Shown here piece after piece: positions 1 to 64,000 of a stretch of 64,000 bases of DNA. Under the pieces are notes generated by a model, which searched no databases, was not told the DNA's origin, and saw only the letters and a list, made by a program, of their open reading frames with translations. A program made the position numbers and the translations under genes. Within the stretch, counting starts at the first letter, position 1; each line of letters begins with the position of its first letter. Location of the stretch: the NCBI RefSeq assembly GCF_000313565.1, contig NZ_HE578928.1, forward strand, positions 205,127-269,126, written 5' to 3'. Origin of the DNA: Dielma fastidiosa (GTDB taxonomy: Bacteria; Bacillota_I; Bacilli_A; Erysipelotrichales; Erysipelotrichaceae).

Positions 1-806
1 TCATAGAGTTCATAAGCTACGGCTTTACCGGCGGTATTATGCGGTAATCTGACTGCTCTTTCTAATTTCTCTGCATGATGATAAAAACGAATCGGTAAAT
101 GAACTTCTTTCTCTGTGCCTCGATAAACCATGATCCCGGATTCAAGATGATATTTGAAGAGATTGTTGCTATATTTTCCCTGTCTTCTGCCAGGTATCAG
201 CATCCGCTTTCTTCTTTCATACCAATAAGCTTCGAGATCATGATGAAGCTTCTTCCTTGAACCAAAGCAAGCGGCTCTCACACCTAAATTCAAATGATTC
301 AGCTTATCCGTTTCTCGGTTTAATTTAAAGGTCAGCAACCCGATTCTATGCTTTAACTGTTTTAGATTTGGATTAACGATCTGTACCTCATACAAATAGT
401 CTGCTTCACTAGTTTCATGTTCTTTGCTTTTTTGAATTAATTGTTCTTTCTTTTTCTGCCAGTTCTGTAAAGTTTTGTTTTCCTTACGGACCTTCTCTTT
501 GATTCTTTCAATCCGTTTAGTACATTCTTTCTTCAATCGCTGATTGATTTCAATATTACTTTTAAGCAGGGCTCTGGCTTCATGTATTGCAGATAAAGGA
601 AAGTAATCATTCGTACCATATTTTGCTTTTAACTGTTTTTGTAAAGAAACTGCATCCTTGACACCATGAAAACAAGTTAAATAGAGTTTCTTATAAGCTG
701 TATGCAGCATAGAGGTATACAGAATCAAATCTTTTTTAATACAATTAGCATCCTCTTCTGATAACTCATTATAATAGAAGCGATTTGAATAAGATAAACA
801 CTTCAT
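1..806 (-). CDS. TnpB-like (IS200/IS605 OrfB) protein, 5' part, truncated by window edge
   Basis: The reading frame is open from ATG at 804-806 to the left edge, giving 268 residues. A GGGGAGGGG ribosome site precedes the start. The N-terminal part is lysine-rich and probably coiled, with a run of K/E around residues 85-130. Around residues 180-225 it has an FGSRKKLHHDLEAYW segment followed by GRRQGKYSNN, which resembles the FGGRK...GSK region of TnpB-type proteins upstream of the RuvC domain. The RuvC residues, and any guide (omega) RNA at the 3' end, would lie outside the window. TnpB proteins are RNA-guided nucleases of IS605-like elements. The family call rests on motif resemblance only; an unrelated transposase accessory protein is possible. 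Confidence 0.6.
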   Translation of the reverse strand, partial: MKCLSYSNRFYYNELSEEDANCIKKDLILYTSMLHTAYKKLYLTCFHGVKDAVSLQKQLKAKYGTNDYFPLSAIHEARALLKSNIEINQRLKKECTKRIERIKEKVRKENKTLQNWQKKKEQLIQKSKEHETSEADYLYEVQIVNPNLKQLKHRIGLLTFKLNRETDKLNHLNLGVRAACFGSRKKLHHDLEAYWYERRKRMLIPGRRQGKYSNNLFKYHLESGIMVYRGTEKEVHLPIRFYHHAEKLERAVRLPHNTAGKAVAYELY

Positions 807-828
807 GGATGTTCCCCTCCCCTTGAAC

Positions 829-880
829 AAAAAAGCATCCACTGAGATTCGATTGATACAAAGGAAACTAGGTGATGCTT
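829..880 (-). terminator. Hairpin plus T-run upstream of the TnpB-like gene
   Basis: Read on the minus strand, AAGCATC and GATGCTT (7 bp, perfect) are separated by about 34 nt and followed by TTTTTT. It sits about 25 nt before the TnpB-like start, so it could be a read-through terminator, an attenuator, or part of a transposon end. No target-site duplication could be recognised. Confidence 0.4.
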
Positions 881-1033
881 AAGTTGAATTTAATGATTAA
901 ATAGATTGTTTTTTGTTACTTATAGTATACCATATTCACAAGAAGATTTCATCTGATTTTATCATTTTTTAGATACCTCTTCATAATGAGATATTGGCGC
1001 TTTGATGCTTGAAAATGAAATTTCCTATATAAT

Positions 1034-1073
1034 AAAAAAACAAGATGTTACAGCCCTGTGCTATATCATCTTG
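1034..1073 (-). terminator. Rho-independent terminator of the feo operon
   Basis: On the minus strand CAAGATG...CATCTTG forms a stem followed by TTTTTTT. It lies just after the small Cys-rich gene that ends the feo operon. Confidence 0.8.
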
Positions 1074-1078
1074 CATAT

Positions 1079-1231
1079 TTATTTTCTTACTTTACACTTT
1101 TTATTACATGCCGCGCAAGCATGATTACAACTGCCATCATGACAGCATGAAGGCTTTTTCCGATAGGCTCTTACTGCAGCAACAACAGCAGCTGCAATAA
1201 GCAGAAGCACAATAATATCAATCAGCTTCAT
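1079..1231 (-). CDS. FeoB-associated Cys-rich membrane protein
   Basis: A 50-residue protein starting MKLIDIIVLLL. It has one N-terminal transmembrane segment (about residues 4-22), a basic stretch (YRKK), and a tail with six cysteines (SCCHDGSCNHACAACNKKC). Its ATG overlaps the feoB stop as ATGA, so it is probably translationally coupled to feoB. Small Cys-rich single-span proteins are commonly encoded next to feoB in Bacillota. A role in handling ferrous iron at the membrane is inferred from that context. An upstream in-frame ATG at 1294 would place 21 extra residues inside feoB and is less likely. Confidence 0.8.
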   Translation of the reverse strand: MKLIDIIVLLLIAAAVVAAVRAYRKKPSCCHDGSCNHACAACNKKCKVRK

Positions 1232-3237
1232 AGCATACTCACCATATTCACAAGCTGATAGACAATAAAGGAAAATATCCAGGCTACACCACATTGCGCA
1301 AGGACCATAAACAACGCACTTTTCGCACTGCCCATTTCACGCTTGCAAGCCGCGATAGCCGCTACACACGGTGTATATAACAACGTAAAGACTAGGAAAG
1401 AAGCTGCGCTTGCGGTTGTAAATAAGGAACCTAACACAGCCGGTAAAGCCGTTGAGGTTGTATTCATCAGCACGGTTAAAGTCGATACTACCGCTTCTTT
1501 GGCAGTGAAACCAGTAATCAATGCCGTAGCTGCCCGCCAGTCACCGAAACCAAGCGGTGCGAATATTGGGGCAATCATTCTACCCACATTCGCAAGCATA
1601 CTTAATGAGCTGTCATCGACAACATTCAGCCGTGTATCAAAGCTTTGTAAGAACCAGATAATGATTGATGCCAAAAAGATAATCGTAAATGCTTTGGTCA
1701 AGAAATCCTTAGCCTTATCCCACATCAACAACAATACACTTTTAGCACTTGGCAGCCGATAGTTAGGCAGTTCCATTACGAATGGTACCGGTTCTCCCTG
1801 AAACATAGAATTTTTTAAAAGAAAAGCGCAAAGAATGCCAACCAAAATTCCTGTCGCATATAGCAAAATCATTACCAATGCCGCATTATTAGGAAAAAAG
1901 GCAGCCGTAAACATCGCATATATCGGCAGTTTTGCACTGCAGCTCATAAAGGGTGTCAAGAGAATGGTCATTCGCCGGTCTCTTTCACTCGACAACGTTC
2001 TAGTGGACATGATGGCTGGCACCGAACAGCCAAAGCCAATCAGCATCGGCACAAAGCTTCTGCCTGACAGACCTAAATGACGCAGCGGTTTATCCATAAC
2101 AAACGCAACACGCGCCATATAACCGCTATCCTCAAGAATTGATAAAAAGAAGAAGAGAATAACAATAACCGGCATAAAGGAAAGCACACTGCTCACACCA
2201 GCGAAAATTCCGTCAATGACTAAGGAATGCACGACTGGATTTAAGCCATAATTCAGCAGGAAATCAGAAACAAAAATCGTCAATGCATCAAGAGCACCGC
2301 TGAATAAATCGCTTAAGGTTGTGCCAATCACACCAAAGGTCATCCAGAATACGAAAATCATAATCAGCACAAAAGCAGGCAAAGCAAAATATTTAGATGT
2401 CAGAACATTATCGATGGCAACACTTCTCAAATATTCTTTACTTTCATGACATTTAATAACTGTATCAGCACATAATTTTTCAATAAAACAGTAACGCATA
2501 TCCGCCATCGCTGCTTCGCGATCTGTATGCAGTTCACTTTCCATTTCTTTAACACTGTGTTCAATCAATTCAATCTCGTTTTGACTAAGCGCCAGCGACT
2601 CCTGCATTGGCATATCTCCCTCAACAAGCTTCGTTGCCGCGAATCTAACCGGTACACCGATACGCTCTGCGTGATCCTCAATCACATGACATACCGCATG
2701 AATACAGCGGTGCATCGCGCCCGTACAGAAATCAACCCGAGCCGGCAAAATCTTTTGTTTTGCTACTTTGAAGGCAACCTCAATCAATTCATCGATACCT
2801 TCATTTTTACTCGCAGAGATAGGCACACAGGGTACACCTAGTTTTTCTGCGAAAGCCTTTATTTTAATCGTACCGCCATTAGCACTTACTTCATCCATCA
2901 TATTCAAAGCCAGCACCATCGGGATACGCAGTTCCATCAGCTGCAGACTTAAGTAAAGATTACGTTCAATATTTGTCGCATCCAAGATATTAATAATCGC
3001 GTCAGGATGCTGATCAAGCAAAAAATCACGAGTTACGATTTCTTCAGAAGTATAGGGAGATAATGAATAAATACCCGGTAAATCCACCACTGTACTTTCC
3101 TTGTGATTACGAATCAAACCATCCTTGCGGTCTACCGTAACACCAGGAAAATTTCCAACATGCTGATTTGAACCTGTCAGCTGATTGAAAAGTGTTGTCT
3201 TACCGCAGTTCTGATTACCGGCGAGTGCAAAAATCAT
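1228..3237 (-). CDS. feoB: Ferrous iron transport protein B
   Basis: The 669-residue GTPase-permease for Fe(II) uptake sits in the cytoplasmic membrane. The N-terminal G domain shows the P-loop GNQNCGKTT, then DLPG (G3), NMMD (G4) and SAS (G5). The membrane part carries the FeoB motifs GFGCSVPAIMSTR and SCSAKLPIY and about eight or more hydrophobic segments. I chose ATG at 3237 because AGGTG stands about 7 nt upstream; a GTG three codons earlier (3246) is also open. The start lies inside the end of feoA (23-nt overlap), so feoA-feoB-Cys-rich partner form one operon. Length is close to other FeoB proteins. Confidence 0.95.
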   Translation of the reverse strand: MIFALAGNQNCGKTTLFNQLTGSNQHVGNFPGVTVDRKDGLIRNHKESTVVDLPGIYSLSPYTSEEIVTRDFLLDQHPDAIINILDATNIERNLYLSLQLMELRIPMVLALNMMDEVSANGGTIKIKAFAEKLGVPCVPISASKNEGIDELIEVAFKVAKQKILPARVDFCTGAMHRCIHAVCHVIEDHAERIGVPVRFAATKLVEGDMPMQESLALSQNEIELIEHSVKEMESELHTDREAAMADMRYCFIEKLCADTVIKCHESKEYLRSVAIDNVLTSKYFALPAFVLIMIFVFWMTFGVIGTTLSDLFSGALDALTIFVSDFLLNYGLNPVVHSLVIDGIFAGVSSVLSFMPVIVILFFFLSILEDSGYMARVAFVMDKPLRHLGLSGRSFVPMLIGFGCSVPAIMSTRTLSSERDRRMTILLTPFMSCSAKLPIYAMFTAAFFPNNAALVMILLYATGILVGILCAFLLKNSMFQGEPVPFVMELPNYRLPSAKSVLLLMWDKAKDFLTKAFTIIFLASIIIWFLQSFDTRLNVVDDSSLSMLANVGRMIAPIFAPLGFGDWRAATALITGFTAKEAVVSTLTVLMNTTSTALPAVLGSLFTTASAASFLVFTLLYTPCVAAIAACKREMGSAKSALFMVLAQCGVAWIFSFIVYQLVNMVSML

Positions 3238-3463
3238 CGCTGTCACCTACAACTTCTATTTTCTTCGCATCATCAATACGAATCGTTAAATTATATCCAC
3301 GCAGCCGTATTTCAATTGGATCACCCATCGGCGCTATTTTATGCAGCTGCACGGTCGTTCCCGGTGTGATACCCATATCAAGCAAATGTCTGCGCAGCGC
3401 CCCTTCACCATTTACAGCACCAACAATTGCGCTGCTGCCAACCTCTATCTCATTTAAAGTCAT
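3215..3463 (-). CDS. feoA: Ferrous iron transport protein A
   Basis: An 82-residue SH3-like protein with the FeoA pattern GALRRHLLDMGITPGTTV, then GDPIEIRLRGYNLTIR. It is the small cytoplasmic partner of FeoB, and its 3' end overlaps the feoB start. The ribosome site (AGAGG, plus strand CCTCT) lies just before the ATG at 3461-3463. It is the first gene of the operon. Confidence 0.92.
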   Translation of the reverse strand: MTLNEIEVGSSAIVGAVNGEGALRRHLLDMGITPGTTVQLHKIAPMGDPIEIRLRGYNLTIRIDDAKKIEVVGDSDDFCTRR

Positions 3464-3486
3464 AACTACACCTCTTTTGAATGTTA

Positions 3487-3512
3487 TCTTTATCTAACAT
3501 GATAATGTTATC
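3487..3512 (-). promoter_or_regulatory. Candidate metal-regulator operator upstream of feoA
   Basis: TAACAT-GATA-ATGTTA at 3495-3510 is a perfect 6-bp palindrome with a 4-nt centre, flanked by further TTATC/GATAA-like hexamers. This is reminiscent of a Fur-type box and lies 24-49 bp upstream of feoA. Which regulator binds (Fur, DtxR-like or other) cannot be read from the sequence. Confidence 0.45.
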
Positions 3513-3613
3513 GCAGAGTAACCACCATGTCAATAGTAAGCAAAGAATAAACCAATAAAAGCACTTTCATTGTCATCAATGGCGGAGAAAATCGTTTTCA
3601 AAGCGTTACACAA

Positions 3614-3643
3614 TAAAAAAGCCATATCCGTCAGGATACAGCC
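3614..3643 (-). terminator. Terminator of the aromatic operon
   Basis: On the minus strand GCTGTATCC-TGAC-GGATATGGC forms a 9-bp stem with two G-T pairs, followed by TTTTTT. It lies just after tyrA, the last gene of the aro operon. Confidence 0.75.
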
Positions 3644-3654
3644 TTGCGTCAAAT

Positions 3655-4506
3655 CTATTTATCGAAATACTTACGGCGCTTTGTCGATTGGATAAATTTC
3701 TGTTTCATGCCATCAACATCCTCAGCCATCAGCTTTTGTTTAAAATCATTAATCTCATCGACAAAAGCCGTAATCTCATTTACCAATACATCCTTGTTCA
3801 TCAAAAACAGCTCAGTCCACAGATTTTCATTGATTTTAGCAATGCGGGTTAAATCACGGAAGCTGTCACCGGTATATTCCTTTAGATGCGAGTTGTCATT
3901 GGCATTCATTAATGAAACAGCGATGACATGCGTCAGCTGTGATAAGTAGCCAATCATTTCATCATGTTTTTCCGGTGTAAGAATACAGATATTGTTGAAG
4001 CGCAGTTCAATCCCAAATTCATAGAGAAAATCAATCGCTGCCTGTGTGTTCTTTGATGTCGGCGTTATGATGAGATTCGCTGGTAAAAAGATAGAAGGAT
4101 CTGCAAATTGCACACCGCTGACTTCCTTACCGGCCATTGGATGACTGCCGATAAACTCACAGTCTTCACGCAGCAATTCCTGAATCTTATAGATAATACT
4201 GCATTTTACACCTGTTACATCCGTAATCAAGGCATTCTTTTTGAAGTATTGCTGATTCTCGCTGATCCAGCCAACGATGGTTTTGGGATATAATCCAGAT
4301 ATAATCACATCAGCTTGGCTGATTAAATTAGGATCTGCAGTTGCCGCACCCTCATCAATGATGCCTTTTTCTAACGCGTAGTTGATGGAAGCTTCGTTAA
4401 TATCGATAGCTGAAACGATATGGCCTCTTTTTTTAAGACCCATTGCGTAGCTGCCGCCTAATAAACCAAGTCCGATGATCAAAAATCTTTTCTTTTTATC
4501 AATCAT
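3655..4506 (-). CDS. tyrA: Prephenate dehydrogenase
   Basis: A 283-residue NAD(P)-dependent enzyme that oxidatively decarboxylates prephenate to 4-hydroxyphenylpyruvate, the tyrosine branch. The Rossmann motif GLGLLGGSYA is near residues 12-21. The family motif GSHPMAGKEVSG and the C-terminal helical dimer region follow. No ACT domain is present, so allosteric control by tyrosine through such a domain is not expected. ATG at 4506 is preferred (AAAGGTG upstream); a GTG at 4515 is also open. The start overlaps the end of aroA, and this is the last gene of the aro operon. Confidence 0.92.
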   Translation of the reverse strand: MIDKKKRFLIIGLGLLGGSYAMGLKKRGHIVSAIDINEASINYALEKGIIDEGAATADPNLISQADVIISGLYPKTIVGWISENQQYFKKNALITDVTGVKCSIIYKIQELLREDCEFIGSHPMAGKEVSGVQFADPSIFLPANLIITPTSKNTQAAIDFLYEFGIELRFNNICILTPEKHDEMIGYLSQLTHVIAVSLMNANDNSHLKEYTGDSFRDLTRIAKINENLWTELFLMNKDVLVNEITAFVDEINDFKQKLMAEDVDGMKQKFIQSTKRRKYFDK

Positions 4507-5767
4507 GAAACTCACTCACCTTTATCATTACCTTACGGCAGTCATTGAAGAATGCCGGATAACTCTTCTCAATATACTCCGCTTCATCAATAACTACCTC
4601 ATGATCCGCAATCGCAGCCGCTACTGTCAATGCCATCACAATGCGGTGATCCTTCCAGCCGCTGAGCGCATCAGGCGTCTGTGTCATGCCGCCATTAATG
4701 ATGATTTCATCTTCACTGCTGCTGATATCGCAGCCAAATTTGCGAAGTTCTGTTTCCATCGCTAAAATCCGATCACTTTCCTTGATTCTCAGCCGACCGG
4801 CATTATAAATCTTAGTACAGCCTTGGGACGCCATGGCAAGCGTACAGACAATAGGGCCAAGATCCGGACAATTATGCAGATCAATATCATGGGCATGCGG
4901 TTCACCTTTGCATACATGATAACCGCCTTCAATCTCTTTAACAGTGATGCCGAAATCCTTAATAATCTCAAGAATCTGCTTATCTCCCTGCAAAGAATCA
5001 TGGCGTACACCTAAAATATCTAAATCATGATTGATCGCTGCCATTACCGCAAAGAAAGCAAATTGTGAAAAATCACCTTCCACCGCCGTATCATGGGCAT
5101 GATAATGCTGATTACCCTTAATATATAATGTATTTTCATCCTCAAAGCTGACTTTCACACCAAACTCTTCCAGCATCTGCATCGTCAGCAGCACATAGCT
5201 TTTAGATTCAAATGTATTTTCAATATGAATCCTTGAATCATCCTCAAGCAGCGGCAGAATGAATAACAAGCCGCTGATAAACTGCGAAGATACATTTCCC
5301 GGCAAAGTATAATTACCTGGTTTCAGTGCTCCTTCAATGGTGATTGAATGCTCATCCTGTTCATAGAAACAGCCCTGAGCTTTAAATAAGTCCTCGTAAA
5401 TCTTCTGCGGACGTTTCAAGAGACGATTTTTGCCGGTAAAGCTAACCCTCTGTCCAGTCGCGGCAAAGAGGGGAATAAAGAAACGCAGGGTAGAGCCTGA
5501 TTCATTGCAGTTTATTACAGACGCATTCAAGTGATTAAAATCCTTAATGCCGTTTATTTTTAAGCTATGCTCATAGCATTCAATTTCTGCGCCTAAAGCG
5601 CGCATCCCTTCAATTGTTGTCTGTACATCCACAGAATAAGCAATATTGTCAATGTGTGAAACTCCCGGTGCCAGACAGGCGCAAAGAATCGCGCGGTGAC
5701 TCATGCTTTTGCTTGGCGGTATCTTTACACTGCCGCTGCAAGCGGAAGGTGTTACCGTCACTTTCAT
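4499..5767 (-). CDS. aroA: 3-phosphoshikimate 1-carboxyvinyltransferase (EPSP synthase)
   Basis: A 422-residue enzyme that joins shikimate-3-phosphate and PEP. It shows the shikimate-phosphate binding PPSKSMSHRA near the N terminus, the ESGSTLRFF motif (usual form GNSGTTxR), and near the C terminus RIKESDRI and GWKDHRIVMAL. These are the standard two-domain family signatures and the length is normal. The start is one base after the stop of the second DAHP synthase gene, so coupling is expected. The glyphosate-sensitivity class cannot be stated with certainty. Confidence 0.95.
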   Translation of the reverse strand: MKVTVTPSACSGSVKIPPSKSMSHRAILCACLAPGVSHIDNIAYSVDVQTTIEGMRALGAEIECYEHSLKINGIKDFNHLNASVINCNESGSTLRFFIPLFAATGQRVSFTGKNRLLKRPQKIYEDLFKAQGCFYEQDEHSITIEGALKPGNYTLPGNVSSQFISGLLFILPLLEDDSRIHIENTFESKSYVLLTMQMLEEFGVKVSFEDENTLYIKGNQHYHAHDTAVEGDFSQFAFFAVMAAINHDLDILGVRHDSLQGDKQILEIIKDFGITVKEIEGGYHVCKGEPHAHDIDLHNCPDLGPIVCTLAMASQGCTKIYNAGRLRIKESDRILAMETELRKFGCDISSSEDEIIINGGMTQTPDALSGWKDHRIVMALTVAAAIADHEVVIDEAEYIEKSYPAFFNDCRKVMIKVSEFHD

Positions 5768-5768
5768 C

Positions 5769-6785
5769 TTACAGATCCCTGCCGATCACTTGCGCGATCG
5801 CACGGCCTTTCTTAATTACATTCGCGAATTTCTCTGGTTTCAATGACTGCGCACCATCACTCCATGCGCATTCAGGGTTATCATGCACCTCAATAATCAA
5901 ACCATCGGCACCTGCCGCAATTGCAGCTAAGCTCATTGATTCAATTAATTTCCAATTACCAGTCGCATGTGACGGATCAATAATAATTGGCAGATGTGTC
6001 TTTTCCTTAATAATAGGCACAACACTTAAATCCAAAGTATTTCTGGTATATTTTTCAAAAGTACGAATACCGCGTTCACATAAGATAACATTTTCATTAC
6101 CGCCGGCCATGATATATTCGGCTGACATGATCCATTCTTCAATTGTGTTAGCTAAACCGCGCTTTAATAAAATTGGCTTCTTAGTTTTACCTACCGCTTT
6201 CAGTAAAGAGAAGTTCTGCATATTTCTCGCACCGATTTGAATAATGTCTACATTTTCCACAAATTCATCGATATGCTCGGCATCCATCAATTCACTGACA
6301 ATTGGCAGTCCTGTGCGTTTTCTCGCTTCTGCCATAGCCCGGATGCCCTCACTTTCAAGGCCTTGGAACGCATAAGGTGAAGTTCTTGGCTTATAAGCAC
6401 CGCCGCGCAGCATAGTACCACCGGCATCCTTGACTTCCTGTGCAATGCGGCAGATCTGATCCTCACCCTCAACGGAGCATGGACCGCCGATAATCACAAT
6501 TTTTTCATTGCCGCCAATCTTAATGCCAGCCGCTTCTACAATTGTATCTTCTGGATGGAAAAGACGGTTTGCTTTTTTATAAGGTGCCGCAATGCGGGTA
6601 ACATCCTCAATCCATGGATTTGCTTTAATGATTTTTTCATCCAATGAGGTAGTATCTCCAATCAAACCTAAAATATGGTAATTGCTGCCCTGTGAGTTAT
6701 TAACTTGAAAGCCTCTGTCTTCATAAGACTTAATAATTCGTTCAACTTCATTTTTCGGTGTATCTTTTTTTAATGTAATAATCAT
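5769..6785 (-). CDS. aroF: DAHP synthase, type with N-terminal ferredoxin-like domain (copy 2 of tandem pair)
   Basis: A 338-residue enzyme that condenses PEP and erythrose-4-phosphate, the first step of the shikimate pathway. Residues 1-70 form the ferredoxin-like regulatory domain. The TIM barrel follows with IGGPCSVEG, RGGAYKPRTSPYAFQG, LLKRG, ERGIRTFE and DPSHATG. It is about 80% identical to its upstream neighbour by hand count: about 50% over the first 50 residues and about 85% over the rest. In this family the N-terminal domain binds the feedback amino acid, so the two copies may answer to different end products (inference). GGGGG precedes the ATG. Confidence 0.93.
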   Translation of the reverse strand: MIITLKKDTPKNEVERIIKSYEDRGFQVNNSQGSNYHILGLIGDTTSLDEKIIKANPWIEDVTRIAAPYKKANRLFHPEDTIVEAAGIKIGGNEKIVIIGGPCSVEGEDQICRIAQEVKDAGGTMLRGGAYKPRTSPYAFQGLESEGIRAMAEARKRTGLPIVSELMDAEHIDEFVENVDIIQIGARNMQNFSLLKAVGKTKKPILLKRGLANTIEEWIMSAEYIMAGGNENVILCERGIRTFEKYTRNTLDLSVVPIIKEKTHLPIIIDPSHATGNWKLIESMSLAAIAAGADGLIIEVHDNPECAWSDGAQSLKPEKFANVIKKGRAIAQVIGRDL

Positions 6786-6798
6786 AATTTATCCCCCT

Positions 6799-7815
6799 CT
6801 AGATATCACGGCCAATAACTTTGGCAATCGCTCTTCCTTTTTCAACAACCTGTTTAAATTTAGCTGGCTTTAATGACTGCGCGCCATCACTCCATGCGCA
6901 TTCTGGATTGTCATGAACCTCTATAATCAAGCCGTCAGCACCTGCCGCAATTGCCGCAAGGCTCATTGACTCAACAAGATCCCAGTCACCGGTCGCATGT
7001 GATGGATCGATGATGATCGGCAGATGGCTCTTGCGCTTAATGATTGGCACAACACTCAGATCTAATGTATTTCTTGTATATTTTTCAAATGTACGGATAC
7101 CGCGTTCACATAAGATGACATTCTCATTGCCGCCGGACATAATGTATTCCGCTGACATCAGCCATTCTTCAATCGTATTACTCAAGCCGCGCTTTAATAA
7201 GATCGGTTTGCGGATCATACCCAGTGCTTTCAATAAATCAAAGTTCTGCATATTGCGGGCGCCTACTTGAATCAGATCGACATTTTCAACAAATTCATCA
7301 ATCTTATCCACACCCATAATTTCTGAAACAATTGGCAGACCTGTACGCTTTCTGGCTTCAACCATATCCTGAATGCCCTCACTGCCTAAACCCTGGAACG
7401 CGTAAGGCGAAGTTCTTGGCTTATACGCACCGCCTCTTAGCATTACACCGCCGGCATCTTTAACCTCTTGAGCTATACGGCAGATTTGATCCTCACCTTC
7501 CACAGAACATGGGCCGCCGATTACAACAATATTTTCCTTGCCGCCGATCTTAATCCCTGCGACATCCACCACTGTATCTTCCGGATGAAACAGGCGGTTT
7601 ACCTTTTTATAAGGTGCCGCAATGCGGGTAACCTGTTCAATCCATGGATTCGCACGAACAATTTTTTCATCAACAATCGTTGTATCGCCGACAATACCAA
7701 ATACGTTATAATCAACACCGCGGATCAGATTGACTTCCAATCCCTTATCTTCAAATTCCTTAATAATTTTATCAATTTCTGCCTGTGGGGCGCCCTTTTT
7801 ACAAGTAATAATCAT
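6799..7815 (-). CDS. aroF: DAHP synthase, type with N-terminal ferredoxin-like domain (copy 1 of tandem pair)
   Basis: 338 residues, the same length and architecture as the adjacent copy. All barrel motifs are intact (GGPCSVEGED, GGAYKPRTSPYAFQG, CERGIRTFEKYTRN, IIIDPSHATG), so both copies should be catalytically active. The ATG overlaps the aroQ stop by 4 nt (ATGA) and has AAAGGAG upstream. The duplicates are separated by only 13 nt. Divergence is concentrated in the N-terminal regulatory domain. Confidence 0.93.
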   Translation of the reverse strand: MIITCKKGAPQAEIDKIIKEFEDKGLEVNLIRGVDYNVFGIVGDTTIVDEKIVRANPWIEQVTRIAAPYKKVNRLFHPEDTVVDVAGIKIGGKENIVVIGGPCSVEGEDQICRIAQEVKDAGGVMLRGGAYKPRTSPYAFQGLGSEGIQDMVEARKRTGLPIVSEIMGVDKIDEFVENVDLIQVGARNMQNFDLLKALGMIRKPILLKRGLSNTIEEWLMSAEYIMSGGNENVILCERGIRTFEKYTRNTLDLSVVPIIKRKSHLPIIIDPSHATGDWDLVESMSLAAIAAGADGLIIEVHDNPECAWSDGAQSLKPAKFKQVVEKGRAIAKVIGRDI

Positions 7816-8255
7816 GATTCTTTCTCCTTTAATTTTTCAATCAATATTTCTATCGCATGCTTATATCCCTGAATTCCTTCACCGGTAATCGTTTTGAAGC
7901 AAGCCAATCCCGGATATGAAATCTGTCTGAATGCTTCACGGCTTTCAACTTTAGAAATATGTACCTCTACCGCTGGGATACCCACTGCCTTTAATGCATC
8001 AAGAATGGCAATGCTTGTATGCGTATAAGCCGCTGGATTGATTACAATACCATCAATTTTACCATAGGCTTCCTGAATCCTGTCAACCAATGCACCTTCG
8101 TGATTGCTCTGATAGAATTCTACCAGCACTTGATGCTCATCGCAAGTTTTCTGACATAAATCAAGCAATGCCTGATAGCTTTCACTTCCATAAATACCCG
8201 GTTCTCGGATACCAACCATATTGATATTCGGGCCATTAATTACAAGTAACTTCAT
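7812..8255 (-). CDS. aroQ: Type II 3-dehydroquinate dehydratase
   Basis: A 147-residue enzyme that dehydrates 3-dehydroquinate to 3-dehydroshikimate. Type II signatures are NGPNINMVGIREPGIYG at the N terminus with the catalytic Tyr, FYQSNHEG, INPAAYTHTS, and EVHISKVESREAFR with the catalytic His. ATG at 8255 has AAGGAG upstream; one codon earlier there is an in-frame TTG. The first 20 nt overlap the end of the aroE-aroK gene. Confidence 0.93.
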   Translation of the reverse strand: MKLLVINGPNINMVGIREPGIYGSESYQALLDLCQKTCDEHQVLVEFYQSNHEGALVDRIQEAYGKIDGIVINPAAYTHTSIAILDALKAVGIPAVEVHISKVESREAFRQISYPGLACFKTITGEGIQGYKHAIEILIEKLKEKES

Positions 8256-9483
8256 CAAATCGCTCCTTTATCTGTTTGAGGGCAGCCTCAATTGTTGAAT
8301 TATTATCTATTTCAAATTGACTGTATTTCTGATACAGCGGCATTCGTTCCTTTTCCATTGCCATCAGACGTTCTTTACTTGAGGAAAGCGGCCGGCTGTC
8401 ATCAACTAATAATGCGTCTAAATTACGCCGGATATGGAAGATAATACCATTTTGTGCCAATGAGCGCATATTCTCTTCGTTTTTTATAATGCCGCCGCCG
8501 CAGGAGATGATCAGCTTTGTCTGCTTCGCGAGATCTTTACAAATTGCTGTTTCTATTTCCCGAAACCTTGCTTCACCCTCTGTATCAAAGATTTCCCTGA
8601 TTGTGCGCTGTTCTCGGCGGACAATTTCTTCATCGATGTCAACCAAACGTTTATCACTGATTTTAGCCAATTCCTGTGACAATGTTGTTTTGCCGCTGCT
8701 TGGCATACCGATTATAACGATATTTGCCATATCCTTATAGATTTCATCAGTAATCTGATGTATTTTTTCATCATCAAGCGCTATGTCATGAAAGAATTCA
8801 CACGCTGCCTTTGCCTGTGCCACCAGCATCTTTAAACCATTCACATGCTTCAGCTTCAGTTCTTCCGCCTGTTGGCAGAGTCTGGTTGTCAATGGGTTAT
8901 AGATTACATCCGCTACTGCCTCCAATTGACCAAAATCAGCAAGATCGATGATTTGATCATCATTATTAGGATACATGCCAACGCTGGTAGCATTGATGAA
9001 CACTTGAATTTCCTGATGCTGTTTCAAGGCTTCATAGCTGATGATCGGCGCTGGCTTATTGCGGCCGGCAACCAGTATTTCCTTCGCTCCCATCGCTTTT
9101 AATACCGCCTGTGCCGTTTTACTTGTACCGCCGGTTCCCAGTACACAGCAGCATTTATCTTTAATGACAATGTTATGCTGCTTCAGCATCAGCATTAAAC
9201 CAGTAAAGTCGGTATTCGTCGCTATCAAGCGGCCATTGCGGTTGACAATTGCATTCACTGCATGAATTGCTAATGCCTGTTCATCAATTTCATCACAATA
9301 CTGCATTACTGTTTCCTTATAGGGAATTGTTACATTGATAGCTTTAAAAGCCTTTGTTTCCATGAATTCGACGAGCTGCTGCTCATCAAGTTCAATTAAT
9401 TCATAGGGCTGATCAATCAGTTTTTCATGTATCATTTTAGAAAAGCTGTGCCCTAGTTTTTTTCCGATTAATCCAATTCGCAT
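8236..9483 (-). CDS. aroE-aroK: Shikimate dehydrogenase - shikimate kinase fusion
   Basis: A 415-residue two-domain protein. Residues 1 to about 250 are shikimate dehydrogenase: GHSFSK, NVTIPYKE with the catalytic Lys, NTDFTG, the dinucleotide loop LGTGGTSKTA, and NATSVGMYPN. From about residue 255 to the end is shikimate kinase: P-loop IIGMPSSGKTTLS, DIDEEI, a GEARFRE-type Arg, SCGGG, and the lid DSRPL. The fusion carries two consecutive steps, dehydroshikimate to shikimate to shikimate-3-phosphate. ATG at 9483 has GAGGG at good distance; an ATG six codons earlier lies inside aroC. No frameshift separates the halves. Confidence 0.93.
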   Translation of the reverse strand: MRIGLIGKKLGHSFSKMIHEKLIDQPYELIELDEQQLVEFMETKAFKAINVTIPYKETVMQYCDEIDEQALAIHAVNAIVNRNGRLIATNTDFTGLMLMLKQHNIVIKDKCCCVLGTGGTSKTAQAVLKAMGAKEILVAGRNKPAPIISYEALKQHQEIQVFINATSVGMYPNNDDQIIDLADFGQLEAVADVIYNPLTTRLCQQAEELKLKHVNGLKMLVAQAKAACEFFHDIALDDEKIHQITDEIYKDMANIVIIGMPSSGKTTLSQELAKISDKRLVDIDEEIVRREQRTIREIFDTEGEARFREIETAICKDLAKQTKLIISCGGGIIKNEENMRSLAQNGIIFHIRRNLDALLVDDSRPLSSSKERLMAMEKERMPLYQKYSQFEIDNNSTIEAALKQIKERFDEVTCN

Positions 9484-9485
9484 AA

Positions 9486-10571
9486 TCAATCCCTCATCCA
9501 TTTACCGCCATAGGCTTCAACACATAAATCAAGCAGGCATAAAGCGGTCACTGCATCAACTACGACCCTTGCCCGATGGAAGATTGCTGGATCATGGCGT
9601 CCTTTCAATTCCAATATGGTTTCCTTTTTCTCATTGTAATCTACCGTCTGCTGCGGCTTGAAGATGCTTGGTGTAGGTTTAATTACCGTTCTGAATAAGA
9701 TTGGCATACCATTTGCGATACCGCCGTTGATACCGCCATTGTTATTTGTTTTTGAAACGATCTTATCACCGCTCATCAGCCATGCATCATTTGCTTCACT
9801 GCCATAATGATTGACAAAATCAAAGCCCATTCCGAATTCAACGCCCTTAACTGCTGGCACTGAGAATAGATACGCGCTTAGATTGCTCTCAATTGAATGG
9901 AAATAAGGCTCGCCGATGCCGGCCGGCACATTCAGAATCATTGTTTCAAGAATACCGCCAACACTGTCCTTTTGAGCTGCCGCTGCTTCTATCAGTTTGA
10001 TCATTGCACTTTGAGCATCATTGTCCAATACGGCAAAGTCCATGGCTGACAAAGCTTTTAAATCCGCGTTCAGATCATCAAATTCACGGTCATGAATATC
10101 CATACACTGCTTTATGTGGGTACCAATTAGAATGCCTTTTTTTTCAAGAATTTGTTGGGCGATCGCGCCTGCCGCTACCAACGGAGCAGTGATTCGGCCT
10201 GAGAAATGACCGCCGCCTCGGTAATCCTGACAGCCGTGATATTTCACATAGGCCGTGTAATCAGCATGTGAAGGTCTCAGCAGCTGCGGTGTATAATCTC
10301 TTGAATGCTGTTCCTTATTCATAATTTGAATATGCAGCGGTGTACCGGTTGTACAGCCATTAAAGAAACCGCTGGTTATATGAAACAAATCCTCCTCATG
10401 ACGCTGTGTTGATATCTTTCCCTTAGCCCGGCGTTTATCAAGCTGTGCCTGTACCGCATCAAGATTAAGCTTAATACCAGCTTCTAAACCGTCAATGACC
10501 ACACCGATTGATTCACCGTGGCTTTCACCATAAAGTGAAATCGTAATATTTTTACCGATTGTACTTTTCAT
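9486..10571 (-). CDS. aroC: Chorismate synthase
   Basis: A 361-residue FMN-dependent enzyme that converts EPSP to chorismate. Signature segments are GESHG near the N terminus, DKRRAKGKISTQRHEED, GCQDYRGGGHFSGR (the usual RSSGRET region in variant form), and NNNGGINGGIANG. Normal length. The ribosome site AGGAGG is 5 nt before the ATG. It is the second gene of the aro operon, after aroB. Confidence 0.94.
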   Translation of the reverse strand: MKSTIGKNITISLYGESHGESIGVVIDGLEAGIKLNLDAVQAQLDKRRAKGKISTQRHEEDLFHITSGFFNGCTTGTPLHIQIMNKEQHSRDYTPQLLRPSHADYTAYVKYHGCQDYRGGGHFSGRITAPLVAAGAIAQQILEKKGILIGTHIKQCMDIHDREFDDLNADLKALSAMDFAVLDNDAQSAMIKLIEAAAAQKDSVGGILETMILNVPAGIGEPYFHSIESNLSAYLFSVPAVKGVEFGMGFDFVNHYGSEANDAWLMSGDKIVSKTNNNGGINGGIANGMPILFRTVIKPTPSIFKPQQTVDYNEKKETILELKGRHDPAIFHRARVVVDAVTALCLLDLCVEAYGGKWMRD

Positions 10572-10580
10572 GAAAACCTC

Positions 10581-11600
10581 CTATAAGTATTTTCTTAATG
10601 TCTCAATATCAACATCAATTAACTGCGCGTGACCAATTTCTTCAACCTGAACGATGGTAACCTTTTTGCCATCGGCTTTTTTATCATTGAATATTAAATG
10701 AATCACTTCATCCGGATCATAAGCCGCATCAATCGGCAGATTCATTTTAGTCAATATCGCCTGTAGACGCTGTTTAATTTCCTCATTCTCGATAATTTTC
10801 ATCATACCGATGCTGACACATTCTCCATGATAATAATCATGAAGGTGGTACAGACTCTCAACCGCATGACCAATGGTATGACCAAAATTTAATATTTTAC
10901 GAAGATTGGCTTCCTTTTCATCAGCCTCAACCACTTTCTTCTTGACGATTAAGGAGCGGGTAATGATCTCCTCAAGAACCTCATCCGGTTCATTATTCTG
11001 GAAATCGGCGTCATGCTTCTCAAAAAGCTCAAACAATTCAGGATCAGCAATTAAGCCTTCCTTGACCGCTTCCGCCAGACCGTTATAGTAATGCCGGCGC
11101 GGCAGTGTTTTTAGGGTTGTTAAGTCGACAATTACCACTTCCGGGTGGTAAAAGGTTCCCAATACATTTTTTACTTCATCAAGATTGATTGCGACCTTGC
11201 CGCCGATGCTGGAATCAATCTGTGACAGTGTTGTGGTTGGAATTGAAGAAAAATGGATGCCTCTTTTAAAGGTAGCCGCTACAAATCCGCTTAAGTCTCC
11301 GATGACACCGCCGCCCAGCGCAAGTATTAAATCATTTCTTGAGAAGTTCAATTCCAGAAGCTTCATGCAGATCTGTTGATAAACACGAACGCTTTTAGCC
11401 CCCTCACCCTGTTCAGTAATAAACAAATGACCGTTAGGGCATTGTGACAAAACAAGCTGCTGATATTCAGCGGGAACTCCCTCATCAGTGATAATCATAA
11501 CCTTGCGGTTCAGATCAATATAATCTGCCAGCCGTGTTATCGCGTTTCTGACAATTACAATACGGCTGCTTGCTTCACTTAAGTTAACTGATAATTCCAT
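10581..11600 (-). CDS. aroB: 3-dehydroquinate synthase
   Basis: A 339-residue NAD- and metal-dependent enzyme that cyclises DAHP to 3-dehydroquinate. The motifs are EGAKSV, LALGGGVIGDLSGFVAATFKRGI, PTTTLSQIDSSIGGKVAIN, and NFGHTIGHAVE, which carries metal ligands. I chose ATG at 11600 because AAGGAGATC precedes it by the right distance. The frame stays open to 11690, but that extension would run through the attenuator hairpin. It is the first gene of the aro operon and lies 22 nt after that terminator. Confidence 0.93.
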   Translation of the reverse strand: MELSVNLSEASSRIVIVRNAITRLADYIDLNRKVMIITDEGVPAEYQQLVLSQCPNGHLFITEQGEGAKSVRVYQQICMKLLELNFSRNDLILALGGGVIGDLSGFVAATFKRGIHFSSIPTTTLSQIDSSIGGKVAINLDEVKNVLGTFYHPEVVIVDLTTLKTLPRRHYYNGLAEAVKEGLIADPELFELFEKHDADFQNNEPDEVLEEIITRSLIVKKKVVEADEKEANLRKILNFGHTIGHAVESLYHLHDYYHGECVSIGMMKIIENEEIKQRLQAILTKMNLPIDAAYDPDEVIHLIFNDKKADGKKVTIVQVEEIGHAQLIDVDIETLRKYL

Positions 11601-11621
11601 ATTCTGATCTCCTTTTCTAAT

Positions 11622-11653
11622 AAAAAAAGCATCCGTCTTACCAGAATGCTTTG
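11622..11653 (-). terminator. Attenuator hairpin before aroB
   Basis: On the minus strand AAAGCATTC...GGATGCTTT is followed by a run of seven T. It lies between the promoter and the aroB ribosome site, so it can only serve as a conditional terminator of the operon's own transcript. Confidence 0.75.
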
Positions 11654-11745
11654 TTATGCCCCTCTTTTGATTAAAAGTCAAAATGACCAATCGTATTTCG
11701 AATTGGTTTATCGGGGCCTAGCAATAAAAGTAAAAGACTGACGCT
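11622..11745 (-). promoter_or_regulatory. Structured leader RNA of the aro operon (candidate riboswitch or attenuator)
   Basis: On the minus strand the leader can fold into a three-helix junction. P1 is GCCCC (11713-11717) with GGGGC (11658-11662). P2 is ACCAAT with ATTGGT (11686-11707). P3 is TTTTGA with TCAAAA (11665-11683). A terminator follows at 11622-11653. The segment at 11730-11745 (AGCGTCAGTCTTTTAC) can instead pair with the 3' half of the terminator (13 pairs, one mismatch, a 2-nt bulge), which would act as an antiterminator. I do not recognise it as a T-box or any standard riboswitch. The ligand is unknown; an aromatic amino acid or pathway intermediate is a guess. Confidence 0.55.
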
Positions 11746-11771
11746 TTATTTAACATTGTTTTCATGCTTCA

Positions 11772-11800
11772 AGTTTAAAACAAATTAAAATGAATTGCAA
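11772..11800 (-). promoter_or_regulatory. Promoter of the aro operon
   Basis: On the minus strand TTGCAA (11795-11800) and TAAACT (11772-11777) are separated by 17 bp. The expected start site is near 11765, giving a leader of about 165 nt before aroB. Confidence 0.6.
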
Positions 11801-12161
11801 GTAAAAAATGAAAGAATTTCACTATTCCATGAAAATTCATATCAACACTGTTACATTTATTAGCTATCAGAAAAACATTTATTTTGAAATAGACCTATGA
11901 TACACTAAAGCAACCTTTCTTCTATCTTCAGTATATCATTCCTATTGACCAAAATCAAAAATATTTCATTTTTGGTCAATAGAAACATCTTTTATAAATA
12001 AGGTTCCCATTAATCCACGATTTACTATATTCTTGAAAAAATATTGAGATAATAAACTCTTTAATTTGAAAGATGAACGTTATTATATTCATGGTTGAAC
12101 ATATTGTAAGTTCTTTTAAAGTATTACACTGAGAGATAATACAGAAATACATAGCCCAAAA
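11801..12161. other. Intergenic stretch without a recognisable gene
   Basis: AT-rich DNA between the aro promoter and the terminator of the bgl operon. The only open frames are short and lack convincing ribosome sites. I see no RNA gene or repeat here. Confidence 0.6.
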
Positions 12162-12205
12162 CAAAAAAAGAGTTTACTGAGGTTCTAAAACTCAATTAAC
12201 TCTTT
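12162..12205 (-). terminator. Terminator of the beta-glucoside operon
   Basis: On the minus strand AAAGAGTT...AACTCTTT, with an inner TGAG/CTCA pairing, is followed by a T-run. It lies about 165 nt after the 6-phospho-beta-glucosidase gene; nothing coding is seen between them. Confidence 0.7.
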
Positions 12206-12369
12206 CATTGTTATAACAGTTTATTAATCTAAATCTTTACTCAATGAAAATATTTCCCAGCTCATAACAGGATGAGATTTCTATTCTCATCAGCTCTAAA
12301 TGAATAGTTATCCATAATTATGAATAACAGACAATATTTTAGAAAGATTTGGAATGTACTTCATTTAGC

Positions 12370-15637
<3,268 letters not shown>

Positions 15638-15650
15638 TTTAATTCTCCTT

Positions 15651-16484
15651 TTATTTGTTGTTTAATATACGTTTTATGTGAATCGCTAAATAAAGTAATT
15701 CAGTATCTGGAATATTGATTCCTTTCTGCTGGAGGAAATAACGTTTAATCTTCTTGCAGCATTTGAACTCTTCGTTAAAGTGATCCTTTAAAGTTTCATA
15801 TAGTTTTTCATCTTCCGCAAATGCCTGATTCTTTAAAACTCTTTCAATAAAGAATTTTAGGTGAACCATAAACCGATCAAAAGCCAAAGAATTCTCATCA
15901 AGATTAATCTGAAAGTGGAACTTAATGATTGAAAGAATTGCTTGAATCATTGTGACGGTTTCACTTACATAGCTTGAATCCTCTACATTCACACTGGCTT
16001 CTACAAGATGGATTGCAATATAACCGGCTTCATCTTCAGGCAGTTCAACACCTAACTCACGCTTAATAATGGCCAATGACTCAAGTCCGATGCTGTACTC
16101 ACTGTGGTAATATTTCTTTATTTCCCATAAGAGTGCGTTTTTAAGCGGCATGCCTTTTTCCATTCTCTCTAGCGCAAAACTGATATGGTCAGTAATTGAA
16201 ATATAGATGTTATCACTTAACTCCTTATCCAATGTCTGTTTGGCATAATCAATAATGAGATTAGCGATACGAACATGTTCCTGAGGTATTTCAAGCAGCA
16301 GATCACTCAGCTTCTGAGCTGTGTTTTCATCTGTGATACGATGTATCTTTTCGACCATCGACATATCGATCTCATCGTCTGCTTTTTTCTTATAACCCAG
16401 TCCACATCCCATAATAAGTACTTCATTGCCCTTTTCGTCAAAAGAACGCACCAGATTGTTGTTAATGACCTTATTTACTTTCAT
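15651..16484 (-). CDS. licT: LicT/BglG-family transcription antiterminator
   Basis: A 277-residue RNA-binding regulator. Residues 1-56 form the CAT RNA-binding domain (KVINNNLVRSFDEKGNEVLIMGCGLGY). Two PRD domains follow, at about 65-170 and 172-277, each with conserved His residues that PTS phosphotransfer modifies (TDHISFALERMEKG, AIHLVEA, FMVHLKFFIERVL, LAIHIKRIL). It is the first gene of the bgl operon and lies directly behind its own RAT and terminator, so it should be autoregulated: sugar present, RAT stabilised, read-through. Confidence 0.94.
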   Translation of the reverse strand: MKVNKVINNNLVRSFDEKGNEVLIMGCGLGYKKKADDEIDMSMVEKIHRITDENTAQKLSDLLLEIPQEHVRIANLIIDYAKQTLDKELSDNIYISITDHISFALERMEKGMPLKNALLWEIKKYYHSEYSIGLESLAIIKRELGVELPEDEAGYIAIHLVEASVNVEDSSYVSETVTMIQAILSIIKFHFQINLDENSLAFDRFMVHLKFFIERVLKNQAFAEDEKLYETLKDHFNEEFKCCKKIKRYFLQQKGINIPDTELLYLAIHIKRILNNK

Positions 16485-16501
16485 AGGTTCCTCCCTGCTA
16501 C

Positions 16502-16557
16502 AAAAAAAAGCTACACCACAACATAAAAAACCTAAAAAGTTTCTTATGTGGTATAGC
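16502..16557 (-). terminator. LicT-controlled terminator before licT
   Basis: On the minus strand GCTATACCACATAAG pairs with ATGTTGTGGTGTAGC and is followed by eight T. The 5' arm overlaps the RAT, so formation of one excludes the other. Confidence 0.9.
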
Positions 16558-16578
16558 CTGCATTACCAGTAACAATCC
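16550..16578 (-). promoter_or_regulatory. RAT (ribonucleic antiterminator) bound by LicT
   Basis: The minus-strand sequence begins GGATTGTTACTGGTAATGC and ends AGGCTATACC, matching the LicT/SacY-type RAT pattern (GGATTGTTACTG...GCAGGC). It overlaps the following terminator by 8 nt. Confidence 0.9.
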
Positions 16579-16592
16579 ATCTTTATGGATAA

Positions 16593-16621
16593 AGATTAGC
16601 ACGTTTATTGTTGCTTGTCAA
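16593..16621 (-). promoter_or_regulatory. Promoter of the licT-bgl operon
   Basis: On the minus strand TTGACA (16616-16621), 17 bp, then TAATCT (16593-16598). This puts the start site a few bases before the RAT. Confidence 0.75.
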
Positions 16622-16668
16622 CGCTTACAAAAAATAAAATTTAATAATACTTGTTTAAAAAGCCTTAT

Positions 16669-17301
16669 TTAATCATTCCCATGTCTTTTCTCATAAGAGA
16701 ACTTACATCCGCAGTAATCCTGCCGATAAAGATTATTCTCTCTTGACAGCTCCAGTCCGCGGTCAATCCCGCGCTTCTTTTTAAAATCTGAATAAAAATA
16801 CTTCACATTAGGATATTTTACTGACAGCTTACGGCCTACATCATTCAATATCTGACTGTTTTTCTGCCGTGATATCGTCATTACGGTTGTGAAATAGTCA
16901 AAGGCATGCTCACTTGCATAGGCATAAGCTTCATTCATTCTTAACGTATAACACATAACACAGCGGCTGCCGCCCTCTGGTTCATCCTTCAAAACAGCAA
17001 TCTTTTCAGTATAAGCCTCACCCATATAAGGCGGTACAATCAGCTTTACCTCATAACCGGTCTTTTCCCGCCAAGTATTTAAATACTGGCGTAGTTCCTG
17101 CAGACGGCGTGCATATTCATTTTCCGGATAAATATTGGAATTATTATAATAAATAGTGATATCAAAATAAGGACATAAGAACTCAAGCGGAAAGGCGCTG
17201 CATGGTGCACAGCATGCGTGCAGCAGCAGTTTTGGATGCAAGTTATCCCGCTTTATAGCTTCAAGTTCATCAACGCTCTGCTGATAATAATTAATTTTCA
17301 T
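16669..17301 (-). CDS. queH: Epoxyqueuosine reductase QueH
   Basis: A 210-residue enzyme for the last step of tRNA queuosine synthesis, reduction of epoxyqueuosine. It carries the QueH cysteines: HACCAPCS near residue 28, SRCVMCY near 112-118, and CGCKF near the C terminus. These would bind an Fe-S cluster and a metal. It is unrelated to the cobalamin-dependent QueG. The ATG overlaps the queA stop (TAATG), so it is the third gene of a tgt-queA-queH operon. Confidence 0.93.
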   Translation of the reverse strand: MKINYYQQSVDELEAIKRDNLHPKLLLHACCAPCSAFPLEFLCPYFDITIYYNNSNIYPENEYARRLQELRQYLNTWREKTGYEVKLIVPPYMGEAYTEKIAVLKDEPEGGSRCVMCYTLRMNEAYAYASEHAFDYFTTVMTISRQKNSQILNDVGRKLSVKYPNVKYFYSDFKKKRGIDRGLELSRENNLYRQDYCGCKFSYEKRHGND

Positions 17302-18323
17302 TATTCAATAAACATACTGTCACCAAAGGAGAAGAAACGATATTTCTCATCAATGGCTTCTTGGTATGCTTTCATAATTAATTCTTTGCTTGCCAGCGCA
17401 CTTACCAGCATAACCAGTGTGGACTTTGGCAAATGGAAATTAGTAATCAGCGCGTCGATGGCTTTGAACTCATAACCGGGATAAATGAAAATATCAGTCT
17501 CTTCAGCGCATGCCTGAAATTGTCCATATTTCTGCATGATAGCCTCAAGTGTACGACAGCTTGTCGTACCGATTGCGATGATTCTTCTGCCCTCTGACTT
17601 CGCTTGATTTAAACGCTGCGCAGTGTCCGCATCCATCATATAAAATTCTGAATGCATGTGATGCTCCAGCACATCTTCCGTATCCATTGGCCGGAAAGTG
17701 CCAAGCCCTACATGCAGTGTAACATCTTCAACCTCAACACCCATCGCTTTAATTTTCGCAAACAGCGCGTCAGTGAAATGCAGCCCAGCCGTCGGCGCCG
17801 CAGCGGAGCCCTTAACCTTGGCATATACGGTCTGATAACGTTCAGGATCTTCTAGCTTCTCCTTGATATAAGGTGGCAGCGGCACATTGCCGAGATGGTC
17901 AAGAATCTCATAGAAGATTCCCTCATAAATCATTTTAAAGGTACGCAAACCTTTTTCACCGATACCAATACATTCTGCCTTTAACTCACCCTCGCCAAAG
18001 CTGATCACCGTACCCATTTTCACAACACGGGCATTGCCGACCAAGCACTCCCAAACATCGCCTTCCTGCTTCAAAAGCAATAGTTCAACATGAGCATTTG
18101 TCTCTTCTTTAGTCCCAAATAAACGGGCGGGAATAACACGGGTATTATTGCGCACCAAGACATCTCCGGGTTTCAGATAGTCACATAAATCATAGAAATG
18201 ACGATGTTCAATCTCACCGGTTGAACGATGCAGAACTAAAAGACGCGATTCGCTCCGTTCCTTTAAAGGCGTCTGAGCAATCAGTTCCTCAGGCAGATCA
18301 AAATCAAATTCACTTGTTTTCAT
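17301..18323 (-). CDS. queA: S-adenosylmethionine:tRNA ribosyltransferase-isomerase
   Basis: A 340-residue enzyme that transfers and isomerises the ribosyl part of SAM onto preQ1 in tRNA, giving epoxyqueuosine. Family landmarks are [15 protein letters not shown] at the N terminus, [16 protein letters not shown], and TTSCRTLEA. Normal length. The RBS GAGGGG is well placed, and the gene begins one base after the tgt stop. Confidence 0.95.
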
Positions 18324-18324
18324 A

Positions 18325-19476
<1,152 letters not shown>

Positions 19477-19526
19477 TTATTATTTTATCACAAATCAGAC
19501 TCTGAACACAAACATTCAATCCAATA

Positions 19527-20098
19527 TTACTTCAATTCGTAAAGTAACTTAATGAGATATATTCTCTTAAAGTTCAAAATAATTAATTCTTTATGAATAT
19601 CTGTATTATCAATTAATGATAATATACTTTTATCAAGATTAACTAAATTATCTTCTTTGCCATAAAGTAATTTGGTATATTCCTTATTCTTTCTCCATTT
19701 TTATCAAAAAATTCAGACAAACATAATACAAAATCTAAATTACTAAGAGCCAAATTATAAGTAATTGTACTAGTTCTATAAGATGAATAGATAAAGAATT
19801 TGTTATATTTGATATATTTTTTAATTCAGATAATTTTAATCTACATAAATCTTTTGGTTTATTGGTAGTGAATTTATCTTCTTTTTTTAGAATATTTTTA
19901 TAAAAATCTTTAGGATTTAATTTTGTACTAATTCCTGTTAAATGTTTAAATTCATCTTTTTCAAAAATAATTTCTATATACTGATTATTGTTATAAACAT
20001 ATAAATATGTTTTTATACCAAATTATTATATATTAACGAAGCTTGATGTGCTTCTTCTATAATATTTGTTATATTCGTTTTAGTATTTACCCCACATT
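19527..20098 (-). pseudogene. Decayed PBECR4-like (phage/element toxin-domain) gene
   Basis: Joining three minus-strand frames gives one continuous protein-like sequence with two to three frameshifts. It starts near NITNIIEEAHQASLIYNN, runs through TYLYVYNNNQYIEIIFEKDE, FKHLTGISTKLNPKDFYKN and YSSYRTSTITYNLALSN, and ends near IYLIKLLYELK with a stop at 19527-19529. The FKHLTGI...NPKDFY pattern resembles PBECR4 domains, nuclease-like domains carried by phages and conjugative elements. No single frame is intact, so the gene is dead. The domain name is from memory of the motif. Confidence 0.6.
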
Positions 20099-20165
20099 TT
20101 ATCAATGACACCCAGCTGCCTTTCTCGCGGCGCTGTTCCTTCCTGTATTTCAATGTCACTACTTT

Positions 20166-20366
20166 CTACCTATCGGTATTGGAGTCGCACCCGAGCACTT
20201 GTCTTCTAATAGTTAATCTCCTTTCTTTTCGGCCACAAAAAAAGCAGGTACTCTCCTCAATAATAATCCTGCATTTTAATTCATGGTCATAATAGGTCTT
20301 ATCAACCGTTTTTATATAGGCATAGTCACACACCTCATCACCTTCCTTCAAGGTAAAGAAAAACAC
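20166..20366 (-). pseudogene. Short remnant ORF of mobile-element type
   Basis: A 66-residue frame with EGDEVCDYAYIKTVDKTYYDHEL and a Cys pair (CFFC). After its stop, sequence in a neighbouring frame (VTLKYRKEQRREKGSW) still reads as protein and leads into the PBECR4-like pseudogene. It looks like a broken accessory gene, but I do not recognise a family. It could be noise. Confidence 0.3.
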
Positions 20367-20386
20367 CGCCTAATTGAACGGTGTTT
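20353..20386 (-). terminator. Hairpin with T-run in the remnant region
   Basis: On the minus strand AAACACCG...CGGTGTTT is followed by TTCTTT. It is isolated in decayed DNA; any present function is uncertain. Confidence 0.45.
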
Positions 20387-20551
20387 AGATGAATAAGGTA
20401 TTTGGTGGAAGTGCCAATTCCACATTTCTTTTGACCTTACGGTGCGTAGCAGCACATTCTCTACTTCAAATACCTATTCCTATCCTATACATATTATAGC
20501 CATTTTATTCTTTTTTATAAAGTAACTTATGCTTGTCGATAAGTTTAATAA

Positions 20552-20749
20552 CCTTCCTATCATTCTAAGAAAAAAGCAGTATTCAAAAAACGTGAAAATC
20601 GAAAGTTTCTCAAGGGAAGACTCTTCCAAGATTATAAGATATATATCGAGGAAAATGAAACAGCTGGGATTGTTCAAATGGACACTGTCTATAATGATGG
20701 AACAAAGGGGCAAGGTATCACTTTACGAATTGAAGTCCTATATTACTGA
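20552..20749 (+). pseudogene. IS30-like transposase fragment
   Basis: An open frame of 65 codons between stops contains KKAVFKKRENRKFLKGR, DYKIYIEEN and GIVQMDTVYNDGTKGQG, then ends. This resembles the stretch of IS30-family transposases that carries the first catalytic Asp (QMDTV). There is no start codon and neither the N nor the C terminus, so it is a remnant. A different frame over the same DNA is open for 101 codons but shows no family features. Confidence 0.5.
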
Positions 20750-20760
20750 AAAAGACAGCT

Positions 20761-22047
20761 TTAATTTAATATTTCAGGCTTTTTTTCTTCAGGATAAGTC
20801 ATTTCCTCAACTTTTCCCTGCTTTTTTCCCTTGATACGGCTAAAGACCTCTTCTGCCCATGGCTTATCTTCTTCATTATTAAAACATAAGGTCATTAAAT
20901 ATAAACCATTCTGACAAATTATCTGACCAATCCCCATAAAGTATTTTTCGCCATCTTCTTCAGCTTCATGAATAACATAACGGCATCTTCCCTCACCGCA
21001 GATAATTTCAGTATAAGGCTCACTGCCTTCACCAAATACCGGGCCGACAAAATCAGCGTCACCCTCATTCATAAGATAACCGCTCACACGCATATTCTTC
21101 CAGTCAGGATAAGCTCCGTCATACCATAAATTATTACCATCCGCTTCACGTTCATAGCGGAAATTACCAGGCATATCAATATCAATCTTTCCAAAATGAA
21201 TCGTTACCCACCCCTTGCGGTAACCAATCGGTGTTTCCGAATAATAAACGGCCTGTTTTGAGATATCCATCGGTGTCCGCTCATCTAAACGGCAAAGATA
21301 TTCATAATCCTTAATTGGAATCGGAATCTCATGGCTCATTGTCATCGCCCGCTCAAGATAATCTAAAATTGAAGTATTCAATATCGCATCCTCATCACTG
21401 CGGGAACTTGGCATGTAATAACATTTTTCCCACATTAAATGCATTGCGCAGTTACGATAGAAATACGCGTCCTGCTCTTCATTATTCCAAATAAAGAATT
21501 CTTGCGCAAAAGGACCAATGCCCTCTTGAGCAACTCTTGAAACAAGCTCCTTAATATTAAAGCGGCCAAAAGGTGACAGCACACAGCCCTCACAGCCTGT
21601 TGGCTGATACTGATTCATATCCCAGCAAATACTGAGGTTGGAATAATCACCACCCGCATAATCATGACAGATCTCGATGATATTCTGAAGCCATGAATAA
21701 AAATGATCCTTGCGCATTCGTTCAAAATCACGGCGTCCTTCATATTCTGTATCATCCTCAATCAGCATGTGTTTCCCTAAACGTTCCTGAAATGCGTCAA
21801 TAAACTCAATCGCGTATTTATGAAAACCGGCGCCTACCAGATTCGTTTGACAATCACCCTTAAATATCCACTCATCTCCATCCTGTATAAATTCCACATA
21901 AAGATTTCCTAACGGACAGAAATGGATGCCGGAATTATTTTCATCTTCGTCATAACCCAGCTCTCTTTCCTTACATAATTCAGAAAGTATCTGTTTGACC
22001 TGCTTTTTATCATGTACACTTGTTTCAAATGAAAATCCAATACTCAT
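20761..22047 (-). CDS. Conserved-looking hypothetical protein
   Basis: 428 residues, acidic, with no signal peptide and no membrane segment. I do not recognise a domain. Visible features are many aromatic residues (W, Y, F), a block HYKY/EFIDAFQERLG near residue 80, and a C-terminal region rich in Gly and Asp that could be a beta fold. ATG at 22047 is chosen because AAGGAA precedes it; the earlier ATG at 22065 overlaps that ribosome site. It stands alone on the minus strand, with mobile-element debris downstream and the divergent pheA gene upstream. Confidence 0.75.
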   Translation of the reverse strand: MSIGFSFETSVHDKKQVKQILSELCKERELGYDEDENNSGIHFCPLGNLYVEFIQDGDEWIFKGDCQTNLVGAGFHKYAIEFIDAFQERLGKHMLIEDDTEYEGRRDFERMRKDHFYSWLQNIIEICHDYAGGDYSNLSICWDMNQYQPTGCEGCVLSPFGRFNIKELVSRVAQEGIGPFAQEFFIWNNEEQDAYFYRNCAMHLMWEKCYYMPSSRSDEDAILNTSILDYLERAMTMSHEIPIPIKDYEYLCRLDERTPMDISKQAVYYSETPIGYRKGWVTIHFGKIDIDMPGNFRYEREADGNNLWYDGAYPDWKNMRVSGYLMNEGDADFVGPVFGEGSEPYTEIICGEGRCRYVIHEAEEDGEKYFMGIGQIICQNGLYLMTLCFNNEEDKPWAEEVFSRIKGKKQGKVEEMTYPEEKKPEILN

Positions 22048-22422
22048 AATGTTCTTTCCTTTCAAGTGAAATCACTTCTTCTTATCTATAATTAAAATCA
22101 TTGCCAGTTACATATTCTACCTTTATATATGCAATAAATTCAATCTTATCTAAAATTAATTAACTGAACCTGCTTGCTTCTCAACCATGACATCCTTTAT
22201 GTATTTGTTTTAGTCTAAAAGCTATCTGTATCATAACACAACCCTCGATCAGTTAAAACACTATATTCTGAATAATCATAAGGCTATTAATGCTTTGTCC
22301 CCATTCGATGAATAAAATGCTTTTAGTAAATGAATTTGTATCAGATAAACTGCTTTCAATCTCCCTGAATGCTTACATTTCTTTTCTGAAAACGTTTTTC
22401 CGTCTATCCAAAGGAACAATTT
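22048..22422. other. Intergenic region between divergent genes
   Basis: About 375 bp of AT-rich DNA with no gene, tRNA or obvious terminator. It should contain the promoter of the hypothetical gene to the left; no convincing -35/-10 pair for it was found. Confidence 0.5.
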
Positions 22423-22431
22423 TGTTATAAA
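22423..22431 (+). promoter_or_regulatory. Extended -10 promoter of pheA
   Basis: TGTTATAAA at 22423-22431 fits an extended -10 (TGnTATAAA) with no good -35. The start site would fall near 22438, downstream of the ATG at 22436; this supports a later start for pheA. Confidence 0.5.
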
Positions 22432-22459
22432 ATAGATGATAGTGAAAGAGGGTGCCCGC

Positions 22460-23527
22460 TTGAATCAACTAGATAAGGCAAGAGAAAAAATCAATGCGAT
22501 TGATGTTCAGATGCGTGAGCTGTTTGAACAGCGCATGAAGGCTGTCGAAGAAGTTGCTGAATATAAATTAAAGAATAATATGAAAATATTCGATCCTGAC
22601 CGTGAGGCTGAGGTGATTGAAAAAAATAGTATTAAAATGCAGAACGAAAAACTGAAACCCTATTACCGTGAATATATTCAGGCGGTAATGGATATATCAA
22701 AAAGCTATCAGGAATCAATTGTCAATTGTGATACATATGGCTATCAAGGTGTGCTTGGCGCATTCTCCCATATTGCGACGCAGCGTTTGTTCCCGCATGG
22801 CAAAATGAAAAACTACGCTGCTTTTGAAGGGGCCGTTAAAGGTGTGCTGAATCATGAGATAGCAAAAGCTGTATTGCCTTTTGAAAACAGCTATACAGGT
22901 GAAGTCGGCGAAATATTAGATTTATTATTTAAGTATGATGTTGTGATACAATCCATTTATGATTTAAAAATCAATCAGAATCTGCTTGGTTTAAAAGGTG
23001 CGACACTCTGCGATATTAAACAGGTATATTCCAAGGATCAGGCAATTAACCAATGTCAGGATTTTCTTAAGAATTTTGATTATGAACTAATACCTTATGC
23101 GAATACCGCGCTGGCGGCAAAATTTGTCAGCGAGAGCCAGGATAAAAGCAAAGCCGCGATAGCTTCTATTGAAACAGCTGAATTATATGGCCTTGAAGTC
23201 CTTGCAGAGAACATTAACACCAGCAAAGATAATACAACCCGATTTGTCGTTGTCGGCAATGAACTGCCGGAAGATGGCAATCATCTCTCAATTGTATTTA
23301 CCGTGCATCATGAATCCGGACAGTTAGCTAAAATCATGCAGATTGTAGCAAAATATGGCTTCAACATGGAAAATATCAAATCAAGATCCTTAAAGGATGC
23401 TTCTTGGCAGTATTATTTCTATATGGAAATTGAAGGTCATTATCGTGATGAGAAGATGCAGAGTATGCTTGAAGAATGCCGAAACAGCAGTTCTAATTTT
23501 AAAGTAATTGGTGTATATAACCATTAA
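22460..23527 (+). CDS. pheA: Bifunctional chorismate mutase / prephenate dehydratase
   Basis: A 355-residue protein that converts chorismate to prephenate and then to phenylpyruvate. Residues 1-90 are an AroQ-type chorismate mutase (KINAIDVQMRELFEQRM). Residues about 93-275 are prephenate dehydratase (GAFSHIATQRLF, LPFENSYTGEV, and TRFVVVG with the essential Thr). The last 75 residues are an ACT domain. Its usual ESRP motif reads KSRS here, so phenylalanine control may differ. I chose TTG at 22460, which has AGAGGG at proper spacing; the ATG at 22436 lies before the likely transcription start. It forms an operon with the aminotransferase. Confidence 0.92.
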   Translation: MNQLDKAREKINAIDVQMRELFEQRMKAVEEVAEYKLKNNMKIFDPDREAEVIEKNSIKMQNEKLKPYYREYIQAVMDISKSYQESIVNCDTYGYQGVLGAFSHIATQRLFPHGKMKNYAAFEGAVKGVLNHEIAKAVLPFENSYTGEVGEILDLLFKYDVVIQSIYDLKINQNLLGLKGATLCDIKQVYSKDQAINQCQDFLKNFDYELIPYANTALAAKFVSESQDKSKAAIASIETAELYGLEVLAENINTSKDNTTRFVVVGNELPEDGNHLSIVFTVHHESGQLAKIMQIVAKYGFNMENIKSRSLKDASWQYYFYMEIEGHYRDEKMQSMLEECRNSSSNFKVIGVYNH

Positions 23528-23544
23528 GAAAGCGAGGGTTCAGT

Positions 23545-24780
23545 ATGAATTTCACAAAAAACAGTGCTAATCTGACACCGATTGAGGATACCGTATTTGC
23601 CGTAGTATCTAAAGCCAAGGAAGCAAAAGCTAAATTTGGCGCTGATCAGGTCGTTGACGCGACAATTGGATCACTTTATGATGAAGCTGGCAATCTGGTA
23701 GCCTTTAAGAGTGTTTTTGATAATTATGATAAAATCAAAAAAGAAGTTAAAGCCGCGTATGCTTCCAGTTTTACGGGAAATCCTACTTTCCGTCAGCGAG
23801 TTGCGGAATGGACAATCGGCGCGGCTGATGTAAAGCTGGCGCACAGTGTCATTGCCACACCTGGCGGTACGGGTGCGGTATCCATGACATTCTCCGATAT
23901 CTTAGAACCGGGAGAAACTGTAATTCTGCCGGATATTGCTTGGGGTTCCTATGCTTTAATGGCAACTGACAAACAGCTGAAGGCCAAAAAGTATAAAATG
24001 TTTGATGGTGATAAATTTAATCTTACGTCTTTCAAGGAAACTGTATTGAGTGTGATTAATGATCAGAACCGCATTTGTGTCGTAATCAATGATCCATGTC
24101 ACAATCCTACCGGTTATACAATGACACGCGGTGAATGGGATGAAGTTATTGCCTTTATGAATGAATGCAGCAAACAGGTACCTTGTGTAATCCTGAATGA
24201 TATTGCCTATATTGATTATGCCTATGATTTAGAGAATTCAAGAAAGTATATGGAAGCTTTCAATAACATTTCAGAACAAGTCATGGTAGTAGTGGCATTC
24301 AGCTGTTCTAAAACGATGACTTCTTATGGTCTGCGCTGCGGTGCGGCTATTCTGTTGGCACAAAGTGCTGAGAGTGTACGTCAGGCAGAAATAGTTTTTG
24401 AAAAATCAGCCCGTGCTATCTGGAGTAATATTCCTAACGCTGCTATGGATAACTTCTATCAGGTTACAACTGAGCATTATGATGATTTCATGAATGAAAA
24501 AGCTGTTTATATTGACTATCTTAAACAGCGCAGTGAAATCTTTAAAACTGAAGCTGAGGCATGCTCTCTGCCATGTTATCCATATAAGGAAGGTTTCTTT
24601 GTAACGATACAGATTGAGGATAATGACCGCCGTGACCGTTATCATGAGCTGCTGCTGGCAAATAACATATTTACCGTAAAGGTAAATCACGGTATCCGCG
24701 TTGCGGTGTGCAGTCTGAGCATTGATAAATGTAAAGGTTTAGCAGCCAGAATGAAACAATATTTAGATGAAACAAAGTAA
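23545..24780 (+). CDS. Aminotransferase class I/II, probably aromatic
   Basis: A 411-residue PLP enzyme with NDPCHNPTGYT (the NPTG-type cofactor motif), an ILNDIAYIDYAY segment, and FSCSKTMTSYGLRCG, where the Lys should hold PLP. It begins 17 nt after pheA and ends with a terminator, so the pair forms an operon. Transamination of phenylpyruvate and 4-hydroxyphenylpyruvate would complete Phe and Tyr synthesis started by the aro operon. Aspartate specificity is possible, and the substrate is inferred from context only. Confidence 0.85.
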   Translation: MNFTKNSANLTPIEDTVFAVVSKAKEAKAKFGADQVVDATIGSLYDEAGNLVAFKSVFDNYDKIKKEVKAAYASSFTGNPTFRQRVAEWTIGAADVKLAHSVIATPGGTGAVSMTFSDILEPGETVILPDIAWGSYALMATDKQLKAKKYKMFDGDKFNLTSFKETVLSVINDQNRICVVINDPCHNPTGYTMTRGEWDEVIAFMNECSKQVPCVILNDIAYIDYAYDLENSRKYMEAFNNISEQVMVVVAFSCSKTMTSYGLRCGAAILLAQSAESVRQAEIVFEKSARAIWSNIPNAAMDNFYQVTTEHYDDFMNEKAVYIDYLKQRSEIFKTEAEACSLPCYPYKEGFFVTIQIEDNDRRDRYHELLLANNIFTVKVNHGIRVAVCSLSIDKCKGLAARMKQYLDETK

Positions 24781-24805
24781 GCGATATGACAACATATCGC
24801 TTTTT
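24781..24805 (+). terminator. Terminator of pheA-aminotransferase operon
   Basis: GCGATATG-ACAA-CATATCGC is followed by TTTTT, starting directly after the stop codon. Confidence 0.9.
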
Positions 24806-24822
24806 GCGGAAAGGAAGATTTT

Positions 24823-26589
24823 ATGATTGATGAATCTAAGTGGTTATATCGAATAAAACGATTGGAAAATTACTTGGTAGCCTTGAAGAAAAAGTCAGGG
24901 TTTTACTCGATCCTGCGTTTTAGTTTTTTCATTGTGATACTTGCCGGTATCGTGATGGCTGGTAATATGGGGCAAAGCATAGGCGGCTGGCTGGCTTTAG
25001 CCGCTTTGATTGCTTTTATCTTCGCAGTGATGGGACATGGCAAGATTAAAGCTAAAATCAAAGATTGTGAGCATGAAATTCTTGTATGCCGGCAATATTT
25101 AGACCGTATACACGGCGGCTGGCGAAATTTCCCTGAAAAGGGGGATGAATTTATTAAGAATGCGGATGCTACCTTGCTGGATCTTGATTTAATAGGCAAA
25201 GCTTCGCTTTATCAATTGATATCGATTGCCCGCACATGCTTTGGCAAACAGGCATTTTATGACATACTATGCGGAAAATTACCGCTGTATCAACTAGCTG
25301 GACAGCAGGCTGCGGTTTCTGAATTAAGCAATCATGAATTTTCCATACAATTTCAAAAATTATTAATTAATCAAAAGATTCAAAACGGAACTGACTGTCA
25401 GGCCACTAAAGATCGATTAAATAGTTTTAAACAATATACCTCCTATAAGTATTTACCATTTTTATGTCTGATGCCGTTATTATTACTTTTAATTGGTTTA
25501 CTGGCGGCATTTGATAAACTGCCCGGCATTGTATTTGCCCTTGCCTTCTTTATTCAATTATTCTTATCCATCGGCATCTCTTTACGCAGCGGTGAAAAAA
25601 TTGATGGTTATGGTCAATTAAAGGATCAGATATCGGCATCTATGGAATTATTCAAATGCATAGAAGCCGCCGAGTTTAAAAGCGAACGCCTGAAAGGGAT
25701 TCAGCAAATTTTAAATAGCAATGGTTCCGCAAGCTCTGCCTGTCAGCGTTTAGACATTATCCTATCATTATTTTCATTGCGTAATAACCCTATCCTCTAC
25801 CTTGCTTTTAACGGTTTGTTTATGATTGATCTGCAGTGTCTGTATATTTTGGAACACTGGAAAAATAAATATGGAGATAAGCTGGAGCAATGGCTTGAAA
25901 CAGCCGGTGAAATGGAAGCTTTAGTATCTTGTTCAATTCTAGCTGCAGTGCGCAATACATGCACACCGTTAGTACATAAAGAAGAGCTGCCAAGCATTGA
26001 CGCGCAGGCATGTGCCCATCCGCTGATTGATCCTGATAAGGTAGTAGCTAATGATTTTAATCTTAAAGGCAGCAATATTATTACTGGCAGCAATATGTCC
26101 GGTAAGTCCACCTTTATGCGCTGCGTAGGCATTAATACCGTATTAGCCTTGATGGGCTGTGAAGTATGTGCCAAAAGCTTCAGCTGTACACCCATGCGTG
26201 TAATCTCATCAATGCGTCTGCATGATGAATTATCAGAAGGTATATCCACATTCTATGCAGAAATCCTGCGTATTAAAGATATTATGGAAGCCAGTAAAAC
26301 ACAAAATTTTAATTTAATTTTGATTGATGAGATTTTTAAAGGTACCAACAGCGCTGACCGTATTGTTGGTGCTAAGGAAGCGATTCAGCGTCTGAATCAG
26401 CCATGGCTGATCACAATCGTGACCACCCACGACTTTGAATTATGCACAGCACTGCCAACCTTAACGAATTATCATTTCTCAGAAACCTACGAGAATAATG
26501 AAATTCATTTTGACTATCAGATCAAGGACGGTCAGTGTAAAACAACCAACGCGAAAGAGTTAATGCGTATGGCTGGCATTATTGATTAA
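24823..26589 (+). CDS. Membrane-anchored MutS-related ATPase
   Basis: 588 residues. Two hydrophobic hairpins lie at about residues 27-70 and 208-250, so the protein is probably membrane-bound. The C-terminal 200 residues are a MutS-type ATPase: Walker A GSNMSGKSTFMR, an SMRLHDELSEGISTFYAEI switch segment, Walker B LILIDEIFKGTNS, and TTHDFEL. The mismatch-reading N-terminal domains of MutS are absent, so it is unlikely to act in normal mismatch repair. Its role is unknown. AAGGAAG precedes the ATG. It is a single gene bounded by terminators on both sides. Confidence 0.85.
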   Translation: MIDESKWLYRIKRLENYLVALKKKSGFYSILRFSFFIVILAGIVMAGNMGQSIGGWLALAALIAFIFAVMGHGKIKAKIKDCEHEILVCRQYLDRIHGGWRNFPEKGDEFIKNADATLLDLDLIGKASLYQLISIARTCFGKQAFYDILCGKLPLYQLAGQQAAVSELSNHEFSIQFQKLLINQKIQNGTDCQATKDRLNSFKQYTSYKYLPFLCLMPLLLLLIGLLAAFDKLPGIVFALAFFIQLFLSIGISLRSGEKIDGYGQLKDQISASMELFKCIEAAEFKSERLKGIQQILNSNGSASSACQRLDIILSLFSLRNNPILYLAFNGLFMIDLQCLYILEHWKNKYGDKLEQWLETAGEMEALVSCSILAAVRNTCTPLVHKEELPSIDAQACAHPLIDPDKVVANDFNLKGSNIITGSNMSGKSTFMRCVGINTVLALMGCEVCAKSFSCTPMRVISSMRLHDELSEGISTFYAEILRIKDIMEASKTQNFNLILIDEIFKGTNSADRIVGAKEAIQRLNQPWLITIVTTHDFELCTALPTLTNYHFSETYENNEIHFDYQIKDGQCKTTNAKELMRMAGIID

Positions 26590-26601
26590 TTTAACTAATT
26601 A

Positions 26602-26627
26602 CTGATGATAAAAACATCAGTTTTTTT
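26602..26627 (+). terminator. Terminator after the MutS-related gene
   Basis: CTGATG-ATAAAAA-CATCAG is followed by seven T. Confidence 0.85.
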
Positions 26628-26678
26628 AAAATATTTTCTAAATTTTCACCACATTGTTCTAAATATAAACAGTATTTA

Positions 26679-26712
26679 TCCACACATGATAATTAATGAG
26701 CAAACGTGTGGA
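26679..26712. promoter_or_regulatory. Inverted repeat in the lipoprotein promoter region
   Basis: TCCACAC and GTGTGGA are separated by about 20 bp and lie upstream of two TATAAT-like -10 boxes before the lipoprotein gene. This could be an operator; the regulator is unknown. Confidence 0.35.
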
Positions 26713-26761
26713 ATTCTACATATAATCAGTCTATAATCTTAATTAGGAGGTACATTAATTT

Positions 26762-27799
26762 ATGCCAAAGAAAATTATAGGATTATTTACTGCGCTTTTA
26801 TGTGCGGTAACCGTAGCAGGCTGTTCAACAAAACCAACTGAACCTGAAAAGCCTGTGGACGATAATAAGGTGGTTGAGCCAGCCGCTAAAGCCGAGCTTC
26901 AGATCGGACAAGTTGAAGCTGCTGCTCATGGCACTAAATGCTTCACAACAGCGACTGTTGTTGTTGAAGGAGACAAGATTCTGCTTGCCTACATTGATGA
27001 TTATCAGTATTTGTCAGCGGCAGATGCTACTGGTATTCCAAACAGTGAAACCTTAGCTGATTACTGGAATGAGGGTTTGGTACTAGGTTCTAAACGTGTT
27101 AATGCTGAAATGTACAGTGCAAACATGGCTAAGAGCGGATCAACAGTAGCAATTGATGTCAATTACAATACAATGCAAGACTATGTAGCTGGCAAAACAA
27201 TTGCTGAAGTTGAAGAATTAGCTGGTAAAACAAGTGATGAATTAATTGATACAATTTCAGGAGCTACTTTGGTCGATATGCCAGGCTACTTGAATGCAAT
27301 CGTAGAAGCTGCTAAAGCTGCTCAGGGCAATCCTAAGGTTACTTACGAAGGTGATGTTGCTGCTCTGAAAATCGGACAAGTTGAAGCTGCTGCTCACGGC
27401 ACAAAGTGCTTCACACTTGCTACAGCTGTAACTGATGGTGATAAAGTTGTCCTTGCTTACATCGATGATTTCCAATATCTTGACGGTGCAGAAGCAACTG
27501 GTGTTCCTAACAGTGAAACTTTGAAAGATAACTTAACTGATCCTACAAAAGTATTAGGTTCTAAACGTGTAAATGCTGAAATGTACAGTGCTAATATGGC
27601 TAAGAGCGGTGCTACTATCGCTATCGACGAAAACTTCAATATGGTACAAGATTATGTAGCAGGCAAGACAATTGCTGAGTTGAAGGAATTAGGCGGTAAA
27701 TCAAGTGAAGAAGTTCTTGATACAATTTCAAGCACAACTTTAGTTGATGCTCCGGGATATGTAAATGCCATCGTTATGGCAGCTACTGCTTCTAAGTAA
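26762..27799 (+). CDS. Lipoprotein with two FMN-binding-like repeats
   Basis: A 345-residue exported lipoprotein. The signal peptide ends at the lipobox VAGC (Cys21), followed by a Pro/Glu-rich linker. Two repeats of about 140 residues follow, at roughly 46-190 and 203-345, each starting LKIGQVEAAAHGTKCFT-like and each containing LAYIDD(Y/F)QYL, SKRVNAEMYSANMAKSG, and DYVAGKTIAE. Repeat 1 has DTISGATLVD near its end, like the SGAT motif where FMN is attached in FMN_bind domains. Repeat 2 has DTISSTTLVD instead. The layout recalls two-repeat flavinylated lipoproteins such as Listeria PplA. No electron-transfer partners are nearby. GGAGG precedes the ATG. Confidence 0.7.
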   Translation: MPKKIIGLFTALLCAVTVAGCSTKPTEPEKPVDDNKVVEPAAKAELQIGQVEAAAHGTKCFTTATVVVEGDKILLAYIDDYQYLSAADATGIPNSETLADYWNEGLVLGSKRVNAEMYSANMAKSGSTVAIDVNYNTMQDYVAGKTIAEVEELAGKTSDELIDTISGATLVDMPGYLNAIVEAAKAAQGNPKVTYEGDVAALKIGQVEAAAHGTKCFTLATAVTDGDKVVLAYIDDFQYLDGAEATGVPNSETLKDNLTDPTKVLGSKRVNAEMYSANMAKSGATIAIDENFNMVQDYVAGKTIAELKELGGKSSEEVLDTISSTTLVDAPGYVNAIVMAATASK

Positions 27800-27813
27800 T
27801 TAAGAATATATTA

Positions 27814-27846
27814 AAAGTCATCGCCGCTCATGGTGATGACTTTTTT
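27814..27846 (+). terminator. Terminator after the lipoprotein gene
   Basis: AAAGTCATCGCC...GGTGATGACTTT is followed by TTT. The remaining bases up to 28139 hold no gene that I can see; a short ACATCA/TGATGT hairpin near 28068 has no T-run. Confidence 0.85.
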
Positions 27847-28139
27847 CTTATTTATATTATGTTCAATAATATCTTTTATATTAATAATTCCATTGTTATT
27901 ATTTGAATATTTCGTCATAATTTCATTCTTTTTTATGCCATCACCTTATCACCATACTACATATCATGATTAAATGTAGTATCAATGTCAATAAATTCAG
28001 CTTTTCATTAAGTCATACTTCTGCCAGTCGGCTTGGATATAAATAATTTGTTTATTGTCATCCTCTCACATCATCGTGCGTGATGTAAGGTACATGGCAC
28101 AAGTTAGAAACTGATTAATCATATAACAACACACAAAGC

Positions 28140-28814
28140 TTATTCATTACTATCCCTAAGAAGTTCTGCATAGAAAAATGCCATTTCATTATATAATTCA
28201 TCCATCTTAGTTAATTCATAATTATTATTTATCTCATCAATCATGAGCATCAATACTTCATGAACTAACCACGGATAGGCTATATAAAAGGTTCCTGTAA
28301 ATTTAACAGCAGCAATCATGGCATTGATAGCTGAATCCAAATCATTTTCTAATCTAGCATAATCAGCCAATCTTAGTTTGAATTGATCAACATACAAATC
28401 ATTTATGCCTTTTTGTATTTCAAAATAACTTACAGTAACTTCCTCCTCCTTAGTTAATTTAGCAAGACAAGTTAACGCAACAAAATCCTCTTCCTCACGA
28501 TCCAAAATACTCCAGCCATCATCAGATTCATAATATTCTTTATATGAATCTTCAAATGGGTGATTAAGACGTTTTTCATAGATCTTCCTTGTTTCACTTT
28601 TAATTAGTCTTGAATTTTTAAACAATTCAAAAGTGAAATCACCTTTACCATTACTTCTAATAATTGTATGCAAACCCTTTCCGTCATTGATATTCAGGTA
28701 AAAATTATAATTGCTTGTAAAATTATCAATTTTATAACTTGCCATAACTTTTTTATTTCCACATAAAGAAACAGCTAGGAATAAGGAAAGTATAGTTTTA
28801 ATGATTGATTTCAT
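28140..28814 (-). CDS. Secreted hypothetical protein
   Basis: 224 residues with an N-terminal signal peptide (KSIIKTILSLFLAVSLCG, possible cleavage near residues 20-26). The rest is charged and soluble with no recognised domain. The C-terminal half is helical with a TPR-like feel (ADYARLENDLDSAINAMIAA), but no repeat could be confirmed. It follows the 420-residue exported protein by 30 nt on the same strand with a GGGGG ribosome site, so the two are probably co-transcribed. No terminator with a T-run was found after it. Confidence 0.65.
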   Translation of the reverse strand: MKSIIKTILSLFLAVSLCGNKKVMASYKIDNFTSNYNFYLNINDGKGLHTIIRSNGKGDFTFELFKNSRLIKSETRKIYEKRLNHPFEDSYKEYYESDDGWSILDREEEDFVALTCLAKLTKEEEVTVSYFEIQKGINDLYVDQFKLRLADYARLENDLDSAINAMIAAVKFTGTFYIAYPWLVHEVLMLMIDEINNNYELTKMDELYNEMAFFYAELLRDSNE

Positions 28815-28844
28815 GATATTTCCCCCTTATATTATATATAAATT

Positions 28845-30107
28845 CTAATTCATCTTTTGATAAGCAAGCTGTGAATTTTCATTGATTGAAAGCTGCCCTT
28901 TCGCAATCTCATTATCCGGCTTTTTCAAATCTATCCAAGCAATGCCAGTATTGGATAACAATAAGTCGCTGTCTGCAAACAAATAATGAATATCTGTGTT
29001 CAGATCCAACAAATAATTTTGAGGCCGACTTCTGTTTTCAATAGTTTTTGTTCCAGACCAAGTCATTATACCATTTTTGATATTGACTGCTTCAATCCAT
29101 TCACTTTCAAAATAATAAAAGATTTTATCCTTTTCGACATCTATCTCGTAAACTTTTGTCAGCGAATTGTTATTCATCATAAGAATTAGGTTATTCTCGT
29201 CTCCATACAAGCCCATCATACAATTCTCTAATCCAGTAGTTTCATAGATTATTGTTTTAGCTTTAGTTCTCATATCATATTGAATTAGTTGAGTAATCAT
29301 ATTTTCTTTATCTTCCCGTAAATAATACCATTTATTTTTATGATAAACAGGGTGTCCGCTATTTTCTTCTTCAACCACTTCAAATTCATTTATTGCGAAT
29401 GAGTAATATGTAATAATGTATTTGTTGTCTTCGGTTGATAAATCATCATACCAATTAAACATGAGTCCATTTTTATCCATATCTGCAATATTATAATGTG
29501 GAGGGACATTTTCACTCTGTTTAATTACTTTATACATGTCTGTATCTAAATCATACATATAATAATATGCTATACCATTGGCTTGATTATATTCTTCAAA
29601 TATTAAATTATTCTCATAAACTATAAGGATTTTGAACGAAGCATATATTGAATCTCCATCCATATTTTTCAGTTCTTTAAATTCACCAGTATTACAGTTA
29701 TAAGAAGCTAAAAATAATGCACTCCTGTTTTCGGATCTATCAGCTTCACCATAGACAACACCGTCATCACTTAGATAAAGCGGCGAGAAATAAACATCGG
29801 CTGGCCACTCTAAAGTTACAAAATCATTCAATAAGGCTTCACTATCCACCGTTTCAAAATCTAAAATTTGCTTTTGTGTTGTCTCCACAATCCCGAAATA
29901 ATTATTAACATCATTTATTTCTTGAGGATAATTATTCAAATTTTCAGCGTGAGCTTCATTATCTGTTTGATCATCAACTTTATTTTCATCTGAAATAATT
30001 TGTTGATCATTATCTTGAGAGTTTGGACTCAACTTTTCAAATATCTTTAAACCAATAAAAGCAAAACAAATTAATAATACTAAGCAGCAAATTGCTTTTT
30101 TAATCAT
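28845..30107 (-). CDS. Exported or membrane-anchored protein, probable beta-propeller
   Basis: 420 residues. One N-terminal hydrophobic segment (about 5-22) could be a signal anchor. An Asp/Asn/Glu-rich linker follows to about residue 75. The remainder has repeated units with alternating strands and aromatic residues (FKILIVYENNLIFEEYN, GLMFNWYDDLS, YHKNKWYYLRED, NLILMMNNNSL, GIMTWSGTK), which suggests a DUF5050-like propeller. The family is not certain. The start has GGGGG upstream. It is the first gene of a two-gene unit downstream of the peptide-regulator operon. Confidence 0.65.
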   Translation of the reverse strand: MIKKAICCLVLLICFAFIGLKIFEKLSPNSQDNDQQIISDENKVDDQTDNEAHAENLNNYPQEINDVNNYFGIVETTQKQILDFETVDSEALLNDFVTLEWPADVYFSPLYLSDDGVVYGEADRSENRSALFLASYNCNTGEFKELKNMDGDSIYASFKILIVYENNLIFEEYNQANGIAYYYMYDLDTDMYKVIKQSENVPPHYNIADMDKNGLMFNWYDDLSTEDNKYIITYYSFAINEFEVVEEENSGHPVYHKNKWYYLREDKENMITQLIQYDMRTKAKTIIYETTGLENCMMGLYGDENNLILMMNNNSLTKVYEIDVEKDKIFYYFESEWIEAVNIKNGIMTWSGTKTIENRSRPQNYLLDLNTDIHYLFADSDLLLSNTGIAWIDLKKPDNEIAKGQLSINENSQLAYQKMN

Positions 30108-30127
30108 AATGCATTTCCCCCTTACTC

Positions 30128-30146
30128 AAAATTGTTTGACAATTTT
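30128..30146. promoter_or_regulatory. Perfect palindrome before the exported protein gene
   Basis: AAAATTGT-TTG-ACAATTTT, 8-bp arms with a 3-bp centre, lies between the promoter and the ribosome site of the 28845-30107 gene. It is a good candidate operator. It has no T-run in the sense direction, so it is not a terminator. Confidence 0.45.
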
Positions 30147-30193
30147 TGATTAATGAATAATTCTAAGTATATAAATAACTATATCTTAATTTT

Positions 30194-30222
30194 ATAGTAC
30201 ACTATTTACATCTTCTGTTCAA
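30194..30222 (-). promoter_or_regulatory. Promoter of the two-gene exported-protein unit
   Basis: On the minus strand TTGAAC (30217-30222), 17 bp, then TACTAT (30194-30199). The rest of the gap to 30480 is very AT-rich and shows no gene. Confidence 0.5.
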
Positions 30223-30480
30223 ACCCAAATGTGAAAATACAAATTAAAGCAATAAATTAAAAGTTTTATCCTTAATTATCAACGCAAAAACCATTATCAA
30301 GAGCATATTTATAAAATTAACGATAATTTCGATTATAAACACACAAAAATTATTGATTTTAATCAAATTTTCATTATATATTTTTAATACAATATTCGAG
30401 ATATAAATATTTATAGAACAAATCATGCCTTAATAACAACATTAGTAAACATTTTGCTCCTCAAATTAACCATTATTTAC

Positions 30481-30513
30481 AAAAATAAAAATAGCAGCTA
30501 ATAGTTGCTATTT
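30481..30513 (-). terminator. Terminator of the peptide-regulator operon
   Basis: On the minus strand AAATAGCA-ACTATTAGC-TGCTATTT is followed by TTATTTTTG. It lies about 20 nt after the regulator's stop. Confidence 0.8.
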
Positions 30514-30532
30514 CTTAACGGTAATTAATAGT

Positions 30533-31768
30533 TCATTTCCCCAAATGCCCTTTAATTTTTAAGTAATGGATTAATTCATCCTTATCACCAGCTCTATCCA
30601 GTAAATCAATAAGAATATCGAGATAGAAGTACATGTTTTCATAAACTTCTTTTTCTGCTAAATTTTCATATACTTCTTTAGCTTTATTGATTAGTTTCTT
30701 ACTAGGCTTTTGATTTCCATTTATGACTAGATATTCAAATAATTTGAATCGATCTTTATAAATAGATACATCATGTAAATATTGATTATCATCTATTATT
30801 TTTCTTGCGTCATCATATCTACCTAAACTATAATAACACCAAATTTTGTATAAAATTAGGTTACCATTTTTTGGTTCTAGTATCTCAGCCTCATCTAAAA
30901 TTTTCAATGATTTTTCATATTCAGTCATTAAAATATGTACCCAAGCTGTATTTCTCAATGTGAGAGCTCTCATACTATCATTTACTTCCATATAATGAAA
31001 AACTTCTAAACAAGCAATTTGTAATTCTATAGCTTTCTTATAGCATCCTATTCTAGTATAAATGTTAGCCATCTGAATATCACAATTTATTGCTCTTTTA
31101 TAAGAACAACCATCAAGAAACATCTGTTTGGCTTGCATTAAATACTTTCTAGCATCTTCATACTGACCACAGTCATGATGCAATAAGCTATAATGGAAAT
31201 TAATCATTGCAGTATTCTTATTGTAATTAGAAATAGATAATGCCTTTTCAGCATAAACAAAAGCTTCGTTAAAATGTCTCAATGAATGCATCTTTACTGC
31301 TTTATATTCTAAATATAGTTGTTGATAAAGAGTATTAGGTTCTACTGTAGAATTTAAGGTTTTTTCTAATTTATTAGATACTTCTATTTCACTTTTCAAA
31401 ACTGAAATAATATATTCAATCAAATTAATTTTATAATAATTTTGATTAATCATATAAACTTCTCTTTTCTCATTAATAATATCAATGAAATAGTCAAAAT
31501 TCATTCTCATATAGAAAAGAGTGTCAATAAAATCGAAAATCAATGCCTCTATTTCTTCATCAACTATTTTAAGATCATCAAATTTCACATCAAGAGCAAT
31601 TTCAATTCTCTCCAGCATTTGCTGATTCGGAATTTCAACACCTCTTTCGAATTTGCTTAATCTCGCATAATGTATGCCAGTCAATGCATTTAATTGTTCC
31701 AAAGTAAGATGCCTATAATTTCTCCATAACTTTATTTTATTCCCTAGCTCATTCATGCCGCCACCCAT
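30533..31768 (-). CDS. RRNPP-like transcription regulator (HTH plus TPR)
   Basis: 411 residues. Residues 5-65 form an XRE-type helix-turn-helix (NKIKLWRNYRHLTLEQLNAL, then HYARLSKFERGVEIP). The remainder is a helical array of TPR-like repeats, for example AFVYAEKALSISNYNK, EDARKYLMQAKQMF, KKAIELQIACLEVF and EYEKSLKILDEAE. This is the layout of peptide-sensing regulators such as PlcR, NprR, PrgX and Rgg. TAGGAAC precedes the ATG at 31768; an ATG at 31756 is also possible. It begins 14 nt after a short secreted peptide gene. The peptide pairing makes quorum sensing plausible but unproven. Confidence 0.82.
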   Translation of the reverse strand: MGGGMNELGNKIKLWRNYRHLTLEQLNALTGIHYARLSKFERGVEIPNQQMLERIEIALDVKFDDLKIVDEEIEALIFDFIDTLFYMRMNFDYFIDIINEKREVYMINQNYYKINLIEYIISVLKSEIEVSNKLEKTLNSTVEPNTLYQQLYLEYKAVKMHSLRHFNEAFVYAEKALSISNYNKNTAMINFHYSLLHHDCGQYEDARKYLMQAKQMFLDGCSYKRAINCDIQMANIYTRIGCYKKAIELQIACLEVFHYMEVNDSMRALTLRNTAWVHILMTEYEKSLKILDEAEILEPKNGNLILYKIWCYYSLGRYDDARKIIDDNQYLHDVSIYKDRFKLFEYLVINGNQKPSKKLINKAKEVYENLAEKEVYENMYFYLDILIDLLDRAGDKDELIHYLKIKGHLGK

Positions 31769-31782
31769 TTTTTGTTCCTAGA

Positions 31783-31953
31783 TTAATAAGGTACGTGTTC
31801 ATCTCCCAATGGTTGTACAGTAACACATTCATGCGTGCAGTTCACACCATCAGGTCCGCAATCCTCGTTGTGTACATGTGTGCAATGTCCAGGGAAGCAC
31901 AATGACATGCTAGTAACCCCAGCCAGTAATAAAGTAAATAACATTTTTTTCAT
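31783..31953 (-). CDS. Small secreted Cys/His-rich peptide, candidate signal for the adjacent regulator
   Basis: 56 residues, with a strong GGAGGAATT ribosome site before the ATG. The N-terminal KKMLFTLLLAGVTSMS is a Sec-type signal peptide. The exported part has five Cys (19, 24, 32, 39, 43) and five His (23, 26, 28, 41, 53), with the pattern CTHVHNEDCG then CTHEC, which resembles metal-binding CxHxH...CG units of some surface proteins. It ends GDEHVPY. It is co-directional with the RRNPP-like regulator, 14 nt upstream of it, with no terminator between them. Pro-pheromones of such regulators are short exported peptides, but a Cys/His-rich one is atypical. Confidence 0.75.
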   Translation of the reverse strand: MKKMLFTLLLAGVTSMSLCFPGHCTHVHNEDCGPDGVNCTHECVTVQPLGDEHVPY

Positions 31954-31977
31954 AAATAATTCCTCCTTTTCTACTCC

Positions 31978-32029
31978 ATTATAATTAATTATTACTTTTT
32001 GTCTATAAGACTTTTATCGTTAAAAACGA
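31978..32029 (-). promoter_or_regulatory. Promoter and palindromic operator of the peptide-regulator operon
   Basis: On the minus strand TAGACA (32000-32005), 16 bp, TATAAT (31978-31983). A perfect palindrome TCGTT-AAA-AACGA lies at 32017-32029, 11 bp upstream of the -35. A second possible promoter, TTGTCT with TATAAT at 18 bp, lies further up near 32107-32136. Confidence 0.5.
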
Positions 32030-32133
32030 GTAATAAATTTCCATTTTTTACCATTTCAGCCCTTTTTTTTAACAATTTGCACAAAAAAGTGTACATTTTA
32101 TAAAAATTATAACATAGCATACCATAACAAGAC

Positions 32134-32160
32134 AAAACCCAATCAACAAAAGATTGGGTT
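32134..32160 (-). terminator. Terminator after the 32169-32999 gene
   Basis: On the minus strand AAACCCAATC-TTTTGTT-GATTGGGTTT is followed by TGTCTTG, a 10-bp perfect stem. The T-run is short. Confidence 0.75.
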
Positions 32161-32168
32161 TCTATTAC

Positions 32169-32999
32169 TCATTTAGAAGTATGCTGCCAGCATTCGCTGT
32201 AAGACACATACTTAATGGCATCAGCATTTTGTTTCGCAGCTTGGCGTTGTTTCTTAGGATTACCGCCATATAAGCTGTTTAATCTGCTTTTATCCATCAT
32301 CGTCTGCACATAAACAAACTTTTTCAGATAGAACCAGCGTTCAATCAGCTTATAAATCGCCTGCCGCGGTTCAGCTTCCTCTTTCAAAGCCTCAACACCC
32401 TCCGTACATAATTCTTGTGCGATTGCTGTTGCTGTTTCAACCATTTCATCAAGATTCTTAAATATAATCATATCCAGACCGCGTTGAATGTAACCGGCCT
32501 TATCACTGCCCATAACGAAACGTTTCAGCAAATCCATCTGATGTGTCAGCACTTCATCATCAAAGGCAACTGACACAAGGTCATTACGAATTGCTTCATA
32601 TTGATTACCAGGTTCACTTAATACAAGGTAAGCCCCTTTGGCATAAATTGTTTCATCCTTACCGCCAAACGAGCAAAGGATACCAGTAGCTTTTTCATTA
32701 ACTTTGGTGTAGAGAATATAAGGTGCTTTTAACTGACCTTCCGGAAGTTTGAATGCATCTTTGTAGCGTATGATCTGATTAGCAATCGTTTCTTTACTGC
32801 ATGTAAGCTGCAGATTAACGATTATGCGGTAGCTTTCATTGATTTCCATGAATTTCTTAAACAGGTCTAACTGCTTTTCGCAGCCCTCACGCTCCTCAAG
32901 AATTGTGATATAATCCTCTAAATAGCCGTTGAATTCACAGCAGCCATTATCGGTTCTCTGATCAGCACACGCTCCCAGAACTTCCAGTATTTCACTCAT
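32169..32999 (-). CDS. Hypothetical protein, partner of aldo/keto reductase
   Basis: 276 residues, soluble, with no signal peptide. The family is not recognised. Cysteines near the N terminus (LGACADQRTDNGCC) and a basic Lys/Gln-rich C terminus (NPKKQRQAAKQNADA) are visible. ATG at 32999 has AAAGGAG 8 nt upstream; a GTG at 33008 overlaps the stop of the upstream reductase gene. The two genes therefore form a tight pair. A redox-linked role would be a guess. Confidence 0.7.
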   Translation of the reverse strand: MSEILEVLGACADQRTDNGCCEFNGYLEDYITILEEREGCEKQLDLFKKFMEINESYRIIVNLQLTCSKETIANQIIRYKDAFKLPEGQLKAPYILYTKVNEKATGILCSFGGKDETIYAKGAYLVLSEPGNQYEAIRNDLVSVAFDDEVLTHQMDLLKRFVMGSDKAGYIQRGLDMIIFKNLDEMVETATAIAQELCTEGVEALKEEAEPRQAIYKLIERWFYLKKFVYVQTMMDKSRLNSLYGGNPKKQRQAAKQNADAIKYVSYSECWQHTSK

Positions 33000-33004
33000 C
33001 GTTC

Positions 33005-34117
33005 TCACTCCTTTGTCATTTCTTTATTGCATTTCTTTAACATATCAATAATCTGAATATGCTGTGGACATAAGCTTTCGCATCGCCCGCAAGCCTGACA
33101 ATTGACTGGACTTTCAGCTGGTAACTGGATAGCCTTTTGCTCTTCTGTGTAGCGTGCCTTAGCACGATCATTCCAAGCTTTGAAGCTGCCCGGTATATCA
33201 ACGCCAAACGGACAAGGCATACAATAACGACAGCCGGTACAAGGTACCTTCTGTTTTGTCATTAGCTCATCCCTTACCTGATTTACCGCTTCTAGCTCTT
33301 CTTTACTCACAGGGGTTTCATCGTTGAAGGTTTTGATATTATCCAAAAGCTGATCCATTTCATTCATACCTGACAGGATCGTCATAATATTTGGATAATT
33401 CAACAGCCAGCGAAAACTGTATGAAGCATAAGACCTCGCCGCATCAAATTTCTTAAAAGGTTCAGCGATAAAATCTGGTATATTCGCTAATGAACCTCCG
33501 CGCAGCGGCTCCATAATAATTACCGGTACATTGGCTTTTGTAAGCTTTTCATAACCAACCATACCCGGCTCATGAACAACATCCATATAATTCAGCATAA
33601 TCTGCGCAAAATCAAATGGATAGTAAGAAAGTAATTCATCAATCAATGTATCTTTCTCATGGATGGAAAAGCCAGCATAACGAATTTTACCTTCCGCTTT
33701 CTTTCGATCCAGCCATTCACCAATATGATACAGCTTAACCTTTTCAAACCGCTCAAAGCTCATAGCATGAAGCAGAAAAAAGTCAATATAAGTAGTATTC
33801 AGCCGTTCAAGCATTCGATCAAGATAACCATCAAGCTCATCTTCACTTTTTACCAAATGAACCGGCAGCTTATCCGCTAATGTATAACTCTCTCTGGGGT
33901 AAGGCTTCAAGCCTTCAGCAAGTGCTTTTTCAGAATGCTCATCATGATATACATATGCCGTATCATAATAAGTAATTCCGGATTCCATTGCAGTTTTGAT
34001 TAATTCGTTTACCTTTTCCTGAATGATATTTCCATCTTTATCAGTAAGGAAACGCATTGAACCAAAGCCAAGACAGGACACTCTGTCTTTGATATTACCT
34101 AGCGTTCTATATTTCAT
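33005..34117 (-). CDS. Aldo/keto reductase with C-terminal 4Fe-4S domain
   Basis: 370 residues. The N-terminal 280 residues form an AKR barrel: YRTLGNIKDRVSCLGFGSMR, DTAYVYHDEHSE with the catalytic Tyr, ADKLPV with the Lys, and DFFLLHAM with the His. The C-terminal part has two ferredoxin-type clusters, CTGCRYCMPCPFGVDIP and CQACGRCESLCPQHI. Such fusions are common in anaerobic Bacillota; their physiological substrate is generally unknown. GAGGG precedes the ATG. Confidence 0.88.
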   Translation of the reverse strand: MKYRTLGNIKDRVSCLGFGSMRFLTDKDGNIIQEKVNELIKTAMESGITYYDTAYVYHDEHSEKALAEGLKPYPRESYTLADKLPVHLVKSEDELDGYLDRMLERLNTTYIDFFLLHAMSFERFEKVKLYHIGEWLDRKKAEGKIRYAGFSIHEKDTLIDELLSYYPFDFAQIMLNYMDVVHEPGMVGYEKLTKANVPVIIMEPLRGGSLANIPDFIAEPFKKFDAARSYASYSFRWLLNYPNIMTILSGMNEMDQLLDNIKTFNDETPVSKEELEAVNQVRDELMTKQKVPCTGCRYCMPCPFGVDIPGSFKAWNDRAKARYTEEQKAIQLPAESPVNCQACGRCESLCPQHIQIIDMLKKCNKEMTKE

Positions 34118-34278
34118 GTTTAATCCCTCTTTTTCTTATTGTACTATTTTATTGAATAAAATAAAATGATTACACATCAATTTTATGACAAAAATTTGCT
34201 TTTTTTGCAATAAAAAAGGTCAATCCTTTTATGAAAAGTCATCTTGCTTTATAATATAGGAAGAAAGGAAGGTACTAT

Positions 34279-36942
34279 ATGAATTTATTCACGAAAAGCC
34301 TCGAAAACAGAACAATTTTATGCCCTGAAAATGCTGCTGTTCTCATTCATAAACAGCTGGCGGAGAAACAAATAAGAGGCGTAAGGGTGCTCTCCTTAAA
34401 CAGTTGGCTGATGAGTTTTGATTTTAATGAAGATCGTTCAGAGATTGAGATTAAGCTTTCAATTCACCAACAGATGAAGCAGATTGCTGAGGAGTTAAAA
34501 CAGCTTAAACATATTTGCACTACACCTTCTTTTGAAAAGGAATGTCTTACTTTCTTGGAAAAATTTAGGGGTTTTAGTTTGGACTTTGATATGCTGCCTG
34601 AAAATAATGAGCTGCAGAAGGAGTTAAAACATATCTTAAAGACACTGCAATATCCTTCAAAAAATGAACGCCGTTTAGAAATCTTAAACAATATCAGCGA
34701 AGATGAAATTAAAAAATTGATTCTTGTATACCGTCAAAGTGATTCATTTACAGATTTGTGTCTGCGTAAACTGATTGATAAGGGTGCTGAAGTCTATGCG
34801 TTTGAACAATTTGATGCAGAGGTATCCTTTTATCATGCAGCCAATAAGCGTCAGGAAATAGAAGCTGCAATTCAAAAAATCATCCTTGATCAGATGGATT
34901 GCTCACAAGTACAACTTTGTCTGCTTGATCAAAGTTATCACCCGCTGGTGCGTCAGCTTTTAGAGCGTTATCAGCTGCCGTATACCTTTTTATCTGAATC
35001 AGGTATTAATAACCTCGCATTGAAGAGTGCGAATATGCTGCGTTTTGCCCTTGATGATAATCAGGAAAACTGTCTGAACTGTTTAAATACAAATTGTTTT
35101 TCAACCTTTCAGACGCCTTTTTTAATTCAGGCTTATCAGATTTTTAACTGCCAATGGGATGATGCTTTCCCTGATTTGAATCAAGCATTTACATATAATC
35201 TAATGTCGGAGCGGGATGTGGAAACGGTAGCGGCACTGATTCAAAAAGCAGAAGAGGAACGTGCAAAAATCATGCCGATGATGCAATCCTTGACTAAGTA
35301 TCAATCTTATCGTGAGTTATTCACTAATATTGATGCTATCTTGAATCAGCAAGCTAAAACCGATATCAAGGCATATAAAAAGATTCAGCGTTTATTTGCG
35401 GATGCCCTTGAAGCCATTCATGATGAATCTGACTGCCGTTTAGTTCTTGAAGAGCTGGAAGCTATGGGCAGCAATAAAAAAGCAGATACAATCGGCGGGA
35501 TTCTGGTGCTTGATCCTGATGATCTTTTGTTTTGTGATGGAACGTGCTTTGTTTTAGGCTGTACACAAAAAAGCTTTCCTGGATTTAGTTCAGAGAGCGG
35601 GATTTTCGATGAAAACTATCTCGCTTTAATTCCTGGCTATCCTACGCTTGATGAACGCTATGGACACTTTATTAAGAATCGCTTTGTGCTGATGAACTAT
35701 GCACCAAAGCTCATATTCTCTTATCCTTTGAATGACTTTGAGGGGAAGAATCATGAAGCATCTTTGGAAATAGAAAACTTCGTTGCCGAAAAAGGCCAGA
35801 GTAATAGTATCCTCTATCCGTTAATCCAAAAGGAAGAAACACGCACCGTCCGCTATCAAATCTCTGAACAAACAGCCCATGCTTTATATCTTAATGAACT
35901 GCGTGAGCTTCATGGCTCTGTATCATCGTTAGAGCGTTATACAGGCTGTCCCTATGCATATTTCTTAAAATTTGGATTGAGGATTCAGGAACCTATCGAT
36001 GCCAGTTTTAATGATCAGAAAATCGGCACCCTCTCACATTATGTATTAGAAACACTAGTTCATCGTTATGGTAAAGATTATGCCAACGTTAGTGAACAAG
36101 AACTGCGCAGCCTGATTAATGAGCAATGTGCAGAGCTGAACAAGATTTATCCACAGCTTAATTTTAATCTGATTGCGGAAAAAGAATTGCTTTCCCTGAT
36201 GAATAATTGCAGTCAGCTGGCAAAAATGGAGGAACATTCTTCACTGACACCCATGAAGTGTGAAGAGGAATTCTATCATGAATATCCGGTTGGCGGCGGT
36301 ATTACCTTAAAATTAAAAGGCTATATTGACCGCATTGATGAGAATGATCGCTTCTTTAGAATTGTTGATTATAAGAGTTCAAAGAAACGTTTAGTTAAAG
36401 ATAAGGTGTTCTCCGGTCAGCAGCTGCAGCTGATTACTTATGCGATGCATTGCCGTGAAGCTTTAAATAAAGAAGCACTGGGAGCCTTTTATTATTCATT
36501 TAAAAATGAAAATCTTTCGCTGCCTTATGGGAAACTGAAACGGCGAGGTGCTGGTGAGTTTATCGAAACCGATGCGGAAGCTTTGCTGAATGAACAAAAG
36601 AAAGCTCATCGTCTTCAGGGGTGGATTTTTAGTGAATTTGTTGAGGAAATGGACAATGAGGGTAATTATACAGCTGGTATTAAAAATTCCGCAAAGAGCG
36701 GCATAACCGCCAGTGATGTGATTGATCCACGTGTTCTCACACATTTACTTGATCAGATGATGCGTTCATTAGCCACACAGATTTTATCAGGCAGAATTGA
36801 ATGCAGGCCGGCCGAAGATGCGTGCTTATTCTGTAAATATAAGCCAATCTGCCGTTTTAACGGCAATACGCGCAAGCCGGATATGCTTGTGGATATTCCT
36901 GATAATCTAATGAAGAACCATGGAGGTGAAGACGATGAGTAA
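34279..36942 (+). CDS. addB: ATP-dependent nuclease subunit B
   Basis: An 887-residue subunit of the AddAB/RexAB complex, which processes DNA double-strand breaks. The C-terminal nuclease domain shows the GLRI...IGTLSHYVLE region, IVDYKSSKKR (catalytic Asp and Lys), and QLQLITYAM. Fe-S cysteines are visible as GCPYAYFL and CLFCKYKPIC. The helicase-like N-terminal part is diverged and lacks a P-loop. It is shorter than Bacillus AddB (about 1,160 residues). GGAAGG stands before the ATG. The gene overlaps addA by 8 nt. Confidence 0.88.
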   Translation: MNLFTKSLENRTILCPENAAVLIHKQLAEKQIRGVRVLSLNSWLMSFDFNEDRSEIEIKLSIHQQMKQIAEELKQLKHICTTPSFEKECLTFLEKFRGFSLDFDMLPENNELQKELKHILKTLQYPSKNERRLEILNNISEDEIKKLILVYRQSDSFTDLCLRKLIDKGAEVYAFEQFDAEVSFYHAANKRQEIEAAIQKIILDQMDCSQVQLCLLDQSYHPLVRQLLERYQLPYTFLSESGINNLALKSANMLRFALDDNQENCLNCLNTNCFSTFQTPFLIQAYQIFNCQWDDAFPDLNQAFTYNLMSERDVETVAALIQKAEEERAKIMPMMQSLTKYQSYRELFTNIDAILNQQAKTDIKAYKKIQRLFADALEAIHDESDCRLVLEELEAMGSNKKADTIGGILVLDPDDLLFCDGTCFVLGCTQKSFPGFSSESGIFDENYLALIPGYPTLDERYGHFIKNRFVLMNYAPKLIFSYPLNDFEGKNHEASLEIENFVAEKGQSNSILYPLIQKEETRTVRYQISEQTAHALYLNELRELHGSVSSLERYTGCPYAYFLKFGLRIQEPIDASFNDQKIGTLSHYVLETLVHRYGKDYANVSEQELRSLINEQCAELNKIYPQLNFNLIAEKELLSLMNNCSQLAKMEEHSSLTPMKCEEEFYHEYPVGGGITLKLKGYIDRIDENDRFFRIVDYKSSKKRLVKDKVFSGQQLQLITYAMHCREALNKEALGAFYYSFKNENLSLPYGKLKRRGAGEFIETDAEALLNEQKKAHRLQGWIFSEFVEEMDNEGNYTAGIKNSAKSGITASDVIDPRVLTHLLDQMMRSLATQILSGRIECRPAEDACLFCKYKPICRFNGNTRKPDMLVDIPDNLMKNHGGEDDE

Positions 36943-39900
36943 GTCATGGAATCCTGATCAGCAGCGGGCAATTGATGTACGCAATAAGAACATATTGGTT
37001 TCTGCCTCGGCGGGAAGCGGCAAAACAGGTGTATTAATTCAGCGTCTTGTGGAACTGGTGACAAAAGACGGCGTTCAGTTAAATGAAATCTTAGCAATGA
37101 CATTTACCAATGCTGCCGCTGCCGAAATGAAAAAACGTCTTTCCTCTGAAATTACTCGGCTGATTGCGGAATGTAATGATGAAAAAGAAAAACGCTACCT
37201 AAACAGTCAGTTAACTCAATTAACAACGGCGCATATCTCAACTATTCACTCTTTCTGCTTATCAATCATTCAAAACTATTATTACATCATTAATTGTTCA
37301 CCTAAAAGGGCGGGCAATATTCTTGATTCTGCTACTCAGGGACTTTATCAGCAGCAGGCGCTGGATCAGCTGTTTGATGCGGAAACAAGACAGTGCGATG
37401 ATGCTTTCTTAAAGCTTAACCTGCTGCTTTCACCCCGCCCTGAAGCTGACGGTGAACTGCGGTCATTGATTTTAAAAATAGCTGCCTTGGCAGATGCACA
37501 GCCTGATCCACAGGCTTGGCTGATCCAATGTGCGCAGGCTTATGATAAGATTCATTCAATCCATGATTTGCCGTCAACGATCAAAGAAGCTTTTTTTGAT
37601 TATCTTGAAACACAGATCAGCGCCTATCTTGACGCACTGTCTGAAATTAAACATTATTATGAATTTGATTATGTTAATGAAGCGAAAAAAAGTACCGTCT
37701 TTTTTAATAAGCTCGCAGGCATTGATAATATAAAAAAAGCCCTTGATGAATATGATTATGATGGTTTAAGAGAAGCTGTTATCGCCATGGCTAAGATTGC
37801 TATTCCAACTACACCGGATAAGGAAAATCTAAACTATACCGCTCTGCGAAAGCAATGTGTAGAGATTGAAGATCTATTTGCTGCTTTTTATCCAGAAGCC
37901 GTTATGGTATCTGATGTGGCAGCCATGCTGCCGCTTGTTCAAAAGCTGGTCAATTGTGTTCTTGCCTATATGGAAATCTATGAAAAAATCAAAGAAGCGC
38001 ATGAAGCGATTGACTTTTCTGACATGGAACACATGGCTTTAAAGATTCTCCATGCGAATAACGGCTATGTTGCCTCACTTTACCGAAATCAATTTAAGGA
38101 AATCATGGTTGATGAATTTCAGGACAGCAATGATGTACAGGATGAGCTTGTGCTGTCTATCACCCGCGGCAATAACGTGTTCAGAGTAGGTGATGTTAAG
38201 CAATCAATTTATGGCTTCCGTTATGCATCACCAGCCATTATGCAGGGATACAAGGAGTTGAATGATGAGCTGAATGAGCTGATTGTATTTAAAAAGAATT
38301 ATCGTTCCAGTGAGACTATCGTTCGTTTTAATAATGTGTTATATGAGAAATTAATGAATGTGGACGGCTTCAAATCACTGCCTTTCCTCAATGAAGATTT
38401 AGCTTCGATTGGCGGCCCATGGCAGCAGAAGGTATTAAAGCCCATCTGTTTTCATGCGCTGAATTATAAGGATATTACTGAAGGCATGGAAGCAGATACT
38501 AACAAAGATGAATTAAAAGCAAGCTATATCGCCAATCAGATACTGGAAATTAAAGAACGCGAAGGTTATCAATTTAAAGATTTTGTTGTCTTAGTGCGCG
38601 GTAACGCGAAAATGGATGTGCTGAAAAAAGTATTTGATGAAATTAATCTGCCATGTACTATGAACAGCAAGCATGGCTTCTATGAAAGCTATGGCATACA
38701 GATTCTGCTTTCAGCCCTGACTTGCTTTATCAATCCCCGTGATGACTTAAACTTCACAGCTATTCTGACCAGTCCTTTTTTCAATATGTCGAGTGAAGCG
38801 TTAGCTAATTTGAAGCTGTCCCGGCAAAATCAAGAACACTTTTATGATACACTGAAGCGGCTTAAGCCTGACGCACTAATCAAGTTTGAAGAAATCAGGC
38901 AGCATCATACAGACAGTATCAGCGAATGTATTAACGCGTGTCTTAATTGGAATGATTTCTATCAAAGTGCCTGCACAATCCGCGATAAAACCAATATTGA
39001 TTTACTATTTGAAAAAATCACGAATTATGAAAAAGAGCATGGCAGCGGCATCGCTGGTTTTCTGAATTCCATCGCACAGATCAGAGATCTTGAAGCTGCC
39101 GAAGCAAATGCGGTTTCCAAAGAAGATGATGTTGTACGCTTTATGAGTATTCATCAGTCGAAAGGCTTGGAATTTCCTGTTGTTTTCCTTTGGGCAAGCT
39201 CAACAATGCCAAGTATTGAGAGCCGTGAACTGGTGAATGCTGACCGTGAACTTGGTATTGGTATAAAAGCCATGACTTTTCCACAGCGTACCGTGCGGCC
39301 TACCTTCCATCGTATCGCCATCGACCATAAGAAAAACCGCAGCGAGCTTGAAGAGGAAATGCGCATCCTTTATGTAGCGACAACCAGAGCCAAGGATCAG
39401 ATGCATATAGTTGATTATGTCAAGGATGTCAATGTCTACATGGAAGGTCTATCGCGTTCTAAAATATATGCCAGAAAAGGAACCAGCTCTTGGATTCTTC
39501 AGGCTTTATTGGAAGAAACTCAAATACAGGATCTGTTTGCTTTGAAATCAGTAAACGCGCCGTGGTCAAACAAGACACAGCCAAGACTTAGTTTTAATAA
39601 CCAAGAGCTGCCTGTCTATCAGCATCAAGCCTATAAGCTCAGCATTCATTCACCTTCAGAAATTGGCGGCAGCGCTGAAATTAAGCCTATTAATTTTGAT
39701 CATAAGACAAAGGCAAGTGATACCGGTAATCTTTACCATAAACTGACAGAACTGCTGCCTAGTGCTGACTGGACCGCTGAGCTGATTCAAGAGACAGGAA
39801 AACGTTTAAATGTAACTATACCAAGCGGTATTATTAAAAATTTGATAGCATTAAACGGCAATGAAATATTCCGTTCCACCTTTGCTATGACGGTTCATCA

Positions 39901-40159
39901 TGAAATGCCTTTCCAAGTGCTGATTGAGAATCAGCTGATGCATGGTTACATGGACTATGTGGCAATGGATGATAGTAAAATTATTCTGATTGATTTTAAA
40001 TCTGATCAAAAGCTGACAGATCACCAGCTCCATTTGCGTTATGATGAGCAATTGGCAGCCTATGTGAAGGCTTTGAACCATCTTTATCCTAATCATCATG
40101 TGGATGCCTATCTCTATTCATTCAGCAATCAATCTATGAGTATGATTGAGAAAAATTGA
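36935..40159 (+). CDS. addA: ATP-dependent helicase/nuclease subunit A
   Basis: A 1,074-residue UvrD-type helicase with a C-terminal nuclease. The N terminus has the Q motif WNPDQQRAI and Walker A SASAGSGKTG. Further on are TFTNAAAAEMKKRL (Ia), MVDEFQDSN (II), GDVKQSIYGFRYA (III), FMSIHQSKGLEFPVVF (V), and EEMRILYVATTRAK (VI). Near the C terminus IILIDFKSDQ gives the nuclease Asp and Lys. ATG at 36935 sits 9 nt behind GGAGGTG and overlaps the end of addB. The addB-addA order is the standard one. Confidence 0.94.
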   Translation: MSKSWNPDQQRAIDVRNKNILVSASAGSGKTGVLIQRLVELVTKDGVQLNEILAMTFTNAAAAEMKKRLSSEITRLIAECNDEKEKRYLNSQLTQLTTAHISTIHSFCLSIIQNYYYIINCSPKRAGNILDSATQGLYQQQALDQLFDAETRQCDDAFLKLNLLLSPRPEADGELRSLILKIAALADAQPDPQAWLIQCAQAYDKIHSIHDLPSTIKEAFFDYLETQISAYLDALSEIKHYYEFDYVNEAKKSTVFFNKLAGIDNIKKALDEYDYDGLREAVIAMAKIAIPTTPDKENLNYTALRKQCVEIEDLFAAFYPEAVMVSDVAAMLPLVQKLVNCVLAYMEIYEKIKEAHEAIDFSDMEHMALKILHANNGYVASLYRNQFKEIMVDEFQDSNDVQDELVLSITRGNNVFRVGDVKQSIYGFRYASPAIMQGYKELNDELNELIVFKKNYRSSETIVRFNNVLYEKLMNVDGFKSLPFLNEDLASIGGPWQQKVLKPICFHALNYKDITEGMEADTNKDELKASYIANQILEIKEREGYQFKDFVVLVRGNAKMDVLKKVFDEINLPCTMNSKHGFYESYGIQILLSALTCFINPRDDLNFTAILTSPFFNMSSEALANLKLSRQNQEHFYDTLKRLKPDALIKFEEIRQHHTDSISECINACLNWNDFYQSACTIRDKTNIDLLFEKITNYEKEHGSGIAGFLNSIAQIRDLEAAEANAVSKEDDVVRFMSIHQSKGLEFPVVFLWASSTMPSIESRELVNADRELGIGIKAMTFPQRTVRPTFHRIAIDHKKNRSELEEEMRILYVATTRAKDQMHIVDYVKDVNVYMEGLSRSKIYARKGTSSWILQALLEETQIQDLFALKSVNAPWSNKTQPRLSFNNQELPVYQHQAYKLSIHSPSEIGGSAEIKPINFDHKTKASDTGNLYHKLTELLPSADWTAELIQETGKRLNVTIPSGIIKNLIALNGNEIFRSTFAMTVHHEMPFQVLIENQLMHGYMDYVAMDDSKIILIDFKSDQKLTDHQLHLRYDEQLAAYVKALNHLYPNHHVDAYLYSFSNQSMSMIEKN

Positions 40160-40198
40160 TTAAACAGTTTAATTAAGAGAATATGAATGTATATCAAT

Positions 40199-40240
40199 GC
40201 GGATAATCTAAATGATTATCTGCATTTTCTTTTATTTTTT
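40199..40240 (+). terminator. Terminator of addBA
   Basis: GCGGATAATC-TAAAT-GATTATCTGC is followed by ATTTTCTTTTATTTTTT. Confidence 0.85.
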
Positions 40241-40268
40241 ACCTTTACTGTATCGATTGTAACTCTAA

Positions 40269-40317
40269 ATAAAAAGTTATGATTTTTAGTGAATTTCACG
40301 TACTCATCATAACTTTT
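40269..40317 (-). terminator. Terminator of the M20 peptidase gene
   Basis: On the minus strand AAAAGTTATGA...TCATAACTTTT is followed by TATTT, an 11-bp stem with a 24-nt loop. Confidence 0.75.
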
Positions 40318-40322
40318 ATAAA

Positions 40323-41429
40323 TTATTTATATTCTTCCATCAACGCTGTTATTAATTCAGTTGTTTTAACTAAATCTTCAATTCTCAGATACTCCTGAAC
40401 CGTATGCACTTCACTCATTCCGCAAGCCAGATTCAGTGACTTGATACCTTTAGAGTTATAGATATTAGCATCTGATGCACCACCGCTTGTTTTAAATTCA
40501 GCCTGCAGTCCGATTTTCTCACAAGCATTTACAACCGCTCTTGAAATTTCATCATCTTCATCAATCATGAATCCCGGTGTTTGTATTTTGACTGTCGATT
40601 CAAAACGAGCGTTCAACTCACTGCATGTTTCTTTGAAAACAAGATGCACCTGATTCAGTAAATTTTCTAATTTATCATGATTCAGACTTCTGGCTTCAAA
40701 TACAATTTCAACCGAAGGCATAACGATATTATATGCAAGCCCGCCCTTTACTTCACCTAAATTACACGTTGTTTCTTCATCTACACGGCCAATATGCAGC
40801 TGCGTTATAGCCTGCGCGGCGACACATAAAGCATTAACACCCTTTTCCGGACAAATGCCTGCATGAGCTTCCTTACCAATTACTTTAAGTACACCGTTGG
40901 CAAAATAAGGAGCTCCTTTCACAATTTCACCAGGTCTGCCGCTGGAGTCAAGAATATACGCGCCGTCAATTTTGCCAAGCTGTTGAGTATCCATATATTT
41001 TGGCCCATTTAAGCCATTTTCTTCACCGAATGAGAAAACGAAGATCAGTTCTGGCCGATCCGTTAATGATTTTACATTCAGCATCATTTCAAGCATTGCC
41101 GCGATTCCGCATTTGTCATCGCCGCCCAAAATACTTGTACCATCACTGTGAATCACTTCATCCTCAATAATTGGATTAATTTCATCACATGGCAATACAG
41201 TATCCATGTGTGCCGAAAACATCAGACGTTTTTTATTCTCCGCGCGCAGGATTGCGACAATATTTCCAGCATTACCGCCATATTCAATATTGGCATCATC
41301 CTCATAAACTTCAATACCATTAGCATTGCAGAAATTCAGAATATAATCCGCTACCCGCCGTTCATTTCTCGAAGGTGATGGAATTCTCACTAAATCAAGA
41401 AACGTATTGACTAATCGTTCTTTATTCAT
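40323..41429 (-). CDS. M20-family metallopeptidase, PepT-like
   Basis: A 368-residue cytoplasmic peptidase. Metal-binding motifs are in order: FSAHMDTVLP (His, Asp), ILGGDDKCG (bridging Asp), FGEENG (Glu-Glu), LDSSGRPGE (Asp), and the C-terminal EVHTVQEYL (His). A dimerisation lid lies between about residues 180 and 290, with GKEAHAGICPEKGVNAL. It is close to PepT/YqjE-type tripeptidases; the exact specificity is unknown. ATG at 41429 is preferred. A single gene. Confidence 0.88.
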   Translation of the reverse strand: MNKERLVNTFLDLVRIPSPSRNERRVADYILNFCNANGIEVYEDDANIEYGGNAGNIVAILRAENKKRLMFSAHMDTVLPCDEINPIIEDEVIHSDGTSILGGDDKCGIAAMLEMMLNVKSLTDRPELIFVFSFGEENGLNGPKYMDTQQLGKIDGAYILDSSGRPGEIVKGAPYFANGVLKVIGKEAHAGICPEKGVNALCVAAQAITQLHIGRVDEETTCNLGEVKGGLAYNIVMPSVEIVFEARSLNHDKLENLLNQVHLVFKETCSELNARFESTVKIQTPGFMIDEDDEISRAVVNACEKIGLQAEFKTSGGASDANIYNSKGIKSLNLACGMSEVHTVQEYLRIEDLVKTTELITALMEEYK

Positions 41430-41597
41430 AAGCACACACTCCTTTTCTGATTACCCGACCATTATAGCACAATTCTTAATATTATTAAATTATTAACGCT
41501 AATCGGTGATGCTTGAAAGCAGTAGCTTAATAATTGAAAATTCAGCATATTTGAATTCACATCAACATGATATAATGAATTAAAAGGGGGTATCTTA

Positions 41598-41741
41598 ATG
41601 TTTACTGACGGAACTCTTATGGCCATTTTTTTATTCGAAACGCTGATGTTTCTGTTAATCCCAGCATTGATAATTTTATTGATTTATTGTATTTTTCTAG
41701 CTATTAAAGCATTAAAAATATATATTCGGAAAAATCAATAG
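41598..41741 (+). CDS. Small single-span membrane protein
   Basis: 47 residues with an AAAGGGGG ribosome site 7 nt before the ATG. A short polar N terminus (MFTDGT), a long hydrophobic segment (about 7-38), and a basic tail (KALKIYIRKNQ) place the N terminus outside or in the membrane plane. It has its own terminator. The shape resembles small membrane peptides, including type I toxins, but no antisense RNA promoter was identified. Function unknown. Confidence 0.6.
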   Translation: MFTDGTLMAIFLFETLMFLLIPALIILLIYCIFLAIKALKIYIRKNQ

Positions 41742-41749
41742 ATGCACTT

Positions 41750-41774
41750 AAGGGGCAATTTCCCCCTTTTGTTT
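41750..41774 (+). terminator. Terminator of the small membrane protein gene
   Basis: AAGGGG-CAATTTC-CCCCTT is followed by TTGTTT. Confidence 0.75.
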
Positions 41775-41781
41775 ATAGTGT

Positions 41782-41881
41782 GATGATGTGATTTTAGTTT
41801 TACCGCTGCATCAAAATAATATAAAAAATATTCACCATGTGTTTATAATCATATTCAATTAAAACTACCTACCCTAATAAA
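41782..41881 (+). repeat. Direct repeat copy 1: degraded 3' end of an iron alcohol dehydrogenase gene
   Basis: About 100 bp matching 43109-43213; the last 45 bp or so, from the stop codon region into the 3' flank, are identical. This copy has lost bases at two or more points and no longer reads in frame. Together the two copies bracket dinD. Confidence 0.85.
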
Positions 41882-41882
41882 A

Positions 41883-41910
41883 ACCGCCTGTATCTCTACA
41901 AGCGGTCTTT
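41883..41910 (+). terminator. Bidirectional terminator next to repeat copy 1
   Basis: ACCGCCTGTA...TACAAGCGGT is followed by CTTTT on the plus strand and by TTTTTATT on the minus strand. It probably ended the lost dehydrogenase transcript and now also serves dinD. Confidence 0.7.
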
Positions 41911-41969
41911 TCGCATTTCTTATTGAGTTGCAGCTATTTTGCTGACCTCAGCAAAATCATAAATACGTC

Positions 41970-42839
41970 TTATTCATCAAGGATAAGAGGTTCTTTTTTT
42001 TCTTTCAGTTTTTTAAGCTGTTCCTTACCGATTTCAGCAATGCTCTTTTCGGGTGTCGGTAAATCTTCCGGCATCGTACCCTCATTTTTGGCTATTGCCT
42101 CTCGGACAGTTTGTCCAACTTGATAGTGGATACCGCTGGCCATTTCCAATCCCTGCGGCTGTTCACGACGAAGTTTTGCCTCGGTTTGTGTAATGCGAAA
42201 CAGGTTTGCACCAAGTTCCTCGCTGCCCATATGGTCGAGGATTTTCTCGCTTTTTTTGAGTTTTTTCCTCTTGTGAATATCTGCGGCAGTTAAACCACCA
42301 TACAGTCCCATATAGCCTGCGTTTTGAAATTGGGCATATTCCAACTGGTCTGTAATGCCTGCTTGATTCGCTGCCTCTGCAAGCATGGCGTTCCAACTCG
42401 TAACCTCGCCGCGGATGACGAGGCGTTTTTTGTCCTCGTCCAGTTCATTAAAGGCGTCGGCTATTTCCTGCCTGCGGGTCTGAATAGCAAAATAGGTCTG
42501 ACCAAGAGCAATTGTCTCTTTACGTGGATCACCATTCTGCACGATTAGATAGCAGGCATATCGTGAAAGCTCATAATCCTTGACCTTTCGCTCGCTGCCG
42601 CTGCCAAGCTGAACCATTTTCCTGACCTCAAGAAAATGGTCAGCACACTCAAAACCGCTGTTTTGGCAGGAAAGCATTGCTTTATCAATAACCTTATTAA
42701 AGTTCTCCCACTTAGTATAGTCCAAAACAGGCGAAAGCTCACGGGCGTACCAAAACTCAATACCGTTTTCATCAGTGTGCTTTATATCCTCAAACTGTTT
42801 GTATTCTGTTGCAATCAGTGTTGCCAATTTACTCACCAC
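41970..42839 (-). CDS. dinD: DNA damage-inducible protein D homologue
   Basis: 289 residues. DinD-type sequence: FWYARELSPVLDYTKWENF (a BRO-N-like segment), YELSRYACYLIVQNGDPRKE, AIQTRRQEIADAF, and the C-terminal MGSEELGANLFRITQTEAKL. DinD is known from E. coli as an SOS-induced protein that inhibits RecA activity. Its base composition looks richer in G and C than its neighbours, and it lies between two copies of a dehydrogenase gene end, which suggests acquisition by transfer. No LexA box was recognised upstream. Confidence 0.88.
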   Translation of the reverse strand: MVSKLATLIATEYKQFEDIKHTDENGIEFWYARELSPVLDYTKWENFNKVIDKAMLSCQNSGFECADHFLEVRKMVQLGSGSERKVKDYELSRYACYLIVQNGDPRKETIALGQTYFAIQTRRQEIADAFNELDEDKKRLVIRGEVTSWNAMLAEAANQAGITDQLEYAQFQNAGYMGLYGGLTAADIHKRKKLKKSEKILDHMGSEELGANLFRITQTEAKLRREQPQGLEMASGIHYQVGQTVREAIAKNEGTMPEDLPTPEKSIAEIGKEQLKKLKEKKEPLILDE

Positions 42840-42964
42840 CTTGCATCTTTTTTTCTATTATATCATTTTTTTGACAGATAAAAATCAATAACTTTTAAGG
42901 AGCAATCTTATTCCATTTAGTATTTCCAAGTTCAAAAACACTTTATACATTCTACAAATAATCA

Positions 42965-42995
42965 TTGACTTTGAGTGAACTCCAGGTTTTATAAT
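42965..42995 (+). promoter_or_regulatory. MerR-type promoter of the lost dehydrogenase gene
   Basis: TTGACT (42965-42970), a 19-bp spacer containing the palindrome GAGTGAACTC, then TATAAT (42990-42995). Over-long 19-bp spacers with a central palindrome are the hallmark of MerR-family activation (AdhR/NmlR type). A GGAGG follows, but no intact gene. Confidence 0.75.
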
Positions 42996-43013
42996 AACTG
43001 TCAAAGGAGGTAA

Positions 43014-43180
43014 CGTAAGAAAAATTATCCGCTTTCCTTTTTGATACCTTTACAAAAGTAGGCATCAAAAAAGTAGATTTTCCTATCATGGCCAAGAAAG
43101 CCTGTAACGACGATGTAATTTTAGGTTTTAAACCGCTGCATCAAAATGATATTGAAAAAATATTTAACATGTGTTTATAA
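43014..43180 (+). pseudogene. Iron-containing alcohol dehydrogenase, gene body deleted
   Basis: Behind the MerR-type promoter and an AAAGGAGG site there is no start codon. The frame reads on to VGIKKVDFPIMAKKACN, DDVILGFKPLHQNDIE, KIFNMCL and a stop at 43178-43180. The last part matches the C terminus of iron-containing alcohol dehydrogenases (MAKKAC...GFKPL...DI..I..MCL). Only about 45 to 50 codons of the normal 380 or so remain. The gene therefore lost its body by internal deletion. Confidence 0.75.
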
Positions 43181-43213
43181 TCATATTCAATTAAAACTAC
43201 CTACCCTAATAAA
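43109..43213 (+). repeat. Direct repeat copy 2: in-frame 3' end of the dehydrogenase remnant
   Basis: The partner of 41782-41881. This copy still reads in frame, so it is probably the parent. Spacing between copies is about 1.33 kb. Confidence 0.85.
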
Positions 43214-43215
43214 TA

Positions 43216-43252
43216 ACCGGCAGCCTTCTATTTCAAAGACTGCCGGTATTTT
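43216..43252 (+). terminator. Terminator next to repeat copy 2
   Basis: ACCGGCAG...CTGCCGGT is followed by ATTTTAATTATTT. The stem differs from the one after copy 1, so the repeat ends before it. Confidence 0.75.
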
Positions 43253-43254
43253 AA

Positions 43255-43479
43255 TTATTTAGATTCATCATCAACGTGAATCGTGTACGTTTCATGAATT
43301 TTTTTATCAAATTCACGAATCTGCTCCTGTTTTTCTTCAGAAACCAGTATATCTGCCGCTTCTAAATCCAAACTGAATATTACCTCTTCCCCATCTTTAG
43401 TTGTTGTCTTAAAAACAGGATCTTTCCCTTCAAAAAACATACCATCGCCATCGTCATTCATTTTCCGTGATAAAGCCAT
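43255..43479 (-). CDS. Small acidic hypothetical protein
   Basis: 74 residues, with AGGAGG 8 nt before the ATG. It is charged (many D, E and K) with no membrane segment. A beta-like VFKTTTKDGEEVIFSLDLEA stretch is followed by a helical half with EEKQEQIREFDKKIH. No family is recognised. It stands alone between the dehydrogenase remnant and the divergent cupin gene. Confidence 0.65.
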   Translation of the reverse strand: MALSRKMNDDGDGMFFEGKDPVFKTTTKDGEEVIFSLDLEAADILVSEEKQEQIREFDKKIHETYTIHVDDESK

Positions 43480-43578
43480 AAATTTGCCTCCTGTTCATGA
43501 GATTATTATAGCACTTCATGATTAAAAGGAAAATAAGCATAATTATCTAAATTATAATCATTTTTAAAATTCAGCTTA

Positions 43579-43609
43579 TTGACTTAGAGTTAACTCTAGG
43601 TTATATCCT
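43579..43609 (+). promoter_or_regulatory. MerR-type promoter of the cupin gene
   Basis: TTGACT (43579-43584), a 19-bp spacer with the perfect 14-bp palindrome TAGAGTTAACTCTA (43585-43598), then TATCCT (43604-43609). It is nearly the same operator as at 42965-42995, so both promoters probably share one MerR-family regulator (AdhR/NmlR type), which is not encoded in this window. Confidence 0.8.
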
Positions 43610-43643
43610 TATTGTGTACCCAAACAGAAATGGAGGTTTATGT

Positions 43644-44066
43644 ATGGATAAACAACAGATGGATAAAGATTTAGGAGACGGCAGTGCTTTTCCTATTGGA
43701 GAAGAAAATACAGCCTTTGCGCAATATTTTACCGGTGAATGTTACCTCAATATGCTGACTGCAAAAGGAGTTGGGATTGGCAATGTAACTTTTGCGCCTA
43801 AGACGATCAATAACTGGCACATTCACCATAAAGGCGGCCAGATTCTATTAGTAACCGGCGGCCGTGGTTATTATCAGGAATGGGGTAAGGAGGCACTGGA
43901 GCTGCATCCCGGTGATGTTGTTAATATTCCGCCTGAAGTTAAACATTGGCATGGTGCTGCCGCTGACAGCTGGTTTCAGCATCTTGCTATTGAGGTACCT
44001 GCTGAAGGCGCGTCAAATGAATGGCTTGAAAAAGTATCAGAAGCCGATTATCAAAAACTAAAATAA
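43644..44066 (+). CDS. Cupin-domain protein
   Basis: A 140-residue single cupin barrel. Metal-binding motif 1 is seen as NNWHIHHKGGQILLVTGGRG and motif 2 as PGDVVNIPPEVKHWHGA. The sequence resembles cupins found beside carboxymuconolactone-decarboxylase-like proteins. ATG at 43644 has GGAGG 7 nt upstream. Its promoter is of the MerR/AdhR type, so it may belong to an aldehyde or electrophile stress response (inference). Followed by a strong terminator. Confidence 0.85.
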   Translation: MDKQQMDKDLGDGSAFPIGEENTAFAQYFTGECYLNMLTAKGVGIGNVTFAPKTINNWHIHHKGGQILLVTGGRGYYQEWGKEALELHPGDVVNIPPEVKHWHGAAADSWFQHLAIEVPAEGASNEWLEKVSEADYQKLK

Positions 44067-44094
44067 CGATTTAAAATTTACAATTAGCAAAACT

Positions 44095-44131
44095 AAAACG
44101 TATCTGTTCCTGAGAAGCAGATACGTTTTTA
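44095..44131. terminator. Bidirectional terminator
   Basis: AAAACGTATCTG...CAGATACGTTTT, a 12-bp perfect stem with T-runs on both sides. It separates the converging cupin gene and the 44142 gene. Confidence 0.85.
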
Positions 44132-44141
44132 GTTCAATAAA

Positions 44142-44609
44142 TTATTTCAATCGTGAATGCTCATAATTATATGGGATACTGCTGCCTTTTACGACATCCT
44201 CAATTTGTTTCAGAATCAGCCAGTCATCCATATTACCCTGATGGTCAAACTCCATTGGTTCAATCGCCTGTACAACATTAAATTCCACAAGACATAAGAA
44301 TTTACGGTGCCAGCGAACGCGCTGTTTATCATTCAGCTTCAGCTTATCCTGGCAACGGTCTAATGTCTGAGTAATTTCATCATCGCTTAACCGCATCAGG
44401 TTTTCCACATGCGTCACATTCGCACATGCATTAATCAGCCCCGTTCCCTTTTCCATAAAGTAGAGCTTTTCACCTTCAAATACTCGACTGTGCGGAATTT
44501 TACGGCCTGCCGCACCGCGGACAACCATCGTCTTACTGCCATTTAAAATTTTATCCAGCTCATGTTCACCTTTTTTGCCTGTATTATCACAATAAACTAA
44601 ATGTACCGT
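44142..44609 (-). CDS. Conserved hypothetical protein, start codon unclear
   Basis: About 155 residues, with a compact conserved body: VHLVYCDN near the N terminus, MVVRGAAGRKIPHSRVF, LYFMEKGTG, RWHRKFLCLVEF, and EPMEFDHQGNMDDWLIL. It resembles a PUA/EVE-like small-domain family seen in Bacillota, but I cannot name it. The ribosome site GAGG is followed at normal spacing by ACG (44607-44609) where an ATG would be expected; the next upstream ATGs (44687, 44699) lie inside the VOC gene. It is either an ACG start or a longer overlapping product. Confidence 0.65.
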   Translation of the reverse strand, partial: TVHLVYCDNTGKKGEHELDKILNGSKTMVVRGAAGRKIPHSRVFEGEKLYFMEKGTGLINACANVTHVENLMRLSDDEITQTLDRCQDKLKLNDKQRVRWHRKFLCLVEFNVVQAIEPMEFDHQGNMDDWLILKQIEDVVKGSSIPYNYEHSRLK

Positions 44610-44622
44610 ATTTACCTCATTT

Positions 44623-45078
44623 TTAACGCAGATAGGCCCTGACTGCCTTAAGCGGCAGACTCGTCTTCTTTGCAATCTGCATCTCATCAAGCCCGGCATC
44701 TAAAAAACGCCGGCAAACGATTTTCATACTTTCACCCACTTCAAGAATATGATAGTCAGGATCATAAAAGCGTACCACACGCTGACCCCATTCATGAGTA
44801 TAAGGCGGATGAACATATTCTATATCCATCTTTGTCAGTTTCTCAATGAACGGTTCAAAATCATCCTCTTCAAAGTAAATTTCGGCATCATTTCCTTTAT
44901 AAGAGGTTTCTTGCTCAATAAAACCTTGCCAGCTTGCTTCTGTCTGCAAACCAAGGCCGCCGGTCAGCACTGCATGAATTTGTAAATCAACCAATGTACG
45001 AAGTCCCATTACCTCCCAGTAAAATTTCTTAGATCGTTCCATATCCTTGACAACTAACATCGTATTTTTCATTTTCAT
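44623..45078 (-). CDS. VOC-family (glyoxalase/bleomycin-resistance-like) protein
   Basis: 151 residues. The first 115 or so form a VOC fold: NTMLVVKDMERSKKFYWEVMG, EIYFEEDDFEPFIEKL, and VRFYDPDYHILEVGE, with the C-terminal metal-ligand-like Glu. The last 30 residues (DAGLDEMQIAKKTSLPLKAVR) look like a small helix-turn-helix tail, which is unusual for the family. ATG at 45078 has GGAGGAAT upstream. It lies 2 nt after the AraC/GyrI gene, so the two are co-transcribed. Confidence 0.82.
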   Translation of the reverse strand: MKMKNTMLVVKDMERSKKFYWEVMGLRTLVDLQIHAVLTGGLGLQTEASWQGFIEQETSYKGNDAEIYFEEDDFEPFIEKLTKMDIEYVHPPYTHEWGQRVVRFYDPDYHILEVGESMKIVCRRFLDAGLDEMQIAKKTSLPLKAVRAYLR

Positions 45079-45080
45079 GA

Positions 45081-45938
45081 TTATTCCTCCTCTATGATTG
45101 GTATCCATATTTGACTTAAATAGTCTTTTGAATAAACATTACCTTCACTGTACCATTCCAGTTCCGGACAGTCCTCATGTTTAAATGGATACTTCACCAG
45201 CCATTCATTATGCAGAAAATCCCAGCCCCTCTGAATCGCATCCGGCTGTGTGCCGTAACAATCAAATACTGCCCAAGTCTGCGCTGGCAATGTGACCTCA
45301 CACCAATCTGCCTGCAGCGCCGCGTTCGACGCACTCATTATCTTGTAGCTTATTGAATGCTCATCATACTGATCAAATAAGCCAAAGATACCAGGAGGGT
45401 TTCCCTCACTCTTCTGCATAAGCTGAAATGTAGTACCATCCTGCTGACATTGGTTCCAAAAAGCAGGAATCAGCTGATAATTCTGTTCATCCTCTGCCCG
45501 CAGCTTAAGACTTTTGCCAATCAGACGGAAAGCTGACTTTTTTTCCAATCGCCAAGCAATTGTACTTGCTTTAGTGAAACTCATTTTAGGATAAATTTTC
45601 AGTTGGGCATCCATCATTCTGGCTGCCTTGGGAGTAACGCCATGGAATTGCTGAAAAGCTTTTGTAAATGAAGTTGGTGAATCATAACCATATTTATAGC
45701 TTAGTTCTATTACCTTTATATTACTGCTCTTCAAATCATAACCAGCGAGGGTCAATTTACGGTTTCTGACATATTCCGCAAAGCTGATCTCATTCATGTA
45801 GGCAAAGATTTTTTGAAATAAAGCATAGGAACAGCCTGCCATCTCAGCAATTTCATTCTTATTAATCGGTTCCTCACGCCTTTGCAGATGTTCTTCAACA
45901 TAATCAAGAATTGTCTGCAGCTTCTCATTCCAATTCAT
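45081..45938 (-). CDS. AraC-type regulator with GyrI-like ligand domain
   Basis: 285 residues. The N-terminal 105 residues hold two helix-turn-helix motifs (NKNEIAEMAGCSYALFQKIF, IKVIELSYKYGYDSPTSFTK). Residues about 120-285 are a GyrI-like small-molecule domain (AFRLIGKSLKL, ISYKIMSAS, PAQTWAVFDCYG, EWYSEGN). This is the architecture of Rob/BmrR-type sensors of drugs or metabolites. It is transcribed with the VOC and 44142 genes. AGGTTG precedes the ATG. Confidence 0.88.
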   Translation of the reverse strand: MNWNEKLQTILDYVEEHLQRREEPINKNEIAEMAGCSYALFQKIFAYMNEISFAEYVRNRKLTLAGYDLKSSNIKVIELSYKYGYDSPTSFTKAFQQFHGVTPKAARMMDAQLKIYPKMSFTKASTIAWRLEKKSAFRLIGKSLKLRAEDEQNYQLIPAFWNQCQQDGTTFQLMQKSEGNPPGIFGLFDQYDEHSISYKIMSASNAALQADWCEVTLPAQTWAVFDCYGTQPDAIQRGWDFLHNEWLVKYPFKHEDCPELEWYSEGNVYSKDYLSQIWIPIIEEE

Positions 45939-46026
45939 AATTCAACCTCATTTCTATCGTTATTCTATCATAACCTATCCCGTATTACCTCTTATTTTGT
46001 ATCTATTATGAAGAGGAAATTATAAC

Positions 46027-46053
46027 CAAAAAAAGCTGGAACAGTGTCCAGCT
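46027..46053 (-). terminator. Terminator of the Opp/TPR/Rid operon
   Basis: On the minus strand AGCTGGA-CACTGT-TCCAGCT is followed by TTTTTT. It lies about 70 nt after the last TPR gene. Confidence 0.85.
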
Positions 46054-46120
46054 AAATGGATATCCCAAATATAATCATGGTGATTGATTATAAATTATTG
46101 ATAAGTGGGAATTCAATAAA

Positions 46121-46918
46121 TTAGTAAGAGATACCCAAAGCATCTGCATCTACCATTGAAGCAAGGTAAGCAAATGCCATATACATATCATCCTTTCCTT
46201 TTTCAAGAACAAGATGCAGTACTTCTTTATATTTATCCTGATTATCTAATTCACGGTAGTAATTAGCTAAACCAAAACCCATCGTTATTACATTCAGTGA
46301 TGTCGCGGTTGTTAAGTCTGCCGGCATTAATTCATCAGGTTGAAGCTTACCCTGATACATTCTTAAGCGTTGGAAATAAGCATAATTATCTCCATAATCC
46401 ATGTCATCATGAATTCGATCCAGTAAAACAGCAGCTTCTTCCTTTCTTCCTAAACGATTTAATGTAATCCAGTACCAATCAGTAACTGCAATCAGTGAGC
46501 CATCATCATATGAAAGATCATAACACTGCTGATAAGCCTCAGCCGCTTTTTCATAATCGTTTAATAAAAAATACGATAAGCCCAAATGGTACCATACATC
46601 CCAGTTCTCTGGAATTAGTCTTGAGGCTGTTACAAAATCCGCACAGGCATCCTCAAAACGCCAGCAAGACAAATAACGATGGGCACGATGACGATGATAG
46701 ATACCACAAAACGGATTAATTGCAATTGCCATTGAATATGCGTCACAGGCATCTCGATAGAGTTTTTGGTCAGCATAGGCAAGGCCGAGTTTCATCCATA
46801 ATTCATCATTATATGGTTCAGTCTGTACCTGTTGCTTCAACGCTGCCGCAGCTTCGTTTAATTCAAGATCACTGCGCTTGCGACTCGCTACCTCATATTC
46901 TTTTATTATTGTTCCCAT
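46121..46918 (-). CDS. TPR-repeat protein (third of three in the operon)
   Basis: 265 residues, cytoplasmic. The TPR units are ELWMKLGLAYADQKLYRDAC, AYSMAIAINPFCGIYHRHR, and DVWYHLGLSYFLLNDYEKAA, followed by SLIAVTDWYWITLNRLGRKE. The C-terminal half is a second helical block with LANYYRELDNQDKYKEVL. The same order, including the DWYW motif, is found in the TPR proteins at 49245-50030 and 53820-54560. The ATG overlaps the Rid stop (TAATG). It is the last gene of the operon. Its function is unknown; TPR arrays generally bind proteins or peptides. Confidence 0.82.
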   Translation of the reverse strand: MGTIIKEYEVASRKRSDLELNEAAAALKQQVQTEPYNDELWMKLGLAYADQKLYRDACDAYSMAIAINPFCGIYHRHRAHRYLSCWRFEDACADFVTASRLIPENWDVWYHLGLSYFLLNDYEKAAEAYQQCYDLSYDDGSLIAVTDWYWITLNRLGRKEEAAVLLDRIHDDMDYGDNYAYFQRLRMYQGKLQPDELMPADLTTATSLNVITMGFGLANYYRELDNQDKYKEVLHLVLEKGKDDMYMAFAYLASMVDADALGISY

Positions 46919-47286
46919 TATGCTTCCTCACTTTCATCATAAGCTACATTAAACTGCAGCTCCAACAAATTATTTTCACCCATAGGTTTAGCTTCCACAG
47001 CAACACCAGCTGGCGCATATACACCATCAATCCATGCCTCATAGACTTCATTAAATTCATCAATCATTTTAATATCCGCAAGATATGCATTCATTACAAT
47101 GATGTTTTCTTTCTTTAAGCCATGCTGTGCAAATAATTCATCATAACGAGCCAATACAGCTGCGGTTTGTTCCTTCAGTGTTTTGAAGCCAGGACGCGCA
47201 CTATGCCCTGTAAAATATGCAATACCATTATACTTAACAATACGGCTCGCGCCTTTACTACTGTCAATTCTGTCAATTTTCAACAT
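46918..47286 (-). CDS. Rid-family protein lacking the catalytic arginine (second copy)
   Basis: 122 residues, the normal YjgF/YER057c/UK114 length. The fold markers are IAYFTGHSARPG, QTAAVLARYDELFAQHGLKKENI, and YAPAGVAVEAKPMGENNLLELQ. In RidA the segment reads PAR-x-x-V-x-V, and the Arg (Arg105 in E. coli) is needed for enamine/imine deamination. Here it is PAGVAVEA, so Gly replaces it. It thus belongs with Rid groups of unknown activity. ATG at 47286 has GGAGG 6 nt upstream; an ATG one codon earlier is too close. Confidence 0.85.
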   Translation of the reverse strand: MLKIDRIDSSKGASRIVKYNGIAYFTGHSARPGFKTLKEQTAAVLARYDELFAQHGLKKENIIVMNAYLADIKMIDEFNEVYEAWIDGVYAPAGVAVEAKPMGENNLLELQFNVAYDESEEA

Positions 47287-47650
47287 CATTTTCCTCCATG
47301 GCTACAATTAAAGAAAGCTCTAGCTGAACATTATCCCCATAAGGGAGGGATTGATTAGGAACCGCCTGCACAATAATTCCGGCTGGCTCATGATGTCTAA
47401 TCACCCATGTGTTCCACACATCATTAAACTCATCTGCCTTACTGATATCCTTTAGATATGCAGTATAGTAAATAATGTTTTCCTTCTTTAAATTGAATTT
47501 ACTCATCAATTCTTCATATCGATACAATATATCCTCACTCTGGCCGCGCAGATCATCAGCGAAGGGTGATATATGTCCAGTAAATACCGCTAATCCTTGA
47601 TGGATTACAAATCGGCTGGATTCACGCTTTGTATCAATTTTTCTAATCAT
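47273..47650 (-). CDS. Rid-family protein lacking the catalytic arginine (first copy)
   Basis: 125 residues with the same fold markers as the next gene: LAVFTGHISPFADDLRGQ, YEELMSKFNLKKENIIYYTAYLKDISKADEFNDVW, and HEPAGIIVQAVPN. Again Gly replaces the deaminase Arg. The two Rid proteins resemble each other moderately, as an old tandem duplication would, or as partners of a mixed trimer. The gene follows the substrate-binding lipoprotein gene by 11 nt and overlaps the second copy. Confidence 0.85.
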   Translation of the reverse strand: MIRKIDTKRESSRFVIHQGLAVFTGHISPFADDLRGQSEDILYRYEELMSKFNLKKENIIYYTAYLKDISKADEFNDVWNTWVIRHHEPAGIIVQAVPNQSLPYGDNVQLELSLIVAMEENDVEN

Positions 47651-47661
47651 AGGATTACCGC

Positions 47662-49233
47662 TTATTTCTTACAAGTAAAGTTCATCATGTCTGGTGTATT
47701 GCCAGGATTTACATGGAACCCTTCAACCTTTGTTGATAAGCCATAGATATTGTTGCGATAATTCATAAATACACCAACTGGATCATCTTCCCAGATAATC
47801 TGCATGGCTTTTTTATATATCTCCTTACGTGCTTCAGAATCGGTTGTTACAGCACCCTCATCAAGCAGCGCATCAACTTCTTTATTTGAATACCAACCAT
47901 AATTATTTACATTCTTACCGCCTTCTTCAGTATGCCATACACGTGTCAGGGCATTACCAACATCAGATGAACCTCCGGCTCCCATGATAAACATATCCCA
48001 CTTAAACTGATCGGGTGTTACACCCCATGAAGCAGTAAATACAGCTTTCTCTACTGTTTCAATATTTACGGTAATACCAATCTGTTTCAGCTGTTCAGAA
48101 ATGATTTCAGCCATTTCGATACCCTTATTATAAACAGCCGTTGTCATTACATTAATTGTTAAACCATCTTCATAACCAGCTTCTTTCAATAATTCTTTCG
48201 CTCTTTCTGGATCATATTCAATCATACCAAGTTCTGAATAACCAACGACATTTGGTGTTACAGGCGCCAATGCCGGTGTTTCACCAATAGCAGCATACAA
48301 CGTATCTACGATAGTCTGGCGATCAATGCCATAACTGATTGCTTGTCTTAACTTAACATCTTGTAATACACCTGCACAATTAAATTGGAATAAATGCATA
48401 CCATTACTGGCATTCATCGATACTGTAACGCCATCTACTTCACCATTATTAAAACGAACAACATCATCTGGCGCTAAGCCTGATACAATATCCATCTGAC
48501 CAGTTTCAACGGCAATTGCTCTTGAATTTTGTTCAGGTATTACCTGCATGATGATATTCTTTGTCTTAGGTTTACCTCCGAAATAATCATCAAAAGCTTC
48601 AAATACCATTTGCTCACCCATACTCCAATCTGTTACCTTGTAAGGACCTGAGCCATTTACCGATTCCGGTGTTTTACCTAAATCATGACCATATTGTTCA
48701 ATATAATCACTGTCCAGTATACCGGTAGCTACTGAAGCCATTTTAGCTTCAAATGCACCATATGGAGTCTTTGTTTTAACTACAACGGTATATTCATCAG
48801 GTGCAGTGACCGATTCAACAAAGGATGTATATTCGCTTGTATAACGATAAGGATCGTCCTCATTCAGCAGGCGGTCAAAGGTTGCAACGACGTCGGCACT
48901 GGTTAACTGTTTGCCGTTTTGAAACTTTACATCCTCCCGAAGATTGAATGTCCATGTTAATCCATCTTCACCAACACTCCATTCAGTTGCCAGATCAGGC
49001 GCAATAGCACCATTTTGATCAATTTTAATCAATGTGGAATAAATTTGCGGTAATACAACATTATTAGAAACATTCGTTGCCGGATCAAGACTGTCCTGAT
49101 CATTTGAAATTCCCCAAAGAATCGTATCCTTGTATTCAGAATCATTATTATCACTTGGTGTGTCATTACCGCCGCAGGCTGTCAGTGAAAGTGCCAGCAT
49201 TACAGCTCCTAAACTTTTTAATAACTTATTCAT
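47662..49233 (-). CDS. Peptide/solute-binding lipoprotein of an Opp-type ABC transporter
   Basis: 523 residues. The signal peptide ends in the lipobox LTAC (Cys20). An SBP_bac_5 domain follows, with TILWGISNDQDSLDPATN, ATEWSVGEDGLTWTFNLRED, KFQNGKQLTSADVVATFDRLL, and GYEDGLTINV. It is the extracellular capture subunit for the OppBCDF permease encoded upstream in the same operon. The ligand cannot be read off; members bind di- or oligopeptides, nickel chelates, opines or glycosides. AGGAGG precedes the ATG. Confidence 0.9.
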   Translation of the reverse strand: MNKLLKSLGAVMLALSLTACGGNDTPSDNNDSEYKDTILWGISNDQDSLDPATNVSNNVVLPQIYSTLIKIDQNGAIAPDLATEWSVGEDGLTWTFNLREDVKFQNGKQLTSADVVATFDRLLNEDDPYRYTSEYTSFVESVTAPDEYTVVVKTKTPYGAFEAKMASVATGILDSDYIEQYGHDLGKTPESVNGSGPYKVTDWSMGEQMVFEAFDDYFGGKPKTKNIIMQVIPEQNSRAIAVETGQMDIVSGLAPDDVVRFNNGEVDGVTVSMNASNGMHLFQFNCAGVLQDVKLRQAISYGIDRQTIVDTLYAAIGETPALAPVTPNVVGYSELGMIEYDPERAKELLKEAGYEDGLTINVMTTAVYNKGIEMAEIISEQLKQIGITVNIETVEKAVFTASWGVTPDQFKWDMFIMGAGGSSDVGNALTRVWHTEEGGKNVNNYGWYSNKEVDALLDEGAVTTDSEARKEIYKKAMQIIWEDDPVGVFMNYRNNIYGLSTKVEGFHVNPGNTPDMMNFTCKK

Positions 49234-49244
49234 AAGTCATCCTC

Positions 49245-50030
49245 CTATTTGTTATCCCAATGATAAAGCCGTTCATAAGCTGCGTGTTCCGCAAAACCTG
49301 CCCATAACTCATCACGCTCTACGATTTTATGATAAATATTCATAGCTTTATCTATTTCATTGTGTGTTTCATAGTAAACAGCAATGCCATAGGCATAGGT
49401 TGCAAACATATGGTCATCCTTTGTTGCTGCCACTTCTAAAACATGCTCTGGTGTATCGAGACCTTTATAAACCATAACACGATCTTTATAACCACCACTG
49501 TAATCAGTCGTTTCAATTGCCGGATCAACAAGATCAATCATTTTCTGAGCAGCTTCAGGATCGTTCATCCGCATACATGTAATCCAATACCAGTCGGTTA
49601 CAGCGATAATACTATCCCCGTCATAAGAAACCTTACGACAGCCTTCATATACTTTCTTTGCTCGTTTAAAGTCCTTCATTAAATGATAAGCTAGACCTAA
49701 ATGATACCAGCAGTCCCAATTTTCCGGATCAATTCTCAAACCCATTTCAAAATCAGCAGCCGCTTCAGCATAACGTGAAATATTCACATAAGCATGACCA
49801 CGATGACGGTATAGCAGCATATTAAATGGATCATAAGTCAATCCCATTGAATATGCTTCAATTGCTTCCCTAAAACACATTTGTTTCTTATAAGCTAAAC
49901 CCTTTTTCATCCATAATTCGGGATTATTTGGATCTGCTTCTAATGCCTTAGATAATGTCTTTACTTCATCACTGTAAGCAATAGTATAAGGCAATTGAAT
50001 TTGATTTTCTTTCTTTGCTAATTCACTCAT
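49245..50030 (-). CDS. TPR-repeat protein (second of three in the operon)
   Basis: 261 residues. TPR units are ELWMKKGLAYKKQMCFREAI, AYSMGLTYDPFNMLLYRHRG, and DCWYHLGLAYHLMKDFKRAK, then SIIAVTDWYWITCMRMNDPE and a C-terminal helical block (GIAVYYETHNEIDKAMNIYH). It is closest to the 46121-46918 protein. The ATG at 50030 overlaps the oppF stop by 8 nt; an upstream in-frame start would lie deep inside oppF. No signal peptide, so it is cytoplasmic, as are the ATPases encoded next to it. Confidence 0.82.
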   Translation of the reverse strand: MSELAKKENQIQLPYTIAYSDEVKTLSKALEADPNNPELWMKKGLAYKKQMCFREAIEAYSMGLTYDPFNMLLYRHRGHAYVNISRYAEAAADFEMGLRIDPENWDCWYHLGLAYHLMKDFKRAKKVYEGCRKVSYDGDSIIAVTDWYWITCMRMNDPEAAQKMIDLVDPAIETTDYSGGYKDRVMVYKGLDTPEHVLEVAATKDDHMFATYAYGIAVYYETHNEIDKAMNIYHKIVERDELWAGFAEHAAYERLYHWDNK

Positions 50031-51018
50031 AGTTCTTTTCACTTTCTTCATCAAAGAGATGACAGGCCACAAAATGCCCAGATTCTTTTTCAAATAGCTT
50101 TGGCTTAACCTCGCTGCAGATCTTCATACATCGAGGACAGCGGGTATGGAAACAGCAGCCATTAGGTGGATTCAACGGACTTGGTACATCACCGCTCAGC
50201 GCATCTGTAGCTGACTGTATCTGTGGGTCAGGAATTGGTATTGCCTTCATTAAAGCTAAGGTATATGGATGATATGGATGGTCAAATAAACCATTGCGAT
50301 CAGCAACTTCAACAATATTACCAAGATACATGACGGCAATACGGCTGCATACATGCTTCACAACACTCAAATTGTGCGATATGAAGATATATGTCAGATT
50401 ATGCTTTTTCTGCAAATCATCCATTAGATTCAGAATCTGTGCCTGTATTGAAACATCCAGCGCTGACACTGGTTCATCACAGACGATTAATTTTGGATTA
50501 GAAGCTAAGGCACGGGCAACCCCGATGCGCTGACGCTGACCACCGCTGAATTCATGGGGATATTTGCTGCATTGATCCTCACGCAAACCAACATCCTTCA
50601 TTAACGCCAATACTCGCTCATGACGTTCCTGCTTATTTCCCATATCATGAACAAGCATGGGTTCTTCAATGATCTGTGTTACAGTAAAACGTGGATCTAA
50701 TGAGGAATAGGGATCTTGAAAGATAATCTGAATCGCTTTTGAGAATTCTTTTTGCTTCTGCTTATCCTTGGTAAATAAATCTTCACCGTTAAATTCAATC
50801 GTACCTTCAGTTGGAGTATTCAACCGTACTATTGTTTTGCCAGTCGTAGATTTACCGCAACCGCTTTCTCCTACAATGCCAAAGGTTTCACCCTCATTAA
50901 CATCAAAGCTGATGCCATCCACAGCTTTTAAATAAGCTGTCTTATTAAAGAAACCATTTTTAATTTTTACTGGATAATAAACCTTTAAATCACACACACT
51001 CAGCAAGGGTTTACTCAT
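50023..51018 (-). CDS. oppF: Opp-type ABC transporter ATP-binding protein F
   Basis: A 331-residue ATPase with Walker [13 protein letters not shown]-loop FQDPYSSLDPRF, signature HEFSGGQRQRIGVARAL, and Walker B LIVCDEPVSALD. The C-terminal oligopeptide extension has four Cys (NGCCFHTRCPRCMKIC), typical of OppF/DppF Fe-S or Zn-binding tails. ATG at 51018 has AGGAGGTG upstream and overlaps oppD by 8 nt. Confidence 0.93.
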   Translation of the reverse strand: MSKPLLSVCDLKVYYPVKIKNGFFNKTAYLKAVDGISFDVNEGETFGIVGESGCGKSTTGKTIVRLNTPTEGTIEFNGEDLFTKDKQKQKEFSKAIQIIFQDPYSSLDPRFTVTQIIEEPMLVHDMGNKQERHERVLALMKDVGLREDQCSKYPHEFSGGQRQRIGVARALASNPKLIVCDEPVSALDVSIQAQILNLMDDLQKKHNLTYIFISHNLSVVKHVCSRIAVMYLGNIVEVADRNGLFDHPYHPYTLALMKAIPIPDPQIQSATDALSGDVPSPLNPPNGCCFHTRCPRCMKICSEVKPKLFEKESGHFVACHLFDEESEKNYE

Positions 51019-52006
51019 GATGATCACCTCCTGCATAAAGCCAGCATCTTACCATATGACCATTTTCTTTAAATATAGGACGCGGTGATTCATTGATACA
51101 GCGCTCCATGCATTTTTCACAGCGGGGAGCAAAACGACAACCCTTAGCATATTCCATTGGATTTGGTACAGTACCTGGAATATTATATAGGCTCTCCTTA
51201 TCCTCTTTCAGATTAGGTATCGATTTCAGCAAGCCTAATGTATATGGATGCAGCGGCTCACCATACAATGATTTAACATCTGCCTTTTCAACTGCTTCAC
51301 CAGCATACATTACCATCACATTTTCCGCAATTTGCGCAACAACGCCAAGGTCATGCGTAATCAGAATGATGGCTGTATCCATTTCCTTCTTTAAATCCTT
51401 TAATAGATTTAAAATCTGTGCCTGTATCGTTACATCAAGCGCCGTTGTCGGTTCATCGGCAATCAGAATTTTAGGGTTGCAGGCCAATGCCATCGCAATC
51501 ATGACACGCTGACGCATACCACCTGACAGCTGATGCGGATATTCATTTACCACTTCTTCCGCATCAGGGATGCCAACCTTTCTTAATAGTTCAACAGCCT
51601 TTTTTAAACCAGTTTTTTTATCAGCATTTTCATGATATTTTAATGATTCATAAATCTGATGTCCAATCGTAAATACAGGGTTCAATGAAGTCATTGGTTC
51701 CTGAAATATCATTGAAATATCCTTACCTCGAATCTTCATCATTTCTCTCTCTGATTTTTTTACCAGATCTTCGCCATTATATTTAATAGACCCTGTCACA
51801 ATTTTCCCTGGGTTAGCAATCAGACGCAAAATTGAAAGTGAAGTGACACTCTTGCCGCAGCCTGATTCACCTACAATTGCTAAAGTTTCATTTTTATGCA
51901 AATCAAAACTTAAACCATCAACAGAAGGTACCACACCTTCTTCTGTATAAAAATAAGTCTTCAAATCCTTCACTTCGAGGAGTTTGTCATTGCTTTTCTC
52001 TGTCAT
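51011..52006 (-). CDS. oppD: Opp-type ABC transporter ATP-binding protein D
   Basis: A 331-residue ATPase with Walker [14 protein letters not shown]-loop [12 protein letters not shown], signature [17 protein letters not shown], and Walker [14 protein letters not shown]. The C-terminal extension has the cysteine cluster [16 protein letters not shown]. It pairs with OppF on the cytoplasmic face of OppBC. The RBS AGGAGG is present. Confidence 0.93.
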
Positions 52007-52018
52007 GTGACTATCCTC

Positions 52019-52858
52019 CTAACTGTTCTTCAGCTTTGGATCGAGTGCATCCCTCAGACCATCGCCTACCAGACTGAAGCTCAATACAACAAAGGTAATC
52101 GCCAAACCAGGTACAAAGACGCCGATTGGATAAGATCGAATCACCTCACGCATTTGTGATAACATTGCTCCCCATTCTGGATTCGGTGCCTGTACACCCA
52201 ATCCTAAAAAAGAGAGGGAGGAAGCGGTCAGAATCGATGTTCCTAAATCTAAGGTTATATTTACAATAATCAATGAGATTGAATTAGGTAAAACGTGACG
52301 AATGATGATTTTAAAATCAGACTCACCCATTACTCTGGCCGCCTGTACATATTCAGAGCCTTTAAGTGAAATAACAGTACCCCTGACGATACGGGCAATA
52401 CCTGGAATGCAGAAGATGCCGATTGCCATGATTGTATTGATTGTGCCATTGCCGAGGATTGCAACAATGGTAATTGCCAGCAGCAAGCCAGGGAAAGCAA
52501 GCATAACATCGAGGACTCTGGAAATAATTGAATCAATCTTACCACCGAAATAACCAGCGCAGACACCCAGCATAATGCCGATTGCACTGCCTGATAAAAC
52601 GCCACAAAAGGCTATGGTCAATGATATGCGTGCTCCATATACCATACGGGTAAAAGTATCACGGCCTAAATTATCTGTGCCAAGCCAATGCTCTGCTGAA
52701 ATACCTGAATATTTATTTGCCAGATCCTGCGCTAATGGATCATGGGAGCACAAGAATGGTCCTATTAAAGCAATACCAAGAAAAATCAGCAGGACGATCA
52801 ATGCGACAACCGAAACCTTGCGTCTCATAAAACGTTTAACTTTAGGATTTTTAAACAT
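52019..52858 (-). CDS. oppC: Opp-type ABC transporter permease C
   Basis: A 279-residue membrane protein. The first span (VSVVALIVLLIFLGIALIGP) is followed by a periplasmic-type loop containing HWLGTDNLGRDTFTRMVYGAR, the standard OppC/DppC hallmark. The permease domain follows, with the ABC-contact loop EYVQAARVMGESDFKIIIRH. It pairs with OppB. AGGAGG precedes the ATG. Confidence 0.93.
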   Translation of the reverse strand: MFKNPKVKRFMRRKVSVVALIVLLIFLGIALIGPFLCSHDPLAQDLANKYSGISAEHWLGTDNLGRDTFTRMVYGARISLTIAFCGVLSGSAIGIMLGVCAGYFGGKIDSIISRVLDVMLAFPGLLLAITIVAILGNGTINTIMAIGIFCIPGIARIVRGTVISLKGSEYVQAARVMGESDFKIIIRHVLPNSISLIIVNITLDLGTSILTASSLSFLGLGVQAPNPEWGAMLSQMREVIRSYPIGVFVPGLAITFVVLSFSLVGDGLRDALDPKLKNS

Positions 52859-52869
52859 ATCATCGCCTC

Positions 52870-53796
52870 CTAATCGTACTTGATCCGCGGATCAACAAAT
52901 GCATAAATCAAATCAACCGCAGTATTTACGACCACAAAGGTTACAGCCAGAACGAGTACTGTACCTTGTATGACGGGATAATCACGGTTGCCGACCCCAT
53001 CAACTAAATAACGGCCGATACCAGGGATAGAGAATACTGTTTCAACTAATGTAGCGCCTGCCAGCAAGCCGCCAAAGCGAAGACCTATTGCTGTAATAAT
53101 TGGAATAAGGGCATTCTTCAATGCATGGGAATAGACAACAATCTTATTAGGAATTCCTCTTGATTTAGAAGTCCGGATATAATCCTGATTAATGACATCA
53201 AGCATTGCGGATCGCGTCGTTCTAGTCATAAAGCCTATGGCTTGTGTTCCCAATGTCATAATAGGCAGCACCATACTTTTCCAACTGAAGGTACCCATCC
53301 ATACACTAGGAAACCAGCCAAGCCAAACCGTAAAAATAAGCATTAATATTAAAGCTAGGAAGAATGATGGGGTGGATACTGAGGTCAGCGAAATAACCAT
53401 AATAAAATTATCAAGGAATTTATTATGATGTGTTGCAGCAATAATACCAAATATAACACCAATAACAGCAGCTACCAAAGTACCGCCAAGCGCCAAGATA
53501 AAGGTAGGCACAAAGCGTTTCTTGATTTCTGCCCCGACATCTTTGCCGGATACGATGGACGTGCCAAGATCCCCATGCAACGCATCAACGACAAAATTGA
53601 CATACTGTTCAGGCAGCGGGTCATTCAAACCAAGACGCTCACGTTCAACCTCTATATGTGATCGGTCAACGGATGTACCTAGCATAATTTCTACTGGATC
53701 ACCTGGGATCAGCCGTACCATAAAGAAAATAATGAACGTCAATACGAACAATGTTGGTATCAGCTGCAGTAATCGTTTTATCGTATATTTAATCAT
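52870..53796 (-). CDS. oppB: Opp-type ABC transporter permease B
   Basis: 308 residues with six predicted spans: MIKYTIKRLLQLIPTLFVLT at the N terminus, PGDPVEIMLG, the ABC-contact loop QDYIRTSKSRGIPNKIVVY, and the C-terminal GTVLVLAVTFVVVNTAVDLI. It is the second gene of the operon, after the first TPR gene. GGGGTG precedes the ATG. Confidence 0.93.
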   Translation of the reverse strand: MIKYTIKRLLQLIPTLFVLTFIIFFMVRLIPGDPVEIMLGTSVDRSHIEVERERLGLNDPLPEQYVNFVVDALHGDLGTSIVSGKDVGAEIKKRFVPTFILALGGTLVAAVIGVIFGIIAATHHNKFLDNFIMVISLTSVSTPSFFLALILMLIFTVWLGWFPSVWMGTFSWKSMVLPIMTLGTQAIGFMTRTTRSAMLDVINQDYIRTSKSRGIPNKIVVYSHALKNALIPIITAIGLRFGGLLAGATLVETVFSIPGIGRYLVDGVGNRDYPVIQGTVLVLAVTFVVVNTAVDLIYAFVDPRIKYD

Positions 53797-53819
53797 CTCT
53801 TACACCCCTTTTAGCGGCG

Positions 53820-54560
53820 TTATTCAGCGCCCCATTCTTTCAGATTCTGTTTTGCCTGCGCATAAGCAAATAAATTATGATGATCAGGAATTGCAGCTAT
53901 CATCTGACAGATTTTCACTGCCTCCTCCTGATTTCCCAGATAATGATGATAATTGGCAAGTCCGTAACTCAGCATCAGATAATAAATACGGGTACGCTCT
54001 TCACTCAAACCCGTACACATATGCTCCTCAACAAAATTTTCAGGCTTATAGATACCTTTATACAATAAAGTGCGGGCTAAATAATCGCCGTCTTCAGAGG
54101 GCATACCCTCATAAACATTATCCAATACCTTTTCAGCTTCCTCTTTCTGTCCCAGCTTCATGCAGGCCATCCAATACCAATCAACAGTTGCCGGTATTGC
54201 TTCTATATTGTATTTGATCATCAGCTCACGGCTGTTTTTATGGCAATCCTTTGCCAGCTCATACTTACCACCGAGATAGGCAGCTACTCCCATGTAATAC
54301 CAATGCTCCCAATCATTTGGATTCAGCCGAGTTGCCAAAGAAAGATCGGCAATCGATGCCATATAATTAAAAGCCCCAATATATTTACGGCCGCGTGAAC
54401 CTCTTAATTTCTCATCGAAGGGAAACATACACAGCCCTTCACCTAATAAATCAATCGCATCCTCATAAAATCCTTCTGCCGCTAATTCAATGCCAGTTTG
54501 ATTAATGACAGCAGCATCCTTTGTATCCATTGCTTTCTGCATTCTTAATTGATTACTCAT
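53820..54560 (-). CDS. TPR-repeat protein (first of three, first gene of the operon)
   Basis: 246 residues, cytoplasmic. Helical repeats include GFYEDAIDLLGEGLCMFPFD, GAFNYMASIADLSLATRLNP, and EHWYYMGVAAYLGGKYELAK, then ATVDWYWMACMKLGQKEEAE and a C-terminal block with LANYHHYLGNQEEAVKICQM. It shares the TPR-DWYW-helical plan of the other two but is the most diverged. ATG at 54560 has AAGGAG upstream; the earlier ATG at 54578 overlaps that site. It lies directly behind the promoter at 54593-54622. Confidence 0.8.
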   Translation of the reverse strand: MSNQLRMQKAMDTKDAAVINQTGIELAAEGFYEDAIDLLGEGLCMFPFDEKLRGSRGRKYIGAFNYMASIADLSLATRLNPNDWEHWYYMGVAAYLGGKYELAKDCHKNSRELMIKYNIEAIPATVDWYWMACMKLGQKEEAEKVLDNVYEGMPSEDGDYLARTLLYKGIYKPENFVEEHMCTGLSEERTRIYYLMLSYGLANYHHYLGNQEEAVKICQMIAAIPDHHNLFAYAQAKQNLKEWGAE

Positions 54561-54592
54561 ACCCTGTCTCCTTTTCATTATTAATTGTCTTT

Positions 54593-54622
54593 ACTATATT
54601 AAAAAAAACCGATGCCTGTCAA
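54593..54622 (-). promoter_or_regulatory. Promoter of the Opp/TPR/Rid operon
   Basis: On the minus strand TTGACA (54617-54622), 18 bp, TATAGT (54593-54598), followed by a short leader and the first TPR gene. Confidence 0.7.
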
Positions 54623-54676
54623 AAAAAGATGGACAAAACAACAGTTAAAAGTTTTAAAATCAGGCTTTTTTCACAC

Positions 54677-54724
54677 TTTCAAGACTGAAACGCATCGTTT
54701 TTCAAGACAAATTTTGTGCGTTTC
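54677..54724. promoter_or_regulatory. Candidate AraC-regulator binding sites
   Basis: The 9-mer TTTCAAGAC occurs twice (54677-54685 and 54700-54708). GAAACGCA (54687-54694) and TGCGTTTC (54717-54724) form a perfect inverted pair. These lie 55-107 bp upstream of the operon's -35, where AraC-type activators usually bind, and between the divergent genes. Confidence 0.5.
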
Positions 54725-54948
54725 AAATACTTTTTTTCGATAAAAACGCAAATAAAAAGAAGATTGCTAGTTATAAAAATGAAAGATTTAGCCGATATTC
54801 ATTGATTTTTCACATATTTTTCATTACTGAAAATTATTTCATAAAATTATGATAACAAATGGACAAAAATTGCGAATTTTTGAAAAACAAGTGTCTTTTA
54901 TATTCGGACACCTGTTATAATATTATTATAATTAAGGAGGGATGTCTT

Positions 54949-55818
54949 ATTAAAGACTATATACCTTTGCAGGTTCGAAATGTGAACCCCTTCTTTCTGA
55001 ATGTCTTTGATGATCTTAAATACATACCGAACGCCCATCGGCAAGTTGAAGTGATTGTAATACTTGAAGGCTCACTTGTTATATCACTTCATAATGATAT
55101 TCAGGTACTTGAGACTGGTGATATGTGTCTGATTTTAGATTATGTAACTCACAGCTACTATACAAAAGTACATTCTAAAGTGCTGGTAATCACTTTTACG
55201 AAAGAGGAATTTCATCGTTTCAAAATTATGGCTGCCAAGGAGCAGCTGACTTCGTCATGCCTGAAAGCAGCTAATGATGAACAGCGTAAACAAATTTTAA
55301 ATATTGCCAATGAGTTAATTCATCTGCCTAAAGGCAGGGGATTAGAATTTCAGCAATTTGGTTATCTTGCCGTGCTTATTGGTTATTTCTTAAATGAATG
55401 TGAAATGAAAAAAGATGATAATGCTTCTATGATACTTGCCGACAGAATCATGGCTTATCTATCTGAGAATTGTCATCAGCCAATCACCTTAGAAAAGGCT
55501 AGTCACGATATTGGTATATCTAAATATCATCTTTCGCATATTTGTTCTGAACAAATTGGCATTAATTTTAAAACTTATGTTAATTCACTTAGGTTAAGTG
55601 GTGCTAAACGCTTGTTGGTTCAATCTGATCTTTCCATTAGTGAAATATCAAAGCAATGTGGTTTTGAAAGTATACGTACCTTTAATCGTTTGTTTGCTGA
55701 AAATTTCAATATTACACCGGCTGAATTCAGAGAACAAAATAGACGTAATAATTACATTGATGTAAACAGTCCGCATGTAAAAGAGTTGCAGCCTAAGAAA
55801 CAGAACCATGATGTATAA
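54949..55818 (+). CDS. AraC-family regulator with cupin sensor domain
   Basis: About 289 residues. The N-terminal 110 residues form a cupin-type sensing domain (QVEVIVILEGSLVISLHNDI, VLETGDMCLIL). The C-terminal 100 residues form the AraC DNA-binding domain (ITLEKASHDIGISKYHLSHI, LSISEISKQCGFESIRTFNR, ITPAEFREQ). It is divergent from the Opp/TPR/Rid operon and probably its regulator. The strong site AAGGAGG (54937-54943) is followed by no ATG/GTG/TTG in frame; ATT at 54949 fits best. The ATG at 54944 is out of frame and stops after three codons. An in-frame ATG at 54859 lies upstream of a TATAAT. Confidence 0.82.
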   Translation: MKDYIPLQVRNVNPFFLNVFDDLKYIPNAHRQVEVIVILEGSLVISLHNDIQVLETGDMCLILDYVTHSYYTKVHSKVLVITFTKEEFHRFKIMAAKEQLTSSCLKAANDEQRKQILNIANELIHLPKGRGLEFQQFGYLAVLIGYFLNECEMKKDDNASMILADRIMAYLSENCHQPITLEKASHDIGISKYHLSHICSEQIGINFKTYVNSLRLSGAKRLLVQSDLSISEISKQCGFESIRTFNRLFAENFNITPAEFREQNRRNNYIDVNSPHVKELQPKKQNHDV

Positions 55819-55828
55819 CACTAAAAAC

Positions 55829-55857
55829 AAAAAAGTCATGCTTTAAAGCATAACACT
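55829..55857 (-). terminator. Terminator of the 55876-56535 gene
   Basis: On the minus strand GTTATGCTTTAAAGCATGAC (with wobble pairs) is followed by TTTTTTG. The loop is tight. Confidence 0.55.
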
Positions 55858-55875
55858 ATCTTCAACATAAATTTA

Positions 55876-56535
55876 TTAATCCCCTTTAATTTCCCCAATA
55901 TCAACCATCAATATGTCATACTCGACATGTTTTTCTACGAATATGATTGTACTTTGATCATTAATCACAATATCATACGTATCAGCATACTTGCCCAAAG
56001 GTTTATAATAATCCACATAAGTATAGGATTCAACTTCACCGAGGGCACTGCCTATAACCTCCATCATTTTCTTAACAGTAGGCTGTTTCTTCAACATATA
56101 AATATCGTAATACACAGCTCTATGTCCAGTTGGCTTCCATTCAAGTAGTTTGGGGCTGATAAATACTATATCTTCCTGTTTTAAGACAACGCATTGAGTG
56201 AAGGCATAGGCTACTCTTAAATAATCTTCACTGCCAGCCCAGAAATAGGTACATGTTGGGATTACTATATTGAATGCCATAACAATTATAAACAATGTTT
56301 TTTTTAATTTAACGACATAGTAATATTCGAAAATATATAATGTAACAAAATATGCAGTTAATATAGAAATTGAAATGAAAAATGATAACGTAAAAGACAT
56401 AACACCGCTGATAATACAAACAAAATATACTACATAAATAGCAATGAAAACGTAGGCCCACATGCGATTATAAACTTTTTCACCAAACTTCTCTTTCAGA
56501 TATTTGTCAACATTATGCCAGAAAAAGTAATCCAT
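55876..56535 (-). CDS. Hypothetical membrane protein
   Basis: 219 residues. After a short cytoplasmic N terminus (DYFFWHNVDKYLKEKFGEKV) there are about four hydrophobic segments between residues 27 and 110. A soluble C-terminal domain follows, with mixed strands and helices (VSPKLLEW-like, YVDYYKPLGKYADTYDIVIN, STIIFVEKHVEYDI). No family is recognised. ATG at 56535 follows GGTGGG. A single gene with its own terminator, next to the AraC gene but convergent with it. Confidence 0.65.
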   Translation of the reverse strand: MDYFFWHNVDKYLKEKFGEKVYNRMWAYVFIAIYVVYFVCIISGVMSFTLSFFISISILTAYFVTLYIFEYYYVVKLKKTLFIIVMAFNIVIPTCTYFWAGSEDYLRVAYAFTQCVVLKQEDIVFISPKLLEWKPTGHRAVYYDIYMLKKQPTVKKMMEVIGSALGEVESYTYVDYYKPLGKYADTYDIVINDQSTIIFVEKHVEYDILMVDIGEIKGD

Positions 56536-56644
56536 AAGTGTCCCACCACCTTCGTTCATAGTTTCCTATACTTACAATGTATATGCCATATACAGACTTG
56601 TCAAGCAATTCACATAAATGGAACTTAGAATTATATATTCCCAC

Positions 56645-56687
56645 AACAAAAGCAGGCATTTACCATGCATTGATGGAACCGCCTGCT
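56645..56687 (-). terminator. Terminator of the rnmV-to-DUF1622 gene block
   Basis: On the minus strand AGCAGGC...GCCTGCT, with an inner CCAT/ATGG pairing, is followed by TTTGTT. Confidence 0.7.
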
Positions 56688-56749
56688 CTTTGAAGATTTA
56701 CTTTCATGAGATAGTGGATTTAACCCTAACTCCTTTTTAACGTCTGTTT

Positions 56750-57166
56750 TTAATAATCCGATGCCGTTACTTCCTCAGAACCGCCGTGTTCTTTTTCTGA
56801 TTTTACCTCAAAGTGAATCAGAACAGATAACAGTGCTCGCAGGACAATGATACAGCCAAGCATATAAATTTCATCTGTACTTCTGATGATAACTGTTTTC
56901 AGGATCTCTGCACCCATCTTAAATTCAAGACCTAATGCCAATGAGTTACCTAAAGCCAGCTTCACTGGGAAATGATTCTTATAAAGCAATGAGCGAACAT
57001 AGAGAACAAAAGCTCTTAATGAACCCACCGTAATTACAAAGATACCAATCAATTCGATTAAACCGATGATTTCAGGTACGATATCATTAACAATGCCTTC
57101 AATATATGAAGTATGTTCAACAACTTCGCCTGCCATCATGGTAATAGTTAATAATAAATGATTCAT
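56750..57166 (-). CDS. DUF1622-family membrane protein
   Basis: 138 residues with three hydrophobic segments (about 30-55, 70-85 and 100-122). The ALGNSLALGLEFKMGAEILK stretch and the IRSTDEIYMLGCIIVLR block match the DUF1622 family. Function unknown. It lies 8 nt after prs on the same strand, so it is probably co-transcribed with it. Confidence 0.82.
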   Translation of the reverse strand: MNHLLLTITMMAGEVVEHTSYIEGIVNDIVPEIIGLIELIGIFVITVGSLRAFVLYVRSLLYKNHFPVKLALGNSLALGLEFKMGAEILKTVIIRSTDEIYMLGCIIVLRALLSVLIHFEVKSEKEHGGSEEVTASDY

Positions 57167-57174
57167 AAGCCAGC

Positions 57175-58131
57175 CTATTGTGCTTCAAGCTGAGTAAGAA
57201 TCTCACTTACTGACTTGTTTTCTTCCATTTGTTTAATCGTTTGACCAAGAATCAATCCTACTGACAATACCTTCATCTTAGGCAGCAATGCCTGTTTAGA
57301 TTTTTGAGGGATTGTATTTGTACAAATAAATTCTACAATTCTTGAATTGTCCAGACGTTCAATCGCTGGGCCGGATAATACACCGTGAACACAGCTTGCA
57401 TATACTTCTTTTGCACCCATACGATACAGCATATCGACACCAGAAATTAAAGTACCGGCTGTATCAACAATATCATCAACGATGATTGCTGTCTTTCCGT
57501 CAACCTCACCAATTAAATTCATTGCTTCCGCAACATTTGGTTTAGGACGGCGCTTATCAATAATAGCGATTGGCGCATGCAGCATTTCAGCTAATTTACG
57601 CGCGCGAGTCGTACCGCCGTGATCCGGTGATACAACGACAATATCATCGAGGTTCTTTTCTTTAAAATATTTGCCGATAATTGACAACGCTGAAATATCA
57701 TCAGCCGGGATATTGAAGAATCCCTGAATCTGCGTAGCATGCAGCTCCATTGTAATTACGCGGCTGGCTCCTGCTTTTTCCAGCAAGTCAGCAACCAGTT
57801 TAGATGTAATTGGCTGTCTTGGACGAGCCTTGCGGTCTTGACGCGCATAACCAAAGTACGGCATTACGCAGTTGATCGTAGCGGCTGACGCACGTTTGCA
57901 AGCATCAATAGCAATTAAAAGCTCCATCAAATTGCTTGATACTGGCGCACAAGTGGATTGTACGATATAAACATGCTTACCACGGACAGATTCGCCTAGT
58001 TCAACAATAATTTCACCATCAGCAAAATGCTTTACATCGCAATTTCCAAGCGGCAGACCAATCTGCTCAGCAATTTCATTAGCCAATTCAACACTTGATG
58101 TTAAGGCGAAAATGACTGTATCTTTTACCAT
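57175..58131 (-). CDS. prs: Ribose-phosphate pyrophosphokinase
   Basis: A 318-residue enzyme that makes PRPP from ribose-5-phosphate and ATP. Signatures are FADGEIIVELGESVRG, YFGYARQDRKARPRQPI, VVSPDHGGTTRARKLA, and the PRPP loop AIIVDDIVDTAGT. Full length. It follows glmU by 16 nt in the conserved glmU-prs order. GGGG precedes the ATG. Confidence 0.95.
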   Translation of the reverse strand: MVKDTVIFALTSSVELANEIAEQIGLPLGNCDVKHFADGEIIVELGESVRGKHVYIVQSTCAPVSSNLMELLIAIDACKRASAATINCVMPYFGYARQDRKARPRQPITSKLVADLLEKAGASRVITMELHATQIQGFFNIPADDISALSIIGKYFKEKNLDDIVVVSPDHGGTTRARKLAEMLHAPIAIIDKRRPKPNVAEAMNLIGEVDGKTAIIVDDIVDTAGTLISGVDMLYRMGAKEVYASCVHGVLSGPAIERLDNSRIVEFICTNTIPQKSKQALLPKMKVLSVGLILGQTIKQMEENKSVSEILTQLEAQ

Positions 58132-58147
58132 TTTTGTTTTACCCCTT

Positions 58148-59254
58148 TTACTTTCCTTTGTTTAAATAATCATATCCAAACGCTTCTTTGTTGCTTTGGC
58201 GGGTTCTGGCAATACCCATAGCACCGTCGGCAACATCTTCAGTAATCGTACTTCCTGCTGCCAGCAATGCCTTTTCGCCAACAGTTACCGGCGCAATGAT
58301 ATTTACATTGCTGCCTACGAAAGCACCATCCTTAATCGTTGTTCTGAATTTATGCTTACCATCATAATTCACCGTAACTACACCGCAGCCAATATTAACC
58401 TTACGGCCAACATCGCTGTCACCGATATAAGTCAGATGCGCGCATTTGCTTCCTTCACCAAAATTTGAATTTTTGAATTCCACAAAATTTCCAATACGCA
58501 CATTTTCACCGATGCTTGTATGATTGCGCAGATGTGAATACGGGCCTACCGTTGTGCCGCGGCCAACCTCACTATCCACAATTTTAGAAGCATCAATCAG
58601 AACATCATCATGGAGAATCGCATGATCCAGCCATGACCCAGGGAGTATTTTAACATTTTTACCAATCTTTGACGACCCGTAAATCACTACATTGCCATAA
58701 ATAACAGAGCCTTCACCAATAACGGTATCTTCACTGATACAGGCTGTATTCATATCAAGGAACTGTACGCCTTGATTCAGCCATGATCGATTAATCCGCA
58801 TTCTTAGTGTCTGCTCTGCCTCATAAAGCGATGCACAATCATTCACTTCACACCATTCACATGGTTCAGCACTCACGCTTGCCGCTTTTGACAAGTCAGG
58901 CTGTAATCCGTTCTTGAAACAAAAAATACCAACATTCTCATCATTCAAAACACATGAACCTTGTTCATCCGCCAGCCGATATAACTCAGCCATCGTCTGA
59001 CTTTTTAATAATGGCATATTTCCTTTCAAGACAAGTGTGGTTCCAACAGCTTGACTGCTGAAATCAACCGTCGGGCTCACTTCAAATCCCGCCGCTTTAA
59101 CTGCTTCTGATTCACTGACAACAACAATACTTTCTGCACCTGCCTGAATTGCATGATCCACTGTTGTTTTCAGCATTGATTTGCCGCAGATTTCACGCAG
59201 ACAGAAGTCTTGTTCCTGTAAACTGGTTCCGGTCAAAATGATTGCAGTTTTCAT
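58148..59254 (-). CDS. glmU: GlmU-like protein with degenerate N-terminal domain
   Basis: 368 residues against about 455 for normal GlmU. The C-terminal half is a left-handed beta-helix acetyltransferase with intact features: KCAHLTYIGDSDVGRKVNIG with the catalytic His, VTVNYDGKHKF, and AGSTITEDV. The N-terminal uridylyltransferase half is cut to about 150 residues. Its nucleotide loop reads ILTGTSLQEQ instead of LAAGKGTRM, and the metal-binding GD of CGDTPL is KGNMPL. Acetylation of glucosamine-1-phosphate is likely kept; UTP transfer is probably lost. ATG at 59254 has GAGGGAGGG upstream. Position before prs supports the glmU identity. Confidence 0.85.
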   Translation of the reverse strand: MKTAIILTGTSLQEQDFCLREICGKSMLKTTVDHAIQAGAESIVVVSESEAVKAAGFEVSPTVDFSSQAVGTTLVLKGNMPLLKSQTMAELYRLADEQGSCVLNDENVGIFCFKNGLQPDLSKAASVSAEPCEWCEVNDCASLYEAEQTLRMRINRSWLNQGVQFLDMNTACISEDTVIGEGSVIYGNVVIYGSSKIGKNVKILPGSWLDHAILHDDVLIDASKIVDSEVGRGTTVGPYSHLRNHTSIGENVRIGNFVEFKNSNFGEGSKCAHLTYIGDSDVGRKVNIGCGVVTVNYDGKHKFRTTIKDGAFVGSNVNIIAPVTVGEKALLAAGSTITEDVADGAMGIARTRQSNKEAFGYDYLNKGK

Positions 59255-59343
59255 TAAAAAACCCTCCCTCACTATTTTACCAAATTTTCAATTTAAAAAA
59301 AGGTGTTTTTATAACAATTCCATACTTTTTCACAAATTTATAC

Positions 59344-60180
59344 TTATTTTAAAAGATTTGTATGATAACAGACACAATCTGCATAAGGATTTGATGCGAT
59401 TATCTCCTCAATCAGCTGATGATTTCTAGTTAAGCCAAATAATGCAGAGCCGCTGCCGGACATTAAAACCGCATCGAAACCATCTTCCATCATTTGCTGT
59501 TTAAGCTCACCGATCCGCGGTACCAGTTTGAATGCCGGCTGTTCTAATGTATTACCGATGAGCGGCAGCCATTCCTCATCGTGCCCCTCTTTTAACGCTG
59601 ATACAATCTTGGCGATATCAGGATGCTTGGCGCTCTTAAAGTCAAGCAAATTAAACGCGCTGGCGGTTGAAACACCCATCGCTGGTTTCACCAATATGAT
59701 TTCATAATCAAAGACAGGTTTAAAGGGCTCAATCTTCTCTCCGATGCCGCTGACATAAGCCGGTTTATTGATGACACAAAATGGAACATCGGCGCCAATT
59801 TGTTTACCAAGCGCGGCTAAATCTTTGTCAGGTATATTCAAATTACAGAGCTGATTGATTCCTCTCATTACCGCTGCCGCATCCGCACTGCCGCCAGCCA
59901 AACCAGCCTGCATCGGTATTACCTTATGACAGTCTATCTTAAAATGCTGTTTCAATTGGTAAGTATCACGCATGAGCTTTACAGCTCTGACAATCGTATT
60001 CGTATCATCAAAGGGCATGGCTTTATCACTTGTCCAGCAATCCTCATCACTGAATTCAATACTCAGTGTATCATGAAAGGTCAGAGGCAGCATAATCATT
60101 GACAATTCATGATATCCATCTGTTCGGCGGCATACGACATCCAGGCTTAAATTAATCTTCGCATAAGCTGATTCCTGCAT
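59344..60180 (-). CDS. ispE: 4-diphosphocytidyl-2-C-methyl-D-erythritol kinase
   Basis: A 278-residue GHMP kinase of the MEP isoprenoid pathway. N-terminal ESAYAKINLSLDVVCRR with the catalytic Lys, GHMP loop IPMQAGLAGGSADAAA, QIGADVPFC, and SGSGSALFG. ATG at 60180 starts at the family's normal first residues; a longer frame up to 60249 lies inside rsmA. The gene overlaps rsmA by 29 nt. spoVG and purR, which often sit between ispE and glmU, are absent here. Confidence 0.92.
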   Translation of the reverse strand: MQESAYAKINLSLDVVCRRTDGYHELSMIMLPLTFHDTLSIEFSDEDCWTSDKAMPFDDTNTIVRAVKLMRDTYQLKQHFKIDCHKVIPMQAGLAGGSADAAAVMRGINQLCNLNIPDKDLAALGKQIGADVPFCVINKPAYVSGIGEKIEPFKPVFDYEIILVKPAMGVSTASAFNLLDFKSAKHPDIAKIVSALKEGHDEEWLPLIGNTLEQPAFKLVPRIGELKQQMMEDGFDAVLMSGSGSALFGLTRNHQLIEEIIASNPYADCVCYHTNLLK

Positions 60181-61024
60181 TTTCCACACTCCTATATAGA
60201 CCGATAAATTCTTCCAACCCGCAGCTTTCTGCCCTTCTGGCAGGATCAATACCGCTGTCCGTCAGCACCTTGCGCGCTAATTCCTTATCACCAATTGTTT
60301 CAAAGAGATTATTCAGCAAGGTTTTACGTCGCTGAGTAAAGCAGCCTTTCACTAATTTATAAAACATTGGTTCATTGATTGTCGGATCATTTTCTTTAAA
60401 CCGAAACTGCAGCACCGCTGAATCTACATTCGGTTTGGGATTAAATACATTTTTGGGAACCTTCAGCACGTTTTTAACAGTACAGCGATATTGCGTGATG
60501 ACACTGAGCGCATTATAGTCCTTCGTATTGCATTTTGCCGCGAAACGATCCGCCACTTCCTTTTGCATCATGACCGTTATTTGTGAAATACCCGCGTCTG
60601 CCTCAAAGATTTTAAATAGAATCGGCGTAGTAATATAATAGGGCAGATTGGCCGCCACTACCACCTCATATCCCTCATCCAAATAGGGTTTAGTCACTTC
60701 TTTTAAATCAATATTTAAAAAATCCTGGAGAACAACCTCAACATTATCGCAATCCGCGAGCGTATCAGCAAGCACTTCCGGCAGCCGCTCATCAATCTCA
60801 AAAGCTACAACCTTATCCGCTTCCTTGCTCAGCATCTGTGTCAGCGCGCCGATACCCGGGCCAATCTCAAAGACTACGCACTTGCCTGCTGTCACTGCCG
60901 CTGCCGCTATTTTACTGACGATGCCCGGTTCAATCAGAAAATTCTGACCGTAATTTTTCTTCGCATATAAATTATGTTTTTCAAGAATTTCCTTGGTTCT
61001 TGACGGTGTCGCTATTACTTTCAT
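60152..61024 (-). CDS. rsmA: 16S rRNA dimethyladenosine transferase
   Basis: A 290-residue SAM-dependent enzyme (also called KsgA) that dimethylates two adenines near the 16S 3' end. KNYGQNFLIEP, SAM loop EIGPGIGALT, catalytic ANLPYYITTP, and a C-terminal FNPKPNVDSAVLQ domain. ATG at 61024 has GAGGAGGAAAAGG upstream. It overlaps the end of rnmV. Confidence 0.94.
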   Translation of the reverse strand: MKVIATPSRTKEILEKHNLYAKKNYGQNFLIEPGIVSKIAAAAVTAGKCVVFEIGPGIGALTQMLSKEADKVVAFEIDERLPEVLADTLADCDNVEVVLQDFLNIDLKEVTKPYLDEGYEVVVAANLPYYITTPILFKIFEADAGISQITVMMQKEVADRFAAKCNTKDYNALSVITQYRCTVKNVLKVPKNVFNPKPNVDSAVLQFRFKENDPTINEPMFYKLVKGCFTQRRKTLLNNLFETIGDKELARKVLTDSGIDPARRAESCGLEEFIGLYRSVENAGISLCED

Positions 61025-61559
61025 CCTTTTCCTCCTCAATCATATCTCTTAATTCATCTTCTGTGACCTGAACCATATTCAGCCGCTTAAACAGCGTCTT
61101 GGCATTTGCCTTGCCGATAAACAGCCGCTCACCGATCCGCTCACGCAGCCAAGCCGAATTTTCTCTGCCATTTAAACCAAGGGCATTAAATACATCCCAA
61201 CTGATTGTTTCCTCAATCTTATCTGTATAAGTCATACAATTTTTTAACGATTCTTCAAGATCCTCACGCTTCGCATGTTCTACACCAACCTTTTTTGTCG
61301 TATGCGCCTTGCCTTTCGCAATGAATGCATTCTTGCAGTTAGGTACTGCCTTGTTGATGGCATCTCTGATCTTATTCCCAGGCGCGTCAGGATCGGTAAA
61401 TATAATGACTCCCCGCTTTTCATTTGCCAAACGAATCGCCGCCAGCGTCTTCTTACCCAGATGCGTACCCTGTGTCTCAATCGTATCACAATCAAAATGA
61501 CTTTTAAGTACATTACTGTCGTTTTTTCCTTCAACTACAATGATTTCTTTTATTTTCAT
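60981..61559 (-). CDS. rnmV: Ribonuclease M5
   Basis: A 192-residue TOPRIM nuclease that matures 5S rRNA in Gram-positive bacteria. EIIVVEGKND with the TOPRIM Glu, GTHLGKKTL, and IIFTDPDAPGNKIRD with the DxD. The C terminus is charged. First gene of the rnmV-rsmA-ispE-glmU-prs block. ATG at 61559 is preferred over the one three codons earlier. A TGGTAAAAT extended -10 stands just upstream. Confidence 0.93.
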   Translation of the reverse strand: MKIKEIIVVEGKNDSNVLKSHFDCDTIETQGTHLGKKTLAAIRLANEKRGVIIFTDPDAPGNKIRDAINKAVPNCKNAFIAKGKAHTTKKVGVEHAKREDLEESLKNCMTYTDKIEETISWDVFNALGLNGRENSAWLRERIGERLFIGKANAKTLFKRLNMVQVTEDELRDMIEEEKDESNSDTVKNQGNS

Positions 61560-61662
61560 GCTGATCATCCTTACCGCCCTATTTTACCACGAATCCTCTA
61601 TTTAGAATAGTTTCTCAAAGGGTAATTGCATCAGAAAGCTTTTATTCAAATAGAAATTAAAA

Positions 61663-61708
61663 TGCTCGTATACGCTGTATATAATGAATTTACAGCTAAT
61701 TACGAGCA
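61663..61708 (-). terminator. Large two-part hairpin after the 61747 gene
   Basis: TGCTCGTA...TACGAGCA (8 bp) encloses GCTGTA...TACAGC (6 bp). On the minus strand TTTTAATTTC follows. It probably terminates the second beta-glucoside operon; the T-run is weak. Confidence 0.6.
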
Positions 61709-61746
61709 AGTTTATTTATTCAGTAAGCATGAACCAATAATTCTTA

Positions 61747-62403
61747 TTATACAGCATTTTCTGAGTATGACAGCACCTTCCATTGAGAAAACCTTGTCTT
61801 AAGCCAAGAACACAGAGGGCCGGTCAATGCCATTGAGCAAACAGTGCCAAATCCCAAACCGATAATATTGCCAAGCATCAACCATGAAATGATCGCCGCA
61901 ATACATAAACAACAGCCATCAAAAATCAGCTTCACTTTGCCAAAGGATTGATTCCAACGTCCGGCAATCGTCTGTACAAGCCCATCAGGAGCATTGGGCA
62001 CTAAATTCATCGATACAACTAAGGTAGTTCCTAATGCCACTAAAATAATGGCTGCCGCTAACATAACTATTCCTTCAATAAAAGAACCGGCTTCAAATTG
62101 CAGAACATATAGGTTAATGACATCAACCATTCTGCCAAACAAGTAGGAAATCGGCAGCTGCAGCAGCGTCAGCAGATCAATTCGTTTTTTCACTAACCAT
62201 TGGACAGCAATGAATAAACAATACATCATTAAGACAGCTGTTCCCAGAGATATTGATGTTGTATTAGCCAGTACATATGGAATGCCATTGATTGCGGCAA
62301 CCCCCAGATTCGTTTTTGTATTTAAAACAACACCAAGACAAAGTATCACAAGTCCCAAGAAATAAATACCAATCCTTTTTAAACTTATAGTATTCATTCT
62401 CAT
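61747..62403 (-). CDS. YczE/YitT-like membrane protein
   Basis: 218 residues with five or more hydrophobic spans. The N-terminal GIYFLGLVILCLGVVLNTKTNLGVAA, the NLVPNAPDGLVQTIAGR loop, and GLGFGTVCSMALTGPL match the YczE-type family of unknown function. The ATG overlaps the stop of the GH1 gene (ATGA), so it is the last gene of that operon. A link to sugar transport is not established. Confidence 0.8.
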   Translation of the reverse strand: MRMNTISLKRIGIYFLGLVILCLGVVLNTKTNLGVAAINGIPYVLANTTSISLGTAVLMMYCLFIAVQWLVKKRIDLLTLLQLPISYLFGRMVDVINLYVLQFEAGSFIEGIVMLAAAIILVALGTTLVVSMNLVPNAPDGLVQTIAGRWNQSFGKVKLIFDGCCLCIAAIISWLMLGNIIGLGFGTVCSMALTGPLCSWLKTRFSQWKVLSYSENAV

Positions 62404-63818
62404 TTAATATTTTCACCATTACAGGCAATTGTTTCTTGATACCAATAAAATGATTTCTTCTTTGAGCGTGATAAATCTTTCAAATCAAATTCATCACGAT
62501 TCACATAAACCAGCCCATATCGTTTAGAGAAACCAGAATGACCGGAAACAATATCCATAAACGACCAGTTACAATAGCCGATAAATTCTACCCCAACATT
62601 CATGGCCCGCTTCACCGCAAGTAAATGACGGTGCAGATAATCGATACGGTCATCATCCTGAATCATCCCCTCCTCAGGCATTACTTCCTTATTACCAAAT
62701 CCATTTTCGGTAATCATCAGCGGCAGACGATAACGTTCCCATAAAAGGCGGCACACACCCTCAAGACCTATATCATCAATTTCCCAGCCCCAAAGAGTGG
62801 CATTTAAATTTTCATTCTTGACTACCTTATAGATACCCGCTTCCTCTGCAGGCAGTAATTTTATAACCATATCACCGATTTTGTTTTTATCACTCAGCGG
62901 ATATGCTGAAATACTTTTTGAGGCATAATAATTAAAGCCGATAAAATCCGGTTTATTTTCTTTCAGGCAGGCTAAATCCCCCTCTTGAAGCTTTGGCATC
63001 CAGCCGCGGTCCTCTAAATAGCGCTTAAAGACACCGCCATATTCACCCTTAACATTTAAATCAAGAACATAATAATTACGAATTTCCATAGCATCCAGCC
63101 ATGCCATCATATCCGCCGGCCGATTTGATGTTGGGTACATCATATCAAAACAAACGGCAGGACCAATCTTACCGCCCTCCACAAGTTCATGACATGCTTT
63201 AAATGTTTTAGCCGCTGCTATACACATGTGATGATTGGCAAGAAATCCAGCTTTTTCATTCTCATATAAATCATCGCCCTTTAACCCTAATCTAAAAGGC
63301 ATATGTACAACATGATCTTGTTCATTAATGGTAATCCAATATTTCACCCGATCACCATAGGTTTTAAACAGAAAAGATGCATAATTAACATAATCATCAA
63401 TACTTTTACGGCTTAACCAGCCGCCGTATTGTTCAATCAATCCCTGCGGATATTCAAAGTGATAAATTGTAACGATCGGGGTAATATTGGCTGCTACAAG
63501 CTCATCAATTAAACGATTATAGAAATCAACGCCAAGCTGATTTACATTGCCGTTACCCTGAGGAAAAATCCGTGTCCAAGCAATTGAAAAGCGATAAGCT
63601 TTTAAACCGCATTCTTTCATTAATGCCACATCTTCCTTAAAGTGATGATAATGGTCACTGGCTACTTCATAATTACAGATCTTTGGATTCTGTTCCCTCA
63701 CATCCATAACTGATAATCCTTTGCCATCTTCATAAGCTGCACCTTCACATTGAAAAGCCGCGGTTGCACTTCCCCATAAGAAATTCTTAGGGAATGAATT
63801 TATCGTTTTAGTCTCCAT
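62400..63818 (-). CDS. 6-phospho-beta-glucosidase, GH1 (second locus)
   Basis: 472 residues. FLWGSATAAFQCEGAAYEDG at the N terminus, TINEQDH with the acid/base Glu (usual form TFNE), ITENGFG with the nucleophile, and HSGFSKRYGLVYV for phosphate binding. It is a distinct paralogue of the 12370-13779 enzyme. It lies behind a beta-glucoside PTS gene that leaves the window. GGAGAA precedes the ATG. Confidence 0.9.
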   Translation of the reverse strand: METKTINSFPKNFLWGSATAAFQCEGAAYEDGKGLSVMDVREQNPKICNYEVASDHYHHFKEDVALMKECGLKAYRFSIAWTRIFPQGNGNVNQLGVDFYNRLIDELVAANITPIVTIYHFEYPQGLIEQYGGWLSRKSIDDYVNYASFLFKTYGDRVKYWITINEQDHVVHMPFRLGLKGDDLYENEKAGFLANHHMCIAAAKTFKACHELVEGGKIGPAVCFDMMYPTSNRPADMMAWLDAMEIRNYYVLDLNVKGEYGGVFKRYLEDRGWMPKLQEGDLACLKENKPDFIGFNYYASKSISAYPLSDKNKIGDMVIKLLPAEEAGIYKVVKNENLNATLWGWEIDDIGLEGVCRLLWERYRLPLMITENGFGNKEVMPEEGMIQDDDRIDYLHRHLLAVKRAMNVGVEFIGYCNWSFMDIVSGHSGFSKRYGLVYVNRDEFDLKDLSRSKKKSFYWYQETIACNGENIK

Positions 63819-63840
63819 TTATTTGTTCTCCTTTAAAGAA

Positions 63841-63861
63841 GTGGGAAGAGTTTCTTCCCAC
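63841..63861 (-). terminator. Hairpin between PTS and GH1 genes
   Basis: GTGGGAAG-AGTTT-CTTCCCAC, 8-bp perfect arms. On the minus strand TTCTTT follows, a poor T-run, so it may be a leaky terminator or an mRNA-stabilising stem between genes. Confidence 0.5.
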
Positions 63862-63883
63862 CTGATTCTATAGTTCTATGTTA

Positions 63884-64000
63884 CTAATCCTCATCAAAAC
63901 CGATGATCCACGTAATAACAAAGCCTAAAACGGTTGCCATTACCGCTGCTGCACAGGCAAGATAGAAATTGCTCATTGAACCACCCATGAAAATCGGCAA
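63884..64000 (-). CDS. Beta-glucoside PTS permease, C-terminal end only
   Basis: The last 38 codons are in the window: LPIFMGGSMSNFYLACAAAV, then a hydrophobic span and DED before the stop at 63884-63886. They match the end of the EIIC domain of the 13781-15637 protein (APMSNFYLACAGAAIAF). The protein stops there, so it is EIIBC without the EIIA domain and would need EIIA from another protein. Confidence 0.8.
   Translation of the reverse strand: MPIFMGGSMSNFYLACAAAVMATVLGFVITWIIGFDED

Follow-up and report, generated by a model that had tools for sequence, protein, structure and literature searches.

The stretch of DNA analyzed here, which we call the window, comprises 64,000 nt of Dielma fastidiosa (GCF_000313565.1, NZ_HE578928.1 205,127-269,126), and the leader under study occupies its positions 11622-11800. 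The leader RNA was read from the minus strand because aroB, the gene downstream of it, lies on that strand (10581-11600). The operon runs without large gaps in the order aroB-aroC-aroE/K-aroQ-aroF-aroF-aroA-tyrA, and its genes, as assigned by Pfam, are as follows:

10581-11600, minus strand, aroB, 3-dehydroquinate synthase (DHQ_synthase, 4e-43)
9486-10571, minus strand, aroC, chorismate synthase (2e-119)
8236-9501, minus strand, aroE-aroK fusion, shikimate dehydrogenase and shikimate kinase in one ORF
7812-8258, minus strand, aroQ, type II dehydroquinase
6799-7815, minus strand, DAHP synthase copy 1, with ferredoxin-like domain
5769-6785, minus strand, DAHP synthase copy 2, with ferredoxin-like domain
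4499-5767, minus strand, aroA, EPSP synthase
3655-4515, minus strand, tyrA, prephenate dehydrogenase, the last gene of the run

By these assignments the aroB-tyrA operon yields Tyr and Phe precursors, matching the codons of the leader described below. The two DAHP synthases are adjacent paralogs, both with the ferredoxin-like domain, within a single operon (5769-7815, minus strand). By eye, pheA at 22436 has no comparable leader. Upstream of aroB the following elements were located:

11772-11800, minus strand, promoter (-35 TTGCAA at 11800-11795, 17-nt spacer, -10 TAAACT at 11777-11772)
11718-11765, minus strand, leader peptide ORF MKTMLNKASVFYFYC*, from translation and from aromatic-run ORFs in relatives
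11735-11747, minus strand, segment A, AAAGCGTCAGTCT, spanning codons 7-11 of the leader, with complementarity to both the loop and the 3′ arm of the terminator
11735-11724, minus strand, FYFY codons, from translation of MKTMLNKASVFYFYC*
11720-11718, minus strand, leader stop codon TAG, with the first base of helix P1 directly 3′ of it
11713-11717, minus strand, 5′ strand of helix P1, GCCCC, directly 3′ of the leader stop codon, with compensatory changes
11686-11707, minus strand, hairpin P2 (11707-11702 with 11691-11686), of the ACCA...TGGT type, kept in the homologs of groups I and II defined below
11680-11683, minus strand, UUUU run, just 3′ of P2
11665-11683, minus strand, predicted helix P3, UUUUGA/UCAAAA (11683-11678 with 11670-11665; p ~0.8), overlapping the U-run
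11658-11662, minus strand, 3′ strand of helix P1, GGGGC, pairing with 11717-11713
11622-11652, minus strand, intrinsic terminator (5′ arm D 11652-11644, 3′ arm E 11634-11626, U-tract 11628-11622)
11609-11614, minus strand, aroB Shine-Dalgarno sequence AAGGAG, from sequence

A promoter-like pair (TTGCAA-17-TAAACT) stands where the initial annotation saw a promoter. Its hexamers agree with the consensus at only 8/12 positions, but relatives keep both where they lie and how they are spaced. The gap between the end of TAAACT and the leader ATG is exactly 6 nt in the window and in 5/5 relatives of genus g58, and the same distance recurs in four further loci; the remaining loci mostly have 10-24 nt between the -10 element and the ATG, as a rule together with a Shine-Dalgarno sequence (a few of the start codons in these loci are uncertain). 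From the 6-nt spacing we infer that transcription probably starts at the leader AUG, the predicted first nucleotide being the A of that codon (11765) or one beside it, and that the leader mRNA of the window's branch is, judged from this spacing only, probably leaderless. Some 170 nt 5′ of the aro leader, a near-perfect inverted repeat, CTATTGACCAAAA...TTTTGGTCAATAG (11939-11985, minus strand), overlaps an extended -10 promoter-like site (TTGATT-17-TATACT); its sequence is suggestive of an operator or of another promoter under regulation.

A predicted aromatic leader peptide and the helices that follow it

The initial annotation had seen no leader peptide rich in aromatic codons, and in this it erred: the ORF at 11765-11718 (ATG AAA ACA ATG TTA AAT AAA GCG TCA GTC TTT TAC TTT TAT TGC TAG) encodes 15 residues with four consecutive Phe/Tyr codons (FYFY) near the C-terminus. 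Searching the DNA of 98 relatives with the leader returned, besides the window itself, only fragments at chance level. As nothing of useful significance was found in this way, homologous loci were traced through AroB. Counting as aromatic any ORF with at least four aromatic residues in its last seven codons and a stop codon 70-180 nt before aroB, we found an aromatic-run leader ORF in 44/70 Erysipelotrichaceae aroB upstream regions, against 1.55 expected from dinucleotide shuffles. Within the family (named loci L062-L067) the ORFs stand at the same place and carry Tyr/Phe runs at their ends; examples are MKIVNNAFFYFYR, MNMKANASYFYFYR, MNTFKQASSFYFYR, MKNVASYFYFYC, ..NKGYYYYR, MRKNAYFYYYE, ..SSSYFYFTFR (Holdemania), MKTVKYYYYYYFR and MKQNNILKGFFYYFR, among others. 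The aroB upstream regions of four loci of genus g48 (L048, L049, L054, and L055) have neither a detected aromatic leader ORF nor an Rfam match; L048 has a terminator upstream of aroB.

The runs vary across the family (YYYY, FYFY, YFYFYF, FFYYF, YYYYYY, YYFFYF, YYFTF), so that the order and number of Phe and Tyr residues change and only their aromatic identity is kept, as would be expected if the codons rather than the peptide sequence are read. This variation bears on a TnaC-like arrest, in which the nascent FYFY(R/C) peptide together with free Phe or Tyr would stall the ribosome at the stop codon, occlude P1 and permit termination. A very uniform leader C-terminus (FYFYR/C) in the window's branch is consistent with such an arrest; the order, length and residues of the run nevertheless change across the family in the manner of codon sensing.

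The homologous leaders fall into three architectures. In groups I (which includes the window) and II, P1 begins at the stop codon and is followed by P2 and the U-run. Group III is considered below. The start of P1 lies at most 4 nt from the leader stop codon in 19/20 loci. The outer five pairs of P1 are paired in 55/55 cells, with 11 distinct stems and 18 two-sided changes, as compared with a mean of 34.6 and a maximum of 43 under shuffling. A MAFFT alignment of so divergent a set misaligns P1, and the stems were therefore placed by hand; the 55/55 count is thus partly by construction, as the same set served both to define and to count the stems. Independent support comes from the swap test, in which native partners pair better than swapped ones in group I (p = 0.004) and in group II (p < 2e-4). 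Among homologs P1 preserves pairing and not sequence, and the compensatory changes to which the initial annotation had looked for confirmation were thereby found in this helix.

P2 is nearly invariant and hence provides little covariation support. In nearly all homologs the hairpin that follows the leader stop codon has a U-run no more than 3-5 nt away, and P2 with the U-run is likely an RNA polymerase pause site. The three-helix junction of the initial annotation stood as regards P1 and P2; the third helix, P3, is specific to the window, as it sits in an insertion absent from relatives. Folding stability by itself is weak evidence for a structured leader, since the antisense strand (z = -3.3) folds at least as well as the minus strand (z = -2.2).

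The possibility that the leader is an ordinary 5′ untranslated region, carrying a chance aromatic ORF together with either a constitutive terminator or a partial attenuator, has in its favor that TTT, TAT and TAC are frequent in AT-rich DNA and that the stability of the leader reaches only z = -2.2. Set against this are the 44 loci where 1.55 were expected, the compensatory changes in P1 and the coevolving 2:3 and 3:4 pairs of group III (below), and we regard this reading as in practice refuted by the conservation of the sequences, its residual probability being negligible.

The initial annotation described the layout as that of a riboswitch or an attenuator. The attenuator half of that description holds in view of the leader ORF. 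For a riboswitch, in which the P1/P2(/P3) junction would serve as the aptamer, binding an aromatic amino acid, chorismate or some other metabolite, and would act directly on the terminator, we found no support, nor for any of these ligands, which had been proposed with the Phe/Tyr ORF overlooked. Such a riboswitch would be consistent with the conservation of P1, the near invariance in groups I and II of P2 with its U-run (AACCA...TGGTTNTTTT), the downstream terminator and the lack of an Rfam family at threshold. On the other hand, an ORF with aromatic codons comes first in 44/70 loci and abuts P1, P1 keeps its pairing and not its sequence, the third helix is window-specific, and group III controls the same gene without the junction. 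In place of a conserved core within a conserved junction, the sole candidate core is P2 with the U-run, and we consider a metabolite riboswitch very improbable.

The terminator and the position of the ribosome

The terminator noted by the initial annotation right before aroB was recovered as a hairpin at 11652-11626 (-9.2 kcal/mol) followed by seven U, 22 nt before the aroB ATG at 11600, and it occurs at the same place in nearly all homologs. Likewise, the upstream segment said to pair with the 3′ half of the terminator corresponds to segment A (11747-11735). Its complementarity to the 3′ arm (A:E) exceeds that of codon-shuffled leaders in the window (z = -3.1; 4/500); five relatives give z values between -1.3 and -2.4, L089 gives -4.0, and in other groups z is about 0. 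Native partners are better than swapped ones at p = 0.0044 in group I, but at p = 0.067 when six core sequences are taken.

A ribosome footprint was placed codon by codon on the leader and terminator formation was predicted at each position. In equilibrium folding of ribosome-free window RNA, A:E replaces the terminator hairpin (terminator probability 0.00), and when a ribosome occupies the aromatic codons or a position 5′ of them the terminator probability is ~0.7-0.8, depending on the pairs counted. The probability of P1 is ~1.0 until the ribosomal A-site reaches the last Tyr codon and is 0 thereafter. Ribosome position thus switches both P1 and A:E in the window, and equilibrium folding gives no antiterminator in the stalled state. 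This runs against the textbook direction, as the window's branch shows no terminator in ribosome-free RNA, where A:E wins, and a terminator when the ribosome is stalled on the aromatic codons. An antiterminator sequestering the 5′ arm of the terminator was looked for in the window's branch and none was found. One candidate was a longer P1 whose added 3-6 pairs would sequester the 5′ arm during stalling; it did no better than swapped partners (p = 0.33) and was rejected. The ORF and its conservation, the compensatory changes in P1, the terminator, the A:E complementarity and the setting of P1 by the ribosome are all observations made by computation.

A helix beside a U-tract, including one that draws its 5′ strand from another site, can itself terminate transcription. 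Because A:E abuts the U-tract, it may be a long-range terminator stem, prevented by the stalled ribosome, which would give the right direction of control; we hold this to be possible, while stopping short of calling it probable. That A:E is instead an antiterminator of untranslated RNA, the wrong direction for simple starvation control, seems to us rather doubtful, and it is to the same degree doubtful that A:E is neither of the two. For the window's branch as a whole we tentatively propose a leaderless transcript in which the coding segment masked by the ribosome pairs with the loop and 3′ arm of the terminator and not with its 5′ arm.

Our preferred reading, which we consider highly probable, is that the aro leader is a ribosome-mediated transcription attenuator responsive to charged tRNA-Phe and tRNA-Tyr, the sensor being most likely a ribosome that translates the leader peptide with its four consecutive Phe/Tyr codons. 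RNA polymerase would begin transcription on the leader AUG or immediately beside it, and the ribosome would translate MKTMLNKASVFYFYC while the polymerase probably pauses at P2 and the U-run. In cells well supplied with Phe and Tyr, the ribosome would reach the stop codon, where it would block P1 since the stop codon lies against that helix, and transcription would end before aroB. With Phe or Tyr short, the ribosome would stall on FYFY, P1 would form, segment A would be masked and, in the direction of control that we propose, the polymerase would read on into aroB-tyrA. The same abutment of stop codon and P1, and the loss of P1 upon occupancy of the stop codon, also suit the TnaC-like arrest described above, which would have the right direction if A:E is an antiterminator in released RNA; in group III, by contrast, it is a stall on the aromatic codons, not one at the stop codon, that alters the folding, and we judge peptide arrest to be improbable.

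Group III (18 loci, e.g., Holdemania) governs the same gene without a P1/P2 junction. Segment 1 (GGGCA) lies just after the stop codon and is followed by segment 2, AGATAATTGCCC, and segment 3, GGCATTATCT; the 5′ arm and loop of the terminator are complementary to segment 3. The 2:3 pairing is stronger with a leader's own partner than with swapped partners (-13.4 vs. -10.5 kcal/mol), as is the 3:4 pairing (-18.6 vs. -14.5 kcal/mol), both at p < 5e-5 (0/20,000 permutations), and the control pair 2:4 has no advantage over swapped partners in this group (p = 0.18). When the A-site is placed on the aromatic codons, the predicted terminator probability falls to 0.17 in L086, 0.33 in L099, and 0.46 in both L097 and L100, and the terminator is restored with the ribosome at the stop codon. 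The dip is weaker in L103 and L082, and there is little or none in several others. As modeled by folding, the dip on the aromatic codons is the textbook attenuation switch.

In group II no terminator switch was predicted at any ribosome position. The Shine-Dalgarno/start region complements the P2/U-run segment in L036, L038, L039, L045, and L057, with energies of -17 to -27 kcal/mol, and a pairing between the two reaches -12 to -27 kcal/mol in single leaders; as a candidate it was set aside, being not clearly above swapped partners (p = 0.21 for the UTR test, p = 0.02 for the leader test). It would perhaps close the leader after one round of translation.

Relation to known attenuators and significance

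The initial annotation had treated the leader as belonging to no existing Rfam family, and none reached threshold. With Rfam searched at the gathering cut-offs and also with E values of 10 or less accepted, the leader had a single, sub-threshold match, to Phe_leader (RF01859), which spans 11757-11620 with 27.5 bits (E 0.017) against a gathering threshold of 55; no homolog reached that threshold. Elsewhere in the window, skipping-rope RNA (RF02924; 20397-20474, minus strand; 62.1 bits, gathering 36.7) is the sole Rfam family above threshold. As in the enterobacterial pheA/pheST attenuators, a short ORF with aromatic codons is followed by a hairpin, an intrinsic terminator and an aromatic biosynthesis gene. 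The aro leader differs from these in its mixed Phe/Tyr codons (theirs are Phe), in the operon controlled (aroB rather than pheA), in the helix directly after the stop codon, in being probably leaderless, and in its alternative pairing.

The absence of T-box features reported by the initial annotation was borne out, as the covariance model RF00230 gave no match at the leader; the genome has 17 T-boxes above cut-off, none at the aro leader. In a sister family of the same order the operon starts with DAHP synthase, and a T-box lies upstream in 11/11 loci examined (L118, L120, L121, L123, L125, L129, L130, L132, L133, L136, and L137), with RF00230 scores of 118-134 bits that served as a positive control. 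Their aligned specifier region, TGAATTC, is conserved and, taken by position, is perhaps a Phe (UUC) specifier. These T-boxes and the aro leader have their target pathway and their bacterial order in common; the T-boxes sense tRNA directly without a leader peptide, whereas the leader in the window has the peptide and no T-box. We infer that both families would therefore govern the aromatic pathway by tRNA charging, each with machinery of its own.

Leaderless leader-peptide attenuators comprise the trp leaders of Actinobacteria and rhizobia and the cysteine attenuators of mycobacteria. The window's leader shares with them an AUG that coincides with or adjoins the presumed transcription start, a series of codons for an amino acid and control of the genes downstream. 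It differs from them in phylum, amino acid and RNA structures, and its leaderless start is deduced from the 6-nt spacing.

Attenuators with His leader peptides are described in six Erysipelotrichales species, and also in Peptostreptococcaceae and the Bacillus cereus group (PMC9413887). As in the aro leader, and in the same order of bacteria, a run of the regulated residue lies in a short peptide directly upstream of the attenuator/terminator hairpins; the codons there are His codons before the his operon, unlike the Phe/Tyr codons before a shikimate-tyrosine operon found here. In the open-licence literature we found no report of an aromatic leader-peptide attenuator in Erysipelotrichaceae. The kind of mechanism is thus already known in the order, and the aromatic version is apparently undescribed in the open-licence literature. 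The leaderless branch, with its pairing to the 3′ half of the terminator, may be a new variant.

These results remove a false lead for a new riboswitch class and point to a candidate sensor, a ribosome on Phe/Tyr codons, for the shikimate operon in one family of gut bacteria. If the leaderless wiring tentatively proposed for the window's branch is true, P1, abutting the stop codon, reports whether the aromatic codons were passed, and the segment that the ribosome covers either builds a terminator stem across the whole leader or undoes one. This raises the question of whether the helix formed by the ribosome-masked segment with the terminator 3′ arm ends or rescues transcription. There would then be at least three attenuator wirings for one operon in one family, with T-boxes in use in the sister family. 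The two sister families would present one pathway with two tRNA-sensing systems, T-box and leader peptide, and the several leader-peptide solutions within Erysipelotrichaceae would form a natural series on how attenuators are replaced and rewired.
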